A stretch of DNA of 64,000 nucleotides from Pseudorhodoplanes sinuspersici (GTDB lineage Bacteria; Pseudomonadota; Alphaproteobacteria; Rhizobiales; Xanthobacteraceae). The notes under the pieces are model-generated. The model worked only from the letters and a program-made list of their open reading frames with translations. It had not been told where the DNA came from and ran no database searches. Of this stretch, positions 1 to 64,000 are shown piece after piece. Location: assembly GCF_002119765.1 (NCBI RefSeq), contig NZ_CP021112.1, forward strand, positions 1,544,501 to 1,608,500. The letters run 5' to 3'. The position numbers and the translations under genes are program-made. How positions within the stretch are numbered: position 1 is the first letter of the stretch; each line of letters opens with the position of its first letter.

Positions 1-701
1 GCCGTTGCACAAGCGGCAGAGCCGCACGCCTTGGTCAGACCCGCGCCACGTTCCCAGGTGCGCATGACGATGTGGTCGCGCGACTTGATCGTGGCAAGCG
101 TGATATTCGCCCGGTCCGGAAAGATCGGATGATGCTCAAGCATAGGCCCGAACTTTTCGAGATCGTAGGCATAAGGATCGTCGACCCAGAACACCGCATG
201 GGGATTGCCCATGTTGACCACCGACGGCGTATGCAGGATCGGCGCATCGATCGGACCCACCTGCAACTCGATGCCGCGCGTATCGCGGAACTCCTCGGCC
301 AGCGGGATGTCCTGCCAGCCAAAGCGCGGCTTGCCCATATCGACGGTGTAAGTGCCGGGCTCGGAACCGCGCCAGCAATTGATCAGGCCGGCTTTGGTTT
401 CGAAGGTCAGCGCGTCCTTGCCGGTTTCCTCGAACACGATGGAGGCGACACAGCGCATGCCGTTGCCGCAGGCGCCGGCTTCCGAACCGTCATTATTATA
501 GATGCGCACGAAGCTTTCGGTGCCGGCCGCCCGGGGCGGGTACAGCGCCATCAATTGATCGTAGGGCGCGCCATTCGGTGAGGCCACGGCGCGGGCATCC
601 TCGGCGGTAATCACGCCGGGATGCGCGCGCAGATCGACGACGACGATCTCGTTGCCGATGCCGTTCATCTTGACGAATGCGTGGTTCGCGAGCGCGCTCA
701 T
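1..701 (-). CDS. dapF: Diaminopimelate epimerase (partial, 3' end outside window)
   Basis: Converts LL- to meso-diaminopimelate in the cytoplasm, the last step before lysine and the source of the peptidoglycan cross-linking residue. Translated from the ATG at 699-701, the protein begins [18 protein letters not shown]. It carries both catalytic cysteine contexts of the family: [16 protein letters not shown] near residue 75, and [10 protein letters not shown] at the window edge. About 233 residues are visible of a usual 275-295, so the C-terminus lies beyond position 1. It is divergent from the secreted GyrI-like gene. The identification is firm because both active-site motifs and the N-terminal KMNGIGN motif are present. 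Confidence 0.95.
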
Positions 702-890
702 AATTTGTGCCGTTGGCCGGGACTTGGATCGAATGGCGTTTATATGGGCCAATCGGACCCCTTTGGCCAGTCACCGAATTTCGCCCGACTGTTGCAGGAT
801 CGACGGCATAAAAGGCGTTGCCGCATGTTACGACATGAAAAGGTCGGCATCGATTCGGATCATGATGCGGCCGGTTCATGGAGTATCCCT

Positions 891-1472
891 ATGTTGTCTG
901 CCCGATCGATGGTCGCCACCTTTCTGGCGCTCGCGATCACGTTCAGTAGCGGGCATGCTGGCGCGCAAGCGTCTGCGCAGCCCTCGCAAGATTCAAGCAA
1001 ATCTGGCGAAAGCGAATTTGGCGTCGAAATTACTTTGCCCGAAAAAACCGTGGTTTATCTGACCGGGTCGGGCACCTGGGATACGGCGTACGACACGCTG
1101 GTCGACGCCTTCAAGACCGTTCATGAGTATATCGACAAGCGCGGCCTGAAGCCCGACGGCGACGCGATGATGATCTATACCGGCGCCGACGATACCGGTT
1201 TCGATTTCAAGGCCGCCGTGCCGATCATGGGCCCGTTCGACAATCCGCCCAAGGGCGATATCGGCGTCGGCCCGGCACCGACCGGCAAAGCTTACAAATT
1301 TGTCCATCGCGGCCCTTATGACGGGATGGAAAACCTCTACGAGGCGATCACCAATTTCTTCGACGAAAAGAATATCCAGCCCGGCGACATGTTCATCGAG
1401 CGCTATGTTACCGATCCGCGGACCACGCCCGAGGACGAGCTGGTGATCGAGGTGATTTTCCCGGTCCAATAG
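891..1472 (+). CDS. Secreted GyrI-like / AraC effector-binding-domain protein
   Basis: A 193-residue protein. The ATG at 891 was chosen because it begins a normal signal peptide (hydrophobic run about residues 7-20, cleavage near GHAGAQA). The open frame extends upstream to 621, but that part reads as antisense to dapF. After a Ser/Gln-rich linker comes a single small-molecule-binding fold of the GyrI/effector-binding type, with the segments VVYLTGSGTW, KAAVPIMGPF and the typical YKFVHRGPYDGMENLYEAI. No DNA-binding domain is present, so this is a stand-alone envelope version; ligand and role are unknown. It ends 23 bases before the convergent LysR gene. Confidence 0.75.
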   Translation: MLSARSMVATFLALAITFSSGHAGAQASAQPSQDSSKSGESEFGVEITLPEKTVVYLTGSGTWDTAYDTLVDAFKTVHEYIDKRGLKPDGDAMMIYTGADDTGFDFKAAVPIMGPFDNPPKGDIGVGPAPTGKAYKFVHRGPYDGMENLYEAITNFFDEKNIQPGDMFIERYVTDPRTTPEDELVIEVIFPVQ

Positions 1473-1495
1473 TTGTCTGTCATTGAGCTCGCCGG

Positions 1496-2422
1496 CTAAC
1501 GCTCTGGCTTTTCGATTCCGGGGACATCGCCAATCTGCTCAACAAGGAACTCGACCAACAGCCGGACGCGAGCAATGCCGGCGCGCTCCGGCACGATCAG
1601 CATGCTCAGCGGGACGGGCGGCAACGAATAGTCCGGCAGGATCGCCTCGAGCCGGCCGGCACTCAGGAGATCGTCGACAAGCCATCGATGGGCGGGCGCG
1701 ATGCCGCGTCCGGAGACAAGGGCCTCGCGCGCGGCAAGCCCATGATCGACCCGAAGTCGTCCTCCAAAGGGCACGACATGGCGTTCGCCGGCCGGCCCTT
1801 GCAGCATGAGCGTATCGCTCCCGGCTATGTTCGACATCCTGATGCCTTCGTGGCCAGACAGGTCCTGCGGGACCGTCGGCCGCCCTCGTCCCGCCAGATA
1901 AGCCGGCGCTGCGACGAGCAGACGCCGGGACTGGCCGAGCGCCCGCAGCTTCATGGAGCTGTCGGTGAGCGGACCCAAGCGAAGCGCGATATCGACGCCC
2001 TCCCGCACAAGGTCAACACGCTCATCGGTGAGGCTGAGGTCCACTCCGATGTCGGGATAGCGATCCTGAAAGGCGAAGATCAGCCGGCTCGCGTGCAAGA
2101 CCCCGAAAGCCGCCGTACAGGAAACCCGGATCGTGCCGGCCGATGCGCCGCGCGTACCCCGCGCCTCATCACCGGCCTGTTCCACGAGGCGCAGGATCTG
2201 GACACTGTTGGCGTAATATCGACTGCCTTCATCGGTCATCGTGACGCGGCGGGTGGTCCTTGAGAGCAAAGGCACGCCGATGGCTTCTTCAAGCTCCCGC
2301 AAATGCCGCGTGATCGTTGACTGTCCAACGCCAAGCTCCCGCGCCACCGCCGACAGACTGCCGCGCTCCGCCACGCGCACGAAGGTGCGCATGCGCTCCA
2401 GCGTGACGTCAGATTTATCCAT
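1496..2422 (-). CDS. LysR-family transcriptional regulator
   Basis: A 308-residue LysR regulator. The N-terminal winged helix (residues about 8-65) contains FVRVAERGSLSAVARELG followed by QSTITRHLRELEEAIG. The rest is a periplasmic-binding-protein-like effector domain. The ATG at 2420-2422 is preferred over an upstream TTG at 2434. It is divergent from the flavin quinone oxidoreductase gene at 2521, with a 98-base gap that should hold its operator. This arrangement is common for LysR regulators that control an adjacent NAD(P)H quinone reductase. The inducer is unknown. Confidence 0.88.
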   Translation of the reverse strand: MDKSDVTLERMRTFVRVAERGSLSAVARELGVGQSTITRHLRELEEAIGVPLLSRTTRRVTMTDEGSRYYANSVQILRLVEQAGDEARGTRGASAGTIRVSCTAAFGVLHASRLIFAFQDRYPDIGVDLSLTDERVDLVREGVDIALRLGPLTDSSMKLRALGQSRRLLVAAPAYLAGRGRPTVPQDLSGHEGIRMSNIAGSDTLMLQGPAGERHVVPFGGRLRVDHGLAAREALVSGRGIAPAHRWLVDDLLSAGRLEAILPDYSLPPVPLSMLIVPERAGIARVRLLVEFLVEQIGDVPGIEKPER

Positions 2423-2520
2423 AATTCGGCACAATCTTATGCATTACAAACATATAGTGGATCGGCGTGAGCAGAGCTACTTCGAGGCTCAACTGCTCCC
2501 TCTCAATGGATCGCTGACCC

Positions 2521-3318
2521 ATGAAAGTCCTGCTTATTTTCGCTCATCCTGAATCGCGCTCGCTCAACGGCGCGCTCCGCGACGTCGCCATCAAGGAGCT
2601 TGAGGCCCAAGGCCACGAGGTGCGGGTGTCAGACCTCTATGCCGACGGCTGGAAATCCGAAGTCGATCGCGCCGACTTCCCCACGCTGGCGCCGGACGCG
2701 CGGCTGATACCGGTTGCGGCTTCCAAGAAATCCTTCGAGGCCGACGCGCTGACCAAGGACGTCAAAGCCGAGATCGAGAAACTGCTGTGGGCTGATACCC
2801 TGATCCTGCAGTTTCCCCTTTGGTGGTTCAGCATGCCGGCCATCCTCAAAGGCTGGGTCGACCGGGTGTTCGCCTATGGGTTTGCCTATGGTGTCGGCGA
2901 ACATAGTGATCAGCGATGGGGTGATCGCTATGGCGAGGGGACCCTTGCCGGTAAGCGCGCCATGTTGATCGTGACCGCCGGCGGCTGGGAGGAGCATTAC
3001 GCCACCCGCGGGGTCAACGGTGCGATCGACGACCTGCTGTTTCCGATCAATCACGGCATCCTTTACTATCCGGGCTACGATGTGCTTCCGCCGTTCGTGG
3101 CCTATAGCGTCGACCGTCTCGATGAGACTGGCTTCGCGCCAATTGCCGCGCGCTTGCGAGAGAGAATGCGGACGCTGGCCACCACGCCGCCCATTCCATA
3201 TCGGCGGCAGAATGGCGGTGATTATCTCATTCCGAGTATGCAGCTCCGGCCTGAGCTGGCCGATCCGGGCGCCACGGGTTTCGGGCTTCACCTGAACGGC
3301 ACAGGCGCAAGCGGCTAG
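2521..3318 (+). CDS. NAD(P)H dehydrogenase (quinone), flavodoxin-like NQO1/MdaB family
   Basis: A 265-residue cytoplasmic flavoprotein expected to carry out two-electron reduction of quinones using NAD(P)H and FAD/FMN. The N-terminus MKVLLIFAHPESRSLNG is the phosphate-binding loop of flavodoxin-fold quinone reductases. The segment ILQFPLWWFSMPAILKGWVD near residue 100 is the family signature around the flavin and active site, and TAGGWEEHYATRG follows the isoalloxazine loop. Its length matches human NQO1-like enzymes rather than short MdaB. It is divergent from a LysR gene, which probably regulates it in response to quinone or electrophile stress (inference). Confidence 0.88.
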   Translation: MKVLLIFAHPESRSLNGALRDVAIKELEAQGHEVRVSDLYADGWKSEVDRADFPTLAPDARLIPVAASKKSFEADALTKDVKAEIEKLLWADTLILQFPLWWFSMPAILKGWVDRVFAYGFAYGVGEHSDQRWGDRYGEGTLAGKRAMLIVTAGGWEEHYATRGVNGAIDDLLFPINHGILYYPGYDVLPPFVAYSVDRLDETGFAPIAARLRERMRTLATTPPIPYRRQNGGDYLIPSMQLRPELADPGATGFGLHLNGTGASG

Positions 3319-3361
3319 TCTTCGCACTGGAAGATGCCCAGCCTATCCCTATTTGTCGGGC

Positions 3362-3613
3362 ATGGGCTCCAAGATCCTGATCGTGGTTCTTGTCGGACTG
3401 GCCCTCTGGGCCGGATGGATCGGCTTTACCGGCTGGAACCTTGAATCCGATGTCCAGATGTCGGGGCACGGTTATGCGGCCATGATCATCGGCATCGTTA
3501 TATCGCTGGCGGTCGGCATCGCATTGATGACGCTTGTGTTTTACTCCAGTCGGAAGGGCTACGACGAGGCGGCAGGCCACCAGCAGAATAAGCACGCAGA
3601 CGATCTCGACTGA
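3362..3613 (+). CDS. Small two-helix membrane protein
   Basis: An 83-residue protein of unknown function. Residues about 3-24 (KILIVVLVGLALWAGWIGF) and 40-62 (AAMIIGIVISLAVGIALMTLVFY) are strongly hydrophobic, joined by a short polar loop and followed by a charged C-terminal tail rich in Glu, Asp, His and Lys. The ATG at 3362 was chosen; an in-frame TTG lies three codons upstream, and neither has a convincing ribosome-binding site. It sits between the quinone reductase and ffh, same strand. Similar short proteins are common orphans in rhizobia. Confidence 0.6.
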   Translation: MGSKILIVVLVGLALWAGWIGFTGWNLESDVQMSGHGYAAMIIGIVISLAVGIALMTLVFYSSRKGYDEAAGHQQNKHADDLD

Positions 3614-3809
3614 GGGAAATGGCCCAATTCCTTGACTTGGCCTCCCCTCGCCCCTAGTTTCCGGCCGCTCTCGCAAGAGATGTGACTTTCTGAGCCGCCG
3701 ACCGGTCCGAGAGACCGGAGGTCCCCGCCCGACAGCGCAGTGCGCCCTCGGGCGTCAATTGTGTTTGCAAATGGCTGTCCCGCCGGACAGCCGCCCTGGA
3801 GCCCAAAGC

Positions 3810-5345
3810 GTGTTCGACAATCTGTCGCAACGGCTATCTGGAATTCTCGACGGCCTGACACGGCGCGGTGCGCTGTCGGCGACCGACGTGGATACGGCGA
3901 TGCGCGAAGTCCGCCGGGCGCTGCTCGAGGCCGATGTCGCACTGGATGTCGCGCGCAGCTTTATCGAGCGGGTGCGCGAGCGCGCCGTCGGCGTCGATGT
4001 CATCAAGTCGGTGACGCCCGGCCAGATGGTGGTCAAGATCGTCCATGACGAACTGGTCACGACGCTCGGCTCAGATGCACAGGCCATTGATCTCAACGCC
4101 CCGGCGCCGGTCGCGATCATGATGGTCGGCCTGCAGGGCTCCGGCAAAACCACAACCACTGCGAAAATCGCCAAGCGACTGACCGATCTCGGCAAGCGCA
4201 AAGTGCTGATGGCCTCGCTCGACACCCGCCGTCCGGCGGCGATGGAGCAATTGGCCGTGCTCGGCAAGCAGGTCGAAGTCGATACGTTGCCAATCGTACA
4301 GGGGCAGACGCCGCCGCAGATTGCCAAGCGCGCGATCGAAGCCGCGAAGCTCGGCAGCTACGATGTTGTTATTCTCGATACCGCCGGCCGCATCACGCTC
4401 GACGAGGCGATGATGGCGGAGGCGGCCGACGTGAAGCGCGCCGCCGATCCGCATGAAGTGCTGCTGGTCGCCGATGCGCTGACCGGTCAGGACGCCGTCA
4501 ATCTCGCGCGCTCATTCGACGAGCGCGTTGGTCTCACCGGCATCGTCATGACGCGTGTCGACGGCGACGGCCGCGGTGGTGCGGCGTTGTCGATGCGCGC
4601 CGTCACCGGCAAGCCGATCAAGCTGATCGGTACCGGCGAAAAGATGGATGCGCTCGAGACCTTCGATCCTGCGCGCATCGCCGGCCGCATCCTCGGCATG
4701 GGCGACATCGTTTCGCTGGTCGAGAAGGCCGCCGCCAATATCGATGCGGAGAAAGCTGCGCGTACGGCCGAACGGATGCGCAAGGGCGCATTCGATCTCA
4801 CCGATCTGCGCGAACAGCTGACGCAGATGCAGAAGCTCGGTGGCCTTGGCGGCCTGATGGGCATGATCCCCGGCGTCGCCAAGATGAAGAACCAGCTCGC
4901 CGCCGCCAACCTCGACGATTCTCTTTTGAAGCGGCAATGCGCGATCATCGATTCGATGACGCCGAAGGAGCGTCGCAATCCCGATATTCTCAAGGCCAGC
5001 CGCAAGAAGCGCATCGCCGCCGGCTCCGGCACCAAGGTCGAAGAGATCAACAAGCTTCTGAAAATGCATCGCGGCATGGCCGACATGATGAAAGCCATGG
5101 GCGGCGCCAAGCGCGGGCCGATGGCCGGTCTTGCCAATGCGCTCGGCTTCGGCGGCGGCATGCCGTCGGCGGAAGAGATGCAGAAGATGGCGGAGAAGAT
5201 GCAGGCTCAAGGCGGCGGTGGGTTGCCGCCGGGCATGCCCAATCTGCCGAAGAACATCCCCGGAATGCCAGGCAATCTGCCCGGCCTCGGCGGATCGAAA
5301 TTACCCGGACTGGGCGGCTTTCCCGGTCTTGGGAAGAAGAAATAA
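3810..5345 (+). CDS. ffh: Signal recognition particle protein Ffh (SRP54)
   Basis: The GTPase subunit of the signal recognition particle, which binds 4.5S RNA and delivers signal-peptide-bearing nascent chains to FtsY. The GTG at 3810 gives the usual VFDNLSQRLSGIL start; the frame is open upstream to ATG 3771 and TTG 3759, which would add 13-17 atypical residues. Visible in order are the N domain, the P-loop GLQGSGKTTTTAK (about residue 105), DTRRPAAMEQL, DTAGR, TRVDGDGRGG, then a Met-rich M domain with GMIPG and a Gly/Pro/Met-rich tail. The 511-residue length is normal for alphaproteobacteria. It is the first gene of the rpsP-rimM-trmD-rplS block. Confidence 0.97.
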   Translation: MFDNLSQRLSGILDGLTRRGALSATDVDTAMREVRRALLEADVALDVARSFIERVRERAVGVDVIKSVTPGQMVVKIVHDELVTTLGSDAQAIDLNAPAPVAIMMVGLQGSGKTTTTAKIAKRLTDLGKRKVLMASLDTRRPAAMEQLAVLGKQVEVDTLPIVQGQTPPQIAKRAIEAAKLGSYDVVILDTAGRITLDEAMMAEAADVKRAADPHEVLLVADALTGQDAVNLARSFDERVGLTGIVMTRVDGDGRGGAALSMRAVTGKPIKLIGTGEKMDALETFDPARIAGRILGMGDIVSLVEKAAANIDAEKAARTAERMRKGAFDLTDLREQLTQMQKLGGLGGLMGMIPGVAKMKNQLAAANLDDSLLKRQCAIIDSMTPKERRNPDILKASRKKRIAAGSGTKVEEINKLLKMHRGMADMMKAMGGAKRGPMAGLANALGFGGGMPSAEEMQKMAEKMQAQGGGGLPPGMPNLPKNIPGMPGNLPGLGGSKLPGLGGFPGLGKKK

Positions 5346-5392
5346 AGCAACCGAATACAGACAAAGACGAACGCTAAGAAAGGATTCTATCA

Positions 5393-5725
5393 ATGCCCGT
5401 CGTGATCCGCATGGCCCGTGCCGGCACCAAGAAACGCCCGGTTTATCACATCGTCGTCGCCGACTCGCGCTCGCCGCGCGATGGCCGCTTCATCGAACGT
5501 CTCGGTTATTACAATCCGCTGATGGCCAAGGACAACAAGGACCGTCTGAAGTTCGACATCGAGAAGGCCAAGACCTGGCTCGCCAAGGGTGCGCAGCCGT
5601 CGGATCGCATCAAGCGCTTCCTCGATGACGCCGGCGTGCTGAAGCGTGAGAAGCGCAACAATCCGGAAAAGGCGATTCCGCGCAAGGAACGCAAGGCGGC
5701 TGAAGCCGCAAAGGCAGCGGGCTAA
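5393..5725 (+). CDS. rpsP: 30S ribosomal protein S16
   Basis: A 110-residue small-subunit ribosomal protein. The N-terminal segment [20 protein letters not shown] and the following [20 protein letters not shown] are diagnostic of S16. A C-terminal Lys/Ala/Glu-rich extension (about residues 85-110) is typical of rhizobial S16. It is preceded by a ribosome-binding site (AGAAAGG, about 11 bases upstream of ATG) and lies 47 bases after ffh and 6 before rimM, so it is probably co-transcribed with both. Confidence 0.97.
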
Positions 5726-5731
5726 CCGGCC

Positions 5732-6289
5732 ATGGCTGCGCGTCCGGAACGCGGGCGCGACCACAGAGTCTGCGTGGCGCAGATCGGCGCCGCGCATGGA
5801 CTGAAGGGTGACGTGCGCCTGCGATCTTTCACCGAAGATCCGCAGGCGTTTGCACAATATGGACCGCTGGAAACGGAAGACCGCACGCGGCGCCTCGACA
5901 TCGAATCGATGCGGCCGGCGGGGGATGCTTTCGTGATCCGATTTCGCGGTGTGACCGATCGCAATGCTGCTGAAGCCTTGCGCGACGTGAAGCTCTATGT
6001 CGAACGCGACAAGCTGCCTGCTGCCGAGGAAGATGAATTCTATCACGCCGATCTCGTCGGCCTCGTTGCCGTCACGACATCGGGCGATTTGTTCGGCGAC
6101 GTGATCGGCATTCACAATTTCGGCGCCGGTGACATTATCGAATTGAAGATGGCCGGCAGCGGCGAGACGGTGATGCTATCGTTCGATCAGAAGACATTTC
6201 CGGCCGTCGATATTCCCGGCGGTCGCATCGTCGTCGATCCGCCGGCGGAGATCATCGCCAAGGACGACGATGAGAGCGAAGCGCCATGA
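5732..6289 (+). CDS. rimM: Ribosome maturation factor RimM
   Basis: A 185-residue 16S rRNA-processing factor that acts on the 30S head domain and binds S19. The N-terminal barrel contains [20 protein letters not shown], the RimM signature, and the PRC-barrel half contains [13 protein letters not shown]. It starts 6 bases after rpsP, and its TGA overlaps the trmD start by 4 bases (ATGA), showing translational coupling in the conserved rpsP-rimM-trmD-rplS operon. Confidence 0.96.
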
Positions 6290-6999
6290 CCTGGCGCGCG
6301 AGCGTCCTCACCATTTTCCCGGAGATGTTTCCCGGACCGCTTGGCATGAGCCTCGCCGGCAAGGCGCTGGCGGCCGGCACCTGGTCGCTGGAGACAGTCG
6401 ACATCCGTGATTTCGGCACCGGCATTCACCGGTCGGTGGATGACACGCCGTCCGGCGGCGGCCCTGGCATGGTGATGAAGGCCGATGTTGTCGCCCGCGC
6501 CATCGATTCCGTCGCCGCCGACGACCGGCCGCGCCTCTTGATGAGCCCGCGCGGTCGGCCATTGACCCAGCAGCGGGTGATCGAACTTTCGAAGGGGCCG
6601 GGCGCGGTGCTGCTTTGCGGCCGGTTCGAAGGGATCGACGAGCGGGTGATCGAGGCCCGTGGCGTCGAAGAGGTTTCGATCGGCGATTACGTGCTGTCCG
6701 GCGGAGAAATCGCCAGTTTGGTGCTTTTGGACGCCTGTATCCGGCTTTTGCCGGGAGTTATGGGTAAAGCCGCCTCGGGCGAGGAGGAAAGCTTCGCCCA
6801 GGGGCTTCTGGAATACCCGCATTTCACCCGCCCTCAGGTCTTCGAGGGCCGGCCGATCCCGGAGATCCTCATCTCCGGAGACCACGCCAAGGTTGCCGCC
6901 TGGCGTCGGTCAGAGGCCGAGCGGCTGACCCGGGATCGCCGGCCGGACCTGTGGGCAGCGTGGAAAGCCAGAAATCCTGTCAAGAAAGAGCCCAACTGA
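6286..6999 (+). CDS. trmD: tRNA (guanine-N1)-methyltransferase TrmD
   Basis: Methylates G37 of tRNAs reading CNN codons, using S-adenosylmethionine, to prevent frameshifting. The 237-residue protein has the trefoil-knot SPOUT signatures: [14 protein letters not shown] at the N-terminus, [14 protein letters not shown] near residue 55, [13 protein letters not shown] near 110 and the SAM-binding [10 protein letters not shown] near 130. Its ATG overlaps the rimM stop. Length and motif order are normal. Confidence 0.97.
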
Positions 7000-7133
7000 C
7001 GGGTGACAAACCCACAGCTTTCGACTAGAACCGCGCCCGAAACCGGACAAATAGTCCTCTTTGCCGCGCCGCGCATGTCGGCGGTGCATCCATGCACGCC
7101 GAGACCCGACGCCGCCGATACGGAGATTTCGCC

Positions 7134-7535
7134 ATGAACGTTATTCAGCAGATTGAACAGGAACAGCTCGCGAAGCTCTCCGCCAACAAGACCATTCCCG
7201 ATTTTGAGCCGGGCGATACGCTGCTCGTCAACGTGAAGGTGAAGGAAGGCGATCGCACCCGCGTGCAGGCCTATGAAGGCGTTTGCATTGCGCGTTCCGG
7301 CGGCGGCCTCAACCAAAGCTTCACTGTCCGCAAGATTTCATACGGCGAAGGCGTCGAGCGCGTGTTCCCGCTTTACGGCCCGGTGATCGATTCGATCAAG
7401 GTCGTGCGCCGCGGCAAGGTTCGTCGCGCGAAGCTGTATTATCTGCGCAGCCTGCGCGGTAAGTCGGCCCGTATCGCCGAGGCGCAGGGCCGTCATGGCG
7501 GCAACGCCGACGCGCCGAAGGCTGCTGCGGAATAA
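7134..7535 (+). CDS. rplS: 50S ribosomal protein L19
   Basis: A 133-residue large-subunit protein at the 30S-50S interface. The ATG at 7134 gives the standard start [11 protein letters not shown]; an in-frame ATG at 7092 would add 14 Arg-rich residues and is less likely. Diagnostic segments are [32 protein letters not shown] and [15 protein letters not shown]. It closes the ribosomal operon, 134 bases after trmD. A Gly/Ala/Asn-containing tail follows the core domain. Confidence 0.97.
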
Positions 7536-7554
7536 TTCTGCGCCAGATCACCGA

Positions 7555-8013
7555 TCAGCGCTTGGTCGTGGCATCGGACATCGCATTAAGCGCTGCGGTA
7601 ATTTTGGAAATCACGGGGTGATCGGCGGCAACGCCTCGCTCCTTGGCGATATCGGCTGGCAAATCGTATCCCAGCCAGACTTTGCCGTCTGCGTCTTGCC
7701 AGACGAGCGCCTTGAGCGGGAGCGATAATCCCATCGTCTGCTGCGCCTGCATCAGGGGCGTGCCGACGGCGGCGCTTCCAAAAATGATGAGCACGGTTGG
7801 CCGCAATTCCTGACCTGCCTGTTTTGCTCCGGCCGCGTGGTCGATCTTGGCAAACTGGTTGAGTCCGCGGTCCTTGATAACGGCTTCGAAGCGCGCCACG
7901 GTTTCCCCGAACGGATATGGGCTTTCCTTGCGTATCAATTCGGCGCCTGCGGGGGTCGAAATCATGGCTGTGAGGGCAAGATACAGGGCAGTCCAGATCG
8001 GCTTCGGAGTCAT
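7555..8013 (-). CDS. Secreted DUF302-family protein
   Basis: A 152-residue protein starting at the ATG at 8011-8013, which has a strong ribosome-binding site (AAGGAGAAATTCC) just upstream. Residues 1-24 form a signal peptide ending near AGA. The body matches DUF302: SPYPFGETVARFEAVIKDRGL, FAKIDHAAGA, LIIFGSAAVGTPLM, and LPLKALVWQDADGKVWLGY. DUF302 proteins are small alpha/beta envelope proteins of unclear function. Convergent with rplS, 19 bases apart. Confidence 0.8.
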   Translation of the reverse strand: MTPKPIWTALYLALTAMISTPAGAELIRKESPYPFGETVARFEAVIKDRGLNQFAKIDHAAGAKQAGQELRPTVLIIFGSAAVGTPLMQAQQTMGLSLPLKALVWQDADGKVWLGYDLPADIAKERGVAADHPVISKITAALNAMSDATTKR

Positions 8014-8384
8014 TGGAATTTCTCCTTCCTTTGCTGGCGAGACCTCATTTGCCCCTAACCCGATGAACAATGCGGGGCCACAACTCTGCGTGATTGAATG
8101 CCGGGGTTTCGGCGGATAAATGGCTGGCTCCCTCCGGCTCTTTGCGCGAAGCCGTCTTCATTGCGGCTTTAGTCTTGAATTGTTATATCCTGCCCATGAA
8201 CGCTGTCCGGCCAATTTTGCACATCGCTTTCGTGCTGCGGGATCACGACCGCCTGCCGGGACGCTTTTTCGGCCGGATGACGGCTTCGATTCAGGCTGGC
8301 CTTTGACGCTTCGATTGACGCGCCGAGAACCCGGCGCGCGGCCTGCGCCTCAATCCAAACCGTTTCTTTAAATCGAGACCCATT
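8014..8384. other. 371-base non-coding gap upstream of leuC
   Basis: No gene is supported here. It should contain the divergent promoters of the DUF302 gene and leuC. A GC-rich hairpin (GCGCCG/CGGCGC, about 8319-8337) lies 48 bases upstream of leuC. A possible 36-codon reading frame at 8196-8306 has no Leu-codon cluster, so a classical attenuator leader is not supported. Confidence 0.5.
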
Positions 8385-9788
8385 ATGAAGCCTCGCACCC
8401 TGTACGACAAAATCTGGGACGACCATCTGGTCGACGAACAGCCGGACGGCACCTGCCTGCTCTATATTGATCGCCATCTGGTGCATGAGGTGACGTCGCC
8501 GCAGGCCTTCGAAGGCTTGCGCAATTCGGGCCGCAAAGTGCATGCCCCCGAGAAGACGCTCGCCGTCGTCGATCACAATGTTCCGACCACCGATCGCTCG
8601 CTGCCCAATCCCGATCCGGAAAGCGCCGAACAGATCAAAGTCCTCGCTGAAAACGCACGCGACTTCGGCCTCGAATATTACAACGAATACGACAAGCGTC
8701 AGGGCATCGTGCACATCATCGGACCGGAGCAGGGCTTCACCCTGCCCGGCACAACAATCGTGTGCGGCGACAGCCATACAGCGACACATGGCGCCTTCGG
8801 TGCGCTGGCCTATGGCATCGGCACATCGGAAGTCGAGCATGTGCTGGCAACGCAGACGCTGATCCAGAAGAAGTCGAAAAACATGCGCGCCGTCGTCGAT
8901 GGCCAGTTGCCGCCTGGCGTGACGGCAAAGGACATCATCCTCGCGATCATCGGCGAGATCGGCACCGCCGGCGGCACCGGCTATGCGCTCGAATATGCCG
9001 GCGAGGCCATCCGCTCGATCTCGATGGAAGGCCGCATGACGATCTGCAACATGTCGATCGAAGGCGGTGCACGTGCCGGCATGGTCGCGCCGGACGAGAA
9101 GACCTACGAATATCTGAAAGGCCGGCCGAAGGCGCCAAAGGGCGCGCATTGGGATAACGCGATCCGCTACTGGGATTCACTGCGGACAGATGACGGCGCC
9201 TTCTTCGATGCCGAAATCCGTCTCGATGCCGCGAAGCTGCCGCCACTGGTGACATGGGGCACAAGCCCGGAAGACGTGATCTCGATCACCGGCAAGGTGC
9301 CGAATCCGGATGACATTGCCGACGAAGCCAAGCGTCTCTCGAAGAAGCGTGCGCTGGAATATATCGGCCTGCAGCCGGGCACGAAGATCACCGACATCAA
9401 GCTCGATCGTGTGTTCATCGGCTCCTGCACCAATGGCCGCATCGAAGACCTGCGTGAAGTCGCTCGCATCGTGAACGGGCACAACGTCAATGCCAACGTC
9501 AATGCGATGATCGTGCCGGGTTCTGGTCTTGTGAAGGAGCAGGCGGAAGCCGAGGGCCTCGACAAGATCTTCATCAAGGCTGGTTTCGAGTGGCGCGAGC
9601 CGGGCTGCTCGATGTGCCTGGCGATGAATCCCGACAAGCTGAAACCGGAAGAGCGTTGCGCCTCGACATCGAACCGCAACTTCGAAGGCCGTCAGGGCTT
9701 CAAGGGCCGCACGCATCTGGTGTCGCCGGCAATGGCCGCCGCCGCCGCGGTTGCGGGTCACTTCGTCGACGTGCGGGAGTGGAAGTAA
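8385..9788 (+). CDS. leuC: 3-isopropylmalate dehydratase large subunit
   Basis: Iron-sulfur isomerase subunit that, with LeuD, converts 2-isopropylmalate to 3-isopropylmalate in leucine synthesis. The 467-residue protein starts [15 protein letters not shown]. It contains the aconitase-family signatures [20 protein letters not shown] (near residue 127) and the cluster-ligating cysteines in [13 protein letters not shown] (about 348) and [13 protein letters not shown] (about 408-411). It is followed by a clear intrinsic terminator, so it is monocistronic; leuD is 4 kb away. Confidence 0.97.
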
Positions 9789-9812
9789 GACGCTTCGTCG
9801 ATCCTGACAGCC

Positions 9813-9841
9813 AAAAAGGCCCGCTGACGCGGGCCTTTTTA
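9813..9841 (+). terminator. Intrinsic terminator of leuC
   Basis: AAAAAGGCCCGC, loop TGAC, GCGGGCCTTTTT: a GC-rich stem followed by a T-run, 25 bases after the leuC stop. The symmetrical A-run means it could also stop transcripts arriving from the minus-strand gene at 9896. Confidence 0.9.
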
Positions 9842-9895
9842 TCTGATGCGCCTGGTGTGGGTACCGGTTCGCGTGAAGAAAACGCGTCAAAAGCT

Positions 9896-10324
9896 TTAGA
9901 ACCAGAAGCCGAAGCGCGGTCCGCCCCAGAAGCCGATGCTGACGCGCGGTCCGTAATAGGCATACGGCCGGTAATAGCGATAGGGACGGTAGTAGCTGTA
10001 GCGCCAAGGTCGGTAATAACCGTAGCGCGGCCCCCAATAGCGATAGCGTGGTCCCCAATAGCGATAACGGGGACCCCAAGCATATCGCGGCGCCCAATAC
10101 CTGCCGCCGCGCCAACCCCAATGACGATGACGCCAACCGCGACGCGCCCAGTGACGGTTTCCACGCCAATGACGATGACCGCGCCAATGGCGGCGCTGGG
10201 CCGAGAATTCGGTGTGTTCGATATTGCTGGCACCATCCGCGCGTGCTTTGGCTGTCGCCGGCGCGGGAAGGGCTAGCAGAAGCGCGACGCCGGCAACGGC
10301 CATCGCGGTGACGATTTTCTTCAT
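9896..10324 (-). CDS. Secreted Trp/Arg/Tyr-rich low-complexity protein
   Basis: A 142-residue protein with a clear signal peptide (MKKIVTAMAVAGVALLLALP, cleavage near ATA). The mature part is dominated by Arg, Tyr, Trp, His and Gly: repeats of the type HRHWRGNRHW, then RYRYWGPRY units, then YYRPYRYYRPYAYY, ending in aromatic residues. Similar short aromatic/basic secreted proteins are frequent in Bradyrhizobium relatives and have no established function. The composition suggests a surface- or polyanion-binding, unstructured protein (inference). It is paralogous in style to the gene at 10470. Confidence 0.75.
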   Translation of the reverse strand: MKKIVTAMAVAGVALLLALPAPATAKARADGASNIEHTEFSAQRRHWRGHRHWRGNRHWARRGWRHRHWGWRGGRYWAPRYAWGPRYRYWGPRYRYWGPRYGYYRPWRYSYYRPYRYYRPYAYYGPRVSIGFWGGPRFGFWF

Positions 10325-10416
10325 ACGCCTACTCCTGCTCGTACGTCGCCTCTAACCCATGAACGCGCAATTCTGAAATCGGTTTCGTTCAGAGGCCTTG
10401 CGGTAGCTCAAGACAA

Positions 10417-10446
10417 AACAAAAAGGCCCGCCTTGCAGCGGGCCTT
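10417..10446 (-). terminator. Intrinsic terminator of the Tyr/Arg-rich gene
   Basis: Stem AAGGCCCGC/GCGGGCCTT with an A-rich tract on the plus strand, which is a T-run when read on the minus strand. It lies 24 bases beyond the stop of the minus-strand gene at 10470. Confidence 0.85.
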
Positions 10447-10469
10447 CGAATTGTTTGGAAGTGCTTCTA

Positions 10470-10718
10470 TCAATAGTAACGATAGTAGCGGTACGGTCGA
10501 TACGGCCGGTAGTAGTAGCGCGGACGATAATAATACCGGTACGGCCGGTAATAGCGATACGGCCGATAATAGCGATAGCGGCGCGCGCTGATTTCATCGT
10601 GCTGAACGGCCGGAGCGGAAGTCTGCACGCGGTCAGTCGCAGGCGCTGCGCTGGCGGGCGCCGGAGAGAACGCGACGAGCGCGCCCAATACGGCAAAACA
10701 GGCGAAATACTTGATCAT
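10470..10718 (-). CDS. Secreted Tyr/Arg/Pro-repeat small protein
   Basis: An 82-residue protein starting at the ATG at 10716-10718, with ribosome-binding site GGAG 8 bases upstream. Residues 1-23 are a signal peptide ending ASAAP. After a short acidic linker (HDEISARR) the C-terminal half is almost pure YRPYRYYRPYRYYYRP repeat. It has its own terminator. The repeated YYRPYR unit also occurs in the protein encoded at 9896, so the two genes share a module. Function unknown. Confidence 0.72.
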   Translation of the reverse strand: MIKYFACFAVLGALVAFSPAPASAAPATDRVQTSAPAVQHDEISARRYRYYRPYRYYRPYRYYYRPRYYYRPYRPYRYYRYY

Positions 10719-10815
10719 GAGTTTCTCCAAGGGTGAATCGCCTCTTCCACCATAAGCGCCCAGAGGCTTACGATCCAATTTGTGCTCAAAAAATGCGGCG
10801 ATGAAACGGCAGTCT

Positions 10816-11151
10816 TTAGCCGCGCACCCATCGACATCGCTTTTGCGGCGTGATGACAGTGCCACTGGGCCGATATTCCGTGGCATACCAATCAACGCAT
10901 TGCCGCACTGCACCAGGACCTGGCCACGAATATTCACCTGGACGCGGATAATCCCAAGCTGGCGGCTGAGTTGGTTGAATACGGATGCGGGGACGCGCAC
11001 GCTGCTGGCGCTCCTGCGATGAGAACTCTGACGAAGACGCTGAGCTTCCTGTCAGAATATTCATCGTTGTTTCATGCCCATGAAATGAATCCGCGGCATG
11101 CGCGACGTTGCAAAGCATAAGGGCGGCAGTGGCGACGAGCATCGGTTTCAT
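10816..11151 (-). CDS. Small secreted protein with conserved C-terminal RPSGTV motif
   Basis: A 111-residue protein. The ATG has a GGGAG site upstream. Residues 1-19 form a signal peptide (cleavage AHA-AD). A Ser-rich and Arg-rich middle leads to a conserved-looking C-terminal patch: VRQCVDWYATEYRPSGTVIT and then RCRWVRG, with two cysteines that could form a disulfide. Short envelope proteins with this C-terminal patch are recurrent in rhizobia, with no known function. The opposite strand reads through in places but lacks a start site. Confidence 0.65.
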   Translation of the reverse strand: MKPMLVATAALMLCNVAHAADSFHGHETTMNILTGSSASSSEFSSQERQQRARPRIRIQPTQPPAWDYPRPGEYSWPGPGAVRQCVDWYATEYRPSGTVITPQKRCRWVRG

Positions 11152-11227
11152 GGGGCGACGCTCCCTTATCTGCTTTCGAACGTCAACCGTGTTTGAGTCG
11201 CTGGGGGTCCCGTCCTATGCTGACGAC

Positions 11228-11452
11228 ATGAACCCTGCGAACGCCGATCGAAAGCAGCATGAGGCGATCAAGGAGCTTGAGCGCCTGCAGCATGAGGGGG
11301 ATGTGTTGTCGGGATTACTGCGACCAACGACCGCAGCCAAAGCCGACATGACAGACCCGATCGAACGATGGGGCCGCCGCATCGGGCGTATGCTGGCAGC
11401 CATCGCCTTCCTCGCCTTTTGCGTTTATTTCTACCTCGCCTATGTCCGATGA
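11228..11452 (+). CDS. Small single-span membrane protein
   Basis: A 74-residue protein. The ATG at 11228 begins a soluble Lys/Glu-rich segment (DRKQHEAIKELERLQHEGDV, probably a short helix), followed by one C-terminal transmembrane helix (RMLAAIAFLAFCVYFYLAY). Its last 11 bases overlap the start of the zincin-like gene, indicating translational coupling and perhaps a partner role at the membrane. The frame extends upstream to 11108, but that part lacks a usable start signal. Confidence 0.62.
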   Translation: MNPANADRKQHEAIKELERLQHEGDVLSGLLRPTTAAKADMTDPIERWGRRIGRMLAAIAFLAFCVYFYLAYVR

Positions 11453-11891
11453 TCCCTCCGAGCCGTCCGTAAATCCGCTTGCCGACCCTCTGTCCTGGCG
11501 CGGGGTCAGGGCGCTGTCGCTCGATGACATGGAAGCAATTGCATCCGATGCCTTCCGCCGGCTGCCCGATGGCTTCCGGACGCTTTGCGAGGGCGTCGTC
11601 ATTCGTGTGGAGGATTTTCCAACCGCCGACGTGGTCAGGGAGATGAAGCTGGGCAGCGAATTCGATATCCTTGGCTTGTTCCAGGGCGTCGGATTGCCGT
11701 TCCGCTCCGAGAGCGCGCCGATGCAAATGCCCAACATGGTCTGGCTCTATCGCAGACCCATTCTCGACTACTGGGCCGAACACGAGGAAGCGCTGGGCAC
11801 GATCATCACTCATGTGCTGGTGCATGAGATCGGCCATCACTTCGGTCTGTCCGACGAGGACATGGAAGCGATCGAAGCCAGCGTTACGTAA
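11442..11891 (+). CDS. Metallopeptidase (zincin-like, possibly inactive or substrate-specific)
   Basis: A 149-residue cytoplasmic protein of the short bacterial zincin-like family (Zincin_1 type). Near the C-terminus LVHEIGHHFGLSDEDM contains HExxHxxGxxD, giving two His ligands and an Asp third ligand, with Glu as the catalytic base. The upstream segment LGLFQGVGLPFRS followed by VWLYRRPILDYW is family-typical. Physiological substrate is unknown. It overlaps the small membrane-protein gene before it, so the pair is probably one transcript. Confidence 0.82.
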   Translation: MSDDPSEPSVNPLADPLSWRGVRALSLDDMEAIASDAFRRLPDGFRTLCEGVVIRVEDFPTADVVREMKLGSEFDILGLFQGVGLPFRSESAPMQMPNMVWLYRRPILDYWAEHEEALGTIITHVLVHEIGHHFGLSDEDMEAIEASVT

Positions 11892-11898
11892 TTTCAAC

Positions 11899-12501
11899 TC
11901 ACATCTGATTGGCCAACGGCGGAAACGCGACCGATCGTCGACGCGATATTCGGTATACAGCCGCGGGGGGAATGTTCATGAGCGTTCGGCCGATACAACT
12001 GGCCTTCAACCCGGCACGATCAAGAATGCGCAGCGGAATCGGGCAGCGCGGCCCATACGTGAATTGATAAAATGATCCATCGGACCGAAGATATCCGAAC
12101 GCACCCGAAAGGATGGCGATAATTTTCCTGGGCGACATCGACAGAAGCGGCAGCCCACTGATTACGGCACCGTAGGGCGCGCCGCTCAGAACCTTGGTCT
12201 GTGCAAGCCGCGCCGCATCCATCCAGAGGATGCGTGCGTCCGGAAATCGCTGGCCCAGCACGCGCACAAAATCGGAACCGTATTCCACAAGGGTCAGATC
12301 GTGCTCATCGACACCACGGGCCAGCAGTGCGCGCGTGAATACGCCCATGCCAGGACCGAGTTCGAGCACGGGCCCGGTATCAGGCTTGATTTCTGACGTC
12401 ATCAGTTCGGCAAGCGCCTGCCCCGATGGCGCGACCGCAGCAACCTGCAACGGGTTGGCAATCCAGGCACGGAAGAAAGGAACGATATCGGTTCGGCTCA
12501 T
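11899..12501 (-). CDS. SAM-dependent methyltransferase, phospholipid N-methyltransferase (PmtA)-like
   Basis: A 200-residue Rossmann-fold methyltransferase. The start MSRTDIVPFFRAWIANPLQVAAVAPSGQALAELM follows the PmtA/rRNA-dimethylase-like N-terminal pattern (FxxWxxxPxxVxAVxPS). PVLELGPGMGVFTRALL near residue 45 is the SAM-binding motif I, and VISGLPLLSMSP is motif IV. PmtA enzymes methylate phosphatidylethanolamine towards phosphatidylcholine; activity here is inferred. It is divergent from a TetR gene, with operator-like repeats between them, so it is the likely regulated target. Confidence 0.72.
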   Translation of the reverse strand: MSRTDIVPFFRAWIANPLQVAAVAPSGQALAELMTSEIKPDTGPVLELGPGMGVFTRALLARGVDEHDLTLVEYGSDFVRVLGQRFPDARILWMDAARLAQTKVLSGAPYGAVISGLPLLSMSPRKIIAILSGAFGYLRSDGSFYQFTYGPRCPIPLRILDRAGLKASCIGRTLMNIPPAAVYRISRRRSVAFPPLANQM

Positions 12502-12580
12502 GACACAACTTCTTTCACCGGAAAATCGGCGGGAACGCCGATCAACTCTCCCGAAAGCGCGATTGGGCCTTCCAAAGCAA

Positions 12581-12630
12581 ATCTAAACGCTGTTAAGTTA
12601 CGTATCGCGCGATATCTAAACGGTGTCAAG
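12581..12630. promoter_or_regulatory. Twin operator-like repeats between methyltransferase and TetR genes
   Basis: Two 17-base direct repeats, ATCTAAACGCTGTTAAG (12581-12597) and ATCTAAACGGTGTCAAG (12614-12630), differ at two positions. Their starts are 33 bases apart, about three helical turns. Each is an imperfect palindrome (CTAAAC...GTTAAG), the form expected for a dimeric TetR operator. The second repeat includes the GTG start codon of the TetR gene, which suggests autorepression (inference). Confidence 0.6.
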
Positions 12631-13291
12631 ATTGAAGAGCTTGAAAAGCAAGAAAGCCAAAGTGTCGGAAAGCGGATCTGGCTCCCGCGAGGGCTATCAT
12701 CACGGCGCGTTGCGCGACGCGCTGATCCGGGCGGCCGACGAGATTCTGACTGAAAAGGGGATCGAAGGCTTCAGCCTGCGGGAGGCGGCACGGCGCGCGC
12801 AGGTCTCACCTGCCGCCCCCGCGCATCACTTCGGCAGCGCCGCCGGACTTCTGACCGAGGTCGCGATAGCCGGCTTCGAAAGCCTGTCACGAGATTTGCA
12901 CGACGCTTGCCGCACCGAAGCTTCTCCGGCCGCACGCCTCCGGGCGCAAGGGATAGCGTATGTCCGCTTCGCCCTCGCGCATCCTGGGCGCTTCCAGCTC
13001 ATGTTTCGGCACGATCTTGTCTTGAGCCAGAATGACCGGCTAGCGACCGCGGCCAAAGCGTCGATGAACGAGCTAGAAGCCAGCATTGTTGCGTATTTAA
13101 GGGCGAAGAAGAAGCCGATAACCTCCGAGGCCGTACGAGCCGAGTTACTAGGTGCATGGTCCGCCGTTCACGGATTCTCGCATCTTGCCCTCGACGGAAA
13201 GTTCACCACTATGGCGCAGCCACGTTCCTTGTCTGACTTCGTGTCGGACGAACTACCCGCCATGCTCCGTGCCCTGTGGCCGGACCGATAA
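12623..13291 (+). CDS. TetR/AcrR-family transcriptional regulator
   Basis: A 222-residue regulator. A Lys/Ser-rich N-terminal tail (residues 1-24) precedes a TetR helix-turn-helix (YHHGALRDALIRAADEILTE, then SLREAARRAQVSPAAPAHHF). The C-terminal ligand domain resembles the WHG-type (FALAHPGRFQLMFRHDL). The GTG at 12623 lies inside an operator-like repeat; a downstream in-frame TTG at 12632 is an alternative start. It faces the PmtA-like gene divergently and precedes the GlcG-like gene by 38 bases, so it may control both. Confidence 0.87.
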   Translation: MSRLKSLKSKKAKVSESGSGSREGYHHGALRDALIRAADEILTEKGIEGFSLREAARRAQVSPAAPAHHFGSAAGLLTEVAIAGFESLSRDLHDACRTEASPAARLRAQGIAYVRFALAHPGRFQLMFRHDLVLSQNDRLATAAKASMNELEASIVAYLRAKKKPITSEAVRAELLGAWSAVHGFSHLALDGKFTTMAQPRSLSDFVSDELPAMLRALWPDR

Positions 13292-13329
13292 CACAGCGAT
13301 CGCCGCAATCGCATTTGAAGGAAAGCCCC

Positions 13330-13728
13330 ATGCGCCATAAGCCGTGCCTGACTGCATCCGACGTCCAGACAATGGCGGCCGCCTGCCGGGCGGAAGCCGA
13401 AAAGCATAAATGGAACGTCACCATCGCGATCACCGACGAGGCGGGATTCCTGCACTATCTCGAGCGGATGGAGGGGGCCGGCCCAACCAGCGCCGAGGTC
13501 GCTGTCGCCAAGGCCAAAACCTCGGCCATCACCCGCCGGCCCTCGAAATTCTGGGAAGACCGGATCAAGGACCGCCCCGCTTTCATGAATTTTCCCGGCG
13601 TGCTGCAGATCCAGGGCGGCTTGCCGATCATGTATGAGGGCGAATGCGTGGGTGCGATCGGGGTGTCCGGCGTGCAGTCGCATGAGGACGAGCAGATCGC
13701 CAAGGCCGGAATCGACGCGCTGGTCTGA
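13330..13728 (+). CDS. GlcG/HbpS-type haem-degrading-domain protein
   Basis: A 132-residue protein with ribosome-binding site GAAGGAAAG just before the ATG at 13330. It matches the GlcG/HbpS fold: LTASDVQTMAAACRAEAEKH, ITDEAGFLHYLERMEGA, and the C-terminal GGLPIMYEGECVGAIGVSG. No signal peptide is visible, unlike exported HbpS, so it is predicted cytoplasmic. Members bind haem or cobalamin or are of unknown function, so the role is open. It probably shares a transcript with the TetR gene. Confidence 0.78.
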   Translation: MRHKPCLTASDVQTMAAACRAEAEKHKWNVTIAITDEAGFLHYLERMEGAGPTSAEVAVAKAKTSAITRRPSKFWEDRIKDRPAFMNFPGVLQIQGGLPIMYEGECVGAIGVSGVQSHEDEQIAKAGIDALV

Positions 13729-13827
13729 CCCGTGCGGCTGACACTTGACCCCGCGCCTTTGCGGCTTAAACAAAGGCCATAAAGGCGCGGGTGCCCACCA
13801 GGGTTCCCTCCCCCAGGAGCCGGATCG

Positions 13828-14433
13828 ATGGATAAATTTACTGTTCTGGAAGGCGTCGCGGCGCCGCTGAAAGTGGTCAATGTCGACACCGACATGATCA
13901 TCCCGAAGCAATATCTGAAGACCATCAAGCGGACCGGTCTCGGCAAGGGCCTGTTCTCGGAAAAGCGCTTCAATGACGACGGCAGCGAGAACCCGGATTT
14001 CGTGCTCAACAAGCCCGCCTATCGCAACGCCAAGATCCTGGTGGCCGGCGATAATTTCGGCTGCGGCTCTTCGCGCGAGCATGCGCCGTGGGCGCTGCTC
14101 GATTTCGGCATCCGCTGCGTGATCTCGACCTCGTTCGGTGACATTTTCTACAATAACAGCTTCAAGAATGGCATTCTGCCGATCCGCGTATCGCACGAGG
14201 ATCTCGAAAAGCTTTTCGACGATGCCGAGCGCGGCGCCAATGCAACAATGACTATCGATCTCGAGAATCAGGAAATCCGCGGACCGGATGGCGGCGCCAT
14301 CAAGTTCGATATCGATCCGCATCGCAAGCATTGCCTGCTGAACGGCCTCGACGACATCGGCCTGACGATGGTCAAGAAAGACAAGATCGACTCTTACGAG
14401 AGCAAGGTCGGCGCCGAGCGCCCGTGGATGTAA
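13828..14433 (+). CDS. leuD: 3-isopropylmalate dehydratase small subunit
   Basis: A 201-residue swivel-domain subunit of isopropylmalate isomerase. Typical segments are [20 protein letters not shown] near residue 15, [20 protein letters not shown] near 72, and [13 protein letters not shown] near 110. It partners with LeuC encoded 4 kb upstream. Its own terminator follows, so it is expressed separately. Confidence 0.97.
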
Positions 14434-14457
14434 GAGTTTTCAAGATCAGATGATGCA

Positions 14458-14487
14458 ATGGCCGGGCTTATCGCCCGGCCATTTTTG
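14458..14487 (+). terminator. Intrinsic terminator of leuD
   Basis: A 10-bp stem ATGGCCGGGC/GCCCGGCCAT with loop TTATC followed by TTTTTG, 25 bases after leuD and next to the stop of the convergent LysE gene. Confidence 0.92.
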
Positions 14488-14490
14488 TTT

Positions 14491-15105
14491 TCACCGCGTC
14501 CTTGTCAGCGCCAGCCACACGCCGCCGCCGATCAGGAAGACGCCGCTGAGTTTCGCGATCATACGGACACGCGCCCGCGTGAAGAACAATCGCGCGCGGC
14601 CGGTCAGGATGGCATAAGAGCCGTCGGTAATGGCCGCCGTGAACATCGCCGTTGCGCCGAGCAGGATCACCTGCATGACATAGTCGCCATTCGGATCGAC
14701 GAATTGCGGAATGAAAGCGCCGAAGAAAATCAGCACCTTCGGATTGCTGAGCATCACCAGAAAGCCCTGCAGCAAAAATCCGCCGCGTGGCGCTTGCGTC
14801 TTGCCGAGATCGTCAATTTTGCCTGAGGCGCGAAACATCTTGAGGCCGATCCAGACGAGATAGGCGGCGCCGATGAAGCGCACCCAGTCGAACCACACAC
14901 CCATCGTCTCGATCACCGACGCAAGACCGATCACCAGCACGCCGACGAAGACGGCGAGGCCAAGCTGCGTGCCCGCGACATTGAGAAGACCTGCGCGGGT
15001 GCCATGCGTCAGCGAGTTGGCGACAATCAACGTCACCGTCGGACCGGGGACGAGCGTGAAGACGACGCAGGCGAGGAGATAGGCGGCGAAGAGTTCGAGG
15101 GACAT
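14491..15105 (-). CDS. LysE/RhtB-family amino-acid exporter
   Basis: A 204-residue inner-membrane exporter. The ATG at 15103-15105 gives MSLELFAAYLLACVVFTLVPGPTV, the LysE family N-terminus with the conserved PGP motif. About six hydrophobic segments are visible, plus the family pattern GFLVMLSNPKVLIFFGAF near residue 115. It probably effluxes an amino acid or homoserine-lactone-like compound; the substrate is unknown. Convergent with leuD, although a leucine link is only positional. Confidence 0.88.
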   Translation of the reverse strand: MSLELFAAYLLACVVFTLVPGPTVTLIVANSLTHGTRAGLLNVAGTQLGLAVFVGVLVIGLASVIETMGVWFDWVRFIGAAYLVWIGLKMFRASGKIDDLGKTQAPRGGFLLQGFLVMLSNPKVLIFFGAFIPQFVDPNGDYVMQVILLGATAMFTAAITDGSYAILTGRARLFFTRARVRMIAKLSGVFLIGGGVWLALTRTR

Positions 15106-15142
15106 GGTACCTGCCTTTATTGGAGCGAAGCGTTTCCTCATC

Positions 15143-15210
15143 CGCTCATTCCCGCGAAAGCGGGAATCCAGTTTTAAACTCTGGGTCCCCGCCTTCGCGG
15201 GGACGAGCGG
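15143..15210. repeat. REP-like double-hairpin element (family A)
   Basis: Two hairpins, ATTCCCGCGAAAGCGGGAAT (15148-15167) and GTCCCCGCCTTCGCGGGGAC (15185-15204), enclosed by CGCTC/GAGCG. A near-identical copy lies at 34262-34326 and relatives at 30098-30198 and 62766-62790. This is a typical rhizobial intergenic palindrome. Confidence 0.88.
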
Positions 15211-15237
15211 AGGATGGGGTGATTCATATGCAAACCA

Positions 15238-16116
15238 TCAGCTCCGTGCCGCAATCGCATCCGCGACCGCCACCGTGCGGCGGGCGATGTCGGCATGCAT
15301 GCGTTCGACCATGCGGCCGTCGAGCATGATCGCGCCCTTGTCGGCATTCTCCGGCAACTCGAATGCGGCGATGAACTTGCGCGCCTGCGCGATCTCGGTG
15401 TCGCTCGGCGAAAAGGTCTCGTTGCACGGCGTAATCTGGTTGGGATGAATCAGCGTCTTGCCGTCCATGCCGAGATCGCGTCCCTGTTGGCATTCTTCGA
15501 TGAAACCTTGCGCATTGCCGATATCGTTGAACACGCCATCGAGGATCGCAATGCCATAAGCGCGCGCGGCCAGGACGCAGCTTGTGATCCACGGCAGCAT
15601 CGGCGCGCGGCCCGGAACAAGCCGCGCCGATGTTTCCTTGGCGAGATCGTTGGTGCCGAGCACGAAGCCGGACAATCGCGTTTCGGAATCTTTTGCCGCA
15701 GCGGCGATATCGGCGATGTTGATGATGGCGATCGGCGTTTCGATCATCGCCCAGATCCGCGTCTTGTGATCGGTCCCCATATCGAGCAGGCGGCGTCCGA
15801 CCATTTCAAGCTGCGCGGAATTGTTGATTTTCGGAACCAGGATCGCATCGGGCGCGGCACGCGCGGCCGCCGCCATATCCTCCGCATGCCACGGCGTATC
15901 GATACCGTTGACGCGGATGAACACCTCCCGGGCGCCAAAGCCTCCGGCTTTCACCGCCGCGGCAACCTGTTCCCGCGCCTGAACTTTCGCGTCCGGCGCA
16001 ACCGCATCCTCCAGATCGATAATGATGCCATCGGCCGGCAGGGTGCGCGCCTTCTCGATCGCGCGGGCATTCGAGCCTGGCATGTAAAGAACGGAACGGC
16101 GCGGTCGGATGGTCAT
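15238..16116 (-). CDS. HpcH/HpaI aldolase/citrate lyase (CitE) family; Mcl2/malyl-CoA thioesterase-like
   Basis: A 292-residue TIM-barrel CoA lyase/thioesterase. The ATG at 16114-16116 has AAGGGGAC upstream. RSVLYMPGSNARAIEKARTL, then GIIIDLEDAVAPDAK (acidic metal ligand region) and IRVNGIDTPWH are the CitE-family signatures; KTLIHPNQITPCN near residue 235 closes the active site. Resemblance to the Rhodobacter (3S)-malyl-CoA thioesterase/Mcl2 type is from memory. Together with mch at 35.9 kb it would fit the ethylmalonyl-CoA pathway (inference). The exact reaction cannot be fixed from sequence. Confidence 0.8.
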   Translation of the reverse strand: MTIRPRRSVLYMPGSNARAIEKARTLPADGIIIDLEDAVAPDAKVQAREQVAAAVKAGGFGAREVFIRVNGIDTPWHAEDMAAAARAAPDAILVPKINNSAQLEMVGRRLLDMGTDHKTRIWAMIETPIAIINIADIAAAAKDSETRLSGFVLGTNDLAKETSARLVPGRAPMLPWITSCVLAARAYGIAILDGVFNDIGNAQGFIEECQQGRDLGMDGKTLIHPNQITPCNETFSPSDTEIAQARKFIAAFELPENADKGAIMLDGRMVERMHADIARRTVAVADAIAARS

Positions 16117-16139
16117 GATGTCCCCTTTTTGTCGCAAGC

Positions 16140-16307
16140 CTAGTGGAGTGGATTTGACATTCGCTACCCTGTTAACCGCAGACTCGCAAAGCGAATGTCA
16201 AATCCAAAACTCCACTAGCAGCTTGTACTTGCTAGTGGTCCTTTGATTCTAACGTTCGCAACAGTGCCTGCTGAAACGGGGTGCGAACGTTAGAATCGGA
16301 CCACTAG
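16140..16307. repeat. Tandem pair of CTAG-bounded long hairpins
   Basis: Hairpin 1: CTAGTGGAGT plus GGATTTGACATTCGCT (16140-16165) pairs perfectly with 16190-16218 except a 3-base AAA bulge. Hairpin 2: CTAGTGGTCC plus GATTCTAACGTTCGCA (16232-16260) pairs perfectly with 16282-16307 except a 3-base TTT bulge. Both have the same plan (10 bp, 3-base bulge, 16 bp, loop of 21-24) and both end in CTAG. They fill the gap between the CitE-like and DUF429 genes. Confidence 0.85.
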
Positions 16308-16371
16308 CGAGACAGCCGCAGTCATGCCAGCGTAAGCCGCAAGCGACAAGCTGTGGAGGACAGCGATTGGA

Positions 16372-17109
16372 ATGAATAACGACGACGTCTGGCTTGTGGG
16401 CCTGGATGGCTGCCGCGCGGGATGGGCCGCGGCCTTTGTCCGGCCGGCCGGCGACGAAATCCGCGTCCGCATCATGCCGCGCTTTGCCGACATCATCGAA
16501 GCGCCGGAAAGGCCCGCTGTCGTCGCCGTCGATATGCCGATCGGCTTGCCAGAGCGCACCGGCATTGGCGGCCGGGCCGCGGAAAACGCCATCCGGCCAC
16601 TCTTGGGCGCACGGCAGTCGTCGGTGTTTTCCGTACCCTCACGATCAGCACTGGCGGCAAGCGACTATCGCAAAGCTTGCGGCATCGCCCTCGCCACCTC
16701 CGATCCACCGCGCAAGATCTCGAAGCAGCTTTTCATGATCGCACCGAAAATCCGCGAGGTGGATGCCTGCCTGCGAGACGATGCAGCCCTGGCGGCGCGG
16801 GTGTTCGAGGTTCACCCCGAAGCCGCCTTCTGGCGATTGAATGGCGAGCGCGCCTTGACCGAGCCGAAGAAGATCAAGGGCACGGTTTACGGGCCCGGAC
16901 TTCGCCTGCGGCGCGAATTACTGATCATGGCCGGATTGCCGCGCGATATCGTCGAAGCTGCGCCGCCTGAGGGTGCAGCCGCTGACGATCTTCTCGACGC
17001 GCTGGCCTGCGCTATGATCGCGCGTCGCCTCCATGCCGGTATCGCACGACCGTTTCCCGATCCACCGCCATGCGATGCCTATGGGTTGCCGATGGCGATC
17101 TGGACGTGA
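16372..17109 (+). CDS. DUF429-family protein (predicted RNase H-like nuclease)
   Basis: A 245-residue cytoplasmic protein. VGLDGCRAGWAAAFV at the N-terminus and VVAVDMPIGLPERTG near residue 48 are the two acidic motifs of the DUF429 family, which is predicted to adopt an RNase H-like fold. ARQSSVFSVPSR and EVHPEAAFWRLNG are further family-typical patches, and AADDLLDALACAMIARRL near the C-terminus carries the last acidic positions. Biochemical function is unproven. Confidence 0.8.
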   Translation: MNNDDVWLVGLDGCRAGWAAAFVRPAGDEIRVRIMPRFADIIEAPERPAVVAVDMPIGLPERTGIGGRAAENAIRPLLGARQSSVFSVPSRSALAASDYRKACGIALATSDPPRKISKQLFMIAPKIREVDACLRDDAALAARVFEVHPEAAFWRLNGERALTEPKKIKGTVYGPGLRLRRELLIMAGLPRDIVEAAPPEGAAADDLLDALACAMIARRLHAGIARPFPDPPPCDAYGLPMAIWT

Positions 17110-17176
17110 ATAACGGTAGTCATTCCAGGACCTTCGCGGCGCCCCGGAACAACATAAACTGTGAGAACGGATCGCC

Positions 17177-17848
17177 ATGACTTTCCCTGATCGCCTTCTC
17201 GAAGGCTACACCGCCTTTCTCGGCGGCCGGTTGCGTGAGGAGCAGAGCCGCTATCAGGCGCTGGCGGAAACCGGCCAGGCGCCGCAAATCATGGTGGTCG
17301 GCTGTTGCGACTCGCGCGTATCGCCCGAAGTTATTTTCGACGCGCGGCCGGGCGAACTCTTCGTCGTGCGCAATGTCGCCAATATCATCCCGCCCTACGA
17401 GCCGGATGGTCATGCGCATGGCGTGTCTGCGGCACTGGAATTCGGCATCGCCGCGCTGAAGATCAAACACATCGTTGTGCTCGGCCATGCGCAATGCGGT
17501 GGCGTACGCGCGTTCGCCGAGGACGCAGAGCCGCTGTCGCCGGGTGACTTTATCGGCAACTGGATGAAGCTGATGGCACCGGCGATGGACAAGGCCGGGC
17601 CGCGCGGATCGCTCTCGCCGGCTGATTATCTGCGCAAGCTGGAACAGGCGAATATCATCAACAGCCTCGACAACCTGATGACGTTTCCACGGCTCGCCAA
17701 AATGATCGAGCGCGGCACTGTCATGGTCCATGGCGCGTATTTTGGCGTCGCCACAGGTGCGTTGTCGGTGTGTGACCGTGAGAGCGGGGAGTTCGTGCCG
17801 GTGGCTGAGGCCGAGCATGCGAAAGTGCTGGCGGGACCGAGGTTTTAG
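17177..17848 (+). CDS. Beta-class carbonic anhydrase
   Basis: A 223-residue zinc enzyme interconverting CO2 and bicarbonate. Zinc ligands are visible in GCCDSRVSPEVIFDARPGEL (Cys, with the Asp-Arg dyad) and VLGHAQCGGVRAF (His and Cys). Length and motif spacing are those of type II beta enzymes (Can/CynT-like). It stands alone, 67 bases after the DUF429 gene. A hairpin repeat follows the stop. Confidence 0.94.
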   Translation: MTFPDRLLEGYTAFLGGRLREEQSRYQALAETGQAPQIMVVGCCDSRVSPEVIFDARPGELFVVRNVANIIPPYEPDGHAHGVSAALEFGIAALKIKHIVVLGHAQCGGVRAFAEDAEPLSPGDFIGNWMKLMAPAMDKAGPRGSLSPADYLRKLEQANIINSLDNLMTFPRLAKMIERGTVMVHGAYFGVATGALSVCDRESGEFVPVAEAEHAKVLAGPRF

Positions 17849-17851
17849 GGC

Positions 17852-17895
17852 TGTCATTCCGGGTTCGCGACCTGACGGTCGCGCCCCGGAATGAC
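17852..17895. repeat. Palindromic repeat between convergent carbonic anhydrase and asd
   Basis: TCATTCCGGG (17854) pairs with CCCGGAATGA (17884-17893), with an inner CGCGACC/GGTCGCG stem. The sequence is of the rhizobial dispersed-palindrome type, and a decayed relative lies at about 17118-17152. It may act as a bidirectional terminator, but there is no T-run. Confidence 0.7.
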
Positions 17896-17901
17896 CAGAA
17901 A

Positions 17902-18936
17902 TTACGCCGCCTTCTGTTTTGCCGTGATCAGCTTGCGGTTGATCAGGCTTTCGGCGATCTGGATCGCATTCAGCGCCGCGCCTTTGCGGAGATTGTCCGA
18001 TACGCACCACAGCGCGAGCCCGTGATCGACGGTCGGATCTTCGCGCACGCGGCTGACATAGGTGGCGTCTTCGCCGGCCGCTTCATACGGCGTGACGTAG
18101 CCGCCGTTTTCGCGCTTGTCGACGACCAGCACGCCCGGCGCATTGCGCAGCACCTCATGCGCCTCGTCGACAGTGATCTCGTTTTCGAATTCGATATTCA
18201 CCGCTTCCGAATGGCTGATGAAAACCGGCACGCGCACGCAGGTCGCGGTCAGCTTGATCTTCGGATCGAGAATCTTCTTGGTCTCGGCCACCATCTTCCA
18301 CTCTTCCTTGGTGTAGCCGTCGTCCATGAAGACATCGATATGCGGAATGACGTTGAAGGCGATCCGCTTGGTGAATTTCTTGGTCTCGAGTTCGCCGAGC
18401 GAATAGACCGCCTTGGTCTGGCGATCGAGTTCGTCCATGCCATCCTTGCCGGCGCCCGACACCGATTGATAGGTCGAGACGACGACGCGCTTGATCTTCG
18501 CCTTGTCGTGCAGCGGCTTCAGCACCACGACGAGCTGGGCGGTCGAACAGTTCGGATTGGCGATGATGCCCTTCTTGGTGAAGCCGGCAATCGCATCGGC
18601 ATTCACTTCCGGCACCACCAGCGGCACGTCCGGGTCCATGCGCCATTGCGACGAATTGTCGATCACCACCGCGCCCTGCGCTGCGATCTTCGGCGACCAT
18701 TCCTTCGACACGGCACCGCCGGCCGACATCAGGCAGATATCGATGTCGGAAAAGTCGTAATGCTCGAGCGCTTTGGCCTTCAGCGTTTTGTCGCCATAGG
18801 AGACTTCCACGCCCTGCGAACGGCGCGAGGCAATGGCAACGACCTCGTCGGCGGGAAACCGCCGCTCGGCCAGGATTTCGAGCATTTCGCGGCCCACATT
18901 GCCCGTGGCGCCGACAACCGCGACCTTGTAACCCAT
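17902..18936 (-). CDS. asd: Aspartate-semialdehyde dehydrogenase
   Basis: A 344-residue NADPH-dependent enzyme reducing aspartyl phosphate to aspartate semialdehyde, the branch point to lysine/DAP, threonine and methionine. MGYKVAVVGATGNVGREMLEIL is the nucleotide-binding loop, GIIANPNCSTAQLVVVLKPL near residue 128 contains the catalytic cysteine, and STYQSVSGAGKDGMDEL follows. The ATG at 18934-18936 was chosen over a longer frame to 18975 because it gives the canonical N-terminus. Convergent with the carbonic anhydrase gene. Confidence 0.96.
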   Translation of the reverse strand: MGYKVAVVGATGNVGREMLEILAERRFPADEVVAIASRRSQGVEVSYGDKTLKAKALEHYDFSDIDICLMSAGGAVSKEWSPKIAAQGAVVIDNSSQWRMDPDVPLVVPEVNADAIAGFTKKGIIANPNCSTAQLVVVLKPLHDKAKIKRVVVSTYQSVSGAGKDGMDELDRQTKAVYSLGELETKKFTKRIAFNVIPHIDVFMDDGYTKEEWKMVAETKKILDPKIKLTATCVRVPVFISHSEAVNIEFENEITVDEAHEVLRNAPGVLVVDKRENGGYVTPYEAAGEDATYVSRVREDPTVDHGLALWCVSDNLRKGAALNAIQIAESLINRKLITAKQKAA

Positions 18937-19060
18937 CGTTGACTCTCCGGCGGAAAATGGTCCGCGTTTGCGCAATGCGGAAACCGGACGGAGGGGCTTC
19001 TAAGCGAGAAAGGCAGCCATGACAACGTCGGCTTGAAAGGCCGTCGAGGGGGGCTGTTTC

Positions 19061-20155
19061 TTGAGGCAATTTACAGGGACCAGAAGCGTCCCGTCCCGAC
19101 CTGTTTCCGGCTTTGCAGCGGAACGATCGCCAGTCGATGTCCTCCGGGCCGATTTTCAAAAATGGCAGACGCGATGGCGCCGTGAGCTGACGTTTGGCTG
19201 GCTGCGGCTGTCGCTGTTTCTGTCGCAAGGCCAATGGCTTAAGCGCGCCTCGCAGGCCACGATCGGCGGCTTTGACCGGACTGGCCGTGCCATCGAGACC
19301 CTAAGCTGGCGCGCCGCGACCTCAGTCATAACCGTCGCCCGAACCACCGATTGGCAAAAACTGGCGCTGACGGCCAGCGAGCCCTTCGTCCTGCCGCCCG
19401 AAGGGCGCGCGGTGCTGGTGCGGATCTTCGCCTATCTGGGTGGCATCGCCGTCCTGTCGCTGTTCGCGGCGGAACTTTTCAAGCAGCCCGAAGTCGTGGT
19501 CATCCGCGAGCCGGCACCGCGTCCGGCCTGGATCGAGGTCGACAAGCCCTGGCCGGCCTTCGAGATGTCGGTCCCCGGCGTGGCCAACGACATGCATTAC
19601 GCCATCCAGCGCCACGCCGAACGCGGCGGCCGCAAGGATACGATGTCATTCGGCGCGCTCGGCAAGACAGAGCGCTTTGCCAGCGTCGAAATCTATCGTG
19701 CCGGGCATGAGATCGCGACCTTCGGCAAAACCGATGACGAGATCACGCTGCGGGCGTCCGAATACGGGCGTGTCACTGATATGGAAGAGACGATGCCGAT
19801 CCCGTCGAAATTCGGTTCGTTTCAGGTGTTCGAATTCGCCATCCAGCCATTCAACAGCTATCGCTGCATTGGTTTTGCGAATGCCTTCGATGATCAGCGG
19901 GTGCAGATCACCGGTGTAGCGTGCAACATGAACACGATTGTCGATCGCTCGACAATCTCCTGCGCGCTGGATCGCCTGTCGCTGCTCTCGGCGGCGAGCG
20001 ATCCGGAAATCACACGCCTGTTCGCGCACGCCGAGTTGCGGCGCGACTTCTGCGGCCAGCGTGACGCGTTGGCATACGCGACACCGAAACGCGCAAGCAG
20101 CGATATCATCACGAGTTCCGCAAAACCGAAGCTCCGCGGCCGGTTGGAGCGCTAG
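19061..20155 (+). CDS. Conserved hypothetical membrane-anchored protein
   Basis: A 364-residue protein starting at TTG 19061; no ATG gives a longer plausible frame. One clear transmembrane helix lies at about residues 122-141 (VLVRIFAYLGGIAVLSLFAAELF). The C-terminal soluble region (about 150-340) is probably periplasmic. It contains several cysteines (YRCIGFANAF, ITGVACNMN, STISCALDRL) that could form disulfides. I do not recognise the family. The last 47 bases overlap the convergent HxlR gene. Confidence 0.6.
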   Translation: MRQFTGTRSVPSRPVSGFAAERSPVDVLRADFQKWQTRWRRELTFGWLRLSLFLSQGQWLKRASQATIGGFDRTGRAIETLSWRAATSVITVARTTDWQKLALTASEPFVLPPEGRAVLVRIFAYLGGIAVLSLFAAELFKQPEVVVIREPAPRPAWIEVDKPWPAFEMSVPGVANDMHYAIQRHAERGGRKDTMSFGALGKTERFASVEIYRAGHEIATFGKTDDEITLRASEYGRVTDMEETMPIPSKFGSFQVFEFAIQPFNSYRCIGFANAFDDQRVQITGVACNMNTIVDRSTISCALDRLSLLSAASDPEITRLFAHAELRRDFCGQRDALAYATPKRASSDIITSSAKPKLRGRLER

Positions 20156-20867
20156 GCGTGCCCGCGGGCGGCACGATCGGCAGGTCGCGCCCGACGATAC
20201 GATCCAACTGAAGCCACGACTCCAATCGTTTGCTGATCTCGCGATCGCCTTCGACACGCAACGCCTTGCGGATCGCGTCCCGCCACGTGGCGTAGCCGAG
20301 ATAGACCGACACCATCGCCGACATCTCGCCCGTCACTGTGACATCGACCGGAAAGCCGGGATCCTTGTAACAGACATCGATGTCCGATGGTTCAAGTACA
20401 AGCCAGTGCTTGCGAAGACCGGTGCGGCAACGCGCAACACCCGACAGATCAAAGCGCACAACGACACGGCGCGGCGGCAAGGCCTCACGATCGACGCGGC
20501 GGCGCAAAGCCCACATCAAAACGGTAGAATCCCGATCGCCAGGGGTGATTTTGTCGCGCCCGTAAATCAAGCCCCAACGCCCAATCACATCAACGACCTC
20601 GCGCAAGGCATCGCCGGCTGTAGTCAGTGCCCAGTCATGTCCCTTCTGATCTTTGCGCGGACGCTTCGCGACGATGCCGTCGTGTTCAAGCTGCCGAAGA
20701 CGCTCGGCCAGCAACGCGCGTGACATCAGCGGCACACCGCGATGGATGTCATTGAAGCTTCGTTCGCCGCTCATGATCTCGCGCAGAATCAGCGGCGTCC
20801 AACGGGTCGCGACGATCTCCGCGCCCTTCGCAACAGGACAGAATTGCCCATAACCGCTTTGCGCCAT
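20109..20867 (-). CDS. HxlR-family transcriptional regulator with extra C-terminal domain
   Basis: A 252-residue regulator. Residues about 8-95 are a MarR-like HxlR winged helix: CPVAKGAEIVATRWTPLILREIM, LERLRQLEHDGIV-like dimer segments and DWALTTAGDAL. The remaining ~150 residues are an additional domain, likely SCP2-like ligand-binding as in other long HxlR proteins. The N-terminal Cys is the position used for thiol sensing in several members. It is divergent from an acyl-CoA dehydrogenase gene with a 124-base gap and is probably its regulator. Confidence 0.82.
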   Translation of the reverse strand: MAQSGYGQFCPVAKGAEIVATRWTPLILREIMSGERSFNDIHRGVPLMSRALLAERLRQLEHDGIVAKRPRKDQKGHDWALTTAGDALREVVDVIGRWGLIYGRDKITPGDRDSTVLMWALRRRVDREALPPRRVVVRFDLSGVARCRTGLRKHWLVLEPSDIDVCYKDPGFPVDVTVTGEMSAMVSVYLGYATWRDAIRKALRVEGDREISKRLESWLQLDRIVGRDLPIVPPAGTPSAPTGRGASVLRNS

Positions 20868-20991
20868 GGCCCATCAGACCACAAAGACCGGTGCCGCTCC
20901 AGTACAGATAATGGACTTGTTGGAAGGCCGCTCGCGTTGCCACATGCGGACAACGAGAAAAGACAAGGGCAATCACACCAGGAGGCTTCCA

Positions 20992-22140
20992 ATGGCGACC
21001 GCCATTCACAAACACGAGATGCGGGAATCCGACCCGTTTGAGCGGGTTGCAGACATCCTTCGGGACTTTATCGCTCGGAGCGCGGCGCACGACGCAAACG
21101 ATGAGTTCGTGTCCGAAAATTTTGTGGATCTAAAGAATGCGCGTTTGATGTCCGCTGCGGTCCCGGTCGAGCTCGGCGGCGACGGGCTCGATCAACAAAA
21201 TTTGTCCGACCTGCTTCGATCGATGACGCGCGCCTGCACCTCGACCGCGCTGGCTTATTCCATGCACACGCATGTGGTCGCCTTGCTGGCGTGGCGATGG
21301 CGCAATCAGAAGGCGCCGGTCGATGCCGTGCTCAAGCGCATCGCCGCCGAACAGATCATGCTGATCTCAAGTGGCGGTTCGGATTGGCTCGAGAGTTCGG
21401 GAACGGCAGAACGCGTCGACGGCGGTTTCCTGATCAAAGGAACGAAAGGATTTGCCAGCGGCGTTCTGGCCGGAACGTTGCTGAACACCAGCGCCGTTTA
21501 CAACGATCCGGAAACGGGCCCGACGGTTCTGCATTTCATGGTTCCGCTTAACGCGAAAGAAGTCACCATCGAAACCAATTGGCGCGCCATGGGGATGCGT
21601 GGCACAGGATCGCATCAGGTGCATATCGACGGATTTTTCGTGGCCGACGCCGCGATTGCGCTGAAGCGGCCTCGTGGCAATTGGCATCCGCTCTTCCACA
21701 TCATCTCTATGATCGCATTCCCGCTGATCTACTCGGTCTATTATGGCGTTGCCGAAGCGATGCGCGACGCAGCGCTCGATCTTGTCAAGCGGCGGCCCCT
21801 GACACCACAGTTGATCGATCTCGCCGGCGCACTCGACACCGAGCTTGCCGCCGCGCGCGTTGCGCTTGCGGATATGTTGGTCGCAACCAACGGACAGCCC
21901 GGCCCCGACACAACCAATCGCATGTTCCAGGATCGCAGCAATCTCGCGCGTGCTCTGCTTGCGACCGCAGACAAAGCATTAGAACTTGCGCATGGAGGCG
22001 GGTATTTGCGCACAAACCCGGTGGAGCGGCTGTTCCGTGATATTCAAGCTGCTCGCTATCATCCGCTGGCGCCCTACGCGCAACGCGACCTGGCTGGCCG
22101 CATGGCACTTGGTCTGCCGCTTGATGGGAAGTTATGTTGA
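20992..22140 (+). CDS. Acyl-CoA dehydrogenase-family flavoprotein
   Basis: A 382-residue protein with a strong ribosome-binding site (AGGAGG) before the ATG at 20992. Domains in order: an all-alpha N-terminal domain (AVPVELGGDGLDQQNLSDLL), a beta-barrel middle (SSGGSDWLESSGTAERVDGG, then GTKGFASG), the pattern RAMGMRGTGSHQVHIDGFFV, and a C-terminal four-helix domain ending with AHGGGYLRTNPVERLFRDIQAARYHPL. The C-terminal pattern resembles monooxygenase-type members (DszC/SfnB-like) as well as true dehydrogenases. The substrate is unknown. It is divergent from the HxlR gene. Confidence 0.83.
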   Translation: MATAIHKHEMRESDPFERVADILRDFIARSAAHDANDEFVSENFVDLKNARLMSAAVPVELGGDGLDQQNLSDLLRSMTRACTSTALAYSMHTHVVALLAWRWRNQKAPVDAVLKRIAAEQIMLISSGGSDWLESSGTAERVDGGFLIKGTKGFASGVLAGTLLNTSAVYNDPETGPTVLHFMVPLNAKEVTIETNWRAMGMRGTGSHQVHIDGFFVADAAIALKRPRGNWHPLFHIISMIAFPLIYSVYYGVAEAMRDAALDLVKRRPLTPQLIDLAGALDTELAAARVALADMLVATNGQPGPDTTNRMFQDRSNLARALLATADKALELAHGGGYLRTNPVERLFRDIQAARYHPLAPYAQRDLAGRMALGLPLDGKLC

Positions 22141-22151
22141 ATCTCAATCGG

Positions 22152-22195
22152 CCTCATCCCGAGGAGCGCTGCCAAGCGCGTTCCGAAGGATGAGG
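22152..22195. repeat. Rhizobial palindromic repeat (family C)
   Basis: CCTCATCCCGAGGAGC at the left pairs with CCGAAGGATGAGG at the right around an AGCGCT-like centre. This is the form of the very common CCTCATCC...GGATGAGG intergenic palindromes of Bradyrhizobium relatives. It lies between convergent genes. Confidence 0.75.
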
Positions 22196-22209
22196 CGCAG
22201 GATGCTGAG

Positions 22210-22557
22210 CTACAAAAACGGATTCGGCGAGCCGCGTCCCGGCTTTGATCGCGGCGGGTAATGTTGCTCGAGATAATCGAGAATGATCTTGCGATCGTCG
22301 CCTTCAATCGCGTTCATGCCGTGCTTGGTGGTCATCCAGTTCAGCGAATCGTCCCACTGCGCACGCGTGAGGCCTTGTTGCGCCACGATCTTGAAACCAT
22401 GACAGGCAGTGCAGGCATAGAAGGTTTCTTCGCGCCCGGAACCTGCGGGCAGGTCGTCTGGCGATTCATCGGTTGGCGTGAAGGAACGTTGTTGCTGCGC
22501 GTGGGTGAATACTGGGATCAATGAGAGAGCAGCAGCGATGATCACAGCTATCGCCAC
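22210..22557 (-). CDS. Monohaem cytochrome c subunit, SorB-like
   Basis: A roughly 115-residue c-type cytochrome. Start uncertain: the frame runs to ATG 22623, but the first 20 codons are a dispersed repeat (22569-22700), so a GTG at 22557 is proposed. A signal peptide is followed by one haem site, ACTACHGF (CxxCH), and a downstream Met axial ligand candidate (TTKHGMNAI). It lies just downstream of the SorA-like gene in the same direction, matching the SorAB periplasmic sulfite dehydrogenase pair in which this subunit accepts electrons from the molybdenum subunit. Confidence 0.78.
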   Translation of the reverse strand: MAIAVIIAAALSLIPVFTHAQQQRSFTPTDESPDDLPAGSGREETFYACTACHGFKIVAQQGLTRAQWDDSLNWMTTKHGMNAIEGDDRKIILDYLEQHYPPRSKPGRGSPNPFL

Positions 22558-22568
22558 GTCACGGACAG

Positions 22569-22700
22569 GCTCCCTCCCCCTAAAAGGGGGAGGGTTGGGG
22601 AGGGGGTCAAGTATTTGCATCAATCCAATCGCCCGCTCTTCGCTCGACCCCCACCCGGCGAGCTTTTGCTCGCCGACCTCCCCCTTTCAGGGGGAGGTAA
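22569..22700. repeat. C-rich/G-rich palindromic repeat (family B), composite
   Basis: CTCCCTCCCCC...GGGGGAGGG hairpin (about 22569-22594), then a second module with GGCGAGC/GCTCGCC and CCTCCCCCTTTCAGGGGGAGG (about 22655-22699). Related hairpins occur at 25230, 37019 and 56848. It separates the sorB-like and sorA-like genes. Confidence 0.8.
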
Positions 22701-22744
22701 GACTGCCATACGGCAGCATCGTACGAAAATTTCACGCACGCCGA

Positions 22745-24109
22745 TCAACCCACCAGCACGCGGATGCGATGCATCGGGTTGGCTCCGTAGCCTTGCGGAT
22801 TCCAGAAGCCCGCAACGAATGGCTGCGACACGCCGCGAGAATCCGTCCCGCGCGTCCAGATCTCGTAATAGCCGTCTGATGGCAGCTTCACTGTCGCCGT
22901 CCAGCGCTGCCAGTCATATTTGTTCTTTGGCTTTCCGAGCTGTGCACGATGCCAAGTGGCGCCGTAATCCGTCGAGATATCGACCTGCTTCACCTCATGA
23001 TCGCCGGCCCACGAAGCGCCGCGCAGTTTCACCTCGCGCGTGCCGGCTGGAATTTTCGTGCCGTCGGCCGGATTGGTGATGATCGATCGGACCGGCATCG
23101 ACTCCAGATCCTTGAAGTTCTTCGGATCGGGTTTGCCGCCCGGCACCATGGGCTGGATCGCCACGCGATAGGAAGTGGCGCCCATGCCCTGACCATCATG
23201 CACCTTGTCGCGGACCCAGATGCGCGTGAACCATTTGCTGGAGACGGAGCCGGGCCAGCCCGGAATCACGAGCCGCACCGGAAAGCCGTGAATATTTTCC
23301 AGCGGCTTGCCGTTCATGTTCCAAACGATCAGGTTGTTTTCATCCATCAATTTCTTGATCGGCACACCGCGCGAGAGCGCAACGCGGTTGCTGTCACCGG
23401 ACAGATGCGGATCGGCACCGTAGTGTCCGCTGAACACCGCCGATGGCTTCACGCCCGCGGCCTTCAGCACGTCGGTGACGCGCACGCCGGTCCATTCGGC
23501 ACAGCCGACGCCGCCATTGGTCCATTGGTTTCCCCGCGCTTCCGGCGTGAAGAACGAACGGCCGTTGCCGCCGCATTCCAGCACCATGCGGCGCGTGACC
23601 GGTTTGAACTTCGCTTTGAGCTCTCCGAGGGTGAGTTCGAGCTTGTTGTTCACCTCGCCGTCGATGGTGATTTTCCATTTGTCCGGATCTTTCGCCATCT
23701 CCGGAATTTGCCCGTTGTTACGGATATAAAATTTGTCAGTCGGCGTGGTGTCATCGTCGAGCTGGCTTTCCGGCGTCTCGGCCACCAACGGCTTCTCGCC
23801 GAGCACCACCAGCTTGTCGCTCTTGCCCGGGAAATTCAGCGGGATCGGCCCCTTCGCCGCCGGCGCCGCGGGAGCGGCAGCGGGTGGAGCCGCAGGTTTG
23901 TCCTGTGCAAAAGCACCCGGCATCAATCCGCCCGGCATGTTCTGTGAAAACGGAATGGCACCGCCGACCGTGGCGCCGATTGCCGCAAGTCCCGCGCCGC
24001 CCATGAAGCCGCGCCGGCTGACGTCCGGCTTGCGTCCAAATACCACTGCGTCGGCGCGTTCCGGGTCGTCCTTGTATAATTCCTCCATCGAACGCTCGAT
24101 TTTGGACAT
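22745..24109 (-). CDS. Molybdopterin sulfite dehydrogenase catalytic subunit (SorA/SoxC-like)
   Basis: A 454-residue periplasmic molybdoenzyme oxidising sulfite to sulfate. The ATG at 24107-24109 has ribosome-binding site GAGGAAAC. A twin-arginine signal (SRRGFMGGAGLAAIG) starts near residue 31. A low-complexity Pro/Ala linker leads to the sulfite-oxidase fold. VLECGGNGRSFF carries the molybdenum-ligating cysteine, and GFPVRLVIPGWPGSVSSKW is the family signature. The C-terminal dimerisation domain ends with GYYEIWTRGTDSRG. SorA and SoxC are hard to separate; the adjacent small cytochrome and the lack of other sox genes favour a SorAB-type system. Confidence 0.9.
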   Translation of the reverse strand: MSKIERSMEELYKDDPERADAVVFGRKPDVSRRGFMGGAGLAAIGATVGGAIPFSQNMPGGLMPGAFAQDKPAAPPAAAPAAPAAKGPIPLNFPGKSDKLVVLGEKPLVAETPESQLDDDTTPTDKFYIRNNGQIPEMAKDPDKWKITIDGEVNNKLELTLGELKAKFKPVTRRMVLECGGNGRSFFTPEARGNQWTNGGVGCAEWTGVRVTDVLKAAGVKPSAVFSGHYGADPHLSGDSNRVALSRGVPIKKLMDENNLIVWNMNGKPLENIHGFPVRLVIPGWPGSVSSKWFTRIWVRDKVHDGQGMGATSYRVAIQPMVPGGKPDPKNFKDLESMPVRSIITNPADGTKIPAGTREVKLRGASWAGDHEVKQVDISTDYGATWHRAQLGKPKNKYDWQRWTATVKLPSDGYYEIWTRGTDSRGVSQPFVAGFWNPQGYGANPMHRIRVLVG

Positions 24110-24313
24110 CGTTTCCTCGCTTTCCGGCATCGCCATGCCGTTTTTGTTTTCGCAACACCTTCGTGCTACGCATTCAATAATCCTAATGCGTCGGAATCCG
24201 TGGTCAATCTGCAACACGACCCGCTACGGCGCGGCATCCCGGCGCAGAAGTCTTTGGTGGAATGAACCAAAGCCGCGTAGAGTGCGTTTGAATCGAAATT
24301 CACGAGGACGGCT

Positions 24314-24673
24314 ATGCGCCTGACGACCCTTTCAGCCCTTGCGGCAGCCGCTTTAGGCGGTGTTTTGTTCTTGACCAGCGTGCCGGCCGAGGCCCAGACC
24401 CGGCGCTCGCAGGAAGATTTCTTCTATTATACCAACCAGCAACGTGATTTGCGGCACAAGCCGCGCTCGCGCATCACGGTGCAGCGGCGCTCCTATCTCG
24501 ATCCGGGGCCCGAGCTCATCCCTGGCGAGTACAAGTACCGCGACTATGCCGAGCCCCTCTACTATTCGGCCCTTGCCGACGCGGTGCCCAACCAGACTTG
24601 GAGCCGTAACCCGTTCAATGGCCCGTTTGACGTGCCTTACAAGCCTTGGCCCGGCCGGGTTGATTGGTGGTAA
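24314..24673 (+). CDS. Small secreted protein of unknown function
   Basis: A 119-residue protein with a signal peptide at residues 1-27 (cleavage near AEAQ). The mature part is rich in Tyr, Arg and Pro (FFYYTNQQRDLRHKPRSR, then SYLDPGPELIPGEYKYRDYAEPLYY) and ends in PWPGRVDWW. A GAGGAC ribosome-binding site precedes the ATG and a strong terminator follows, so it is monocistronic. I recognise it only as a recurrent rhizobial envelope hypothetical. Confidence 0.72.
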   Translation: MRLTTLSALAAAALGGVLFLTSVPAEAQTRRSQEDFFYYTNQQRDLRHKPRSRITVQRRSYLDPGPELIPGEYKYRDYAEPLYYSALADAVPNQTWSRNPFNGPFDVPYKPWPGRVDWW

Positions 24674-24691
24674 TCACTTGATTTTGACGGG

Positions 24692-24722
24692 AAAAAGCGC
24701 GGGCTGAGACCCGCGCTTTTTT
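24692..24722 (+). terminator. Intrinsic terminator after the small secreted protein
   Basis: AAAAAGCGCGGG, loop CTGAGA, CCCGCGCTTTTTT, starting 19 bases after the stop. It insulates the promoter of the downstream RNA candidate. Confidence 0.93.
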
Positions 24723-24781
24723 GTTGCCTGGATGGGCAACGGGACACTCCTTTGGGCACGCCGCACAGCAAGCCCGAGCTA

Positions 24782-24810
24782 TTGACAAAATTCCTATAGG
24801 ACTATATACC
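24782..24810 (+). promoter_or_regulatory. Sigma70-type promoter for the structured RNA candidate
   Basis: TTGACA at 24782-24787, 17-base spacer, TATACC at 24805-24810 (alternatively TATATA at 24803). This predicts transcription from about 24817, exactly where the paired region begins. A consensus -35 such as this is unusual in the window and typical of stable-RNA genes. Confidence 0.7.
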
Positions 24811-24816
24811 TTCTGC

Positions 24817-25176
24817 GTCTCGCTCAGGTGAGGGACGCCGTCCGGAGGCGTTCTGAATGGCGGAGCGGGATGCAGCGCCTGCGGGCTGGTTCGCAAGCCA
24901 GCACTCGGGCGGCACCGGGGCTCCTCCGCCCGAGGCCACTAAGAGCCTCTGCCAGGAGCTGGCTGACACGGATGGAGTGCGCGCGGGAGACGTTTAAGCC
25001 CACGACAAAACATCCGGCGTAAAGCGCGGCCCGGTGGTCGCACAAACGCTGCCGACGATGCGCCGGGAGGCGGCTGCACGGTGAAAGCCGCGCAGCATCA
25101 CAAGGACTGACCTGCGCTTGCCGGCGCATCGTCGTCCCTCACGTCTCACTCGGATGCCGGCTGGCATCGCGAGACG
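24817..25176 (+). ncRNA. Candidate structured non-coding RNA, about 360 nt, family not recognised
   Basis: No convincing gene occupies this stretch, but it is dense in long-range pairing. The outermost helix is CGTCTCGC (24816-24823) with GCGAGACG (25169-25176). Next is GTGAGGGACG (24828-24837) with CGTCCCTCAC (25133-25142), a 300-nt closing helix. Inside it are CGACGATGCGCCGG (25053-25066) with CCGGCGCATCGTCG (25121-25134), and CTCGGGCGG/CCGCCCGAG (24904-24934). A hairpin GATGCC-GGCT-GGCATC sits at 25153-25168. A good promoter lies immediately upstream. It lacks the RNase P GAGGAAAGTCC core, a tmRNA tag frame and 6S form. Strand is inferred from the promoter. Confidence 0.6.
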
Positions 25177-25229
25177 ATCATGCGTGGCTGTTTGAAAGTT
25201 GAATCGGAGAGTGACGACGTCGCTCCCTC

Positions 25230-25258
25230 TTTACCCTCCCCTGGAGGGGGAGGGTAAA
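25230..25258. repeat. Family B palindrome downstream of nrdB
   Basis: TTTACCCTCCCC, loop TGGA, then GGGGGAGGGTAAA. It may stabilise or end the nrdAB transcript from the minus strand, but no T-run follows in that direction. Confidence 0.75.
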
Positions 25259-25329
25259 AAAGAGTGCAACGTTCTTCACGCGAACCGGCTCTCACTTCGC
25301 ACGAAAACTCTTTATCTCGCGGCGAGCTT

Positions 25330-26433
25330 TCACCGCTTCGTCCGATCAAACGCCGCCCAGACGCCATTGGCGCCATCCCATGAACCGCGGCTGGCCCCCT
25401 TCGAATATTCGGTGGCGCGCTGTTCGAAGAAATTGGCGTGTTCGACGCCGTTGAGGATTTCCACCAGCCACGGCAGCGGGTGCGGCTTTACCTGCGTATA
25501 GCCGCCTTCGCTGGCTTCGAAATATCCGAACACGGTCGGCAGCCGAAGCTGCGTCAGCCGCCAATCGGCGACGTAACGTACGTAGAAGTGGATTTCCTCG
25601 GGCCGCATACCCTCGACCTCGCCCAGAGAGAAGGCGAGATCGACGAAGTTCTCTTCCAGCTTCACCATGGTCTTGGCGACATCGATGATGTCGTCGCGGA
25701 CCGCCGGCGTCATCGCCCCGGTCTCCCTGTTCCATTCGTGGAACAGCTTGATGATGCCCTCGCAATGAAGGCTCTCGTCGCGCACCGACCAGCTCACGAT
25801 CTGGCCCATGCCATTCATCTTGTTGTGGCGCGGAAAGTTGAGCAGCATCGCGAAACTGGCGAACAAGGCCATGCCTTCGGTGAAGGCGCCAAACATTGCC
25901 AGCGTGCGCGCGACATCGGCCACCGTCTCGACGCCGAATTCGTGCATGTAGTCCGCCTTGGCGCGCATCTCACCGTAGTCGCGGAAGGCCTCGAACTCGG
26001 TCTTCGGCATGCCGAGCGTTTTCAGCAGCAACGCATAGGCGTCGATATGCACCGTCTCCATATTGGTGAAGGCGGCCATCATCATCTGCACGGTCAGCGG
26101 CTGGAAGATCGGGATATAGCGCTTCAGATAATTGTCGCCGACCTCGATGTCCGACTGCGTGAAGAAGCGAAAGATCTGCGTCAAGAGATCGCGCTCGCTC
26201 GGCGTGATGCGGTCCGACGCCCAATCCTTGAGATCGTTGCCGAGCGGGACTTCCTCGCCCATCCAATGCGTCTGCTGCTGGCGCTTCCAGAATTCATAGG
26301 CCCAGGCATAGCGATCGACATCATAGGTGCCGGTCGATTCGAGAAGGCCGATCTTGCCTTTGCCGATCAGCGTCCGCGGATCGATGTGCGTGATGTTGAT
26401 CGGCACAACGGCGTCGAGATCAATCACTGACAT
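25330..26433 (-). CDS. nrdB: Ribonucleoside-diphosphate reductase, beta (R2) subunit
   Basis: A 367-residue di-iron subunit that generates the tyrosyl radical for class I ribonucleotide reductase. METVHIDAYALLLKTLG has the iron ligands ExxH and the radical Tyr three residues on, as in E. coli R2. DESLHCEGIIKLFHEW gives the second ExxH pair, and the C-terminal segment PLPWLVEILNGVEHANFFEQR precedes the tail that docks on R1. The ATG at 26431-26433 lies inside the end of nrdA (10-base overlap), so translation is coupled. Riboswitch control of nrdA extends to this gene. Confidence 0.95.
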   Translation of the reverse strand: MSVIDLDAVVPINITHIDPRTLIGKGKIGLLESTGTYDVDRYAWAYEFWKRQQQTHWMGEEVPLGNDLKDWASDRITPSERDLLTQIFRFFTQSDIEVGDNYLKRYIPIFQPLTVQMMMAAFTNMETVHIDAYALLLKTLGMPKTEFEAFRDYGEMRAKADYMHEFGVETVADVARTLAMFGAFTEGMALFASFAMLLNFPRHNKMNGMGQIVSWSVRDESLHCEGIIKLFHEWNRETGAMTPAVRDDIIDVAKTMVKLEENFVDLAFSLGEVEGMRPEEIHFYVRYVADWRLTQLRLPTVFGYFEASEGGYTQVKPHPLPWLVEILNGVEHANFFEQRATEYSKGASRGSWDGANGVWAAFDRTKR

Positions 26434-28397
26434 GCCAGGCACTCCTCGTAATCGGTCCGCGCCTGGACTTGCATTGGTGCCGTCTTGCCCTGTTCTTTTT
26501 CGAGCTGACCTGCAAAACCGGCGCGCGAAATCGACTTGGAGCGGCAATAATAAAGGCTCTTGATGCCGCGCTCCCATGCCGTCCAATGCAGCATGTGCAG
26601 ATCCCACTTATCGACATCGGCGGGAATGTAGAGATTGAGCGACTGGCTCTGGCAGATGAACGGCGTGCGATCGGCCGCAAGATCGATGATCCAGCGCTGA
26701 TCGATTTCGAAGGCCGTGCGGAAGATCATCTTCTCGTGCTCACTCAGAATATCGAGATGCGCGACCGAGCCCTCATGCTCGATGATCGATTGCCATGTCT
26801 CCTGTGTGTCCGCTCCCTTCGCAGCGAGCACTTTCGCAAGATGCGGATTGCGCACCGAGAACGCGCCGGACAGTGTCTTGTGCGTGTAGATATTGGCCGG
26901 GATCGGCTCGACGCAGGCGCTGGTGCCGCCGCAGATGATGCTGATCGAGGCGGTCGGCGCGATCGCGATCTTGTGGCTGAACCGTGCGACGATGTTGCGT
27001 TCGGCCGCATCGGGACAGGAACCGCGCTCCTTGGCCAGCGCCACCGACGCAGCATCCGCATCGCGGCGGATTTTCCGGAACATCTTGAAGTTCCAGGACT
27101 TCGCCATCGCGCTTTCGAACGGGATGTTCTGCGACTGCAGGAACGAATGAAAGCCCATGACGCCGAGGCCGACCGAGCGTTCGCGCAAGGCGGCATAGCG
27201 CGCGCGCTTCATGCCGTCCGGCGCGACGTCGATGAAATGCGTCAGGACGTTATCGAGGAAACGCATCACGTCCTCGATGAAGCCCGGCGCATCGCACCAT
27301 TGATGCCAGGTCTCGACATTGAGCGACGACAGACAGCAGACCGCGGTGCGCTCCTCGTCACGATGATCGATACCCGTCGGCAGCGTGATCTCGCTGCACA
27401 GATTCGACGTTGTGACCTTCAGGCCGAGTTCGCGCTGATGCTTCGGCAGCGCGCGGTTCACCGCATCGATGAAGAGCAGATAAGGCTCGCCGGTCTGCAG
27501 GCGGGTTTCGAGAATGCGCTGCCAGAGCTGGCGCGCATCGACCTGCCGCATCACCTCGTTGTTCTTCGGACTGCGCAGCGAGAACATCGCACCCGCTTTC
27601 ACCGCCTGCATGAATTCGTCGGTGACGTTGATGCCGTGGTGCAGGTTGAGACCCTTGCGATTGAAATCGCCGGACGCCTTGCGGATTTCCAGAAACTCCT
27701 CGATTTCGGGATGATGGATGTCGAGATACACGGCGGCCGAGCCGCGCCGCAGTGAGCCCTGTGAGATCGCCAGCGTCAGGCCGTCCATCACATGGATGAA
27801 GGGAATGATGCCCGACGTCTCTCCGCCCTTCACCTTCTCGCCGATCGAGCGCACCTTGCCCCAATAGGTGCCGATGCCACCGCCATTGGAGGCGAGCCAC
27901 ACATTCTCGTTCCAGGTGCCGACAATGCCGTCGAGTGAATCCGACACCGAATTCAAGAAGCAGGAGATCGGCAAACCGCGCGGTGCACCGCCATTGGAGA
28001 GCACCGGTGTTGCCGGCATGAACCAGAGCTGCGACATCGCGTCATAGAGCCGCTGCGCATGCGCGACGTCGTCGGCAAAGGCGCAGGATACGCGCGCGAA
28101 CATGTCCTGATAGCTCTCGCCTTCGAGCAGATAGCGATCCTTCAGCGTCGCTTTGCCAAAATTGGTCAGGAGGTCATCGCGACTGCGATCGAGCTTGAGA
28201 TCGGATGGTTTCGGCTGCGGCGCGAGCGGTCCGAGCAGGGGCGCGCGGGTCTGCTGCGCAGGCTCTGCAACAACAGCAGGCTTGTCCCCTTCCAACGCAA
28301 ACAATTGGGGTTCGCGGAACTGCGCAAGGACAGCAGCGCGGTGATTCGGCGCAACAAGATCGCCGCGACGGTCGAAGTCAAAAGCACTGGCAGGCAT
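26424..28397 (-). CDS. nrdA: Ribonucleoside-diphosphate reductase, alpha (R1) subunit
   Basis: A 657-residue catalytic subunit making deoxyribonucleotides. The ATG at 28395-28397 follows GGGGTGAG. Cysteines at GLPISCFLNSVSDSL, NLCSEITLPTG (radical/active-site region) and the C-terminal ECLACQ shuttle pair are present, as is the tyrosine pair in SLYYCRSKSISRAG. The first ~75 residues are Pro/Ala-rich with no recognisable ATP-cone, so overall-activity control by dATP may be missing. It is preceded by a cobalamin riboswitch, suggesting that this B12-independent enzyme is made when cobalamin is scarce and a class II enzyme, not seen in this window, is used otherwise. Confidence 0.95.
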   Translation of the reverse strand: MPASAFDFDRRGDLVAPNHRAAVLAQFREPQLFALEGDKPAVVAEPAQQTRAPLLGPLAPQPKPSDLKLDRSRDDLLTNFGKATLKDRYLLEGESYQDMFARVSCAFADDVAHAQRLYDAMSQLWFMPATPVLSNGGAPRGLPISCFLNSVSDSLDGIVGTWNENVWLASNGGGIGTYWGKVRSIGEKVKGGETSGIIPFIHVMDGLTLAISQGSLRRGSAAVYLDIHHPEIEEFLEIRKASGDFNRKGLNLHHGINVTDEFMQAVKAGAMFSLRSPKNNEVMRQVDARQLWQRILETRLQTGEPYLLFIDAVNRALPKHQRELGLKVTTSNLCSEITLPTGIDHRDEERTAVCCLSSLNVETWHQWCDAPGFIEDVMRFLDNVLTHFIDVAPDGMKRARYAALRERSVGLGVMGFHSFLQSQNIPFESAMAKSWNFKMFRKIRRDADAASVALAKERGSCPDAAERNIVARFSHKIAIAPTASISIICGGTSACVEPIPANIYTHKTLSGAFSVRNPHLAKVLAAKGADTQETWQSIIEHEGSVAHLDILSEHEKMIFRTAFEIDQRWIIDLAADRTPFICQSQSLNLYIPADVDKWDLHMLHWTAWERGIKSLYYCRSKSISRAGFAGQLEKEQGKTAPMQVQARTDYEECLACQ

Positions 28398-28519
28398 CGG
28401 CTCACCCCTGAATATGAAGGAGCGAAGGACCAGCGGACGGCTTGCGGCTTTAACCGACGCACGGACGTGCGTGGTTGCAAGCGTCCCTCCGGAGCACCCC
28501 GCCCGAGGACGTTTCATCG

Positions 28520-28690
28520 ATCACGGCAGGTCTCCTGGCTCGCGGGTCCTGGTCGCCGTCTGGTCTTCCCGGCGCCGGCTGGCACCAGTGACACGATGAA
28601 AGACAGCGACTCGCCGCTTACAGTTGCGGGGGCAGCCCCGGATTTGCCTTCTGGCGCACCGGGTTCCCTCTTAGCCTCAAAAACACCAAA
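28520..28690 (-). promoter_or_regulatory. Cobalamin (B12) riboswitch in the nrdAB leader
   Basis: Read on the minus strand: GAGGGAACCCGGTGCG, then CCGGGGCTGCCCCCGCAACTG followed by TAAGCGG, a GTGTCACTGGTGCCAG region, GGGAAG, and the B12 box GCGAGCCAGGAGACCTGCC (28525-28543). These match the conserved core of cobalamin aptamers in order. It ends about 125 bases before the nrdA ATG, leaving room for an expression platform. Cobalamin binding would be expected to reduce nrdAB expression. Confidence 0.95.
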
Positions 28691-28817
28691 TGGTGTGGGT
28701 TGAGGACCGTGATGACTAGATACGGTAGTCAGGCGCAGTGAGTCGTCAAGCGCTATTTGCGTCTTCAACACGACGCATCGGAAATCCGGGGACGAAACTT
28801 AAAAAACTCTTGCCGGC

Positions 28818-28845
28818 TTTGGGCGCGGCTCCCGCCGCGCCCAAA
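28818..28845. terminator. GC-rich hairpin between leuB end and nrdA leader
   Basis: TTTGGGCGCGGC, loop TCCC, GCCGCGCCCAAA: a perfect 12-bp stem 20 bases past the leuB stop. On the minus strand a T-run occurs only 11 bases beyond the stem, so termination is likely but not canonical. Confidence 0.55.
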
Positions 28846-28864
28846 ATAGACAAACACAGGAACG

Positions 28865-29977
28865 TCAGACGACCTGCTTCTCGATCTCCTCGGCGATCGC
28901 ATCGCCCATCTCGGTCGTGCCGATCGTCGCTTCGCCCTTGGCGGCGATGTCGGCGGTGCGAAGTCCGCGGGCCAAAGCCGCCGAGATCGCGTTGTCCACC
29001 ATGTCGGCTTCCTTGCCCATGTCGAAGGAATAGCGCAGCGCCATGCCGAACGAGGCGATCATTGCGATCGGGTTGGCGAGACCTTTGCCGGCAATGTCCG
29101 GCGCCGAGCCGTGCACCGGCTCGTACAGCGCCTTGCGCTTCCTCGTCTTCGGGTTGACCTCGCCGAGCGAGGCCGAAGCCAGCATGCCGAGCGAGCCGGT
29201 GAGCATCGCCGCGATGTCGGAGAGCAGATCGCCAAACAGGTTGTCGGTAACGATCACGTCGAACTGCTTGGGATTTTTCACGAGCTGCATGCCGCCGGAA
29301 TCGGCGAGCTGATGCTCGAGCGTAACGTCCTTGAATTCGCGGTTGTGCACCTGCGTGACGACCTCGTTCCAGAGAACGCCGGTCTTCATCACGTTGCGCT
29401 TTTCCATCGAGGTCAGCTTGTTGCGCCGCTTGCGCGCCAGTTCAAACGCGACACGGGCGATGCGCTCGATTTCGTAGGTATCGTAAACCTGCGTGTCGAC
29501 GGCGCGTTTCTGGCCGTTGCCAAGATCGGTAATGGTCTTCGGCTCGCCGAAATAGACACCGCCGGTCAGCTCGCGCACGATCATGATGTCGAGGCCCTCG
29601 ACCAGCTCGCGCTTCAGCGAGGAGGCTTCGGCCAAAGCCGGATAGGTCACGGCCGGGCGCAGGTTGGCATAGAGGCCAAGATCCTTGCGCAGACGCAGAA
29701 GGCCCGCCTCCGGGCGCACCTCGTAAGGCACGGCATCCCATTTCGGCCCGCCCACGGCGCCGAAAATCACGGCATCCGCGGCATCCGCCTTGGCCATGGT
29801 TTCGTCGGTGATCGAGACCTTGTGGGCGTCATAGCAGGCGCCGCCCACCAGCCCTTCGTCGAAGGAAAACTGCGCCAAGCCCTTCTTGTTGAACAGATCA
29901 ATCAGCTTTTTGACCTCGGTCATGACTTCGGGACCGATGCCGTCGCCGGCGAGCAGAAGGAGCTTGTGACTGGCCAT
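28865..29977 (-). CDS. leuB: 3-isopropylmalate dehydrogenase
   Basis: A 370-residue NAD-dependent oxidative decarboxylase, the third step of leucine synthesis. [20 protein letters not shown] is the N-terminal signature. [16 protein letters not shown] near residue 138 contains the substrate-binding loop, and [29 protein letters not shown] is the metal-binding signature. The ATG at 29975-29977 gives the standard start. It is 15 kb from leuD and on the opposite strand. Confidence 0.96.
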
Positions 29978-30097
29978 GAAATAGACGCCTCGCAGGATGG
30001 AAAGGTGGCGGAGTGCTAAAGGGCCGGGCGGCAAATGACAAGGCGGTCTGGCTGTTGGGCCGAATGCACCGACCGGTTGAAAGAGCAGCTATTGCCG

Positions 30098-30198
30098 TTC
30101 GTCCCCGCGAAAGCGGGGACCAGAGTCAAACGCTGGATCCCCGCCGGAGCTTGTCATCGGACGCGCCTTCGGCGCGATCTGTTGGCGGGGATGAGCGG
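30098..30198. repeat. REP-like element (family A), interrupted copy
   Basis: GTCCCCGCGAAAGCGGGGAC (30101-30120) is the left hairpin of family A. The right arm ATCCCCGCC...GGCGGGGAT is split by an inserted hairpin module with GGCGCGATC and CGCGCCTTCGGCGCG. It lies between leuB and the XRE regulator. Confidence 0.78.
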
Positions 30199-30220
30199 TT
30201 AACGAACGAGGTGATGCGCT

Positions 30221-30991
30221 TCAATCTCGGCCCGGCAGAAACATCGCGAACGGCTCATCGACCGTTCGCTTGAGAACAGTCCGATAGACAGCGTGACTGA
30301 CGTGATCGGCTGCGATCCGGCCGAACGCTGCATCTTTGATCGCGTGCATCGGGATGAATGCGATGGGTGCCGCAATCGGCGTCAAATGCGAGCCGCGTCC
30401 TGCCAGCAATGTCGTCAGAATGCCGTGCATCTCGCCTGTGATGGTCGGACGCGACACGGTGATCAGCCGGTATTGCCCGTGCCTATTGGTCACGAGATAG
30501 ACGTGGCCGGACTGGTTTGGCACAGCGACCGATCCGAACTGAGAAAAATCGGAATCGAGCCGCTCGCCTTCGCGAAAGACCAGGCTTGATTGTCCATCAT
30601 CCCAGGCGATATCGGTGCGATACGCATAGATCGCGCCGGGTTCGCCGAATGAGGGCCGCAGCGTCAGATACGTGCCTTCGATCCATTTCACCGACCGGCG
30701 CGCATAGGCACCAAGTTCATCGGGCGCCACGCCAGCCTCGATGACAACCGGCCCAATGCTTTTTGCTTCAGCCTTGCGCAAGGCGACACCAAGCGCCTCT
30801 TCCAGACGGATCGTGGTGGCAAGCGTGAAGGGGCGGCGGCCCGACAACGCTTTTTCCAGCGTCGAGATGCTGATCCGCGCTTCGTCCGCAAGCTGCTGAC
30901 GCGACATGCGCCGCCGCGCGATCTCTTCGCGCACCGTGACCGCAACCACGCGGCTTTGTTCGGATGTCAATTGTTTCTCGGACACCAGCAT
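30221..30991 (-). CDS. XRE-family transcriptional regulator
   Basis: A 256-residue regulator. Residues about 20-72 are an HTH_3/XRE domain (EEIARRRMSRQQLADEARISISTLEKALSG). The rest (about 90-256) is an uncharacterised domain with a mixed beta pattern (SVKWIEGTYLTLRPSFGEPG, then VYLVTNRHGQYRLITVSRP) that may bind a ligand. The ATG at 30989-30991 is preferred to a TTG at 31000. It is divergent from the sortase-substrate gene with a 165-base gap, so it may regulate the sortase pair (inference). Confidence 0.78.
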   Translation of the reverse strand: MLVSEKQLTSEQSRVVAVTVREEIARRRMSRQQLADEARISISTLEKALSGRRPFTLATTIRLEEALGVALRKAEAKSIGPVVIEAGVAPDELGAYARRSVKWIEGTYLTLRPSFGEPGAIYAYRTDIAWDDGQSSLVFREGERLDSDFSQFGSVAVPNQSGHVYLVTNRHGQYRLITVSRPTITGEMHGILTTLLAGRGSHLTPIAAPIAFIPMHAIKDAAFGRIAADHVSHAVYRTVLKRTVDEPFAMFLPGRD

Positions 30992-31156
30992 CGCCCTCAA
31001 ATCCCCTCACAGAGCCGTAACGGCCCGCACAACCACGTAAAATCTGCATCGCCTCGCGGCGAATGAATGACGAAAATTCTCGAACATCACGCTCGAACGA
31101 TCGCGCATCTGCGCGCACCAATTCTGACACGGATTGGTTCGCAAAGGAGCGACGAG

Positions 31157-33505
31157 ATGGGAGCGACGGAAATCACGTCCACGATCAGGATTAATCATTC
31201 GAGTCTGGATGAGTTACAGCCAAGAGAATCACGGGCGCGGGTCCGCGTCTGGCAAGTCGGGACGACGAAAATCTTGACCGCGATTGTGCTAGCAATTGCG
31301 GCTTTTTTTATGAGTTTTCATGCCACAGCGCGGGCGGAAAGCCAGCTTTGGCCGAACCAGATGAAGTCCGGTTCACTTCTGCTGCGCAACGGCAATGAAT
31401 ATGTCGAAGCGCCGCGGCTCGGCGCCGACTACGATCTCACCGTCAGCGGCCCGACCATTCGCGGCCGCGTGACACAGATCTTCCACAACAACACCCAGAA
31501 CTGGGTCGAGGCGGTTTATGTGTATCCGCTGGCGGAAGACGGCGCGGTCGATACGCTGAAGATGGTGATCGGTGAGCGCATCGTCGTTGGCGAGATCAAG
31601 GAACGGCAGACCGCCCGTGCCATCTACGAGCAGGCCAAGGCCTCCGGCTACAAGGCCTCGCTGATCGAGCAGGAGCGCCCGAACATCTTCACCAATTCGG
31701 TCGCCAATATCGGGCCTGGCGAAACCGTCCTGGTGCAGATCGAATACCAGCAGCCGGTGAAACAATCGGCCGGCACATTTTCGCTGCGCATCCCGCTGGT
31801 GGTCGCGCCGCGCTACAATCCGGCGCCGGTCGCGCAGACGGTCGATTTCAAAACTGATGGCAATGGCTGGGGCGCCAGCAACGATCCAGTTCCGGATCGC
31901 GATCGCATCACGTCGCCCGTTCTCGATCCGCGCGAGCATGGGCCGGTGAACCCCGTGCAGATCACTGTTCGTCTGCAGGCCGGCTTTCCGCTCGCCGACG
32001 TGAAGAGCCACCATCATCAGATCAGCACTGAAAACGTGTCGGCCGACACGCAGGTCATCAAGCTGGTCGAAGGACCGGTCCCGGCCGACCGCGATTTCGA
32101 ACTGACCTGGACATCGGCGGCGCAGCGCGCACCGTCGGTCGGCCTGTTCCGCGAACGCGTCGGTGATGACGATTATCTGCTGGCCTTCGTGACGCCGCCA
32201 TCGCTGGAACAGACACAGGAACAGCGTGCGCGCGAAGCGATCTTCGTCATCGACAATTCCGGTTCCATGGGTGGCACATCGATGGTGCAGGCGAAGGCCA
32301 GCCTGATTCACGCCCTCGACCGCTTAAAGCCGGCGGACCGATTCAACGTCATCCGCTTCGACAACACCTATGACGTGCTGTTCCCCGACAGCGTTGCGGC
32401 CAATGCCGAGAATGTTGCGCGCGCCAAAAGCTTCGTCTCGGCCCTTGAAGCGCGTGGCGGCACGGAAATGGTGCCGGCAATGAAAGCGGCGCTGACCGAT
32501 GCCCGCGCGACGGAGTCGAATTTGCTGCGTCAAGTCGTATTCTTGACCGACGGCGCCATCGGCAACGACCAGCAATTGCTGGATACGCTGGCGGCGATGC
32601 GCGGGCGCTCGCGCGTGTTCATGGTCGGCATCGGTTCGGCGCCGAATTCGTTCCTGATGAACAGAGCGGCCGAAATCGGCCGCGGCACCTTCACGCATAT
32701 CGGTTCGGTCGATCAGGTCGAGCAGCGCATGCGCGCCTTGTTCGAGAAGCTGGAAAGCCCGGCGGTGACCAACCTTGCCGTCAGCTTCTCCGACGCGAAA
32801 GCCGACATCACGCCAGCGGTTGCGCCCGATCTTTATCGCGGCGAGCCTTTGGTCATGGCGGCGAAGCTGTCGGCGCTCGCGGGCAATCTCGAGATCAAGG
32901 GCCGTATCGGCGACCGGCCGTGGAGCATCACGCTGCCGCTGACCAACGCTGCTGAAGGCAAGGGCCTGTCGAAGCTGTGGGCGCGCCGCAAGATCGCCGA
33001 TGCCGAAGTCGCCAGGACCTTGCGTCAGGCAACGCCGGAAGAGACCGACAAGATCATCACCGCGCTCGGGCTCGATCATCAACTCGTGACGCGACTGACC
33101 AGCCTGGTCGCTGTCGACAAGACGCCAAGCCGTCCCGAAGGCGTGCGCCTTGTGAAGGCCGACCTGCCACTCAACCTCCCGGCCGGCTGGGACTTCGACA
33201 AGGTGTTCGGCGAGAAACTTCAGCTTCAGCGCAAGGACGATCGCGCCGAACCAAATGCGCCGTCGCAAGACACGCCGGCAACACCGCAACGCGACGCTGC
33301 AACGATAACCTCCAACATGAAGGTCGCAGCCGCCCGCAATATGCAGGCCGCGCCGATCGTCGTCGCCCGTGCGGTGAACAACAGCGTGATGCTACCGAGG
33401 ACCGCAACGGATGCGCAATTGCGGATGATGATCGGCTTCGCGCTCGTCGCACTGAGCCTGATCGTCCTGCTGATCACACGGATGAAGGGACGCCTCGTTT
33501 CCTGA
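31157..33505 (+). CDS. VIT/vWA-domain sortase target protein (marine proteobacterial sortase target type)
   Basis: A 782-residue exported surface protein. The ATG at 31157 follows GGAGCGACGAG. A late signal helix (about residues 38-60, TAIVLAIAAFFMSFHATARA) follows a polar N-tail. The VIT domain (about 65-200) contains TQIFHNNTQNWVEAVYVYPL. The vWA domain (about 358-530) has the MIDAS motif DNSGSMGG. The C-terminus is a sorting signal: LPRTA at about 746, a hydrophobic helix and a basic tail KGRLVS. The class GN sortase follows 164 bases later, matching the known two-gene sortase/substrate arrangement of Gram-negatives. Confidence 0.88.
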   Translation: MGATEITSTIRINHSSLDELQPRESRARVRVWQVGTTKILTAIVLAIAAFFMSFHATARAESQLWPNQMKSGSLLLRNGNEYVEAPRLGADYDLTVSGPTIRGRVTQIFHNNTQNWVEAVYVYPLAEDGAVDTLKMVIGERIVVGEIKERQTARAIYEQAKASGYKASLIEQERPNIFTNSVANIGPGETVLVQIEYQQPVKQSAGTFSLRIPLVVAPRYNPAPVAQTVDFKTDGNGWGASNDPVPDRDRITSPVLDPREHGPVNPVQITVRLQAGFPLADVKSHHHQISTENVSADTQVIKLVEGPVPADRDFELTWTSAAQRAPSVGLFRERVGDDDYLLAFVTPPSLEQTQEQRAREAIFVIDNSGSMGGTSMVQAKASLIHALDRLKPADRFNVIRFDNTYDVLFPDSVAANAENVARAKSFVSALEARGGTEMVPAMKAALTDARATESNLLRQVVFLTDGAIGNDQQLLDTLAAMRGRSRVFMVGIGSAPNSFLMNRAAEIGRGTFTHIGSVDQVEQRMRALFEKLESPAVTNLAVSFSDAKADITPAVAPDLYRGEPLVMAAKLSALAGNLEIKGRIGDRPWSITLPLTNAAEGKGLSKLWARRKIADAEVARTLRQATPEETDKIITALGLDHQLVTRLTSLVAVDKTPSRPEGVRLVKADLPLNLPAGWDFDKVFGEKLQLQRKDDRAEPNAPSQDTPATPQRDAATITSNMKVAAARNMQAAPIVVARAVNNSVMLPRTATDAQLRMMIGFALVALSLIVLLITRMKGRLVS

Positions 33506-33669
33506 AGCACAACGCTGTTGGCGCGCGGCCGAAGGCAGATCCCCTTCCACCTTTGCCAACCGCGCGCCGATACGAAGGGGTTCGCCCAAACCTCTCCAGC
33601 GCGCACGCAGATCGAAAGTCCCCCACTGCGTGCGCGCCTTCCCTCTTCAAACGAAAGACGATCGCCTCT

Positions 33670-34341
33670 ATGCGCCGCATCCTGAAGCCTCACCTCATTG
33701 CAGCAGCGCTTCTCTGTGCGGCTGGCCTCACGCTTTCAGCTCAGGGATTGTGGATGCACGCCAAAGCCAAACTCGCACAGGTCCTGCTCGAACGGGCCTT
33801 CACCGAAACCATCAAGACCGGGCAAACCGTCAAGCCGTGGTCCTGGGCCGATACCTGGCCGATTGCCCGTATCGAAGTGCCGCGCCTGCAGGCCAATGCG
33901 ATCGTGCTGCATGGAAGCAGCGGACAGGCGCTGGCCTTCGGTCCCGGTCATGTCGAAACGACACCGCATGCAGGAAGCAACGGCACGGCGGTCTATTCCG
34001 CACATCGCGACACGCATTTCCAATTTTTGAAAGATGTCGTCACCGGCGATGAAGTGCGTGTGACGCTGCGAACCGGAGACACATTCCGCTATCGCGTGTC
34101 GCACACATCGATTGTGCGCTGGGATCAGTCCGGCATCGATCCATTTGCCGACGGACGCCACCTGGTTCTTGCGACCTGCTGGCCGCTGGATGCGACGTTT
34201 CCGGGGCCGATGCGCTATCTTGTTCATGCGGAGCTGGTTAGGGAGCAAGTTCTCCCCACATCCGCTCATTCCCGCGAAAGCGGGAATCCAGAACACCTGG
34301 GTCCCCGCCTTCGCGGGGACGAGCGGGCAAAAAGGGCATGA
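33670..34341 (+). CDS. Class GN sortase
   Basis: A 223-residue membrane-bound cysteine transpeptidase of the Gram-negative class. Residues 8-28 form an N-terminal anchor. The sortase barrel shows all three catalytic residues: His112 (VYSAHRDTHF), Cys170 (LATCWPLD) and Arg182 (GPMRYLVHAEL). Its presumed substrate is the LPRTA protein encoded just upstream. The natural end of the fold is near residue 192; the last ~30 residues are encoded by a family A REP element (34262-34326) that has extended the reading frame. Convergent with the molybdoenzyme gene, 3 bases apart. Confidence 0.9.
   Translation: MRRILKPHLIAAALLCAAGLTLSAQGLWMHAKAKLAQVLLERAFTETIKTGQTVKPWSWADTWPIARIEVPRLQANAIVLHGSSGQALAFGPGHVETTPHAGSNGTAVYSAHRDTHFQFLKDVVTGDEVRVTLRTGDTFRYRVSHTSIVRWDQSGIDPFADGRHLVLATCWPLDATFPGPMRYLVHAELVREQVLPTSAHSRESGNPEHLGPRLRGDERAKRA
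34262..34326. repeat. REP-like element (family A) inside the sortase 3' end
   Basis: Nearly identical to the copy at 15143: ATTCCCGCGAAAGCGGGAAT and GTCCCCGCCTTCGCGGGGAC hairpins bounded by CCGCTC/GAGCGG. Here it is translated as part of the sortase C-terminus. Confidence 0.9.
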
Positions 34342-34344
34342 ATG

Positions 34345-35121
34345 TCACAAGCCGCTGAACCAGTTATATCCTTGGTTTTCCCAATAACCGCCAAGATCGG
34401 TGTTAGTGACATGCATGGCGATGACGTATTTGGGATTCTTGAAGCCAAGCTTGGTCGGGATACGGCACTTCATCGGAAATCCGTACTTGCGCGGCAGGAT
34501 CTCGTCGCCGAACTTGAAGCTGAGCTGCGTTTGCGGATGCAGCGCGGTCGGCATGTCGATGGTGTTGGAATAACCTTCGGCACATTGAAACCAGACATAT
34601 TTTGCTGTCGTGTCAGCCCCGATACGGCGCAAAAATTCCGATAGCCGAACACCGGTCCAGCTTCCGATCGCACTCCAGCCTTCGACGCAGATGTGACGCG
34701 TGATCTGCGTTTCCTGCGGCAGCGCATAGAGCTCATCGAGTGTCCATGACTTCTTGTTATCGACGAGCCCGCCGATCTCAAGCTTGAAATCCCTGCCATC
34801 GACCTCCGGGGCATCTTCCTCCGGATAATAGCCGTTGAAAGGAAACGGCTTGGTGATCGCGCTTGCCGGATAGGTCGGCGCGAGCTGATTGGGATCGAAC
34901 AGTAAAGCCTGCGCGCCGTCGTTGAATTCGGAGATCTTGCGCAACACTTTCTCGGCCGAGACGGAATCGACCACATCGCAGCCGGTCAGCATGGTCAGCG
35001 CGCCGAGCGAGGCCGCACCACGCAGGAACGTACGGCGTGCCGGCTCAGGCATGATCTTTCCGGCATCTTTGATCAGAAGCCTGGGATCGACACCTGGAAT
35101 GATCCTTCGAAAGCGGCGCAT
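34345..35121 (-). CDS. Molybdopterin-dependent oxidoreductase, MsrP/YedY-like, putative Tat lipoprotein
   Basis: A 258-residue periplasmic molybdoenzyme of the sulfite-oxidase fold. Ribosome-binding site GGAGG precedes the ATG. A twin-arginine motif (ARRTFLRGAASLGAL) ends in LTGC, a lipobox, so it may be a Tat-exported lipoprotein. HICVEGWSAIGSWTG contains the molybdenum-ligating cysteine, and YSNTIDMPTALHPQ and PRKYGFPMKCRIPTKLGFK are YedY-like patches. It is shorter than SorA and lacks the dimerisation domain. The cytochrome b gene 9 bases upstream, same strand, is its likely electron partner. Substrate unknown; not classical MsrP. Confidence 0.87.
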   Translation of the reverse strand: MRRFRRIIPGVDPRLLIKDAGKIMPEPARRTFLRGAASLGALTMLTGCDVVDSVSAEKVLRKISEFNDGAQALLFDPNQLAPTYPASAITKPFPFNGYYPEEDAPEVDGRDFKLEIGGLVDNKKSWTLDELYALPQETQITRHICVEGWSAIGSWTGVRLSEFLRRIGADTTAKYVWFQCAEGYSNTIDMPTALHPQTQLSFKFGDEILPRKYGFPMKCRIPTKLGFKNPKYVIAMHVTNTDLGGYWENQGYNWFSGL

Positions 35122-35130
35122 GGCAGCCTC

Positions 35131-35760
35131 CTATCGTCCGATAATCATGGCACGCAGACTTTTGGGAACAAGCACTGCCAGCAGCACATGGACCACAAGA
35201 AATCCGACAATCGCGGCCATTGCGGCGAAATGCACATAGCGTGCGAAATCATAGCCGCCGAACAACGCGGTCAATGTTTGCAACTGCACCGGCTTCCAGA
35301 TCGACAAGCCCGATAGCACGGCGACGAAAGCCGCGATAATGACGCCGAGATACAGCAGCTTCTGCACGGCGTTATAGACCGACAGGTCATCATGCGAGAG
35401 CCGGAAAGTCAGGGCAGCCTTGATGTCGGCCGCAAGCTGACGCGGGCTGATGGGAAAGAACTTGCGGCGGAAGCGGCCCGTCACGATCCCAAGGACGAGG
35501 TAGACAAGCCCGTTGACCACAAACAGCCACATCGCCGCGAAATGCCAGAGCAACGCACCGGCAAGCCATCCGCCCAATGTGATTGACGGTGGAAACACGA
35601 AGGGAAACAGCGGCGAGGCGTTATAGATCTGCCAGCCTGACATGATCATCAAGATCATGGCGACCGCATTGACCCAATGCGTCACACGCACCCATAAAGG
35701 ATGAATCTGGGGACCACCCTCTTCGGCTGTTTGCCGGATTTCCGTTGTGATGACGCTCAT
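35131..35760 (-). CDS. Cytochrome b561/thiosulfate-reductase-type membrane cytochrome b
   Basis: A 209-residue integral membrane cytochrome. Four hydrophobic helices are visible, with haem-ligand histidines in the contexts LWVRVTHWVNAVAM, LLWHFAAMWLFV, RYVHFAAMAAIV and LVVHVLLAV. It directly precedes the MsrP-like gene with a 9-base gap, so the two form an operon in which this protein would pass quinol electrons to, or accept them from, the periplasmic molybdoenzyme. Confidence 0.85.
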   Translation of the reverse strand: MSVITTEIRQTAEEGGPQIHPLWVRVTHWVNAVAMILMIMSGWQIYNASPLFPFVFPPSITLGGWLAGALLWHFAAMWLFVVNGLVYLVLGIVTGRFRRKFFPISPRQLAADIKAALTFRLSHDDLSVYNAVQKLLYLGVIIAAFVAVLSGLSIWKPVQLQTLTALFGGYDFARYVHFAAMAAIVGFLVVHVLLAVLVPKSLRAMIIGR

Positions 35761-35940
35761 GGCACGAAGCTACCGGATTCGGGTTAAGGGCCCGAATTTT
35801 GCATAGGATGAGTCTCACGGCTTTTTGAGGATTGCCGCGAGCGGCGTTCGATTGCTCTTTTCGCGGCCCGCCCTTGAAGACAAAGCAAAGGCTGTTCATA
35901 AACAGCGCGTAAAATCACCCATACAGCGCGTGACGAGGAC

Positions 35941-36990
35941 ATGACGAAAACCTTTTCAGGGAATTTCTTCGAGGACTTCCGGGTCGGACAGACGATCCGC
36001 CACGCCACCCCGCGCACTGTGACCACCGGTGACGTCGCGCTCTATAATGGCTTGTTCGGCGCCCGCTTCGCCGTGCAATCCTCGGACGCTTTCGCCAAGA
36101 GCATCGGCTATCCGCAATCGCCGATCGACGACCTGCTGGTCTTTCACATCGTGTTCGGCAAAACGGTACCGGATATTTCGCTGAACGCGGTTGCCAATCT
36201 CGGTTATGCCAATTTCCGCTTTCTCGCACCGGTCTATCCCGGCGACACGCTCAATGCCGTGTCGGAAGTCATCGGGCTGAAAGAGAATTCAAACCGCAAG
36301 ACCGGCATCGTGTTCGTGCGCTCCGTCGGTTACAAGGCGGATGGTACGCAAGTGCTTGAATATGTGCGCTGGGTGATGGTGCACAAGCGTGACGCGGCCG
36401 CTCCCTCTCCCGGCGAACACATCCCGCGCCTGCCGACGGCGCTCGATGTCAATCTGCTGGGCGATGCCTGCCCGCCGATCGATAGCGGCGCATATGACAA
36501 CGTCCTTGCCGGCAGCCCGTATCGCTTTGGCGATTATAATGTCGGCGAGAAGATCGATCACATCGATGGCGTCACAGTCGAGGAAGCCGAGCATCAGATT
36601 GCGACGCGGCTTTATCAGAACACGGCGCGCATTCACTTCAACCAGTTCAATGAAGGTCAGGGCCGCTTTGGCCGTCGCCTCGTTTACGGCGGGCATGTGA
36701 TTTCGTTGGCGCGCGCGTTATCGTTTAACGGGCTTGGCAATGCGTTTCATGTCGCGGCGATCAATGGCGGCCGTCATGTCGCGCCGCTGTTTGCAGGCAA
36801 CACCGTCTTCGCGTGGTCGGAGATTTTGGCAAAGGCCGAACTGCCACGGCGCAACGATGTCGGCGCCCTGCGCGTTCGCACGATCGCGACCAAGGACAAG
36901 CCGTGCAATGACTTCCCGTTGAAGAACGGTGAGGAAGACGATCCGGCGGTGATCCTCGATCTCGATTACTGGGTGTTGATTCCAAGGTGA
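35941..36990 (+). CDS. mch: Mesaconyl-CoA hydratase (beta-methylmalyl-CoA dehydratase), MaoC family
   Basis: A 349-residue double-hot-dog hydratase of the ethylmalonyl-CoA pathway, interconverting mesaconyl-CoA and beta-methylmalyl-CoA. From memory it aligns closely with the Rhodobacter enzyme: GNFFEDFRVGQTIRHATPRT, then LLVFHIVFGKTVPDISLNA, YPGDTLNAVSEVIGL, and GRFGRRLVYGGHVISLARAL. Ribosome-binding site GAGGAC lies just before the ATG. Two ACAGCGCGT repeats 21 bases apart (35902 and 35923) sit in the leader. The CitE-like gene at 15.2 kb may serve the next pathway steps. Confidence 0.9.
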   Translation: MTKTFSGNFFEDFRVGQTIRHATPRTVTTGDVALYNGLFGARFAVQSSDAFAKSIGYPQSPIDDLLVFHIVFGKTVPDISLNAVANLGYANFRFLAPVYPGDTLNAVSEVIGLKENSNRKTGIVFVRSVGYKADGTQVLEYVRWVMVHKRDAAAPSPGEHIPRLPTALDVNLLGDACPPIDSGAYDNVLAGSPYRFGDYNVGEKIDHIDGVTVEEAEHQIATRLYQNTARIHFNQFNEGQGRFGRRLVYGGHVISLARALSFNGLGNAFHVAAINGGRHVAPLFAGNTVFAWSEILAKAELPRRNDVGALRVRTIATKDKPCNDFPLKNGEEDDPAVILDLDYWVLIPR

Positions 36991-37018
36991 TCAACACAAA
37001 GCACGATGCTAATGGACT

Positions 37019-37042
37019 CCCTCCCCCTTTCAGGGGGAGGTG
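37019..37042. repeat. Family B palindrome
   Basis: CCTCCCCCTTTCAGGGGGAGG hairpin in the 62-base gap between convergent mch and LysR genes. Confidence 0.75.
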
Positions 37043-37052
37043 AGAAGGAGAG

Positions 37053-37937
37053 CTACCCCGCCCGCATGTGCTCGACGAGCTGACGCGCGAAGGCCGACAA
37101 CGACTTCACGTCTCGCACGCAGATGGTCAGATCGCGCAGCGCCCAGGTATCGGTGAGATCGACCGCCTTGATCGCCATGCTGCGCGCGGCCCAGTTCACC
37201 GTCGTTTCCGGCACGACGCCGATGCCGGCCTTGCGTTCGACCAGACGACAGACGGCATCGAATGACCGCAACTGCACGCGAAGCTTGATCGGGCGGCCGA
37301 TGCGGCTCGCCTTGTCGGCCAGAAAGCGCTGCAGCGCGCTGGCACGGTCCAGGCCGACGAAGTCGTAGTCCAGCACATCGGCAAAAGCGATCTTCTCGCG
37401 CCGTGCCAGCGGATGGTCCGCCGACACCACCAGCACGAAGCGATCGCTGCGGAACGGAAATGTCACGAGCCTGCTCGTGTCCACCGTGCCGGCGACGATG
37501 CCGATATCGCCGACGCCTTCGGCGATCAATCCGACGATCTCGTCCGAGAGCCTTTCCTCCAGGTCAATGCTGACATGCGGATGCGCGGCCAGGAACGAGC
37601 TCAGAACATCCGGCAAAAACTCGGTCAGAGCATTGGTGTTGGACAGAATCCGGACCTGGCTGAAGAAACCGCCGGAATAGGCGCCGAGGTCCTCCCGCAG
37701 CTTCTCCGCCTGCGCAAGGATGGTCCGGGCATGCTGCAGCAGGGTCCGTCCCGCCTGCGTCGGAGTCACGCCCTGACGATTGCGAATCAGCAAAGCCGCG
37801 CCGATCGCATCCTCCATGTTGCGGATACGTGTCGAGGCGGCGGCCAGCGCCAGGTTCGCCCGGGCGGCGCCCTGCGTGATGCTGCCGGCCTCGACAACAT
37901 GCCGGAACAGACTGAGATCAGGTATATCGAAGCGCAC
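37053..37937 (-). CDS. LysR-family transcriptional regulator
   Basis: A 294-residue regulator. The N-terminal winged helix reads LSLFRHVVEAGSITQGAARANLALAAASTRIRNME, an unusually Ala-rich recognition helix. The effector domain contains ADHPLARREKIAFADV. Its start faces the sdh operon, leaving a 240-base divergent gap, so it could influence sdhCDAB or itself; it is convergent with mch. The target is not determinable from sequence. Confidence 0.86.
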   Translation of the reverse strand: MRFDIPDLSLFRHVVEAGSITQGAARANLALAAASTRIRNMEDAIGAALLIRNRQGVTPTQAGRTLLQHARTILAQAEKLREDLGAYSGGFFSQVRILSNTNALTEFLPDVLSSFLAAHPHVSIDLEERLSDEIVGLIAEGVGDIGIVAGTVDTSRLVTFPFRSDRFVLVVSADHPLARREKIAFADVLDYDFVGLDRASALQRFLADKASRIGRPIKLRVQLRSFDAVCRLVERKAGIGVVPETTVNWAARSMAIKAVDLTDTWALRDLTICVRDVKSLSAFARQLVEHMRAG

Positions 37938-38178
37938 GGGACCAATCTCGAACAGCTACAGATTGTGGCATCAGCCTTCGGAAATTACGAAGGCATCCTA
38001 CTCCAAATGCCTATTGTGCGGAATAAGTTTTGGCTTATTGGTTCGCCGTTTCCGAAATTTGACTGTCTCTAAGGCAGCCAGATCGGCGGTTTCCAGCGGC
38101 CGGACCCGTGTTTAAGGGCCAGCCCATGCTCTGGAGGCCCCGGCAAGACCCGGCCCTGGAGCCGGCTGGAGTGAACAT

Positions 38179-38589
38179 ATGGCAGACACACGCCGCACGG
38201 TCGAAAGGCCACTATCCCCGCATCTGACCATCTACCGGCCGATGCTGACCATGATGATGTCGATCGTGCATCGCATCACCGGGGCGGCCCTGTTCTTCGG
38301 CACCCTGCTCTTGTGCTGGTGGCTGCTGGCGGCGGCCTCCGGCCCGACCGCCTATTCCAAGGTCCAGGCCTTCATGGGCTCGATCATCGGCGGTCTGATC
38401 CTGTTCGGTTACACTTGGGCCCTGATTCACCACATGCTCGGCGGCATCCGTCATCTGATCTGGGACACCGGCCGCGGCTTCGGCCCGGCCGAACGCGAAT
38501 GGCTGACCCTCGCGACATTGGTCGGCTCGATCGGCCTCACCATCGTTATCTGGGTGATCGGCTACATTTTCATTGGAGGCGCCCGATGA
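38179..38589 (+). CDS. sdhC: Succinate dehydrogenase cytochrome b556 subunit
   Basis: A 136-residue membrane anchor of complex II. RPLSPHLTIYRPMLTMMMSIVHRITGAALFFG is the SdhC signature with Ser and Arg near the quinone site; HHMLGGIRHLIWDTG carries the haem-ligand His. Three transmembrane helices are visible. Its TGA overlaps the sdhD ATG by 4 bases. First gene of the operon. Confidence 0.95.
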   Translation: MADTRRTVERPLSPHLTIYRPMLTMMMSIVHRITGAALFFGTLLLCWWLLAAASGPTAYSKVQAFMGSIIGGLILFGYTWALIHHMLGGIRHLIWDTGRGFGPAEREWLTLATLVGSIGLTIVIWVIGYIFIGGAR

Positions 38590-38975
38590 GCAAGCAACCC
38601 TCCATGCGCACGCCGCTGTCGCGTGTCCGCTATCTCGGCTCGGCGAAGTCCGGCACCGACCATTTCTGGAAGCAGCGCGTATCGTCGGTCGCGCTGGTGC
38701 CGCTCACCATCGTCGTGATCTTTATCGTGATCGGCATCATGGGCCGCAATCATGCGGCGGCGACGCAGATCCTCGGCTCACCCTTCGTCGCCATCACACT
38801 GATCATGTTCGTGATCACCAGCGCCTACCACATGTGGCTCGGCATGCAGGTGATCATTGAGGATTACGTGCACAGCGATCTGAAGCTGACGCTGATCATG
38901 ATCAACACATTTTTCTGTTTCGCGGTCGGCCTGTCGTCGGTCTACGCGCTGGTGAAACTGTCATTCGGGGTTTGA
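38586..38975 (+). CDS. sdhD: Succinate dehydrogenase hydrophobic membrane anchor subunit
   Basis: A 129-residue membrane anchor. [28 protein letters not shown] is the alphaproteobacterial SdhD start; [21 protein letters not shown] contains the second haem-ligand His and the quinone-site Asp-Tyr region. Three transmembrane helices are present. It is translationally coupled to sdhC and 5 bases from the sdhA ATG. Confidence 0.94.
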
Positions 38976-38980
38976 ACGTC

Positions 38981-40819
38981 ATGGATGCAACAACGAATGG
39001 CAAAGCCAATGGAAGCGCGCCGGCTGTGAACGGTCGCGCCTATCCGATCGAGGATCATACCTTCGATATCGTGGTGGTCGGCGCCGGCGGTGCCGGACTG
39101 CGCGCAGTCGTAGGTTGCGCACAGGCCGGACTGAAGACAGCCTGCATCACCAAGGTGTTCCCCACGCGTTCGCATACGGTCGCAGCACAAGGCGGCATTG
39201 CCGCCTCGCTCGGGAATATGGGTCCGGACGACTGGCGCTGGCATATGTACGACACCGTCAAAGGGTCGGACTGGCTCGGCGATCAGGACGCGATCGAATA
39301 TCTCGTCCGCAATGCACCCGAAGCTGTCTACGAGCTCGAACACTGGGGTCTGCCGTTTTCGCGCAATGACGAGGGCAAGATCTATCAGCGCCCCTTCGGC
39401 GGCATGACCACGGATTACGGCAAGGGCATCGCGCTGCGCACCTGCGCTGCCGCCGACCGCACCGGCCATGCCATGCTGCACACGCTGTATTCGCAGTCGC
39501 TGCGCTATTCGGCGGAATTCTTTATCGAATATTTCGCCATCGATCTGATCATGGACGAAGGCCGCTGCGTCGGCGTCATCGCACTGAAGCTCGATGACGG
39601 CACGGTGCACCGATTCCGGTCCAACATGACGATCCTGGCGACCGGCGGTTACGGCCGCGCTTATTTCTCGGCGACATCGGCGCATACCTGTACCGGCGAC
39701 GGCAATGCGATGGTGTTGCGTGCGGGCTTGCCGCTGCAGGATATGGAATTCGTGCAGTTCCATCCGACCGGCATTTACGGCGCCGGCTGTCTGATCACCG
39801 AAGGCGCGCGCGGCGAAGGCGGCTATCTCGTCAATTCGGAAGGCGAGCGCTTCATGGAGCGCTATGCGCCGTCGGCGAAGGACCTTGCTTCGCGCGACGT
39901 GGTCTCGCGTTCGATGACCGTCGAAATCCGCGAAGGCCGCGGCGTCGGCAAGAACAAGGACCACATCTATCTGCATCTCGATCATCTGGCGCCGGAAATC
40001 CTGCATGAGCGCCTGCCGGGCATTTCGGAATCGGCGCGCATCTTCGCCGGCGTCGATCTGACCAAGGAACCGATCCCGGTCCTTCCGACCGTGCATTACA
40101 ACATGGGCGGCATCGCCACGAACTTCCACGGCGAAGTGCTGACCAAGAAGAATGGCGATCCCGACACCGTTGTCCCCGGTTTGATGGCGATCGGCGAAGC
40201 CGCCTGCGTGTCGGTGCATGGCGCCAACCGCCTCGGCTCGAACTCGCTGATCGATCTCGTCGTGTTCGGCCGCGCTGCTGCGCTGCGCTGCGCCGAAACC
40301 ATCGAGAAGAACGGCAAGCATGCCGAACTGCCGAAAGACTCGGCCGACCTCGCCTTGAGCCGTCTCGACAAATTTCGCAACGCCTCAGGCGGCACGCCGA
40401 CGGCGGAATTGCGGTTGAGCATGCAGAAGGTGATGCAGAGCAATTGCGCGGTGTTCCGCACCGGTGCGACGCTCGATGAAGGCCACAAGCTCATTCACGC
40501 CGTCTATGCCGGTATGCCGGACATCCATGTCACCGATCGCTCGATGACCTGGAATTCGGATCTCGTCGAAACGCTCGAACTCGACAATCTGATCGCACAG
40601 GCCGTGGTGACGATGGACTCGGCGCAAAACCGCAAGGAAAGCCGCGGCTCGCATGCGCGCGAGGATTTCCCCGAACGCGACGACAAGAACTGGATGAAGC
40701 ACACGCTGTCCTGGCTAGACATGCAAACCGGCAAGGTCACGATCGATTATCGCCCGGTCCACACCTACACGATGACAAACGACATTTCGTATATCGAGCC
40801 GAAGGCTCGCGTGTACTAA
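38981..40819 (+). CDS. sdhA: Succinate dehydrogenase flavoprotein subunit
   Basis: A 612-residue subunit oxidising succinate to fumarate with covalently bound [23 protein letters not shown] is the FAD loop, [20 protein letters not shown] carries the flavinylated His, and [22 protein letters not shown] and [10 protein letters not shown] are substrate-site motifs. A TTG at 38972 overlapping the sdhD stop is an alternative start. The TAA shares one base with the ATG of the following lipoprotein gene. Confidence 0.97.
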
Positions 40820-41262
40820 TGTTTGTGCGCAGCTACATAGCAGCACTTGTTTGTGTGGGGTTAGGTGGCTGCGCCTCCAGTTCAAACATCTCCGCACAGA
40901 AGCAACGAAACTATCTTACTAAACCAGGTATTACAGCCGAGCAGTACAATAAAGACGAACAGGCTTGTGTTGACATTGCCAAGAAAGATTTCGATGCCGC
41001 GCGCGCCAAGACATATGTCTACCAGCCTGGACTCGCTGGCGCTGCAGCATCCGGCTTTGTCGGCGGCGTAGAAAGGGGGCGTCTGCGGCGCGAAGCGTTC
41101 AAGCAGACCGAGGAGTGCTTGGTGGCAAAAGGATATCGATCAGTCCCAATGACTCCGGAGCAACTTGTTATCTATGAAAACCTAGATAGCACAAACAAGG
41201 GTAAAGCCATCGCCGTTCTGGCTAGCGGCGGCGATATCAGCACACTTCAAAACGCACAGTGA
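40819..41262 (+). CDS. Small lipoprotein of unknown function inserted between sdhA and sdhB
   Basis: A 147-residue protein. A short signal peptide ends in a lipobox (VCVGLGGCASS), so the mature protein is lipid-anchored. The body contains GITAEQYNKDEQACVDIAKKDF, GAAASGFVGGVERGRLRREAFKQTEECLVAKGYR, a pattern seen in short lipoproteins with two conserved cysteines and a Gly-rich turn. The ATG overlaps the sdhA stop by one base and sdhB starts 9 bases after its stop, so it is co-translated with complex II genes. Codon and base usage is visibly more AT-rich than in sdhA or sdhB, suggesting acquisition. Confidence 0.8.
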   Translation: MFVRSYIAALVCVGLGGCASSSNISAQKQRNYLTKPGITAEQYNKDEQACVDIAKKDFDAARAKTYVYQPGLAGAAASGFVGGVERGRLRREAFKQTEECLVAKGYRSVPMTPEQLVIYENLDSTNKGKAIAVLASGGDISTLQNAQ

Positions 41263-41271
41263 ACAAAACCA

Positions 41272-42051
41272 ATGGTCGAAATCACGCTTCCCAAGAATTC
41301 GCGGCCGACTGAAGGCAAGACCTGGCCCAGCAAGCCGGGTGCGAAGAACGAACGCGAGTTTCGCGTTTATCGTTGGAACCCGGACGATGCCAATAACCCG
41401 CGGATCGATACCTATAAGGTCGATCTCGACGATTGCGGCCCGATGGTTCTCGATGCGCTCATCTGGATCAAGTCGAAGATCGATCCGACGCTGACCTTCC
41501 GCCGCTCTTGCCGCGAAGGCGTGTGTGGCTCCTGCGCGATGAATATCGATGGTGTCAACACGCTCGCCTGCACACGCGGCATGGACGAGATCAAGGGCGC
41601 GGTGAAAATCTATCCGCTGCCGCATCAGCCGGTGGTGAAGGACCTCGTGCCCGACCTCACCAACTTCTACACCCAATATGCGTCGACCGAACCGTGGCTG
41701 AAAACCACGACGCCGATGCCGCAAAAGGAGTGGAAGCAGAGCGAAGACGACCGCAAGAAGCTCGACGGTCTCTACGAGTGCATTCTCTGTGCCTGCTGCA
41801 CCACCTCCTGCCCGAGCTATTGGTGGAACGGCGACCGCTATCTCGGCCCGGCCGCCTTGCTGCAGGCCGGCCGCTGGCTGAAGGATTCGCGCGACGAAGC
41901 CACCGGTGAACGGCTCGACTTCCTCGAAGATCCATTCCGGCTCTATCGCTGCCACACCATCCTGAACTGCTCGAAGGCCTGCCCGAAGGGCCTCAATCCG
42001 GCGAAGGAAATCGCCGACATCAAGAAGATGATGGTTGAACGACAGGTTTAA
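41272..42051 (+). CDS. sdhB: Succinate dehydrogenase iron-sulfur subunit
   Basis: A 259-residue subunit carrying electrons from SdhA to the quinone. Three clusters are visible: [21 protein letters not shown] for 2Fe-2[16 protein letters not shown] for 4Fe-4S, and [17 protein letters not shown] for 3Fe-4S. It ends the operon; the downstream 110 bases contain no obvious terminator before the convergent secretion genes. Confidence 0.97.
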
Positions 42052-42161
42052 CCGCCTCTATCGAAAGCGAACGTCACTCAGTTGGCAGCTGGTATCGGTG
42101 ATCCATGATGCGCCGCCGCGGCACACCTTGGGTCTCAATGGCCAATGCGGATCCAAGCGCG

Positions 42162-43472
42162 CTACTCTTCGCGAAATGCGCGCATAATTTGATCTCTGAA
42201 TGGCTTGATAAGATACGAGATGACGGTCCGCTCGTCAGTCTGAATGAAGGCTTCGGCTGGCATCCCGGGAACAAGCGTCAGCTTGGCAAGACGTGACAGT
42301 TCCTCGGCAGAAACTGTGATGCGAACCAGATAATGGGAAACGCCAGTGCGCTGATCCTGCGTCAGATCGGCAGCAATATGATTGACGCTCCCGTTCAGTT
42401 CCGGAGTGGTTCGTTGGTTAAAGGCTGACAACCTCACAACGACCGGCTGGCCGAGTTGTATCTGATCGATGTCCTGCGGCAGGATTTGAGATTCCAGCGC
42501 AAGTTTGTCCCGCTCTGGCACGATCAGCATGATCGTGTCGGCGGCCGAGACGACACCACCGATGGTGTGAACATTCAGCTCATGCACCACGCCATCTTGC
42601 GGCGCAATAATATCGATGCGCTTGAGCTGGTCTTCCGCGGAAGCCTTGCGCTCGACATATTCCGCGATCTGTCCTTCGACTTCGCGTAGTCCGCTCGCCA
42701 CTTCACTACGCAGGTCTTGATCAATCTGAAGGATCTGAAGCCGTGTTTCGGATATTTTTCCTGCCGATTGCGCTTGCGCCTCGATCAAGCGCCCACGATC
42801 ACCATCCAGGTTAGCTGCTTCGCGCTCCAAAGCCATCATTCGCTGGATCGACACAAGACCTTTCTGGAAGAGCTCGCGCAGGCCCTTCAATTCACTCTCG
42901 ATCAAAGAGATCGTTCGTACTCTTGCTTCTTCCTGTGCCGCAAGACCACGGACCTCCTTTTCATATTGCACAATGCGCTCACGGATCTGCGCCTTCTGGC
43001 CGGAGCGAGCTTCGCGGCGCAACTCGAACAACTTGCGCTCACCCGCGATAAGCTGTGCGATTTCCGGCTCACCGACGCGCGATGCCAGTTTGGCTGGAAA
43101 GGCGATACCCTCTGCATCGTCGCGCTCAGCCTCAAGTCGCGCCTTTCGGGCAGCGAACTCATCCAGCCTTTTGGTGACCATGGCCAAATTGGCGCGCGTC
43201 TGAGTAGCGTCGAGACGCATCACGACTTTACCGGCGGTCACTCGCTGTCCGTTACGCACCGCAATTTCACCGACCACTCCGCCAGTTGGATGCTGAACCT
43301 TTTTGACATTGGAATCGACGACGAAATGCCCCGTCGCGACCACAGCGCCGGCAATATTGGTGGCAGCCGACCATCCACCAATTCCCACGACGAGAAATAA
43401 GCTCGCGAGGCCGGCAACAACCAGATGGCGCCGAATGGAGAGCGAGACGATAGCAACATCAGTGTTTGGCAT
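42162..43472 (-). CDS. Type I secretion periplasmic adaptor (HlyD/PrtE/HasE-like)
   Basis: A 436-residue membrane-fusion protein linking the ABC exporter to an outer-membrane tunnel. The ATG at 43470-43472 gives an N-terminal transmembrane helix (residues about 19-40). Then follow a biotinyl-lipoyl-like half (HPTGGVVGEIAVRNGQRVTAGKVVMRLD), a long coiled coil (about 95-290) and the returning half ending in IIAPQDGVVHELNVHTIGGVV. It overlaps the ABC gene by 14 bases. Orthology with HasE is inferred from the neighbours. No TolC-type gene is in the window. Confidence 0.9.
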   Translation of the reverse strand: MPNTDVAIVSLSIRRHLVVAGLASLFLVVGIGGWSAATNIAGAVVATGHFVVDSNVKKVQHPTGGVVGEIAVRNGQRVTAGKVVMRLDATQTRANLAMVTKRLDEFAARKARLEAERDDAEGIAFPAKLASRVGEPEIAQLIAGERKLFELRREARSGQKAQIRERIVQYEKEVRGLAAQEEARVRTISLIESELKGLRELFQKGLVSIQRMMALEREAANLDGDRGRLIEAQAQSAGKISETRLQILQIDQDLRSEVASGLREVEGQIAEYVERKASAEDQLKRIDIIAPQDGVVHELNVHTIGGVVSAADTIMLIVPERDKLALESQILPQDIDQIQLGQPVVVRLSAFNQRTTPELNGSVNHIAADLTQDQRTGVSHYLVRITVSAEELSRLAKLTLVPGMPAEAFIQTDERTVISYLIKPFRDQIMRAFREE

Positions 43473-45297
43473 CTTCTTGATCGGCCTGTTCGCTGACACC
43501 TGATTCGCTCGCTGGATTGGCGATGACACGCAGCGGGGACAAGCTTCGCGCCGAAGCTGAATAGCCCTGGGTCGTGCTGCCGTTTGGAGGTTGTTGATTC
43601 GGCTTCCTGAGGACTCGGGACAAAACTTCATCGCGCGGTCCGAATGCCTTCGCGCGCCCACTCTCCATTGCCAGAACCAGATCGACCACACCAAGCGCGC
43701 TTGGACGGTGGGCAATGACAACGACTATACCCTTACGCTCCCGTACCGAGGCTATTGCTCTGACAACGCCGGCCTCTCCTTCCGAGTCGAGGTTAGCGTT
43801 CGGTTCGTCGAGAATGACAAGGAACGGATCGCCGTAGAGCGCGCGGGCAAGACCAATACGCTGGCGCTGACCGGCCGAGAGAGCCGACCCTCCTTCCCCA
43901 ATAGACGTTTCGTAGCCTCTCTCGAAACGAAGAATGAGATCATGTGCTCCGGCCGCCTTGGCGGCAGCGACAACACTTTCGGCGGGAGCATCCGGAGCAA
44001 ACCGCGCAATATTCTCGCCGATCGTGCCATCAAAGAGCTCAATCCCTTGCGGCAGATAACCGATATGCCGGCCAAGGCCTTCCCGATCCCATTGTTCGAA
44101 GCTTGCTCCGTCAATCCGCACTTTTCCGTTTACGGGCTTCCACACACCGACAAGCGCTCGAGCAAGTGTCGATTTTCCGCTGCCACTCGGACCGATAATG
44201 CCGAGCGCGCTGCCCGCAGAAATAGCAAAGCTGACCGCTGTTACTGTCGGCTTTTTCTCACCTGGCGGCACAATCGTGACGGCCTCGGCGCGCAGGTCAC
44301 GCTCTGGTTTTGGAAGCGCAATCGCATTGTCTGCCTCTGGGAGCAAGATCAGTAGTTCCTTTAACCTCGCCCAGCTCTGACGCGCCATCAGAAATGGCTT
44401 CCAGGTTGCGATAGCCAGATCCACCGGAGCAAGCGCTCGTCCCATCATGATCGAACTTGCAATCATCACTCCCGCGCTTGTTTCTTGCTCGATGACCAGA
44501 TAGGCGCCGACGCCGAGGATCGCGGACTGGAGCATCATGCGCAGCGATTTTGAGGCGCCGCCAAACCCACCCGCGACGTCACCAGCGCGGCGATGCGAGA
44601 TCAGGTAATTCGAGTTCGCCTTTTGCCAGCGTTCGGCCATTTGATTGCCGAGGCCCATCGCGCGCACGATTTCAGCATTACGGCGGCCAGCGTCCATGAG
44701 GGCGTTGCGGCGCATCCCATACCTGATCGTGTCGCTTGCCGGGCCTCGGGAGAGCGCGTTCGTAATGAAGGTGAGCGACACGAGCATGATCGCACCGATC
44801 AGAGCCGTCATGCCGATCCAGAAATGAAACAGAAAGCAGATAGCAAGATAGAGAGGCATCCAAGGCAAGTCGAAAAAGGCCGCGGGCCCCTGCCCTGACA
44901 AGAAGCCGCGCACATTGTCGAGGTCACGTAGCGGCTGCAGCCCATCTCCCGGCATGCGGGTCTCAAGCGGCAGGCGAATCACGACCTCATGCACGCGGTC
45001 AGATAACTGGCGATCGAATTTCTCACCAATTCGGACGAGTACGCGCGAACGAATAACATCGAGCGTGGCCTGGAATGCATAAAGTCCCGCCGCCAGGACC
45101 GCGAGCCCGACCAACGTCGAGAGGCTGCGGCTTGCCAGCACACGGTCATAGACCTGCAACATGAACAGAGGCGAGGTCAGCGCCAGGACATTGACCAAAC
45201 CACTGATCAAAGCCAGTCCGAAAATCACTGGCCTAAAAAGCGACATGACCGTCGCAGCCTCAGGCTGCGACGGTGTCCGCTGTGAAATTTGCGGCAC
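43459..45297 (-). CDS. Type I secretion ABC transporter, permease/ATPase (PrtD/HasD-like)
   Basis: A 612-residue inner-membrane exporter half-transporter. An N-terminal transmembrane domain (about residues 18-310, starting PVIFGLALISGLVNVLALTS) is followed by an ATPase domain with Walker A GPSGSGKSTLARAL, signature LSAGQRQRIGLARAL and Walker B LVILDEPNANLD. No N-terminal C39 peptidase is present, so substrates have uncleaved C-terminal signals, consistent with the two hemophores encoded just upstream. Start GTG 45297, or ATG at 45246. It begins 12 bases after the first hemophore stop. Confidence 0.92.
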   Translation of the reverse strand: MPQISQRTPSQPEAATVMSLFRPVIFGLALISGLVNVLALTSPLFMLQVYDRVLASRSLSTLVGLAVLAAGLYAFQATLDVIRSRVLVRIGEKFDRQLSDRVHEVVIRLPLETRMPGDGLQPLRDLDNVRGFLSGQGPAAFFDLPWMPLYLAICFLFHFWIGMTALIGAIMLVSLTFITNALSRGPASDTIRYGMRRNALMDAGRRNAEIVRAMGLGNQMAERWQKANSNYLISHRRAGDVAGGFGGASKSLRMMLQSAILGVGAYLVIEQETSAGVMIASSIMMGRALAPVDLAIATWKPFLMARQSWARLKELLILLPEADNAIALPKPERDLRAEAVTIVPPGEKKPTVTAVSFAISAGSALGIIGPSGSGKSTLARALVGVWKPVNGKVRIDGASFEQWDREGLGRHIGYLPQGIELFDGTIGENIARFAPDAPAESVVAAAKAAGAHDLILRFERGYETSIGEGGSALSAGQRQRIGLARALYGDPFLVILDEPNANLDSEGEAGVVRAIASVRERKGIVVVIAHRPSALGVVDLVLAMESGRAKAFGPRDEVLSRVLRKPNQQPPNGSTTQGYSASARSLSPLRVIANPASESGVSEQADQEDAKH

Positions 45298-45309
45298 GAC
45301 AACGGCTTC

Positions 45310-46068
45310 TCAAGCCAGAATGTTCCCGCAGAGAATCAAGTTCACAATGTCGGTTCCGACATAACCGTTCAATTGCAGGGTATTGTCCCCATCGGTGATG
45401 GTCAGGACGTTGGCGCTATCCCACCAGTTACTGTGGTTGAAGAAAAGATCGATATAACCATCGATATTCGTTACCGCCTGAAGATCGATGATGTCATCAT
45501 TCCCAACGTCTGTACCGAAATCCAGAATGACGTCATTGCTCCATCCGTCGGCAAAGACAAAAGTGTCGTTGCCGAGGGCACCGGTGAATTCGTCATTCCC
45601 AGCAAAGCTCAGCATGACATCATCGCCCGCGGTGCCGAACTGCTCTGTTCCTTGTTCAGCAAAATAGGCGTAGAGGGCATCCAGGCTGCCGTTCTGGGAC
45701 AGGTCCGTGATCGCCGTCGAGAATGCCGGCGTCAGTGTGGCTTCACTGAAATCGACGCGCAGGCCTTCGTCCTGGACCCACCGGTCGCTGCCCTGGACAT
45801 ACCGAAGATTACTGCCCAGCTCCAACGTATCGACATCACCATCGACGACGCCAGACGTGTAACTGAAGTCATTCCCGTTGACGATGACCGACGATTTGTC
45901 GTTGTTGCCGGCGCCAACCGGAATCGGTGTACCTGAAATCCATTGATCCGAAGCATCCAACACCGAGTTGAACCAACCATTACCGCGATACGTGAAGCCA
46001 TCGGCCCAGCTCTCCAGAAACGCCGGAAGGTTGCTGCTTGCAGCCGTGTAATTGAGTGCGAGTGCCAT
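45310..46068 (-). CDS. hasA: HasA-like hemophore with RTX-like C-terminal region (paralog 1)
   Basis: A 252-residue secreted haem-binding protein without N-terminal signal peptide. The ATG at 46068 (matching the paralog start MALxLN) is preferred to one two codons upstream. Residues 1-135 match the HasA fold: NGWFNSVLDASDQW, SVIVNGNDFSYTSG, VDTLELGSNLRYVQG. The Tyr in FSYT fits the haem-ligand Tyr of HasA; the second His ligand position is not obvious. Residues ~140-252 resemble the serralysin C-terminal region (FAGNDEFTGALGNDTFVF, then ITDGDNTLQLNGYVG) and end NLILCGNILA, a modified type I secretion tail. Confidence 0.82.
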   Translation of the reverse strand: MALALNYTAASSNLPAFLESWADGFTYRGNGWFNSVLDASDQWISGTPIPVGAGNNDKSSVIVNGNDFSYTSGVVDGDVDTLELGSNLRYVQGSDRWVQDEGLRVDFSEATLTPAFSTAITDLSQNGSLDALYAYFAEQGTEQFGTAGDDVMLSFAGNDEFTGALGNDTFVFADGWSNDVILDFGTDVGNDDIIDLQAVTNIDGYIDLFFNHSNWWDSANVLTITDGDNTLQLNGYVGTDIVNLILCGNILA

Positions 46069-46140
46069 CTTCATAATCCTTGAATTGTCTCTGCCGCACG
46101 GCAGGTATCAGTGAAATTGAAATCGATGTCGGCGCTGTCT

Positions 46141-46164
46141 CCGCCGCAGCAAATGCCGCGGCGG
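46141..46164 (-). promoter_or_regulatory. Intercistronic hairpin between the two hemophore genes
   Basis: CCGCCGC(A)GCAAATGC(C)GCGGCGG forms a strong stem-loop in the 120-base gap on the has transcript. No T-run follows. It could stabilise the upstream hasA mRNA or reduce read-through, giving more hemophore than exporter (inference). Confidence 0.6.
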
Positions 46165-46188
46165 AACCATATGAATGTGTCTGACGCT

Positions 46189-46980
46189 TTATGCGAAGAT
46201 GAGATCGTTCTGATCCAGCGTGCCGGAACCGAAGAAGTTCACTTCGATCGTGCTGCTGTTGGTGCCGTCGAAATAAGTGATGACATTTCCGGCAATGCTG
46301 CCGCCGGCGTTGGTGAAGTCGGTGTAGCTGCTCCATCCGAAGCCAGTGATCGAAATGACGTCGTTGCCGTCAACGAAATCAGTGATTACGTCGTCACCCC
46401 AGCCATTCGCGTAGAATTCCTCGTCCCAACTGAATAGATCGAAGTCGCTGGCACCGCCGCCACCATTCATGACGTCGTCGCCGGCAAAACTCATTAACGT
46501 GTCGCTGCCGCTCGTACCATTTTGAACCGTGCCCTGCTCGGCAAAATAGTCGTACAGACCTGCGAATGACTGGCCGAAAACAGTCGCTCCGTGTAACTGG
46601 CCGCCATGCGAAAGCGTGTAGATTGCCTGCGAGAAGGCCGTTGTTTGCGTTGCATTGGTGAAATCAATGAGCAGACCTTCGTCCTGGACCCAGACGTCGT
46701 TGACGTAGTCGTATTCAAGATTGCTGCCGAGCTCCAGCGTGTCGACGTCGCCGCTGAAGGCGCCGGGCGAATAGCTGTAATTTGAGCCATTCATGATGGC
46801 CGATGACTTGCCGTTGGGCACTCCCCCGGTGTCGACGCCAGCGACGAATTGATCGACGCCGGTCCATGAGTCATTGAACCAGCCATTGCCGTTATAGGTG
46901 AAGTTGCTCGGATTGGAGTAGTTGGCGAAAAACGCCGGCAGATCGCTGCTGGTCGCGGTGAGATTAAGTTCCAAAGCCAT
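46189..46980 (-). CDS. hasA: HasA-like hemophore with RTX-like C-terminal region (paralog 2)
   Basis: A 263-residue secreted protein, closely related to its neighbour. Ribosome-binding site AGGAG lies 8 bases before the ATG. The HasA-like half shows NGWFNDSWTGVDQFVAG, SSAIMNGSNYSYSPG and VDTLELGSNLEYDYV. A Gly/Asp-rich bridge (LMSFAGDDVMNGGGGASDFD) leads to a C-terminal region ending LDQNDLIFA, a good uncleaved type I secretion tail. It is the first hemophore after the receptor gene. Residue-level haem ligation needs modelling; HasA-type Tyr is present. Confidence 0.84.
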   Translation of the reverse strand: MALELNLTATSSDLPAFFANYSNPSNFTYNGNGWFNDSWTGVDQFVAGVDTGGVPNGKSSAIMNGSNYSYSPGAFSGDVDTLELGSNLEYDYVNDVWVQDEGLLIDFTNATQTTAFSQAIYTLSHGGQLHGATVFGQSFAGLYDYFAEQGTVQNGTSGSDTLMSFAGDDVMNGGGGASDFDLFSWDEEFYANGWGDDVITDFVDGNDVISITGFGWSSYTDFTNAGGSIAGNVITYFDGTNSSTIEVNFFGSGTLDQNDLIFA

Positions 46981-47111
46981 CTCTCTATCTCCTCATATCG
47001 CAGTTGATGTTCGTTTCCGGACGAACGCCGCATCCGTGGCCGCACGGCCGCGAATTCCTTCTCGAGCAGATCAGCTCACAAACGGCAGGACATGCAGCAA
47101 CATGCGACCGC

Positions 47112-50100
47112 TCAGAACCGATAGTTCAAACCGACCTTGATCGTGTGCAGATTGATCGCATTCGCGGCATTGCGGCCGGTCATGGCATCGTACGAGCCTG
47201 GGAAAACGGTCGTGATTGCGCGCGGAGGAACGCAAACCGGCGGCCGACAAATTGTCGTTGTCGAATAGGTCCTGCTCACACCCTGACGGGCGTTCGGGAA
47301 GAGAAAATCCTCTTCACCAAATCCGGTGTAAGCATATTCGCCCTTTACGGACCAATTCGCGTTGATCGCATATTCCGCGCCGCCTCCCACCGTCCAGCCG
47401 GTTCGTGTTTTCTCCGCAAACTCCGTGAAGGACAGGCTGGCGATTGATTGAGATGAATTGGCCGTATCTGATCGGTACTGATCTCGCCACTGCTTCTCTT
47501 TCAAGAAAGCAAGACCACCGGTGCCATAGACAAACCAGCGGTCGAAGGCGTAGCCGAGCCGCCCCCGGATTGTGGCCATCCAGTCGAATTCATATTCTGT
47601 CTTCGATGCCAGATTGCGGCGGGTCGCAAAGGCGGTCTCGGTCGCGAGGACCTCCCGAAATGCACTCAACCGCGTCCTGCTGTAGTCGGCCTCGATACCG
47701 ACGACCAACCGGTTGTCGAACTGGTAGTTGATTCCGATCTGGCCGCCGGCAAGAATATTCTTAATATTCATATCTACGGATTCGGCCGCAGCGATGCCGT
47801 TCGCACTCCCATTCGCCAGTGTGGTCACGCCGTTGAGCGACGCGAAGCCCTGACCGACATGGCCGCCGACGTAAAGGCCGGTCCAGTCAGCACCCGGCAC
47901 CGCATTCGGATTGCGATTGAACAGCCAACCGGCCGGCCAAGGAGCCGAGTTACCGAACTTTCCGGTCAGGCTTGCGCGGATCGTACGCCCGGGGGCAGGC
48001 ATATCGGTGTTGTTGAGCGCATCGACGTAATAGCGATTGAGAAGATTCTCAGCGCTCACATCCAACGTGAAGCTGTCGTTGATCTTCCATTGCACGAAGG
48101 CGTCAACGAGCGAATAAGGCTCCCACGACTTGGTGATGATGCCGACTTGTTTCGAATAATTGTCTTCCAAGACTGACGCTGCACGACTGCCCATGTAGGT
48201 GTAGCGACCGCCGATGGTCAGCTTCTCATCGAAAAAGCGCAGGCCGGCGGTGGCAGAGGCGGAGAATCTGGGCGGGATCTGGTTGGCGATATAATCAGCC
48301 TGCTCCGTGGCGCTCGTGCAGGTCGCCGCGGTCCTGCACAGCTCAATGTCGGTGTAATAGTTGAACGCATAATCGAGGAAGGCTTTTTTGACGTCGTAGC
48401 CGCCGGACAGCTCGAAGCCTTTCATTACGACCTTGTCGTAGTTGAAAAGGATCAGGTAACTGTCTGAAGGATTGGTGCTGTTCCAGCGTCGGCCGATATA
48501 ATTCGCCGTTGTGTTGTCAAAGTACACGAACTTCAGGCGCGCGTTGTCGCCGGCCAGAAACACGTCATTCTTGAGAACGTTCGTACCGAATTCCCAATTG
48601 CGGGCGTTCTCCGCGATGATGTTCGGATTGTAGCGAAGCCCGGATGCGTTCCAGGTCGATTCGCGCAGACTGGGCGGTCGGATCCCAGTGGTGTATTTCG
48701 CAAAAAGTTGCCAGCCCGTGAGCGGCGTTACGGTAACACCAAAATTCGGACTTACCCCCGACCCTTCATAGGGTGCGTATGGCGGCCCGGGATAGCTCCA
48801 AACCGGCGTAGCGCGGTTCTCGACATTGTAATCCAAGTAGGTGACGCCGGAATCCAGGGTGAGCCAAGGCAACAGATTCCATTGGCCATTCACAAAAAGA
48901 GTGCTGACCCGGCGCGTACCATCGGGTGAAATGCTGCGTTCAAATCCCTGGAAGTCGGTTGAGAGCCGATAATCGGACTCCGCGTCCTCCAGCTTGGCTG
49001 AGCCCCCGTAACGTAAGGAAAACGGCCTGGAAGCGAGATCGAAACGCGAGGTGTTCGATACTTCGAAGCCGTAACTTTTGCTCTTTGCGCCAATGCCCGT
49101 CTGGATCACACCCGCTATCGAGGCTACTTCGTCTGTGCCCGACATCCATGCATTGGCCTTTAGGTCGATCAGATTGTTGTCCGCCGGCTTGAAGTGATAG
49201 CGCGCAGTGAACTGATCGACGGCCGCTGTACTGAGCTTGAGCTGTGCCCGCGTGAAGACGCTCGAACCGGCTAACACGGTCGGCAGCACTTCCCCAAACT
49301 TGTTCTCGTAGCGCATATAGCCAAGCTGCAGCTCATGACCGTCAGCTGGCCGCAACGTCGCTTTCAGCAGCGCGGAACTGGAATTCTGGGATGTGTTGAA
49401 GACCTCGTCGCCATACTTGAATGGCGAGAGCGCCTTGGTGCCACCGCGGAAATTGTCCGTGTAAAGAGGGCCGTGAGTGCCAGCAAAGTAATTCCCGGCA
49501 ATGCGCCGAACGTAGGCGCCCACGAGATCGATGTTCGGCTGCGTCACGGCAAATGCCGCGCTGCCAGTTCTGTTGCTGAAGTTAAAGTCCGAAGGTGGAC
49601 CGGGGGTTGGCGTTGTGGCGCCAATTCGGGGCTCTATCCCGTTGGAGCTCACGCTGGTCTTGAGGCGAACACCATAAGTGTCGCCAGGTTTTAAGATGTC
49701 GGCAGGCTTCAACGTTTCAATGGCGACAGTGCCGCCGATTGCTCCCGCCGAACCATCGTTGGGTCCTTTTGTGATCGTCACGCCGCTGATCAGGTCAGGA
49801 TCGACATAGCTCCGGTTGTCGACACCGGAATAGCCACGATAACTGGACGTTGATTGCTCTGAACCATCGATCGTCGTGGCAACGCGGTTCATACCTTGCA
49901 GACCGCGGATATTCGGATCGATAGCCGCCCCATTGCGGTTCATGCCGGAGATGACACCGGGCGTACCTTGAAATATGTCGCCGGCTGAACGCCCGGGAAA
50001 TCGCTGAATCGCTTCTTCGGAGATGTAGCTAACCGACCCTGGCGTCTGATAAGGCACGTCTGCAAGAGGAGTGCGCCCGCCTGACACGTTGATCACGTCG

Positions 50101-50477
50101 AGCTGAATCGCACCATCGACTGTGCTTTGGGCATTTGCGTCCAATCCCGGCTTCGAAATCGTAACGGTCGTGGCGTTTGTAAACGAGTAGGTCAGACCGC
50201 TGCCGGCAAGCAACCGGCTCAAGGCTTCGGTTTGACTAAACGAGCCCTGCACGCCGGGCGAATTGAGGCCTCGGACCAGATTGGCACTGAAGAACAGTTG
50301 AATTCCGGTAACGCCCGAAAACTGAATGAGCGCCTGCGACAAAGGCTGCGGCTGAATGTTGAACGAAGCCAGCGCAGCCAATCGCGACTGCGCAAATGCA
50401 GGAGATCCGCTCGTTGAAATTACGAGCAGCGCTGTGCTGGTTAGAAGAGCAATAGCCAGCTCACGCTTCTTCCGCAT
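47112..50477 (-). CDS. hasR: HasR-like TonB-dependent haem receptor fused to an Omp25-like barrel
   Basis: A 1121-residue outer-membrane protein. The ATG at 50475-50477 begins a signal peptide (KKRELAIALLTSTALLV). In order: an STN signalling domain (about 40-110, FNIQPQPLSQALIQFSG), a plug domain (about 130-265, SVSYISEEAIQRFPGRSAGD, GLQGMNRVATTIDGSEQS), a 22-strand-type barrel to ~840 ending ENLLNRYYVDALNNTD and IRASLTGKFG, then a linker and a second, Omp25/RopB-type porin-like barrel (about 861-1121) from ADWTGLYVGGHVGQGFA to VGLNYRF. The STN domain fits the sigma/FecR genes upstream. Starts at 50528 or 50537 are possible. Confidence 0.88.
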   Translation of the reverse strand: MRKKRELAIALLTSTALLVISTSGSPAFAQSRLAALASFNIQPQPLSQALIQFSGVTGIQLFFSANLVRGLNSPGVQGSFSQTEALSRLLAGSGLTYSFTNATTVTISKPGLDANAQSTVDGAIQLDVINVSGGRTPLADVPYQTPGSVSYISEEAIQRFPGRSAGDIFQGTPGVISGMNRNGAAIDPNIRGLQGMNRVATTIDGSEQSTSSYRGYSGVDNRSYVDPDLISGVTITKGPNDGSAGAIGGTVAIETLKPADILKPGDTYGVRLKTSVSSNGIEPRIGATTPTPGPPSDFNFSNRTGSAAFAVTQPNIDLVGAYVRRIAGNYFAGTHGPLYTDNFRGGTKALSPFKYGDEVFNTSQNSSSALLKATLRPADGHELQLGYMRYENKFGEVLPTVLAGSSVFTRAQLKLSTAAVDQFTARYHFKPADNNLIDLKANAWMSGTDEVASIAGVIQTGIGAKSKSYGFEVSNTSRFDLASRPFSLRYGGSAKLEDAESDYRLSTDFQGFERSISPDGTRRVSTLFVNGQWNLLPWLTLDSGVTYLDYNVENRATPVWSYPGPPYAPYEGSGVSPNFGVTVTPLTGWQLFAKYTTGIRPPSLRESTWNASGLRYNPNIIAENARNWEFGTNVLKNDVFLAGDNARLKFVYFDNTTANYIGRRWNSTNPSDSYLILFNYDKVVMKGFELSGGYDVKKAFLDYAFNYYTDIELCRTAATCTSATEQADYIANQIPPRFSASATAGLRFFDEKLTIGGRYTYMGSRAASVLEDNYSKQVGIITKSWEPYSLVDAFVQWKINDSFTLDVSAENLLNRYYVDALNNTDMPAPGRTIRASLTGKFGNSAPWPAGWLFNRNPNAVPGADWTGLYVGGHVGQGFASLNGVTTLANGSANGIAAAESVDMNIKNILAGGQIGINYQFDNRLVVGIEADYSRTRLSAFREVLATETAFATRRNLASKTEYEFDWMATIRGRLGYAFDRWFVYGTGGLAFLKEKQWRDQYRSDTANSSQSIASLSFTEFAEKTRTGWTVGGGAEYAINANWSVKGEYAYTGFGEEDFLFPNARQGVSRTYSTTTICRPPVCVPPRAITTVFPGSYDAMTGRNAANAINLHTIKVGLNYRF

Positions 50478-50661
50478 CCCAGCACGCTTGCATGCTGGAA
50501 TGCACTCGTTTACTCGATCGCCACCCATCGGCCTCACCCACTGAATCCCGCAAACGACGGGACCACGAAGGGCGATGTGATGACGCCCTCACTGGGACTG
50601 ACACCCAGGAGAGATGAAGCAATGATCGCAATGAGGATTATTTTATAAGTTTAGATTGTCA

Positions 50662-51594
50662 CTAAACTGAGTAAACGAAGGAGACATATTTCGTAGCGTG
50701 CAGGATTCGGATCGGAAGCGTATCCGCGATCGTTTGCAGCGCCTCTTCAGGCTGTTTGGTACTGAAAATCGCTGTTACCGGAATGTCGCCAATGCTTTTG
50801 CTCGTAAGAATAATGCGACCTTGGCGATAACGCTCAAGCTCGGTCAACACGCGGCGAAGAGGCACGTCCTGAAATACAATCCGATCCTGGCGCCACGCTT
50901 CGATGGATCCAAGATCTACGCGCGTGACGTTGCCTAGTCCACTTTTGCTGTAACTAAGCTGCCACCCTTGCTCAATCTTCGCAGGCGAAGAGGCTCCGAC
51001 ACGGACCATCACAGCATGCTCGCTAGCTGTAACCGTGACCAAATCACCAACATATTTCACATTGAATTTTGTGCCGAGCGCATGCGTCGTGCCGCCTGCA
51101 GCATTAACAGAAAATGGTCGTTTCGAAGCAGCCGCAACATCGAAGAAGCCCTCGCCCCGATGCAACTCGAATTGACGTGAAGTCTCTGTGAAATTGCTCG
51201 AAAGGGCTGAGTAGCTCCCGAGCTCAATCAGGCTGCCATCTGCGAGGGTCCATGTCCGCCGCTCGCCAATATCGGTCACAAAGTCGGCAAATAAATCGCT
51301 TCGGCTGATGGCATAAAGACCGCCAGTGCCAACCAGCGCCGCGCCCCCTCCAAGGAGCAGATTGCGTCGATTCAAAAATTTCTGTGAATTTCGGATGCTT
51401 TCGATCTCGGGCTGAACGATATCAAAACGCTTCCAGAACGCTTGAGCATGCTCCCACGCCGCAACGTGGGCTTCAGACTGATCGAACCACGTCTGAAATG
51501 CACGACGAACCTCTTCGCCCGCTTTATCGTCGCGCAGGCGAACGAGCCATTCCAGAGCCTCGATCACAAGCGGATCTGTTGTTTCTTTCCCCAT
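50662..51594 (-). CDS. FecR-family anti-sigma/signal transducer
   Basis: A 310-residue inner-membrane regulator that relays receptor occupancy to the ECF sigma factor. The cytoplasmic N-terminal segment (DUF4880-like: ALEWLVRLRDDKAGEEVRRAFQTWFDQSEAHVAAWEHAQAFW) binds the sigma factor. One transmembrane helix at about 78-98 (LLLGGGAALVGTGGLYAI) follows. The periplasmic FecR domain has RTWTLADGSLIELGSYSALS and the C-terminal STN-like domain receives the receptor signal. It lies between the sigma gene and hasR, all in one direction. Confidence 0.92.
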   Translation of the reverse strand: MGKETTDPLVIEALEWLVRLRDDKAGEEVRRAFQTWFDQSEAHVAAWEHAQAFWKRFDIVQPEIESIRNSQKFLNRRNLLLGGGAALVGTGGLYAISRSDLFADFVTDIGERRTWTLADGSLIELGSYSALSSNFTETSRQFELHRGEGFFDVAAASKRPFSVNAAGGTTHALGTKFNVKYVGDLVTVTASEHAVMVRVGASSPAKIEQGWQLSYSKSGLGNVTRVDLGSIEAWRQDRIVFQDVPLRRVLTELERYRQGRIILTSKSIGDIPVTAIFSTKQPEEALQTIADTLPIRILHATKYVSFVYSV

Positions 51595-51703
51595 GAGGTC
51601 CCAGCCGCAAGCGGCATCTGTCGTCCCGACCCGTCTGGCGCGAAACGGTAGCCTGCACTATCTATGACACCCGGAGGCCGGCAGCGAATGATTTTGATTT
51701 CGA

Positions 51704-52210
51704 CTAATTTCGTTCAAGGCGCTGATGGAGATCAGCCAAAGCGCTGACAATCTGCGAAATAACCGTGTTGCGGGAGACCCCTTGGCGAACCGCGATTTCG
51801 TCGTAGCTTAACCCCTCGAATTTGTTGAGAACGAAGGCTTCCCGGCGCCGACGGGGAAGACCCGCGACCGCCTTCAATACGCGTCGCAACTCACACCGAA
51901 AAATCACTGCCACCTCTGGAGATGGGCGCGGATCCGCGATGGTGTCGACATCGTCCGCAGAAAGATCGACTTCCGACCGGCGGGACACGTTACGCAGATG
52001 ATTGAGAGCGAGATTTCGAGCGGTACATGTGAGATAGGCCGGACAGTTGACAAGATTGCTGCACTCGACGCTCGCCATCAGGTTGAGGAATGCCTGATGG
52101 ACGACATCTTCCGCAGTGGCCTTGTTGCCGACGAGGCGTCGGACAAGCTTTTTCAGTCGCCCCTGCTCGGATGCATATAGACTTGCCAAATCAATCGTTC
52201 GGGCACGCAT
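51704..52210 (-). CDS. ECF sigma factor, FecI-like
   Basis: A 168-residue extracytoplasmic-function sigma factor. ATG 52208-52210 is chosen over a TTG at 52234. Region 2 (LVRRLVGNKATAEDVVHQAFLNLM) and region 4 (LPRRRREAFVLNKFEGLSYDEIAVRQGVSRNTVISQIVSALADL) are clear. With FecR and the STN-containing receptor it forms the cell-surface signalling cascade that should induce the haem-uptake genes. No Fur/Irr box could be identified with confidence upstream. Confidence 0.9.
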   Translation of the reverse strand: MRARTIDLASLYASEQGRLKKLVRRLVGNKATAEDVVHQAFLNLMASVECSNLVNCPAYLTCTARNLALNHLRNVSRRSEVDLSADDVDTIADPRPSPEVAVIFRCELRRVLKAVAGLPRRRREAFVLNKFEGLSYDEIAVRQGVSRNTVISQIVSALADLHQRLERN

Positions 52211-52344
52211 GACTTTGCTCGATACGATCCCCAAACGATTGATGGATAAAAGACGGCCACCGTTCGCGAGATCAACGCCGAACTAGTATCGGATGCCGGA
52301 TACGCCTTCAAATACAATGATTTTGACTTGCTCTAAGATGCGGC

Positions 52345-52560
52345 TCGGACGTGTCATGCGCGTGCGAAGTGACAACCCTGGACGATTTCGAGCGGCACTG
52401 CGTCGCGGGGCTTAAGGCCGAGGCCCTTATGTCGTAGTTGCCAAGGTGAGCCGCGAAAGCCGCCGGGATATCCGCCGCAAGCACAGCGACGGGCGGGAGG
52501 ACAAATACATCTTCGTCCGCCACGTGGAGAAGACAGAGGGCATCTGTCATCATGGGGCCG
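52345..52560 (+). pseudogene. Remnant of a TPP-dependent enzyme C-terminal region (frameshifted)
   Basis: In the gap between the sigma factor and the LysR gene, two plus-strand frames join into one plausible protein segment: TTLDDFERHCVAGLKAE then, after a one-base shift near 52424, PYVVVAKVSRESRRDIR and KYIFVRHVEKTEGI. This resembles the C-terminal end of small thiamine-pyrophosphate decarboxylases (phosphonopyruvate/sulfopyruvate type). No start or complete domain is present, so I read it as a decayed fragment. The rest of the gap (52211-52344) should hold the sigma-gene promoter. Confidence 0.35.
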
Positions 52561-52571
52561 AGCGAGCACAA

Positions 52572-53495
52572 TTAGGTTTGACGCTTGCTGGAAGGTTCCG
52601 TACGCATCGTCAGCAAAGACTGTGACAACTGCTCGGCAAATTTCGCCGAAGCCACGGGCAAATTACGACCGCGCAATTGTCCGAGCACCAGATCGCCACG
52701 CGGCGCATCGCGCTCATCGATCTCGCGTGTGACGATGCCCCGCCCCTCATCCGAAATTGTACCAATCTGAATCTGAAATGAGATGACGTTGTTGCGCATT
52801 ACCAGATGACGCAGAAACTCGAACGAGTTCGATTGCGCCACGATGTCGAAACGGAAATTGCCGCGGCCCAAAGCTTCATCAAGAAGCTGGCGACCGCCGA
52901 TGCCTTGTTCGGCCAGAGCGACCGGATAAGGCGCGCAATCGCGTAAGCGAATTGTTTTCTTGGCCGCGAGCGGATGAGCCGCCGGCATCACCGCCATCAG
53001 ACGCTGCTCGAACATCATCAGCGGCCGGAAATTCGGCAGATAAGGTGGCCGAAAAACCAGGACGAGATCGACCTCATAGCTTGCAAGGCTTTCCATTGCA
53101 CGGATGTGGTCCTGCACCCGTACGTCGAAATGCACATAGGGGAAGCTCGCCCGATAAGCCGAGACCTCGCGCGGCAGGAATTCCAGCGCCAGCGCCTGAC
53201 TCGCAGCAATCCGGACCGTGCCGCGCCGCATTCCTTTCAGATCCTCGATCTGCGAGCGGACGCGGTCGAGGTCTGCGGTCTGTTCGCGCACGTAATGCAC
53301 AAATAACTCGCCGGCCGCGGTGAGGCGGACGCCGCGGGGCCGGCGCTCGAACAGCGGCGTCTCCAGTTCCTCCTCCAGATCCATAATCCGCCTGTTAACG
53401 GCTGAGGACGTCACATGAAGCTGCTCGGCAGCCTTGCGGATCGACCCGGCCCGGGCCACCGCCTCGAAATAATGCAAAAACCGTAGATGTTTCAT
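52572..53495 (-). CDS. LysR-family transcriptional regulator of the catabolic cluster
   Basis: A 307-residue regulator from ATG 53495 (MKHLRFLHYFEAVARAGS, the standard LysR start); an in-frame ATG at 53543 would add 16 residues. The helix-turn-helix reads SIRKAAEQLHVTSSAVNRRIMDLEEELETPLFER. The effector domain includes VAQSNSFEFLRHLVMRNNVIS. It is divergent from the cysteine-hydrolase gene, so it probably controls the uptake and degradation cluster from 53.6 to 62.6 kb. Confidence 0.88.
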   Translation of the reverse strand: MKHLRFLHYFEAVARAGSIRKAAEQLHVTSSAVNRRIMDLEEELETPLFERRPRGVRLTAAGELFVHYVREQTADLDRVRSQIEDLKGMRRGTVRIAASQALALEFLPREVSAYRASFPYVHFDVRVQDHIRAMESLASYEVDLVLVFRPPYLPNFRPLMMFEQRLMAVMPAAHPLAAKKTIRLRDCAPYPVALAEQGIGGRQLLDEALGRGNFRFDIVAQSNSFEFLRHLVMRNNVISFQIQIGTISDEGRGIVTREIDERDAPRGDLVLGQLRGRNLPVASAKFAEQLSQSLLTMRTEPSSKRQT

Positions 53496-53652
53496 AGCTT
53501 TAACCGTGGCGTTGCCGAAACGCGTCCTGAAGAATGATGCCATTTCGGCATCGGGCCGAAAAGAAATCAGCGGCAGATCGTATCACTGGACTGGCCTAGC
53601 GTCAGCAGGATCGGTGCAAGGGCACCGGCACGGCGATTGCTAGGTTGCGTGG

Positions 53653-54474
53653 ATGCAGGCTCCAGACAGCAAAGAACCGACCGGACATGCTCATAGAAGC
53701 ACGCGAGCAGCCGCTTCCTCGGGCCTGAGCTTCGTTCGTAGGCCCGCGGAGCAGCGGATCGTCTCGATCCTCGTCGACGACATTCCGGTGGCGGTCGATC
53801 TCAACGCCACGGCGCTGATCGTCATCGATATGCAGAACGACTTCTGCCACCCGGACGGCTGGTTCGCGCAGAAGGGCACCGACATCGCCCCCATCACCGC
53901 CGTCATTCCGCAGATCAACGCCCTGGTCGGCGCTGTTCGGGCCAGCGCGCTGCCGGTGATCTGGCTGAACTGGGGTGTTCGCGCGGACCGGGCAAACCTG
54001 CCGCTGATGTTTGCGGAAAAGGGCGCGCGCAATGCCTCGCCGACCTATTCCGATCCCGCGCCCTCCGGCCGCGGACGCATTCTCGTCCGCGACGAATGGG
54101 GTGCGGCGACGGTTGACGCCATGACCGTCGACGCTTCCGACCTGCTCGTCCACAAGCATCGTCTCTCCGGCTTCTGGGACAACGAACTCGACTCGATCCT
54201 GCGTCTGCGCGGCATCACCACGCTGCTCTTCGCCGGTATCAACATCGATCGCTGCGTGTTCTCGACGCTGCAGGATGCAAGCTTCCTCGGCTACGACTGC
54301 ATGCTGGTCGATGACTGCTGCGCCACCGTGTCGCCCGCCTATGTGCGCGACGCGATCCTGTTTCTCATTCGCCAACTGCACGGTGTCGTCACTACAAGCG
54401 ACGCCGTTTTCACTGCGCTCGGCCCGCCGGAGCCGGCATCTCCAACACATCGAGACAACAGGAGTGCGTCATGA
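53653..54474 (+). CDS. Isochorismatase-like cysteine hydrolase (ureidoacrylate/N-carbamoyl amidohydrolase type)
   Basis: A 273-residue alpha/beta amidohydrolase. Catalytic Asp in VIDMQNDFCHPDGWFAQ (about residue 60), Lys in VHKHRLSGFWDNEL and Cys in FAGINIDRCVFSTLQDASFLGY are visible. A 40-residue polar N-tail precedes the fold, as in RutB. Members split carbamoyl or acrylate amides, releasing ammonia and CO2. Its stop overlaps the next ATG by 4 bases, making it the first gene of the operon. The exact substrate is unknown. Confidence 0.85.
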   Translation: MQAPDSKEPTGHAHRSTRAAASSGLSFVRRPAEQRIVSILVDDIPVAVDLNATALIVIDMQNDFCHPDGWFAQKGTDIAPITAVIPQINALVGAVRASALPVIWLNWGVRADRANLPLMFAEKGARNASPTYSDPAPSGRGRILVRDEWGAATVDAMTVDASDLLVHKHRLSGFWDNELDSILRLRGITTLLFAGINIDRCVFSTLQDASFLGYDCMLVDDCCATVSPAYVRDAILFLIRQLHGVVTTSDAVFTALGPPEPASPTHRDNRSAS

Positions 54475-55508
54475 AACTCAAACAGACGTTGCGCTTTGCT
54501 CTGGCGGCGGCCATTGGCCTTGCCGGTGCCGCCGCGCTGTCCGCCCCGGCATCCGCGCAAACCAAACTGAAGATGGTGCTGAACTGGAAATACCAGGGGC
54601 CGCAAGGCTGGTTCTTCCTGGCCGACGATCGCGGCTACTTCAAAGCCGAAGGCCTCGAGGTCACGATGGACCAGGGCAATGGCTCCGGCGCTGCTGTGCC
54701 GCTGGTGGCCAACGGCACCTATGACGTCGGCTTCGGCGACATCAATGCGCTGATCGAACTCGCGGCCAAAAAGCCGGACGAAGCGCCGGTCGCGGTCTAC
54801 GTCATGTATAACCAGCCGCCCTTCACCGTTGCGGTGAAGTCCGACAGCCCGATCAAGGAGCCGAAGGATTTTGTCGGCAAGAAGCTCGGCGGTGCGGCAA
54901 ACGATGGCGCACTGAAGCTGTTCCCCGCCCTGTGCAAAATCACCAAGATCGATTGCAGCAAGGTCGAAATCACCAACATGCAGCCGAACCTGCGCGAGCA
55001 GATGTTGATGCAGGGCCAGGTCGACGGCGTGTTCGGTTATGTCAACACCATTCGCTTCTCGGCAAAGCTGATCGGCGTCGGCGATGACAAGCTACGCTAT
55101 ATCAACTTCGGCGACTACGGCATGGACCTTTATTCAAACGCCATCATCGTTTCCAAGAAGCTGGTGAAAGACAATCCGAAGGCTGTGGCGGGCCTGGTCC
55201 GCGCGATCAACAAGGGCCTGATCGACTCGATCAAGGAACCGGATGCCTCTGTCGCTGCGGTCGCCAAGCGCGAACCACTGATCAAGACACCGGTCGAGCG
55301 CGAACGCTTCGATGCGACGTTGCAGGATGAAATGAACCATCCGGAGATCGCCAAGATCGGCGTCGGCAATGTCGATATGGAGCGCCTGAAGAAGTCGATC
55401 GACATTCTGGTCGAGGCCAACAATCTGCCGCGCAAGCCGGCCGTCGAGGAAATCTTCACACCGGCCTTCCTGCCGCCGGTCGCCGATCTGCCGAAGAAGG
55501 TGTTTTGA
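54471..55508 (+). CDS. ABC transporter periplasmic substrate-binding protein (NMT1/THI5-like)
   Basis: A 345-residue protein with a signal peptide at residues 1-28 (cleavage ASA-QT). It has the SsuA/NMT1 fold: LKMVLNWKYQGPQGWFFLADDRGYFKAEGLEV at the mature N-terminus, LVANGTYDVGFGDINALIE, and NMQPNLREQMLMQGQVDGVFGYV. This family binds pyrimidine-like, sulfonate or nitrogenous small molecules. It is coupled to the upstream hydrolase by an ATGA overlap. It is related to the second binding protein at 60058. Confidence 0.88.
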   Translation: MKLKQTLRFALAAAIGLAGAAALSAPASAQTKLKMVLNWKYQGPQGWFFLADDRGYFKAEGLEVTMDQGNGSGAAVPLVANGTYDVGFGDINALIELAAKKPDEAPVAVYVMYNQPPFTVAVKSDSPIKEPKDFVGKKLGGAANDGALKLFPALCKITKIDCSKVEITNMQPNLREQMLMQGQVDGVFGYVNTIRFSAKLIGVGDDKLRYINFGDYGMDLYSNAIIVSKKLVKDNPKAVAGLVRAINKGLIDSIKEPDASVAAVAKREPLIKTPVERERFDATLQDEMNHPEIAKIGVGNVDMERLKKSIDILVEANNLPRKPAVEEIFTPAFLPPVADLPKKVF

Positions 55509-55525
55509 GGCTGCACGTCGCTGCG

Positions 55526-55784
55526 CCCTCTCCCACTGAACTCGGACTCGCCCGAGTTCAGCACCATGACTAGCAAAGTCGAGCAAGCCCGACTTGCACG
55601 GGAGAGGGCTACCGCAGCGGACGCGGCAACAAGAATGGGTGAGGGGTATTTCTCCACGCTTAAACCCCTCACCCAACTCAACTCGTTGCAACATTTGAGC
55701 AGCCCTCTCCCACTGAACTCGGCCTGCCCGAGTTCAGCATCATGACGGGCAAGTCGGGCAGACCCGACTTGCCTCGGGAGAGGG
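55526..55784. repeat. Composite repeat: two three-way-junction palindromes flanking a hairpin
   Basis: Copy 1 (55526-55608) and copy 2 (55703-55784) each have an outer stem CCCTCTCCC/GGGAGAGGG enclosing a TGAACTCGG...CCGAGTTCA hairpin and an AAGTCG...CGACTT hairpin. Between them GGGTGAGGGG (55637) pairs with CCCCTCACCC (55665-55674). This fills the 337-base gap between the binding-protein and SDR genes. No gene is present. Confidence 0.85.
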
Positions 55785-55845
55785 CACGAGATGCCGACAC
55801 CTGAAAGCGCTGAAACATCCACGAAAAAGACTGCCGGGACATAAA

Positions 55846-56637
55846 ATGGATCTTCAACTCAAAGACAAAGTCACCGTCATCACCGGACCCGCAAAGGGAA
55901 TGGGCGCTGCGATCACCCTCGCCTTCGCAGCGGAAGGCGCAAAACTCGCCTTGATCGGACGCGACACCAAAGCGATCGAGCCTGTCGCCAGGGAAGCGAA
56001 AGACGCCGGCGTCGATGCAATCGTCGTACCCTGCGATCTCACCAAGCCTGATCAATGCGACAAGGCCGCCGATGAAACGCGCAAGGCGTTCGGCCGTATC
56101 GACATCCTGGTGAATGTCGCCGGCGGCTCAGGCCCGGTCGGCAAGACCGGCGCCGAGACAACGCCGAACGAATTCGACGAGATCGTTACACTGAACATGA
56201 ATGGCTGCTTCCACACCATGCGCAGTGTGGTGCCGACGATGATCGCGCAGAAATACGGCAAGATCGTCAATGTCGGCGGCACCTTCGGCATGCGTGGCCG
56301 CGCCGGCCGCATGGCCTATTCCGCATCCAAATGGGGCCTGCGCGGCATCACCAAGAGCTTCGCGCTCGAAATCGGCCAGCACAACATCAATGTCAATTGC
56401 GTCGCACCCGGCATGGTCGATGGCCCGCGCTTTCGCGACAAGGTCTGCGCCGACATGGCCAGGCGCCTCAACATCACGCTCGAAGAGGCGATGGAGCGGC
56501 ACGCCGCCGATTACGCCTTGAAGCGCGTCACGCTCGACAAGGATGTGGCCAACGCTTGCCTGTTTCTGGCCAGCGATGTCTCCCGCCAGATCACCGGCGT
56601 CGATCTTCCGGTCGATGGCGGCTGGGCGATGTTGTGA
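55846..56637 (+). CDS. Short-chain dehydrogenase/reductase
   Basis: A 263-residue NAD(P)-dependent SDR. The cofactor loop TGPAKGMGAAITLAFAAEGA (TGxxxGxG), the NVAGGSG segment, and the catalytic YSASKWGLRGITKSFALEIG (YxxxK) are present. The C-terminus ITGVDLPVDGGWAML is typical of classical SDRs. Its place between ABC and amidohydrolase genes suggests it oxidises or reduces an intermediate of the same degradation route. Confidence 0.88.
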   Translation: MDLQLKDKVTVITGPAKGMGAAITLAFAAEGAKLALIGRDTKAIEPVAREAKDAGVDAIVVPCDLTKPDQCDKAADETRKAFGRIDILVNVAGGSGPVGKTGAETTPNEFDEIVTLNMNGCFHTMRSVVPTMIAQKYGKIVNVGGTFGMRGRAGRMAYSASKWGLRGITKSFALEIGQHNINVNCVAPGMVDGPRFRDKVCADMARRLNITLEEAMERHAADYALKRVTLDKDVANACLFLASDVSRQITGVDLPVDGGWAML

Positions 56638-56710
56638 GGGGGACGATGATGATCCGCATTGAACACGACGTCGACTGTGTGCTCCCTCCCCTCTTGCTTC
56701 GCTTTCTTCA

Positions 56711-56895
56711 CCTCCCCCCGCCGAAGTCGAGTGTTCTCGACTTCGGCCACCGTTCACTTGGTGCAAGTCGGAAACATCCGACTTGCACTGGGGGAGGTCG
56801 GCGAGCGCAGCGAGCCGGGAGGGGGGTAAGCAACGAACTTCGCATTTGCATCTCACCCCCCTCCCTAACCCTCCCCCGCAAGGGGGGAGGGAACG
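56711..56895. repeat. Third three-way-junction palindrome plus family B hairpin
   Basis: Outer stem CCTCCCCC (56711) with GGGGGAGG (56790-56797) encloses CCGAAGTCGAG-TGTT-CTCGACTTCGG and GTGCAAGTCGG-AAACAT-CCGACTTGCAC. It has the same architecture as 55526 but mostly different arms. A family B stretch with CCCTCCCCCGCAAGGGGGGAGGG follows (about 56848-56892). It fills the 346-base gap before the cyclic amidohydrolase. No gene is seen. Confidence 0.8.
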
Positions 56896-56983
56896 CCACT
56901 GAGCCAGCGGCGAGATCCTCGGTCGCAATCTTCACGGCAAAGCTCTCAGTTGCTGCCTTGGCATCGCGTCGCGGAGCCGTGCG

Positions 56984-58426
56984 ATGACCGTCACCGCAGA
57001 CCTCGTCATTCACAACGGCATCGTCGTCACACCGGATTCCGCCGTGCCGGCCAGCATCGCCATCAAGGACGAAAAAATCATCGCCGTCGGTGCTGCCGAT
57101 GCGATGCCGCCCGCTCAAGAAATTCTCGATGCGAAGGGCCTGCATATCCTGCCCGGCGCGATCGACGTGCATGTCCACTTCCGCGATCCTGGCTATCCCA
57201 ACAAGGAAGACTGGGAGAGCGGTACGGCCGCCGCAGCTTTCGGCGGCGTGACCACCGTGTTCGACATGCCGAACACCATCCCGCCGACCGGCAATGCAGA
57301 AATCCTTGCGGCCAAGCACAAGATCGCCGCGGAAAAAGCGCATGTCGATTTCGGCCTCTATGGGCTGCTTGGCGAAGACACGATCGACAATGTGCCCGAT
57401 CTCGTCAAAGGCGGCGTGATTGGCTTCAAGCTCTATATGGGCAACACTTTCGGCAAGATCCCCTCGCCGTCAACCGGCGCGATGCTGGAGGCGTTCGAAG
57501 TCGTCGCCGAAACCGGCAAGCGCATCTCTCTGCATGCCGAGACCAACACGATCATGGAGCGGCGGCAGACACGGCTGACGCAGGCCGGACGCCATGATCC
57601 GCTGGCGCACATCGCTTCGCGTCCGGCTGTGGTTGCAGTCGAGGCCGTCAGCCGCGCTTGCATCCTGTCGGAATGGACCGGCGCACGCATCCACATCCTG
57701 CACATCTCGTCCGCCGACGAGCTTCGTCCCTTGCGCGAAGCCAAGGCGCGTGGCGTCGATGTCACCGGCGAGACCTGTCCGCAGTATCTCTTCCTCTCGA
57801 CCGATGACTATGACCGTTTCGCCGGTGTAATCCGCGTCAATCCACCAGTCCGCGAGAAGGAAAACCAGGAGCCGATCTGGTCGGCTTTAGCCGACGGCAC
57901 GGTGGACATGATCGCCACCGACCATGCACCGCATACGCCGGAAGAGAAAACACGCAATGACATCTGGGCGGTCGATTGCGGCTTTCCTGGCGTCGAAACA
58001 CAAATGCCCGCAATGCTGACGGAAGTGAATGCCGGCCGCATGTCGATCAGCGATTATGTGCGCTGGAGCGCCTTCAATCCGGCCAGGACCTGGGGGCTTT
58101 ATCCACGCAAGGGCGCCATTCAGGTCGGCTCGGATGCCGATATCGCATTGGTCGATCTTGGCCATGCCTGGACGATCGACGATGCCAAGATCCAGTCGCG
58201 CTCGAAGATTTCGCCCTGGCATGGCCGCAAGGTGAAGGGCCTGCCGATCCACACCATCGTGCGCGGCCGCTTTGTCATGCGCGACCGCACGCTCGTGCCG
58301 GGAACGCGCGGCCATGGACGCTCTGTCCACACCATCCAAGAGATGCCGGCGCCGGATGTCCGCAATGCGGACAAGACGATGAAAGCGGTTACCTCCTCGC
58401 ACCGATCAGCAGAGAATGCAGCATGA
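56984..58426 (+). CDS. Cyclic amidohydrolase (dihydroorotase/allantoinase/dihydropyrimidinase family)
   Basis: A 480-residue zinc hydrolase. The metal-binding HVHFRDPG (near residue 60), the Lys in IGFKLYMGNTFG that is likely carboxylated (near 151), His in SLHAETN and ILHISS, and the Asp of ATDHAPHTPEEK near 305 are all in place. The DPGYPNKEDWESGTAAAAFGGVTT pattern fits dihydroorotase or allantoinase equally. Because the neighbours are catabolic and pyr genes are absent, a ring-opening role in purine/hydantoin-like degradation is more likely than pyrimidine synthesis (inference). Confidence 0.87.
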   Translation: MTVTADLVIHNGIVVTPDSAVPASIAIKDEKIIAVGAADAMPPAQEILDAKGLHILPGAIDVHVHFRDPGYPNKEDWESGTAAAAFGGVTTVFDMPNTIPPTGNAEILAAKHKIAAEKAHVDFGLYGLLGEDTIDNVPDLVKGGVIGFKLYMGNTFGKIPSPSTGAMLEAFEVVAETGKRISLHAETNTIMERRQTRLTQAGRHDPLAHIASRPAVVAVEAVSRACILSEWTGARIHILHISSADELRPLREAKARGVDVTGETCPQYLFLSTDDYDRFAGVIRVNPPVREKENQEPIWSALADGTVDMIATDHAPHTPEEKTRNDIWAVDCGFPGVETQMPAMLTEVNAGRMSISDYVRWSAFNPARTWGLYPRKGAIQVGSDADIALVDLGHAWTIDDAKIQSRSKISPWHGRKVKGLPIHTIVRGRFVMRDRTLVPGTRGHGRSVHTIQEMPAPDVRNADKTMKAVTSSHRSAENAA

Positions 58427-59256
58427 CGACGCGGCCCAAACGCCTGCTCCATGACGAGGCCTTCGTCGAGCTTGAGGATGTCGAACTCGTCTATGGACGC
58501 GGCGACAAAAGAGTTCAGGCACTCACTGCGACGAACCTGTCGATCGCCAAGGGCGATTTCGTTGCGCTGGTCGGACCGTCCGGCTGCGGCAAATCGACGA
58601 TTCTGAAACTCGTCACCGGCCTTCTCAAAGCCAGCAAGGGCTATGTCTATGTGTCGGGCCGCGAGGTCGGCGCCGAGCCGATGCGGGTCGGCATGGCCTT
58701 TCAGAATCCGACATTGCTGCCGTGGAAGACGATCCGCGACAACGTGATGCTGCCGCTGAAGATCGTGCCGCCGTTCCGGCAGGAATTCCGGCAGAAGCGC
58801 AAGACCGAGTTTCGCGATCGCGTCGAAGCCTTGCTCAAGCAGGTTGGTCTTGCCGGCTTCGGCGACAAATATCCCTGGCAATTGTCCGGCGGGATGATGC
58901 AACGCGCCTCGCTCTGCCGCGCGCTGATCCATGATCCGCAGCTTCTGATGCTGGACGAACCGTTCGGCGCGCTCGATCAATTCACGCGCGAGGAATTGTG
59001 GGCGATCATGCAGGACCTCTGGATGACGCGCAAGCCAACCGTGCTGCTGGTCACGCACGATCTGAAGGAAGCCGGCTTTCTCGCCAACCGCATCTGCGTG
59101 ATGCAGGCGCGCCCCGGCCGCATCATCGATGACTCCGTCGTCGACTTCGCGCGGCCGCGCAATATCGACATGGCCTATACGCCCGAATTCGTCACCATGA
59201 CGCAGCGCCTGCGCGAACTGATCATTGCCAACCGCCCGAACAAGGAAGCCGCATAA
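58423..59256 (+). CDS. ABC transporter ATP-binding protein (SsuB/TauB type)
   Basis: A 277-residue ATPase starting at an ATG overlapping the previous stop. Walker A GPSGCGKSTILKLV, Q-loop MAFQNPTLLPWKTIRDNV, signature LSGGMMQRASLCRAL, Walker B LLMLDEPFGALD and His-switch LVTHDLKEAGFLA are all visible. An insertion of ~14 residues follows MLPLKIVPPFRQEFRQK. It energises import together with the adjacent permease and binding proteins. Confidence 0.94.
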   Translation: MTTRPKRLLHDEAFVELEDVELVYGRGDKRVQALTATNLSIAKGDFVALVGPSGCGKSTILKLVTGLLKASKGYVYVSGREVGAEPMRVGMAFQNPTLLPWKTIRDNVMLPLKIVPPFRQEFRQKRKTEFRDRVEALLKQVGLAGFGDKYPWQLSGGMMQRASLCRALIHDPQLLMLDEPFGALDQFTREELWAIMQDLWMTRKPTVLLVTHDLKEAGFLANRICVMQARPGRIIDDSVVDFARPRNIDMAYTPEFVTMTQRLRELIIANRPNKEAA

Positions 59257-60029
59257 TGAATCCGCAGCTTCGCCGCCGCATCGCCTCGGCCGCTCTGATC
59301 ATCTGCTTCTTCCTGTTGTGGGAGTTCCTGTGCCGCGCCTTCAACATCAGCGATATCGTGCTGCCGAAACCAAGCCAGATCATCGTCACGCTGATCGAAC
59401 GCTTTCCGGCGCTATGGCCGCATACGCTGCAGACACTCTATACAACACTGCTGGGCTTCAGCTTCGGCATTCTGATCGGGGTGTTGCTCGGCATTCTGGT
59501 CGGATCATCCAGGCTCGCTTATGACGTCGCCTATCCGCTGTTGATCGGTTTCGCCTCGATCCCGAAAGTCGCCGTCGTGCCGATCTTTGTGTTGTGGTTC
59601 GGCGCCGGTGCCGTGCCGGCCGTGCTCACCGCGATGATCATGTCGATGTTCCCGATCGTGGTGAATGTCGCGACCGGCCTTGCCACCACCGAGCCCGAGC
59701 TCGAGGACGTGATGAAGACATTGCGGGCCAGCAAGCTCGACATTCTCTGGAATGTCGGCCTGCCGCGCGCGATGCCCTATTTCTTCGCCTCGCTGAAAGT
59801 GGCGGTGACGCTCGCCTTCGTCGGCGTGGTGCTGTCGGAAACGGTGGCGTCCAACCGCGGCATCGGCAACGTGATGATGATCGCGTCGTCGTCGTTCGAC
59901 GTGCCGCTGGTGTTCGCCGGTCTGTTCATTCTCGCCATCATGGGTGTGTCGCTCTACGTGATTTTCTCGCTGATCGAGATGCGCATCACCGGCTGGGCCC
60001 ATCGCAAGGATGAGTTCGCCATTGGTTAA
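59256..60029 (+). CDS. ABC transporter permease (SsuC/TauC type)
   Basis: A 257-residue inner-membrane permease of the BPD family. About six transmembrane helices are present, starting with SAALIICFFLLWEFLCRAF. The EAA loop is near residue 170 (DVMKTLRASKLDILWNVGLPRAMPYFF). The A of its ATG is the last base of the ATPase stop. It forms a nitrate/sulfonate/pyrimidine-type importer with its neighbours. Confidence 0.93.
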   Translation: MNPQLRRRIASAALIICFFLLWEFLCRAFNISDIVLPKPSQIIVTLIERFPALWPHTLQTLYTTLLGFSFGILIGVLLGILVGSSRLAYDVAYPLLIGFASIPKVAVVPIFVLWFGAGAVPAVLTAMIMSMFPIVVNVATGLATTEPELEDVMKTLRASKLDILWNVGLPRAMPYFFASLKVAVTLAFVGVVLSETVASNRGIGNVMMIASSSFDVPLVFAGLFILAIMGVSLYVIFSLIEMRITGWAHRKDEFAIG

Positions 60030-60057
60030 GTGCCAAGTATTTTTTGAGAGGACTATC

Positions 60058-61089
60058 ATGATGATGTTACGCTTGATCGGCGCGCTCGCTTGCTGCGTGT
60101 TGTTATTTGTTTCCTCCGCATCCGCGCAGGCCACAAAGATTCGTTTCACGCTCGACTGGAAATTGCAGGGCATCCATGCCTGGTATTACTGGGCCAAGGA
60201 CAAGGGCTATTTCAAAGCCGAGGGCCTCGACGTCTCGATTGATCAGGGCGAGGGGTCAGCGGCGACTGTGACGCGCATCATGTCCGGCGCCTATGATGCC
60301 GGTTTCGGCGACGAAAACGCAGTTATCCAGACGGCCGCGCAGAAGCCGGGCGAGGCCCCGGTGATGGTGTACATGATCTACAGCAGGGCACCTTTCGCCC
60401 TTCTCACCAAGGCGGGCAGCGCGGTCAAGACGCCCAAGGATCTCGCCGGCCGCAAGCTCGGCACGCCGCCGGGCGGCGCGTCGTTCAAGCTGCTGCCGCT
60501 GCTGGCAAAGAACAACGGCATTGAGGTGTCGTCGATCAACGTCACCAACGTGGCACCTAATCTGCAGGAGCAGATGCTGCTGCAGGGTCAGGTCGATGCG
60601 ATCGCGGTCTTCACTGCGACCAGCTACATGAATCTCGTCTCGCTGAAGCTGGATCCGGACAAGGACTTCCGCTGGTTGTATTACGCCGATTCCGGGCTCG
60701 ACCTGTATTCCAACGGCGTGATGGTCTCACCGAAGCTCGCGAAGGAAAAGCCGGAAGCGGTGAAGGGTCTGGTGCGCGCCGTCAATCGCGCGGTCAGGGA
60801 GGTGATGGCCGATCCCGACGCCGCTATCGAATTGCTCGCAAAGACCGAGCCGCTGATCAACAAGGACATCGAGAAGCGCCGCCTGCTCTATGTCTACAAG
60901 ACCCTGATCGATACGCCTGAAGCCCGCAGCGCGGGACTTGGCGATGTCGATGACGCCCGCCTGACCAAGTCGGTCGACATCATCGCGCAGGCCTTCGAGC
61001 TGCCACGCAAGCCCGGCGCAAGCGAGGTCTTCGACCGCTCGTTCCTGCCGGCCAAGCCAGAGCGGATGCCTCCGGCCCTCAAGCCGTAA
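60058..61089 (+). CDS. Second ABC substrate-binding protein (NMT1/THI5-like)
   Basis: A 343-residue secreted binding protein. The first of three consecutive ATGs (60058) follows GAGAGGACTATC; residues 1-24 form a signal peptide ending ASAQ. FTLDWKLQGIHAWYYWAKDKGYFKAEGLDV parallels the first binding protein at 54471, as do SGAYDAGFGDENAVIQ and NVAPNLQEQMLLQGQVDAIAVF. Two diverged binding proteins sharing one ATPase and permease suggest two related ligands. Confidence 0.9.
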   Translation: MMMLRLIGALACCVLLFVSSASAQATKIRFTLDWKLQGIHAWYYWAKDKGYFKAEGLDVSIDQGEGSAATVTRIMSGAYDAGFGDENAVIQTAAQKPGEAPVMVYMIYSRAPFALLTKAGSAVKTPKDLAGRKLGTPPGGASFKLLPLLAKNNGIEVSSINVTNVAPNLQEQMLLQGQVDAIAVFTATSYMNLVSLKLDPDKDFRWLYYADSGLDLYSNGVMVSPKLAKEKPEAVKGLVRAVNRAVREVMADPDAAIELLAKTEPLINKDIEKRRLLYVYKTLIDTPEARSAGLGDVDDARLTKSVDIIAQAFELPRKPGASEVFDRSFLPAKPERMPPALKP

Positions 61090-61124
61090 CAACCATCGCC
61101 TTCACGTTCAGTACCGGAATTGCC

Positions 61125-62561
61125 ATGCGGAAAATCTCTTGCGCCTACGTCCTCGCGGACGCTCACACGCCGCCGGCGGCGGCGCAGGAGATAACTTTGG
61201 AGCATGACGGCATCCTCGCTGTCGCCCCCAGCACCGGAACGCCGGACGACATCCTTGCGCTGCCGCCCCTGGTCAACGCCCATGATCATGGACGTGCCGT
61301 GCGTGTGAGTTCGATCGGTGGCGCCGGCAAGCCGCTGGAGACGTGGCTCAACTATCTGGCGCTATTTCCGTCGATCGATCCTTATCTCGGCGCGCTCGTC
61401 TCGCTGTCCCATAGCGCATTGGGCGGCGTCGGCACGGTGATGATGCATTATACGCGGGCGCAGGGGTTCACGGATCTGCCGAGCGAAGTCACCGCCGTCG
61501 CACGCGCGGCCCGCGATGTCGGCATCTGGGTCGGCTTCGCCGTCTCCATGAAAGACCGCAACCCTCTGGTCTACGGGCCGTCCGAACCGGTACTGGCGGC
61601 GTTGCCCGCCGATACGCGCGCCGAGATCGAAAACCGTTTCATCCGCGCGCCGCTCAAGCCCGCGGAGTATATCGCGCTGGCCGACGCGGTTCACGATGCC
61701 GCTGGCAGCGACGCATTCGAGGTGCAATACGGCCCGAACGGCGTGCAATGGTGCAGCAACGAACTGCTTGAGGCGGTCGCGGATGCATCGCAACGCACCG
61801 GCCGCCGCATCCACATGCATCTGCTGGAGACGCGCTATCAGCGCGGCTGGCTCGACCAGAATTATCCCGACGGCGTCGTCAGGTTTCTCGATGCCATCGG
61901 CTTCCTGTCGCCGCGTCTGACGCTGGCACACTGCGTCTGGGCCCGCCCCGACGAACTCGAGCTGCTTGCCGCCCGCGGCGTGACCATCGCCGTCAATCAC
62001 AGTTCGAATCTGCATCTGCGATCCGGCGTGGCGCCGGTGGGGCAGATGGTGAAGGCCGGTGTGCCGGTTGCGCTTGGCGTTGACGCCATTGCGCTCGATG
62101 AAGACGACGATGCCCTGCGCGAGATGCGGGTGGCCTCGTTGCTGCAAGCCGGGACCGGTTTCGACGTCAAGGTCACGTGGCAGCAGATCCTGCAGATGGC
62201 ATTCGGCAACGGCCATCTGAGCGTGATGAACAAAGCCCGCAACGCGGCTCTCGTTCCGGGCGCGCCGGCCGACATTCTGTTGCTCGACTGGTCCCGCATC
62301 GACAGCGAGAAACTACGTTCTGATATCGACCCGCTCGGCCTGCTGTTCGGACGCGCAACCGCCCGCGATATCGACGAACTGATCATTGGCGGACGCACCG
62401 TCGTCAAGCACGGCTCGGTGACGAACGTGGATTACCCGGCGGCGCGCAAGGAGGTCCTGAACATGATGCGGACGGGCCTCACCAACGACAAGCTCGCAGC
62501 CGCCATGCCGGCACTCGAGCAGGCGATTGCCGGGCATTATCACGACGCGCCGTGCTGTTGA
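61125..62561 (+). CDS. Metal-dependent amidohydrolase (cytosine deaminase-like family)
   Basis: A 478-residue TIM-barrel amidohydrolase. LVNAHDHGRAV near residue 50 (HxH), MHLLET near 232 and the His of TLAHCVWARPDELE near 265 are metal and proton-shuttle positions, and VALGVDAIALDEDDD gives the last Asp. The composite barrel ends in VVKHGSVTNVDYPA. Such enzymes deaminate or dechlorinate ring nitrogen compounds or hydrolyse cyclic amides. It is the last gene of the cluster and starts 36 bases after the second binding protein. Confidence 0.85.
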   Translation: MRKISCAYVLADAHTPPAAAQEITLEHDGILAVAPSTGTPDDILALPPLVNAHDHGRAVRVSSIGGAGKPLETWLNYLALFPSIDPYLGALVSLSHSALGGVGTVMMHYTRAQGFTDLPSEVTAVARAARDVGIWVGFAVSMKDRNPLVYGPSEPVLAALPADTRAEIENRFIRAPLKPAEYIALADAVHDAAGSDAFEVQYGPNGVQWCSNELLEAVADASQRTGRRIHMHLLETRYQRGWLDQNYPDGVVRFLDAIGFLSPRLTLAHCVWARPDELELLAARGVTIAVNHSSNLHLRSGVAPVGQMVKAGVPVALGVDAIALDEDDDALREMRVASLLQAGTGFDVKVTWQQILQMAFGNGHLSVMNKARNAALVPGAPADILLLDWSRIDSEKLRSDIDPLGLLFGRATARDIDELIIGGRTVVKHGSVTNVDYPAARKEVLNMMRTGLTNDKLAAAMPALEQAIAGHYHDAPCC

Positions 62562-62577
62562 GAGGATTGCTTCATCA

Positions 62578-62700
62578 TGCCGATTGCCGAGTCCACCGCA
62601 TTTCCGGCTATTCTCCCGACGACGCGTCCGGAGGATCTGCGGCCTGCCGCGCGAATACGGCACTCTGAAAGAACTTTATTTGTCGATCTTACGACTTGAG
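62578..62700 (+). CDS. Short 40-codon reading frame, possibly a truncated gene start
   Basis: ATG at 62578 with GAGAGG 11 bases upstream encodes 40 residues (MPIAESTAFPAILPTTRPED then a basic stretch and VDLTT). It has a believable translation start but no recognisable domain, and it ends in the first of two direct repeats (62665 and 62711). It could be the N-terminus of a gene lost by deletion, or a genuine small protein; I cannot tell. Confidence 0.3.
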
Positions 62701-62729
62701 TGAGCGCTCGCTGAAAGAACTTTATTGTC
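62665..62729. repeat. Direct repeat of about 19 bases
   Basis: CTGAAAGAACTTTATTTGTC (62665-62684) and CTGAAAGAACTTTATTGTC (62711-62729), 46 bases apart and differing by one T. It looks like a recombination or deletion scar downstream of the amidohydrolase. A partial family A REP hairpin (GTCCCGGCTTTCGCGGGGGC, about 62769-62788) follows. Confidence 0.65.
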
Positions 62730-62803
62730 TTTGCACAGCGGGGGCCCATACTCACCACTGCCGCTATAGGTCCCGGCTTTCGCGGGGGCGACTGGAGTGG
62801 GTG

Positions 62804-63235
62804 ATGATCGACCATATCGGTTTTCCGGTGTCCGATTACGCGCGCGCCAAAGCGTTCTACTCGCAGGCGCTCGCGCCGCTCGGCTATGCGCTGATCGTGG
62901 AAGTGCAGCAGAACGAAAACGATGCGCTGGCCGCTGGCTTCGGTCCCGACGGCGTACCGAATTTCTGGATCGGAAGTGAAGGCGGGCTGGAAAAGCCGCT
63001 GCATGTCGCGATCGTTGCGAAAGATCGCGCGGCGGTCGATGCGTTCCACAAGGCTGCGCTGGCGGCTGGCGGCAGAGACAATGGCGCGCCGGGCATTCGC
63101 GCGCATTATCATCCAGATTATTATGCCGCCTTCGCGCTCGATCCTGACGGGCACAACATTGAAGCGGTGTGTCACACATCGGCGAAGGAGCCTGCCGTGA
63201 GCACGCTGCCGCCCAAGCAATCATCGTACACCTGA
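62804..63235 (+). CDS. VOC-family (glyoxalase-like) protein
   Basis: A 143-residue paired-beta-alpha-beta-beta-beta protein. The start at 62804 gives MIDHIGFPVSDYARAKAFYSQALAPLGY, the usual VOC opening with a metal-ligand His. HVAIVAKDRAAVDAFHKAAL and AAFALDPDGHNIEAVCH carry the second-half ligands (His, Glu). Such proteins are lyases, dioxygenases or resistance proteins; function unknown. A REP fragment lies just upstream and probably separates it from the ABC cluster. Confidence 0.85.
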   Translation: MIDHIGFPVSDYARAKAFYSQALAPLGYALIVEVQQNENDALAAGFGPDGVPNFWIGSEGGLEKPLHVAIVAKDRAAVDAFHKAALAAGGRDNGAPGIRAHYHPDYYAAFALDPDGHNIEAVCHTSAKEPAVSTLPPKQSSYT

Positions 63236-63302
63236 TTGCCTGACCCGCGAGTCCATGGTCTCGAAAAGCTGGATTGCCGGATTAAGCCCGGCAATGCGGC
63301 AC

Positions 63303-64000
63303 TTATTTTGCGGCCGAACCTGAGGTAGCGCTAGCGCCGAGGCCCAATGCTTCCGCCATGATGCGGAACACATCGGTATTTTCCATCTGCCCGCGCACGC
63401 GTTCACTGCCAGGCCCCATGGCGGTGAGGACCACGTCCTCGCCCGAATGCACGCTGGCATTGGCCAGCCGCGGCAGATTGCCGAGGCGGAACACAGCGCC
63501 CGGGACATCCTTGTAGCGCTCATTGGCCTCGAACGTGCCCGCTTCCTTGCCTGGTACAGTGGGCGCATTCGGATCGTCCAGACGCGGCCGGAACGTCTCA
63601 TAGTGATCCGGCAGACTGGCCGAGAACATCGCTAAGCGGCGGCTGACATCCACGCGCGACGGATACCCGTCTGCATCCGGCTTGGGATAGTTCGGGAAGC
63701 CAGCCTTGGCGTAGATGCGAACACGTTCGCGCATCGGCACATTCGGCGTGCTCGACATGTCGTCATCGATGGTGCCGACGATGCTGACCGGATGATTGTG
63801 GTCAGCCAAAACAAGGATCAGCGTGTCGTCGCCATGCGCTTTGGCCCAGTCCTTTACCTGCTTCACCACATTGTCCAACATGATGGTGTCATACACGGCT
63901 CGCTCCATATCGAGCAGATGCGTGTATTTGTCGATCATGCCGGACTCGACCATCAGAAAGAAGCCGTTAGGGTTCTGCGACAGAACATCGAGGGCCTTCG
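63303..64000 (-). CDS. Alkaline phosphatase family protein (partial, 5' end outside window)
   Basis: The C-terminal ~232 residues of a periplasmic metallo-phosphatase. The frame stays open to the window edge and reads LSQNPNGFFLMVESGMIDKYTH, the alkaline phosphatase GFFLMVE-x-G motif with metal-ligand Glu. LILVLADHNHPVSIVG replaces the usual ADHDH/ADHEH ligand pair with ADHNH. HSGEDVVLTAMGPGSERVRG is the third metal-ligand His region. The N-terminus with the active-site Ser lies beyond 64000. Convergent with the VOC gene. Confidence 0.88.
   Translation of the reverse strand, partial: KALDVLSQNPNGFFLMVESGMIDKYTHLLDMERAVYDTIMLDNVVKQVKDWAKAHGDDTLILVLADHNHPVSIVGTIDDDMSSTPNVPMRERVRIYAKAGFPNYPKPDADGYPSRVDVSRRLAMFSASLPDHYETFRPRLDDPNAPTVPGKEAGTFEANERYKDVPGAVFRLGNLPRLANASVHSGEDVVLTAMGPGSERVRGQMENTDVFRIMAEALGLGASATSGSAAK

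Follow-up and report, generated by a model that had tools for sequence, protein, structure and literature searches.

The window analyzed here, a stretch of 64,000 nucleotides from Pseudorhodoplanes sinuspersici, contains a minus-strand gene cluster in the order FecI, FecR, TonB-dependent receptor, two HasA-like proteins, type I secretion ABC transporter, and HlyD adaptor (Table 1). The receptor gene runs along 50537 to 47112 without any stop codon and, if started at GTG, encodes 1,141 residues; the ATG at 50477, taken as the start in a preliminary description of this DNA, corresponds to residue 21 of the GTG-started frame. In agreement with that description, the single frame comprises a signal peptide, an STN domain, a plug, a receptor barrel, and a second, small barrel, with the reading frame open and the Pfam domains above cutoff. 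The match to the TonB barrel family (PF00593) spans residues 435 to 832, and the receptor barrel ends at F861 with its own β-signal, LTGKF, as part of the string IRASLTGKFG. After a linker, the length of which varies between 18 and 28 residues across 44 aligned fused chains, the small barrel opens at W885 with ADWTGLYVGGHVGQGFA and ends at the C terminus with VGLNYRF; all three strings had been quoted previously and were located at these places. Its match to OMP_b-brl (PF13505) covers residues 882 to 1141 (51.6 bits versus a cutoff of 28.7; profile positions 16 to 175 of 175). By sequence, each of the two barrels carries its own terminal β-signal.

Table 1. Features of the fused receptor gene and its neighbors in the window
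Feature	Coordinates	Strand	Basis
FecI-like ECF sigma factor	51704..52234	(-)	Pfam PF04542 and PF08281; NCBIfam
FecR-type anti-sigma factor/signal transducer	50662..51594	(-)	Pfam PF04773
Fused open reading frame, 1,141 aa from GTG (likely start ATG at 50477)	47112..50537	(-)	Translation and Pfam
Signal peptide, residues 21-50, ends AFAQ	50388..50477	(-)	Read from sequence by eye
STN signaling domain, residues 79-129	50151..50303	(-)	Pfam PF07660, above cutoff
TonB plug, residues 164-270	49728..50048	(-)	Pfam PF07715, above cutoff
Receptor β-barrel, approximately residues 288-861	47955..49676	(-)	Pfam PF00593, AlphaFold2 strands, HasR alignment
Linker, residues 862-884 (23 residues)	47886..47954	(-)	AlphaFold2 and alignment
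C-terminal 8-strand OMP_b-brl barrel, residues 885-1141, outer end conserved	47115..47885	(-)	Pfam PF13505, AlphaFold2, alignments
HasA-like secreted protein, RTX-type C-terminal half	46189..46980	(-)	Profile match to HasA chains and RTX proteins
Second HasA-like protein, 48% identical to first	45310..46074	(-)	Sequence comparison, profile
Type I secretion ABC transporter, PrtD type	43459..45297	(-)	TIGR01842, 766.9 bits
Type I secretion periplasmic adaptor, HlyD family	42162..43721	(-)	TIGR01843, 401.7 bits, residues 103-519

With respect to the neighboring genes, a profile built from five HasA-like sequences matched the HasA chain 4xzd in its N-terminal half (1.7e-06) and RTX proteins in its C-terminal half. 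A single-sequence search with the protein at 46189 to 46980 returned no HasA match, and Pfam likewise gave no HasA; the AlphaFold2 model of the same protein was of insufficient quality for a fold comparison (pLDDT 57.7). The true start of the HlyD adaptor probably lies downstream of the listed TTG. A scan for promoters and terminators revealed no excess over shuffled sequences.

To the extension behind the receptor barrel, for which structure prediction had been suggested, AlphaFold2 assigned eight long strands of 18 to 24 residues (block means 72 to 94), which follow a linker of low confidence (block means 70 and 54) and include an extra hairpin in the last outer loop. The model of the full chain, computed from 53 aligned rows, had a mean pLDDT of 84.1 and a pTM of 0.70. 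Known TonB receptors have 22 barrel strands. Sequence and model concur on two sets of strands and two terminal signals, which supports the earlier view of two barrels in one polypeptide; the small barrel is predicted to be closed on the basis of its strand count and family match, and both barrels would be placed next to each other in the outer membrane. In a sequence search for solved structures related to the small barrel, only TodX was recovered, and weakly (E 0.15 to 0.16). All 24 fused small barrels tested match PF13505 at an E value of ≤0.001, and they share the strand pattern and the glycine ladder with OMP_b-brl/Omp25-RopB-type barrels. They differ from these in that they form a separate clade, have a fixed outer end, and were encountered only in fused form when candidates from 391 genomes were scored.

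Among solved structures, HasR of Serratia marcescens (3csl/3ddr) was the best match to the receptor by sequence (profile E 4.8e-123; profile positions 53 to 310 and 341 to 876), with STN domain, plug, and barrel aligning over almost the full length, and it was also top-ranked by fold when the AlphaFold2 model was compared by Foldseek (E 3.6e-42). As with HasR, hemophore-like and type I secretion genes are adjacent in the window. The ECF sigma and anti-sigma genes of HasR are matched, at the level of gene presence, in the window and by FecI and FecR upstream in 39 of 42 fused loci, i.e., those of the 46 fused chains with at least 2.5 kb of upstream and 5 kb of downstream sequence. In contrast to HasR, the window chain has a second barrel after the receptor barrel and lacks counterparts of H189 and H603. 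These two residues, located at the plug apex and in loop 7, respectively, and counted in the profile alignment, are the heme ligands of HasR. None of the 51 lettered rows had a histidine in the H189 column (2 of 53 rows were gapped), and the tyrosine neighboring this column (Y236 in the window) was present in all 51 rows reaching it. In the loop 7 segment of H603, between the RPP and NPNL motifs, histidine was found in 2 of 53 rows (L127 and L128) and was absent from the window chain. A search for conserved histidines in the receptor part yielded no column at ≥40% except one, with histidine in 11 of 22 lettered rows, which lies in an insertion missing from the window and may matter in its own subgroup. 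The small barrel has a histidine column at position 893 (19 of 44 rows).

The model for TonB-dependent heme/hemoglobin receptors (TIGR01785; cutoff 316.85) was passed by all four chains tested, by three of them narrowly (window chain, 323.5; its own paralogue, 325.3; L040, 317.8; L127, 379.3). The original designation as a heme receptor is only partly upheld: homology to HasR, TIGR01785, the hemophore-like neighbors, and a heme oxygenase gene no more than 8 kb away in 10 of the 42 fused loci speak for it, whereas the HasR heme histidines are not conserved. Since H189 and H603 are missing, we infer the substrate from homology and gene context, and heme would be the best guess. For the same reason, the lack of the heme-ligand histidines as one defining feature, the window receptor appears HasR-type in outline and is not classified here as HasR.

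In the surroundings of the same 42 fused loci, ExbB was found in 7 and TonB in 9 cases, and any of heme oxygenase, ExbB, TonB, or a HasA-like protein in 15; most loci were without such a neighbor. Heme oxygenase also occurred beside 5 of 10 unfused relatives examined. A plasmid copy in Ancylobacter adjoins opposite-strand hydroxamate siderophore genes (fhuF/fhuB and a siderophore receptor), which makes heme less certain as the substrate. The proposal that the small barrel retains a hemophore at the surface lost ground: in only 4 of 42 fused loci did a HasA-like match, in one case a weak one (3e-05), lie at a distance of up to 8 kb, and a hemophore is thus a poor candidate for a general partner. 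Many close receptors that are likewise encoded with FecI and FecR lack the small barrel. Beside unfused receptors, a profile of free-standing barrels detected no free-standing small barrel (which would be a sign of fission) at ≥25 bits, with many loci providing only ∼1.5 kb of flanking sequence. On both counts, the module seems dispensable for the system as such. The sole nonreceptor match in this search was a multi-barrel chain in locus L133.

We then asked how widely the fusion is conserved. The window lies inside a single 5.97-Mb contig, and the same chromosome encodes a second fused chain (C1:961193-964840). A profile of receptor end plus small barrel matched 34 of 391 genomes of the family at an E value of 1e-40, fused and unfused cases pooled. 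With the small-barrel profile, 47 places were detected at 237 to 390 bits in 29 of the 391 genomes, and the next match had 149 bits; at an E value of 1e-20, the same profile matched 331 of 391 genomes, the remainder (≤149 bits) being ordinary small-barrel relatives. At all 47 strong places, receptor sequence precedes the small barrel without a change of frame. Including one genome of the order sample (G955), there were 48 genome/barrel pairs in 30 genomes and none without a receptor part. The small-barrel search scored six first-look candidates per genome (three in the receptor-end profile, order, and class searches), a depth at which a free copy could escape. In 43 of 47 cases, the frame was 1,136 to 1,294 amino acids long; the other four were truncated or frameshifted and measured 885 aa (G242), 322 aa (G131, where the contig ends), 450 aa (G082), and 700 aa (G180). 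No fused chain was present in any of the seven other sampled genomes of the genus of the window. The order sample (397 genomes) contributed G955 as one further fused genome outside the family, and the class sample (385 genomes) contained no fused chain besides that of the window itself.

A search for related loci returned 23, of which 7 matched the full query (Azorhizobium, Enterovirga, two Afipia metagenome-assembled genomes, and three Rhodopseudomonas) and 15 the receptor part only; in a Croceibacterium locus, most of the query was matched with a broken frame. Fused chains are also plasmid borne in Ancylobacter (1,097 aa), Pseudochrobactrum (1,217 aa), and Ketogulonicigenium (1,198 aa), in each case as one coding sequence in RefSeq, preceded by genes for a sigma factor and for FecR or DUF4880, and an unannotated frame of 1,187 aa with the same four Pfam domains is found in a plasmid record of Novosphingobium. 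Named fused members thus span Hyphomicrobiales, Rhodobacterales, and Sphingomonadales, and the family search for receptor-Omp25 fusions proposed previously has revealed a conserved fusion. An assembly or annotation error joining two genes near 47930 is excluded for all practical purposes by the chromosomal paralogue, the many independent assemblies, and the complete plasmids with single coding sequences.

In a phylogeny of small barrels (48 fused, 37 free-standing), those from fusions formed one side of a branch with support of 100/99. Free-standing rows had at least 40 bits against a model from four fused chains; the L133 chain and eight rows shorter than 160 aa were excluded. Closest to this clade is a group (L036, L037, and L038) that includes a chain of OMP_b-brl plus OprB, again with two barrels (L037 tested). 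In the receptor tree (105 rows), fused and unfused receptors were intermixed, with 6 changes of state. Two rows listed there as standing alone are frame-shifted pieces; L125 derives from a fused gene, and in L110 no small barrel follows. In a reduced tree of 47 rows, the fused state required 5 changes, 3 of them forced by starred branches, and constraining the fused receptors to one clade cost 690 log-likelihood units (p-AU 0.002; model LG+G4), the rows and the tested group having been chosen after the larger tree. Fused receptors fall into at least three lineages. Since a single small-barrel clade is found on at least three receptor lineages, the module has either been passed between receptors or has undergone repeated loss after one early fusion; the small-barrel tree neither rejected nor demonstrated single-clade status for the receptor clades A and C.

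Could the second barrel simply be a tolerated tail, left by an old read-through that joined two genes? OMP_b-brl fusions are not rare in these genomes, the OMP_b-brl plus OprB chain of the sister group among them, which would suit such a neutral origin. The named records in three orders, the preponderance of long frames (43 of 47 with ≥1,136 aa), the narrow range of linker lengths, and the fixed tip described below argue against it, and we regard this explanation as improbable.

Comparison of 47 fused with 37 free-standing barrels revealed 14 residues that are conserved at ≥0.89 in the former and ≤0.32 in the latter (G903, T906, G910, E919, E967, R1018, Q1020, Y1021, E1039, F1080, A1083, G1086, G1121, and R1122); these were selected after inspection of the alignment. 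None is a histidine. Glycine ladder and terminal signal are common to fused and free-standing barrels, and the fused-only residues are mostly situated at the outer ends and loops, as placed by the model strands and the usual topology. Y938, N942 (in a periplasmic turn), W986, and F1011 are enriched in fused barrels as well and lie off the tip. For a control of similar diversity, 40 free-standing barrels were fetched, of which 36 were open and 34 had the start motif; thinning at 75% identity left 25, with a mean pairwise identity of 0.40 (versus 0.43 for 33 of 46 fused chains). The outer end was defined as the loops plus seven outer residues per strand (134 positions), and columns were counted as conserved at 0.85. 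In the joint alignment, 14 of 50 conserved columns were outer in the 33 fused chains, versus 3 of 40 in the 25 controls (G927, G1074, and P1113 in window numbering). Held-out chains kept 14/14 (Pseudochrobactrum), 13/14 (Novosphingobium), and 10/14 (Ketogulonicigenium) of the tip residues at identities to the window of 0.45, 0.40, and 0.32, respectively; the 14/14 of Ancylobacter was not counted, as this chain is identical to a training row. Common descent within a single clade accounts for part of the tip conservation, though the control was similarly diverse.

The conservation of the tip bears on what the small barrel may do. As a membrane anchor or an assembly or stability module, it could retain the receptor, steer it through Bam, or fix neighbors, with the tip residues bracing the barrel. 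The terminal β-signal kept by each barrel and the existence of further multi-barrel chains in the genomes of this family are in line with this role, which we nevertheless consider doubtful: the fused-only fixed residues are mostly at the outer end, and unfused sister receptors manage without the module. The suggestion that the small barrel could anchor the receptor is weakened to this extent, since a plain anchor does not need a fixed outer end. Alternatively, the small barrel might shield the receptor mouth from phages, bacteriocins, or other receptor-targeting agents without any part in uptake. Its likely surface exposure and its repeated gain or loss among receptors would fit an arms race, yet an arms race predicts variable loops, and many loop positions are fixed, which leaves little probability for a shield.

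The conserved tip points to an integral helper at the cell surface and not to an error of sequencing. An outward face that stays fixed, in a module present on several lineages of receptors, speaks more for a surface co-receptor or docking function than for simple anchoring or a neutral appendage. Our leading, still tentative interpretation, which may well prove wrong, is a HasR-like TonB receptor with FecI/FecR signaling and a covalent surface co-receptor barrel. The receptor barrel would end, and the small barrel start, on the periplasmic side, which would put both side by side in the outer membrane, with the tip of the small barrel facing out beside the receptor mouth. There, the tip as a covalent co-receptor might capture or orient the substrate (heme, hemophore, or hemoprotein) or gate the receptor loops by docking on them. 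The two HasA-like proteins of the window might deliver the cargo after export via the adjacent type I system, and substrate binding would be signaled via STN, FecR, and FecI. An extended version, which we consider unlikely, is a mobile co-receptor cassette: an 8-strand lineage, seen exclusively where it makes up the C-terminal half of a TonB receptor, would have been passed among at least three HasR-like lineages, and its fixed surface site would replace the lost heme-binding histidines of the receptor or dock a common partner.

Multi-barrel outer membrane proteins, with more than one barrel per chain as in the window chain, are already in print (Solan et al. 2021, PNAS, as cited in PMC8592465 and PMC11494523 and briefly described in the former). 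The class is therefore known, and the combination of a TonB receptor with an 8-strand barrel is a variant of it. The abstract of that work reportedly stresses eight-strand combinations. The assertion that two barrels in one chain are unusual for the Bam machinery accordingly holds only in part, as other multi-barrel chains were also met in genomes of this family. A term search of a 2024 review on TonB transporters (PMC11658791) gave no mention of second, paired, or fused barrels, and a literature search, with most subscription papers outside its scope, retrieved no recognizable description of a receptor/small-barrel fusion. The three annotated records examined name these chains merely "TonB-dependent receptor."

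TbpA-TbpB, HpuB-HpuA, and BtuB-BtuG are pairs of a receptor and a lipoprotein. Like the arrangement proposed here, they combine a receptor with a surface helper; theirs is a lipoprotein, whereas here it would be a covalently attached barrel in a putative helper role. If the co-receptor interpretation is true, the fused chain would unite receptor and helper barrel covalently, unlike the lipoprotein helpers of known transporters. It would also lend itself to studying how the Bam machinery folds two very unequal barrels from one chain. The fixed tip provides specific residues to probe, and the naturally fused and unfused sister receptors represent ready controls.

Members of the OMP_b-brl family, to which the small barrel at the end of the window's HasR-like receptor chain belongs, also occur in frames of other architecture (see the table). 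In L037, an OMP_b-brl barrel is joined to an OprB porin; in the small-barrel tree this barrel falls in the sister group of the clade fused to receptors. In the L007 frame, OMP_b-brl is followed by ∼260 residues that resemble another outer-membrane domain, a tail for which a Pfam search returned no match. The three tandem chains (L195, L196 and L133) measure ∼1000 to 1100 aa each, and by eye L195 and L196 contained an extra barrel-like stretch between their OMP_b-brl matches.

Features in the window and in compared loci
Feature	Location	Strand	Basis or remark
Tandem multi-barrel chain	L195:1548-4676	+	Single frame, 3 OMP_b-brl matches
Tandem multi-barrel chain	L196:1497-4793	-	Single frame, 3 OMP_b-brl matches
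Tandem multi-barrel chain	L133:12906-15977	-	Single frame, 3 OMP_b-brl matches
OMP_b-brl + OprB porin fusion	L037:1291-3438	+	One 716-aa frame
OMP_b-brl-containing frame	L007:1303-2838	+	511 aa, P. sinuspersici genome (same as window)
Second receptor adjoining a fused receptor	L110:15876-18504	+	74-75% identity to L127 receptor
Transposase- or integrase-like pieces and sigma-factor-like frame	L039:3399-5933		Appearance of frames
Two tandem HasA-like proteins	Window 45310-46980	-	Sequence likeness

The transposase- or integrase-like pieces and the sigma-factor-like frame of L039 lie downstream of the second fused receptor of P. sinuspersici, which suggests local rearrangement. On Ancylobacter polymorphus plasmid pB (L261), the fused receptor is located close to the plasmid repABC genes, with an fhuF/fhuB siderophore cluster opposite. 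No small barrel was found behind the second receptor of L110, an apparent loss of this domain; the frame of this receptor is shifted.

Beside the window receptor, the C-terminal halves of both HasA-like proteins were similar to RTX calcium-binding repeats, and no model among the Pfam or NCBIfam matches covered this HasA-like and RTX-type combination. Within the receptors themselves, L040 and its close relatives carry a histidine in a subgroup-specific insertion (segment SYAHVYQN in L040). In the receptor alignment, this column held histidine in 11 of the 22 rows with a letter there, and the window chain lacks this residue. The insertion histidine is a possible haem ligand of the L040 subgroup.
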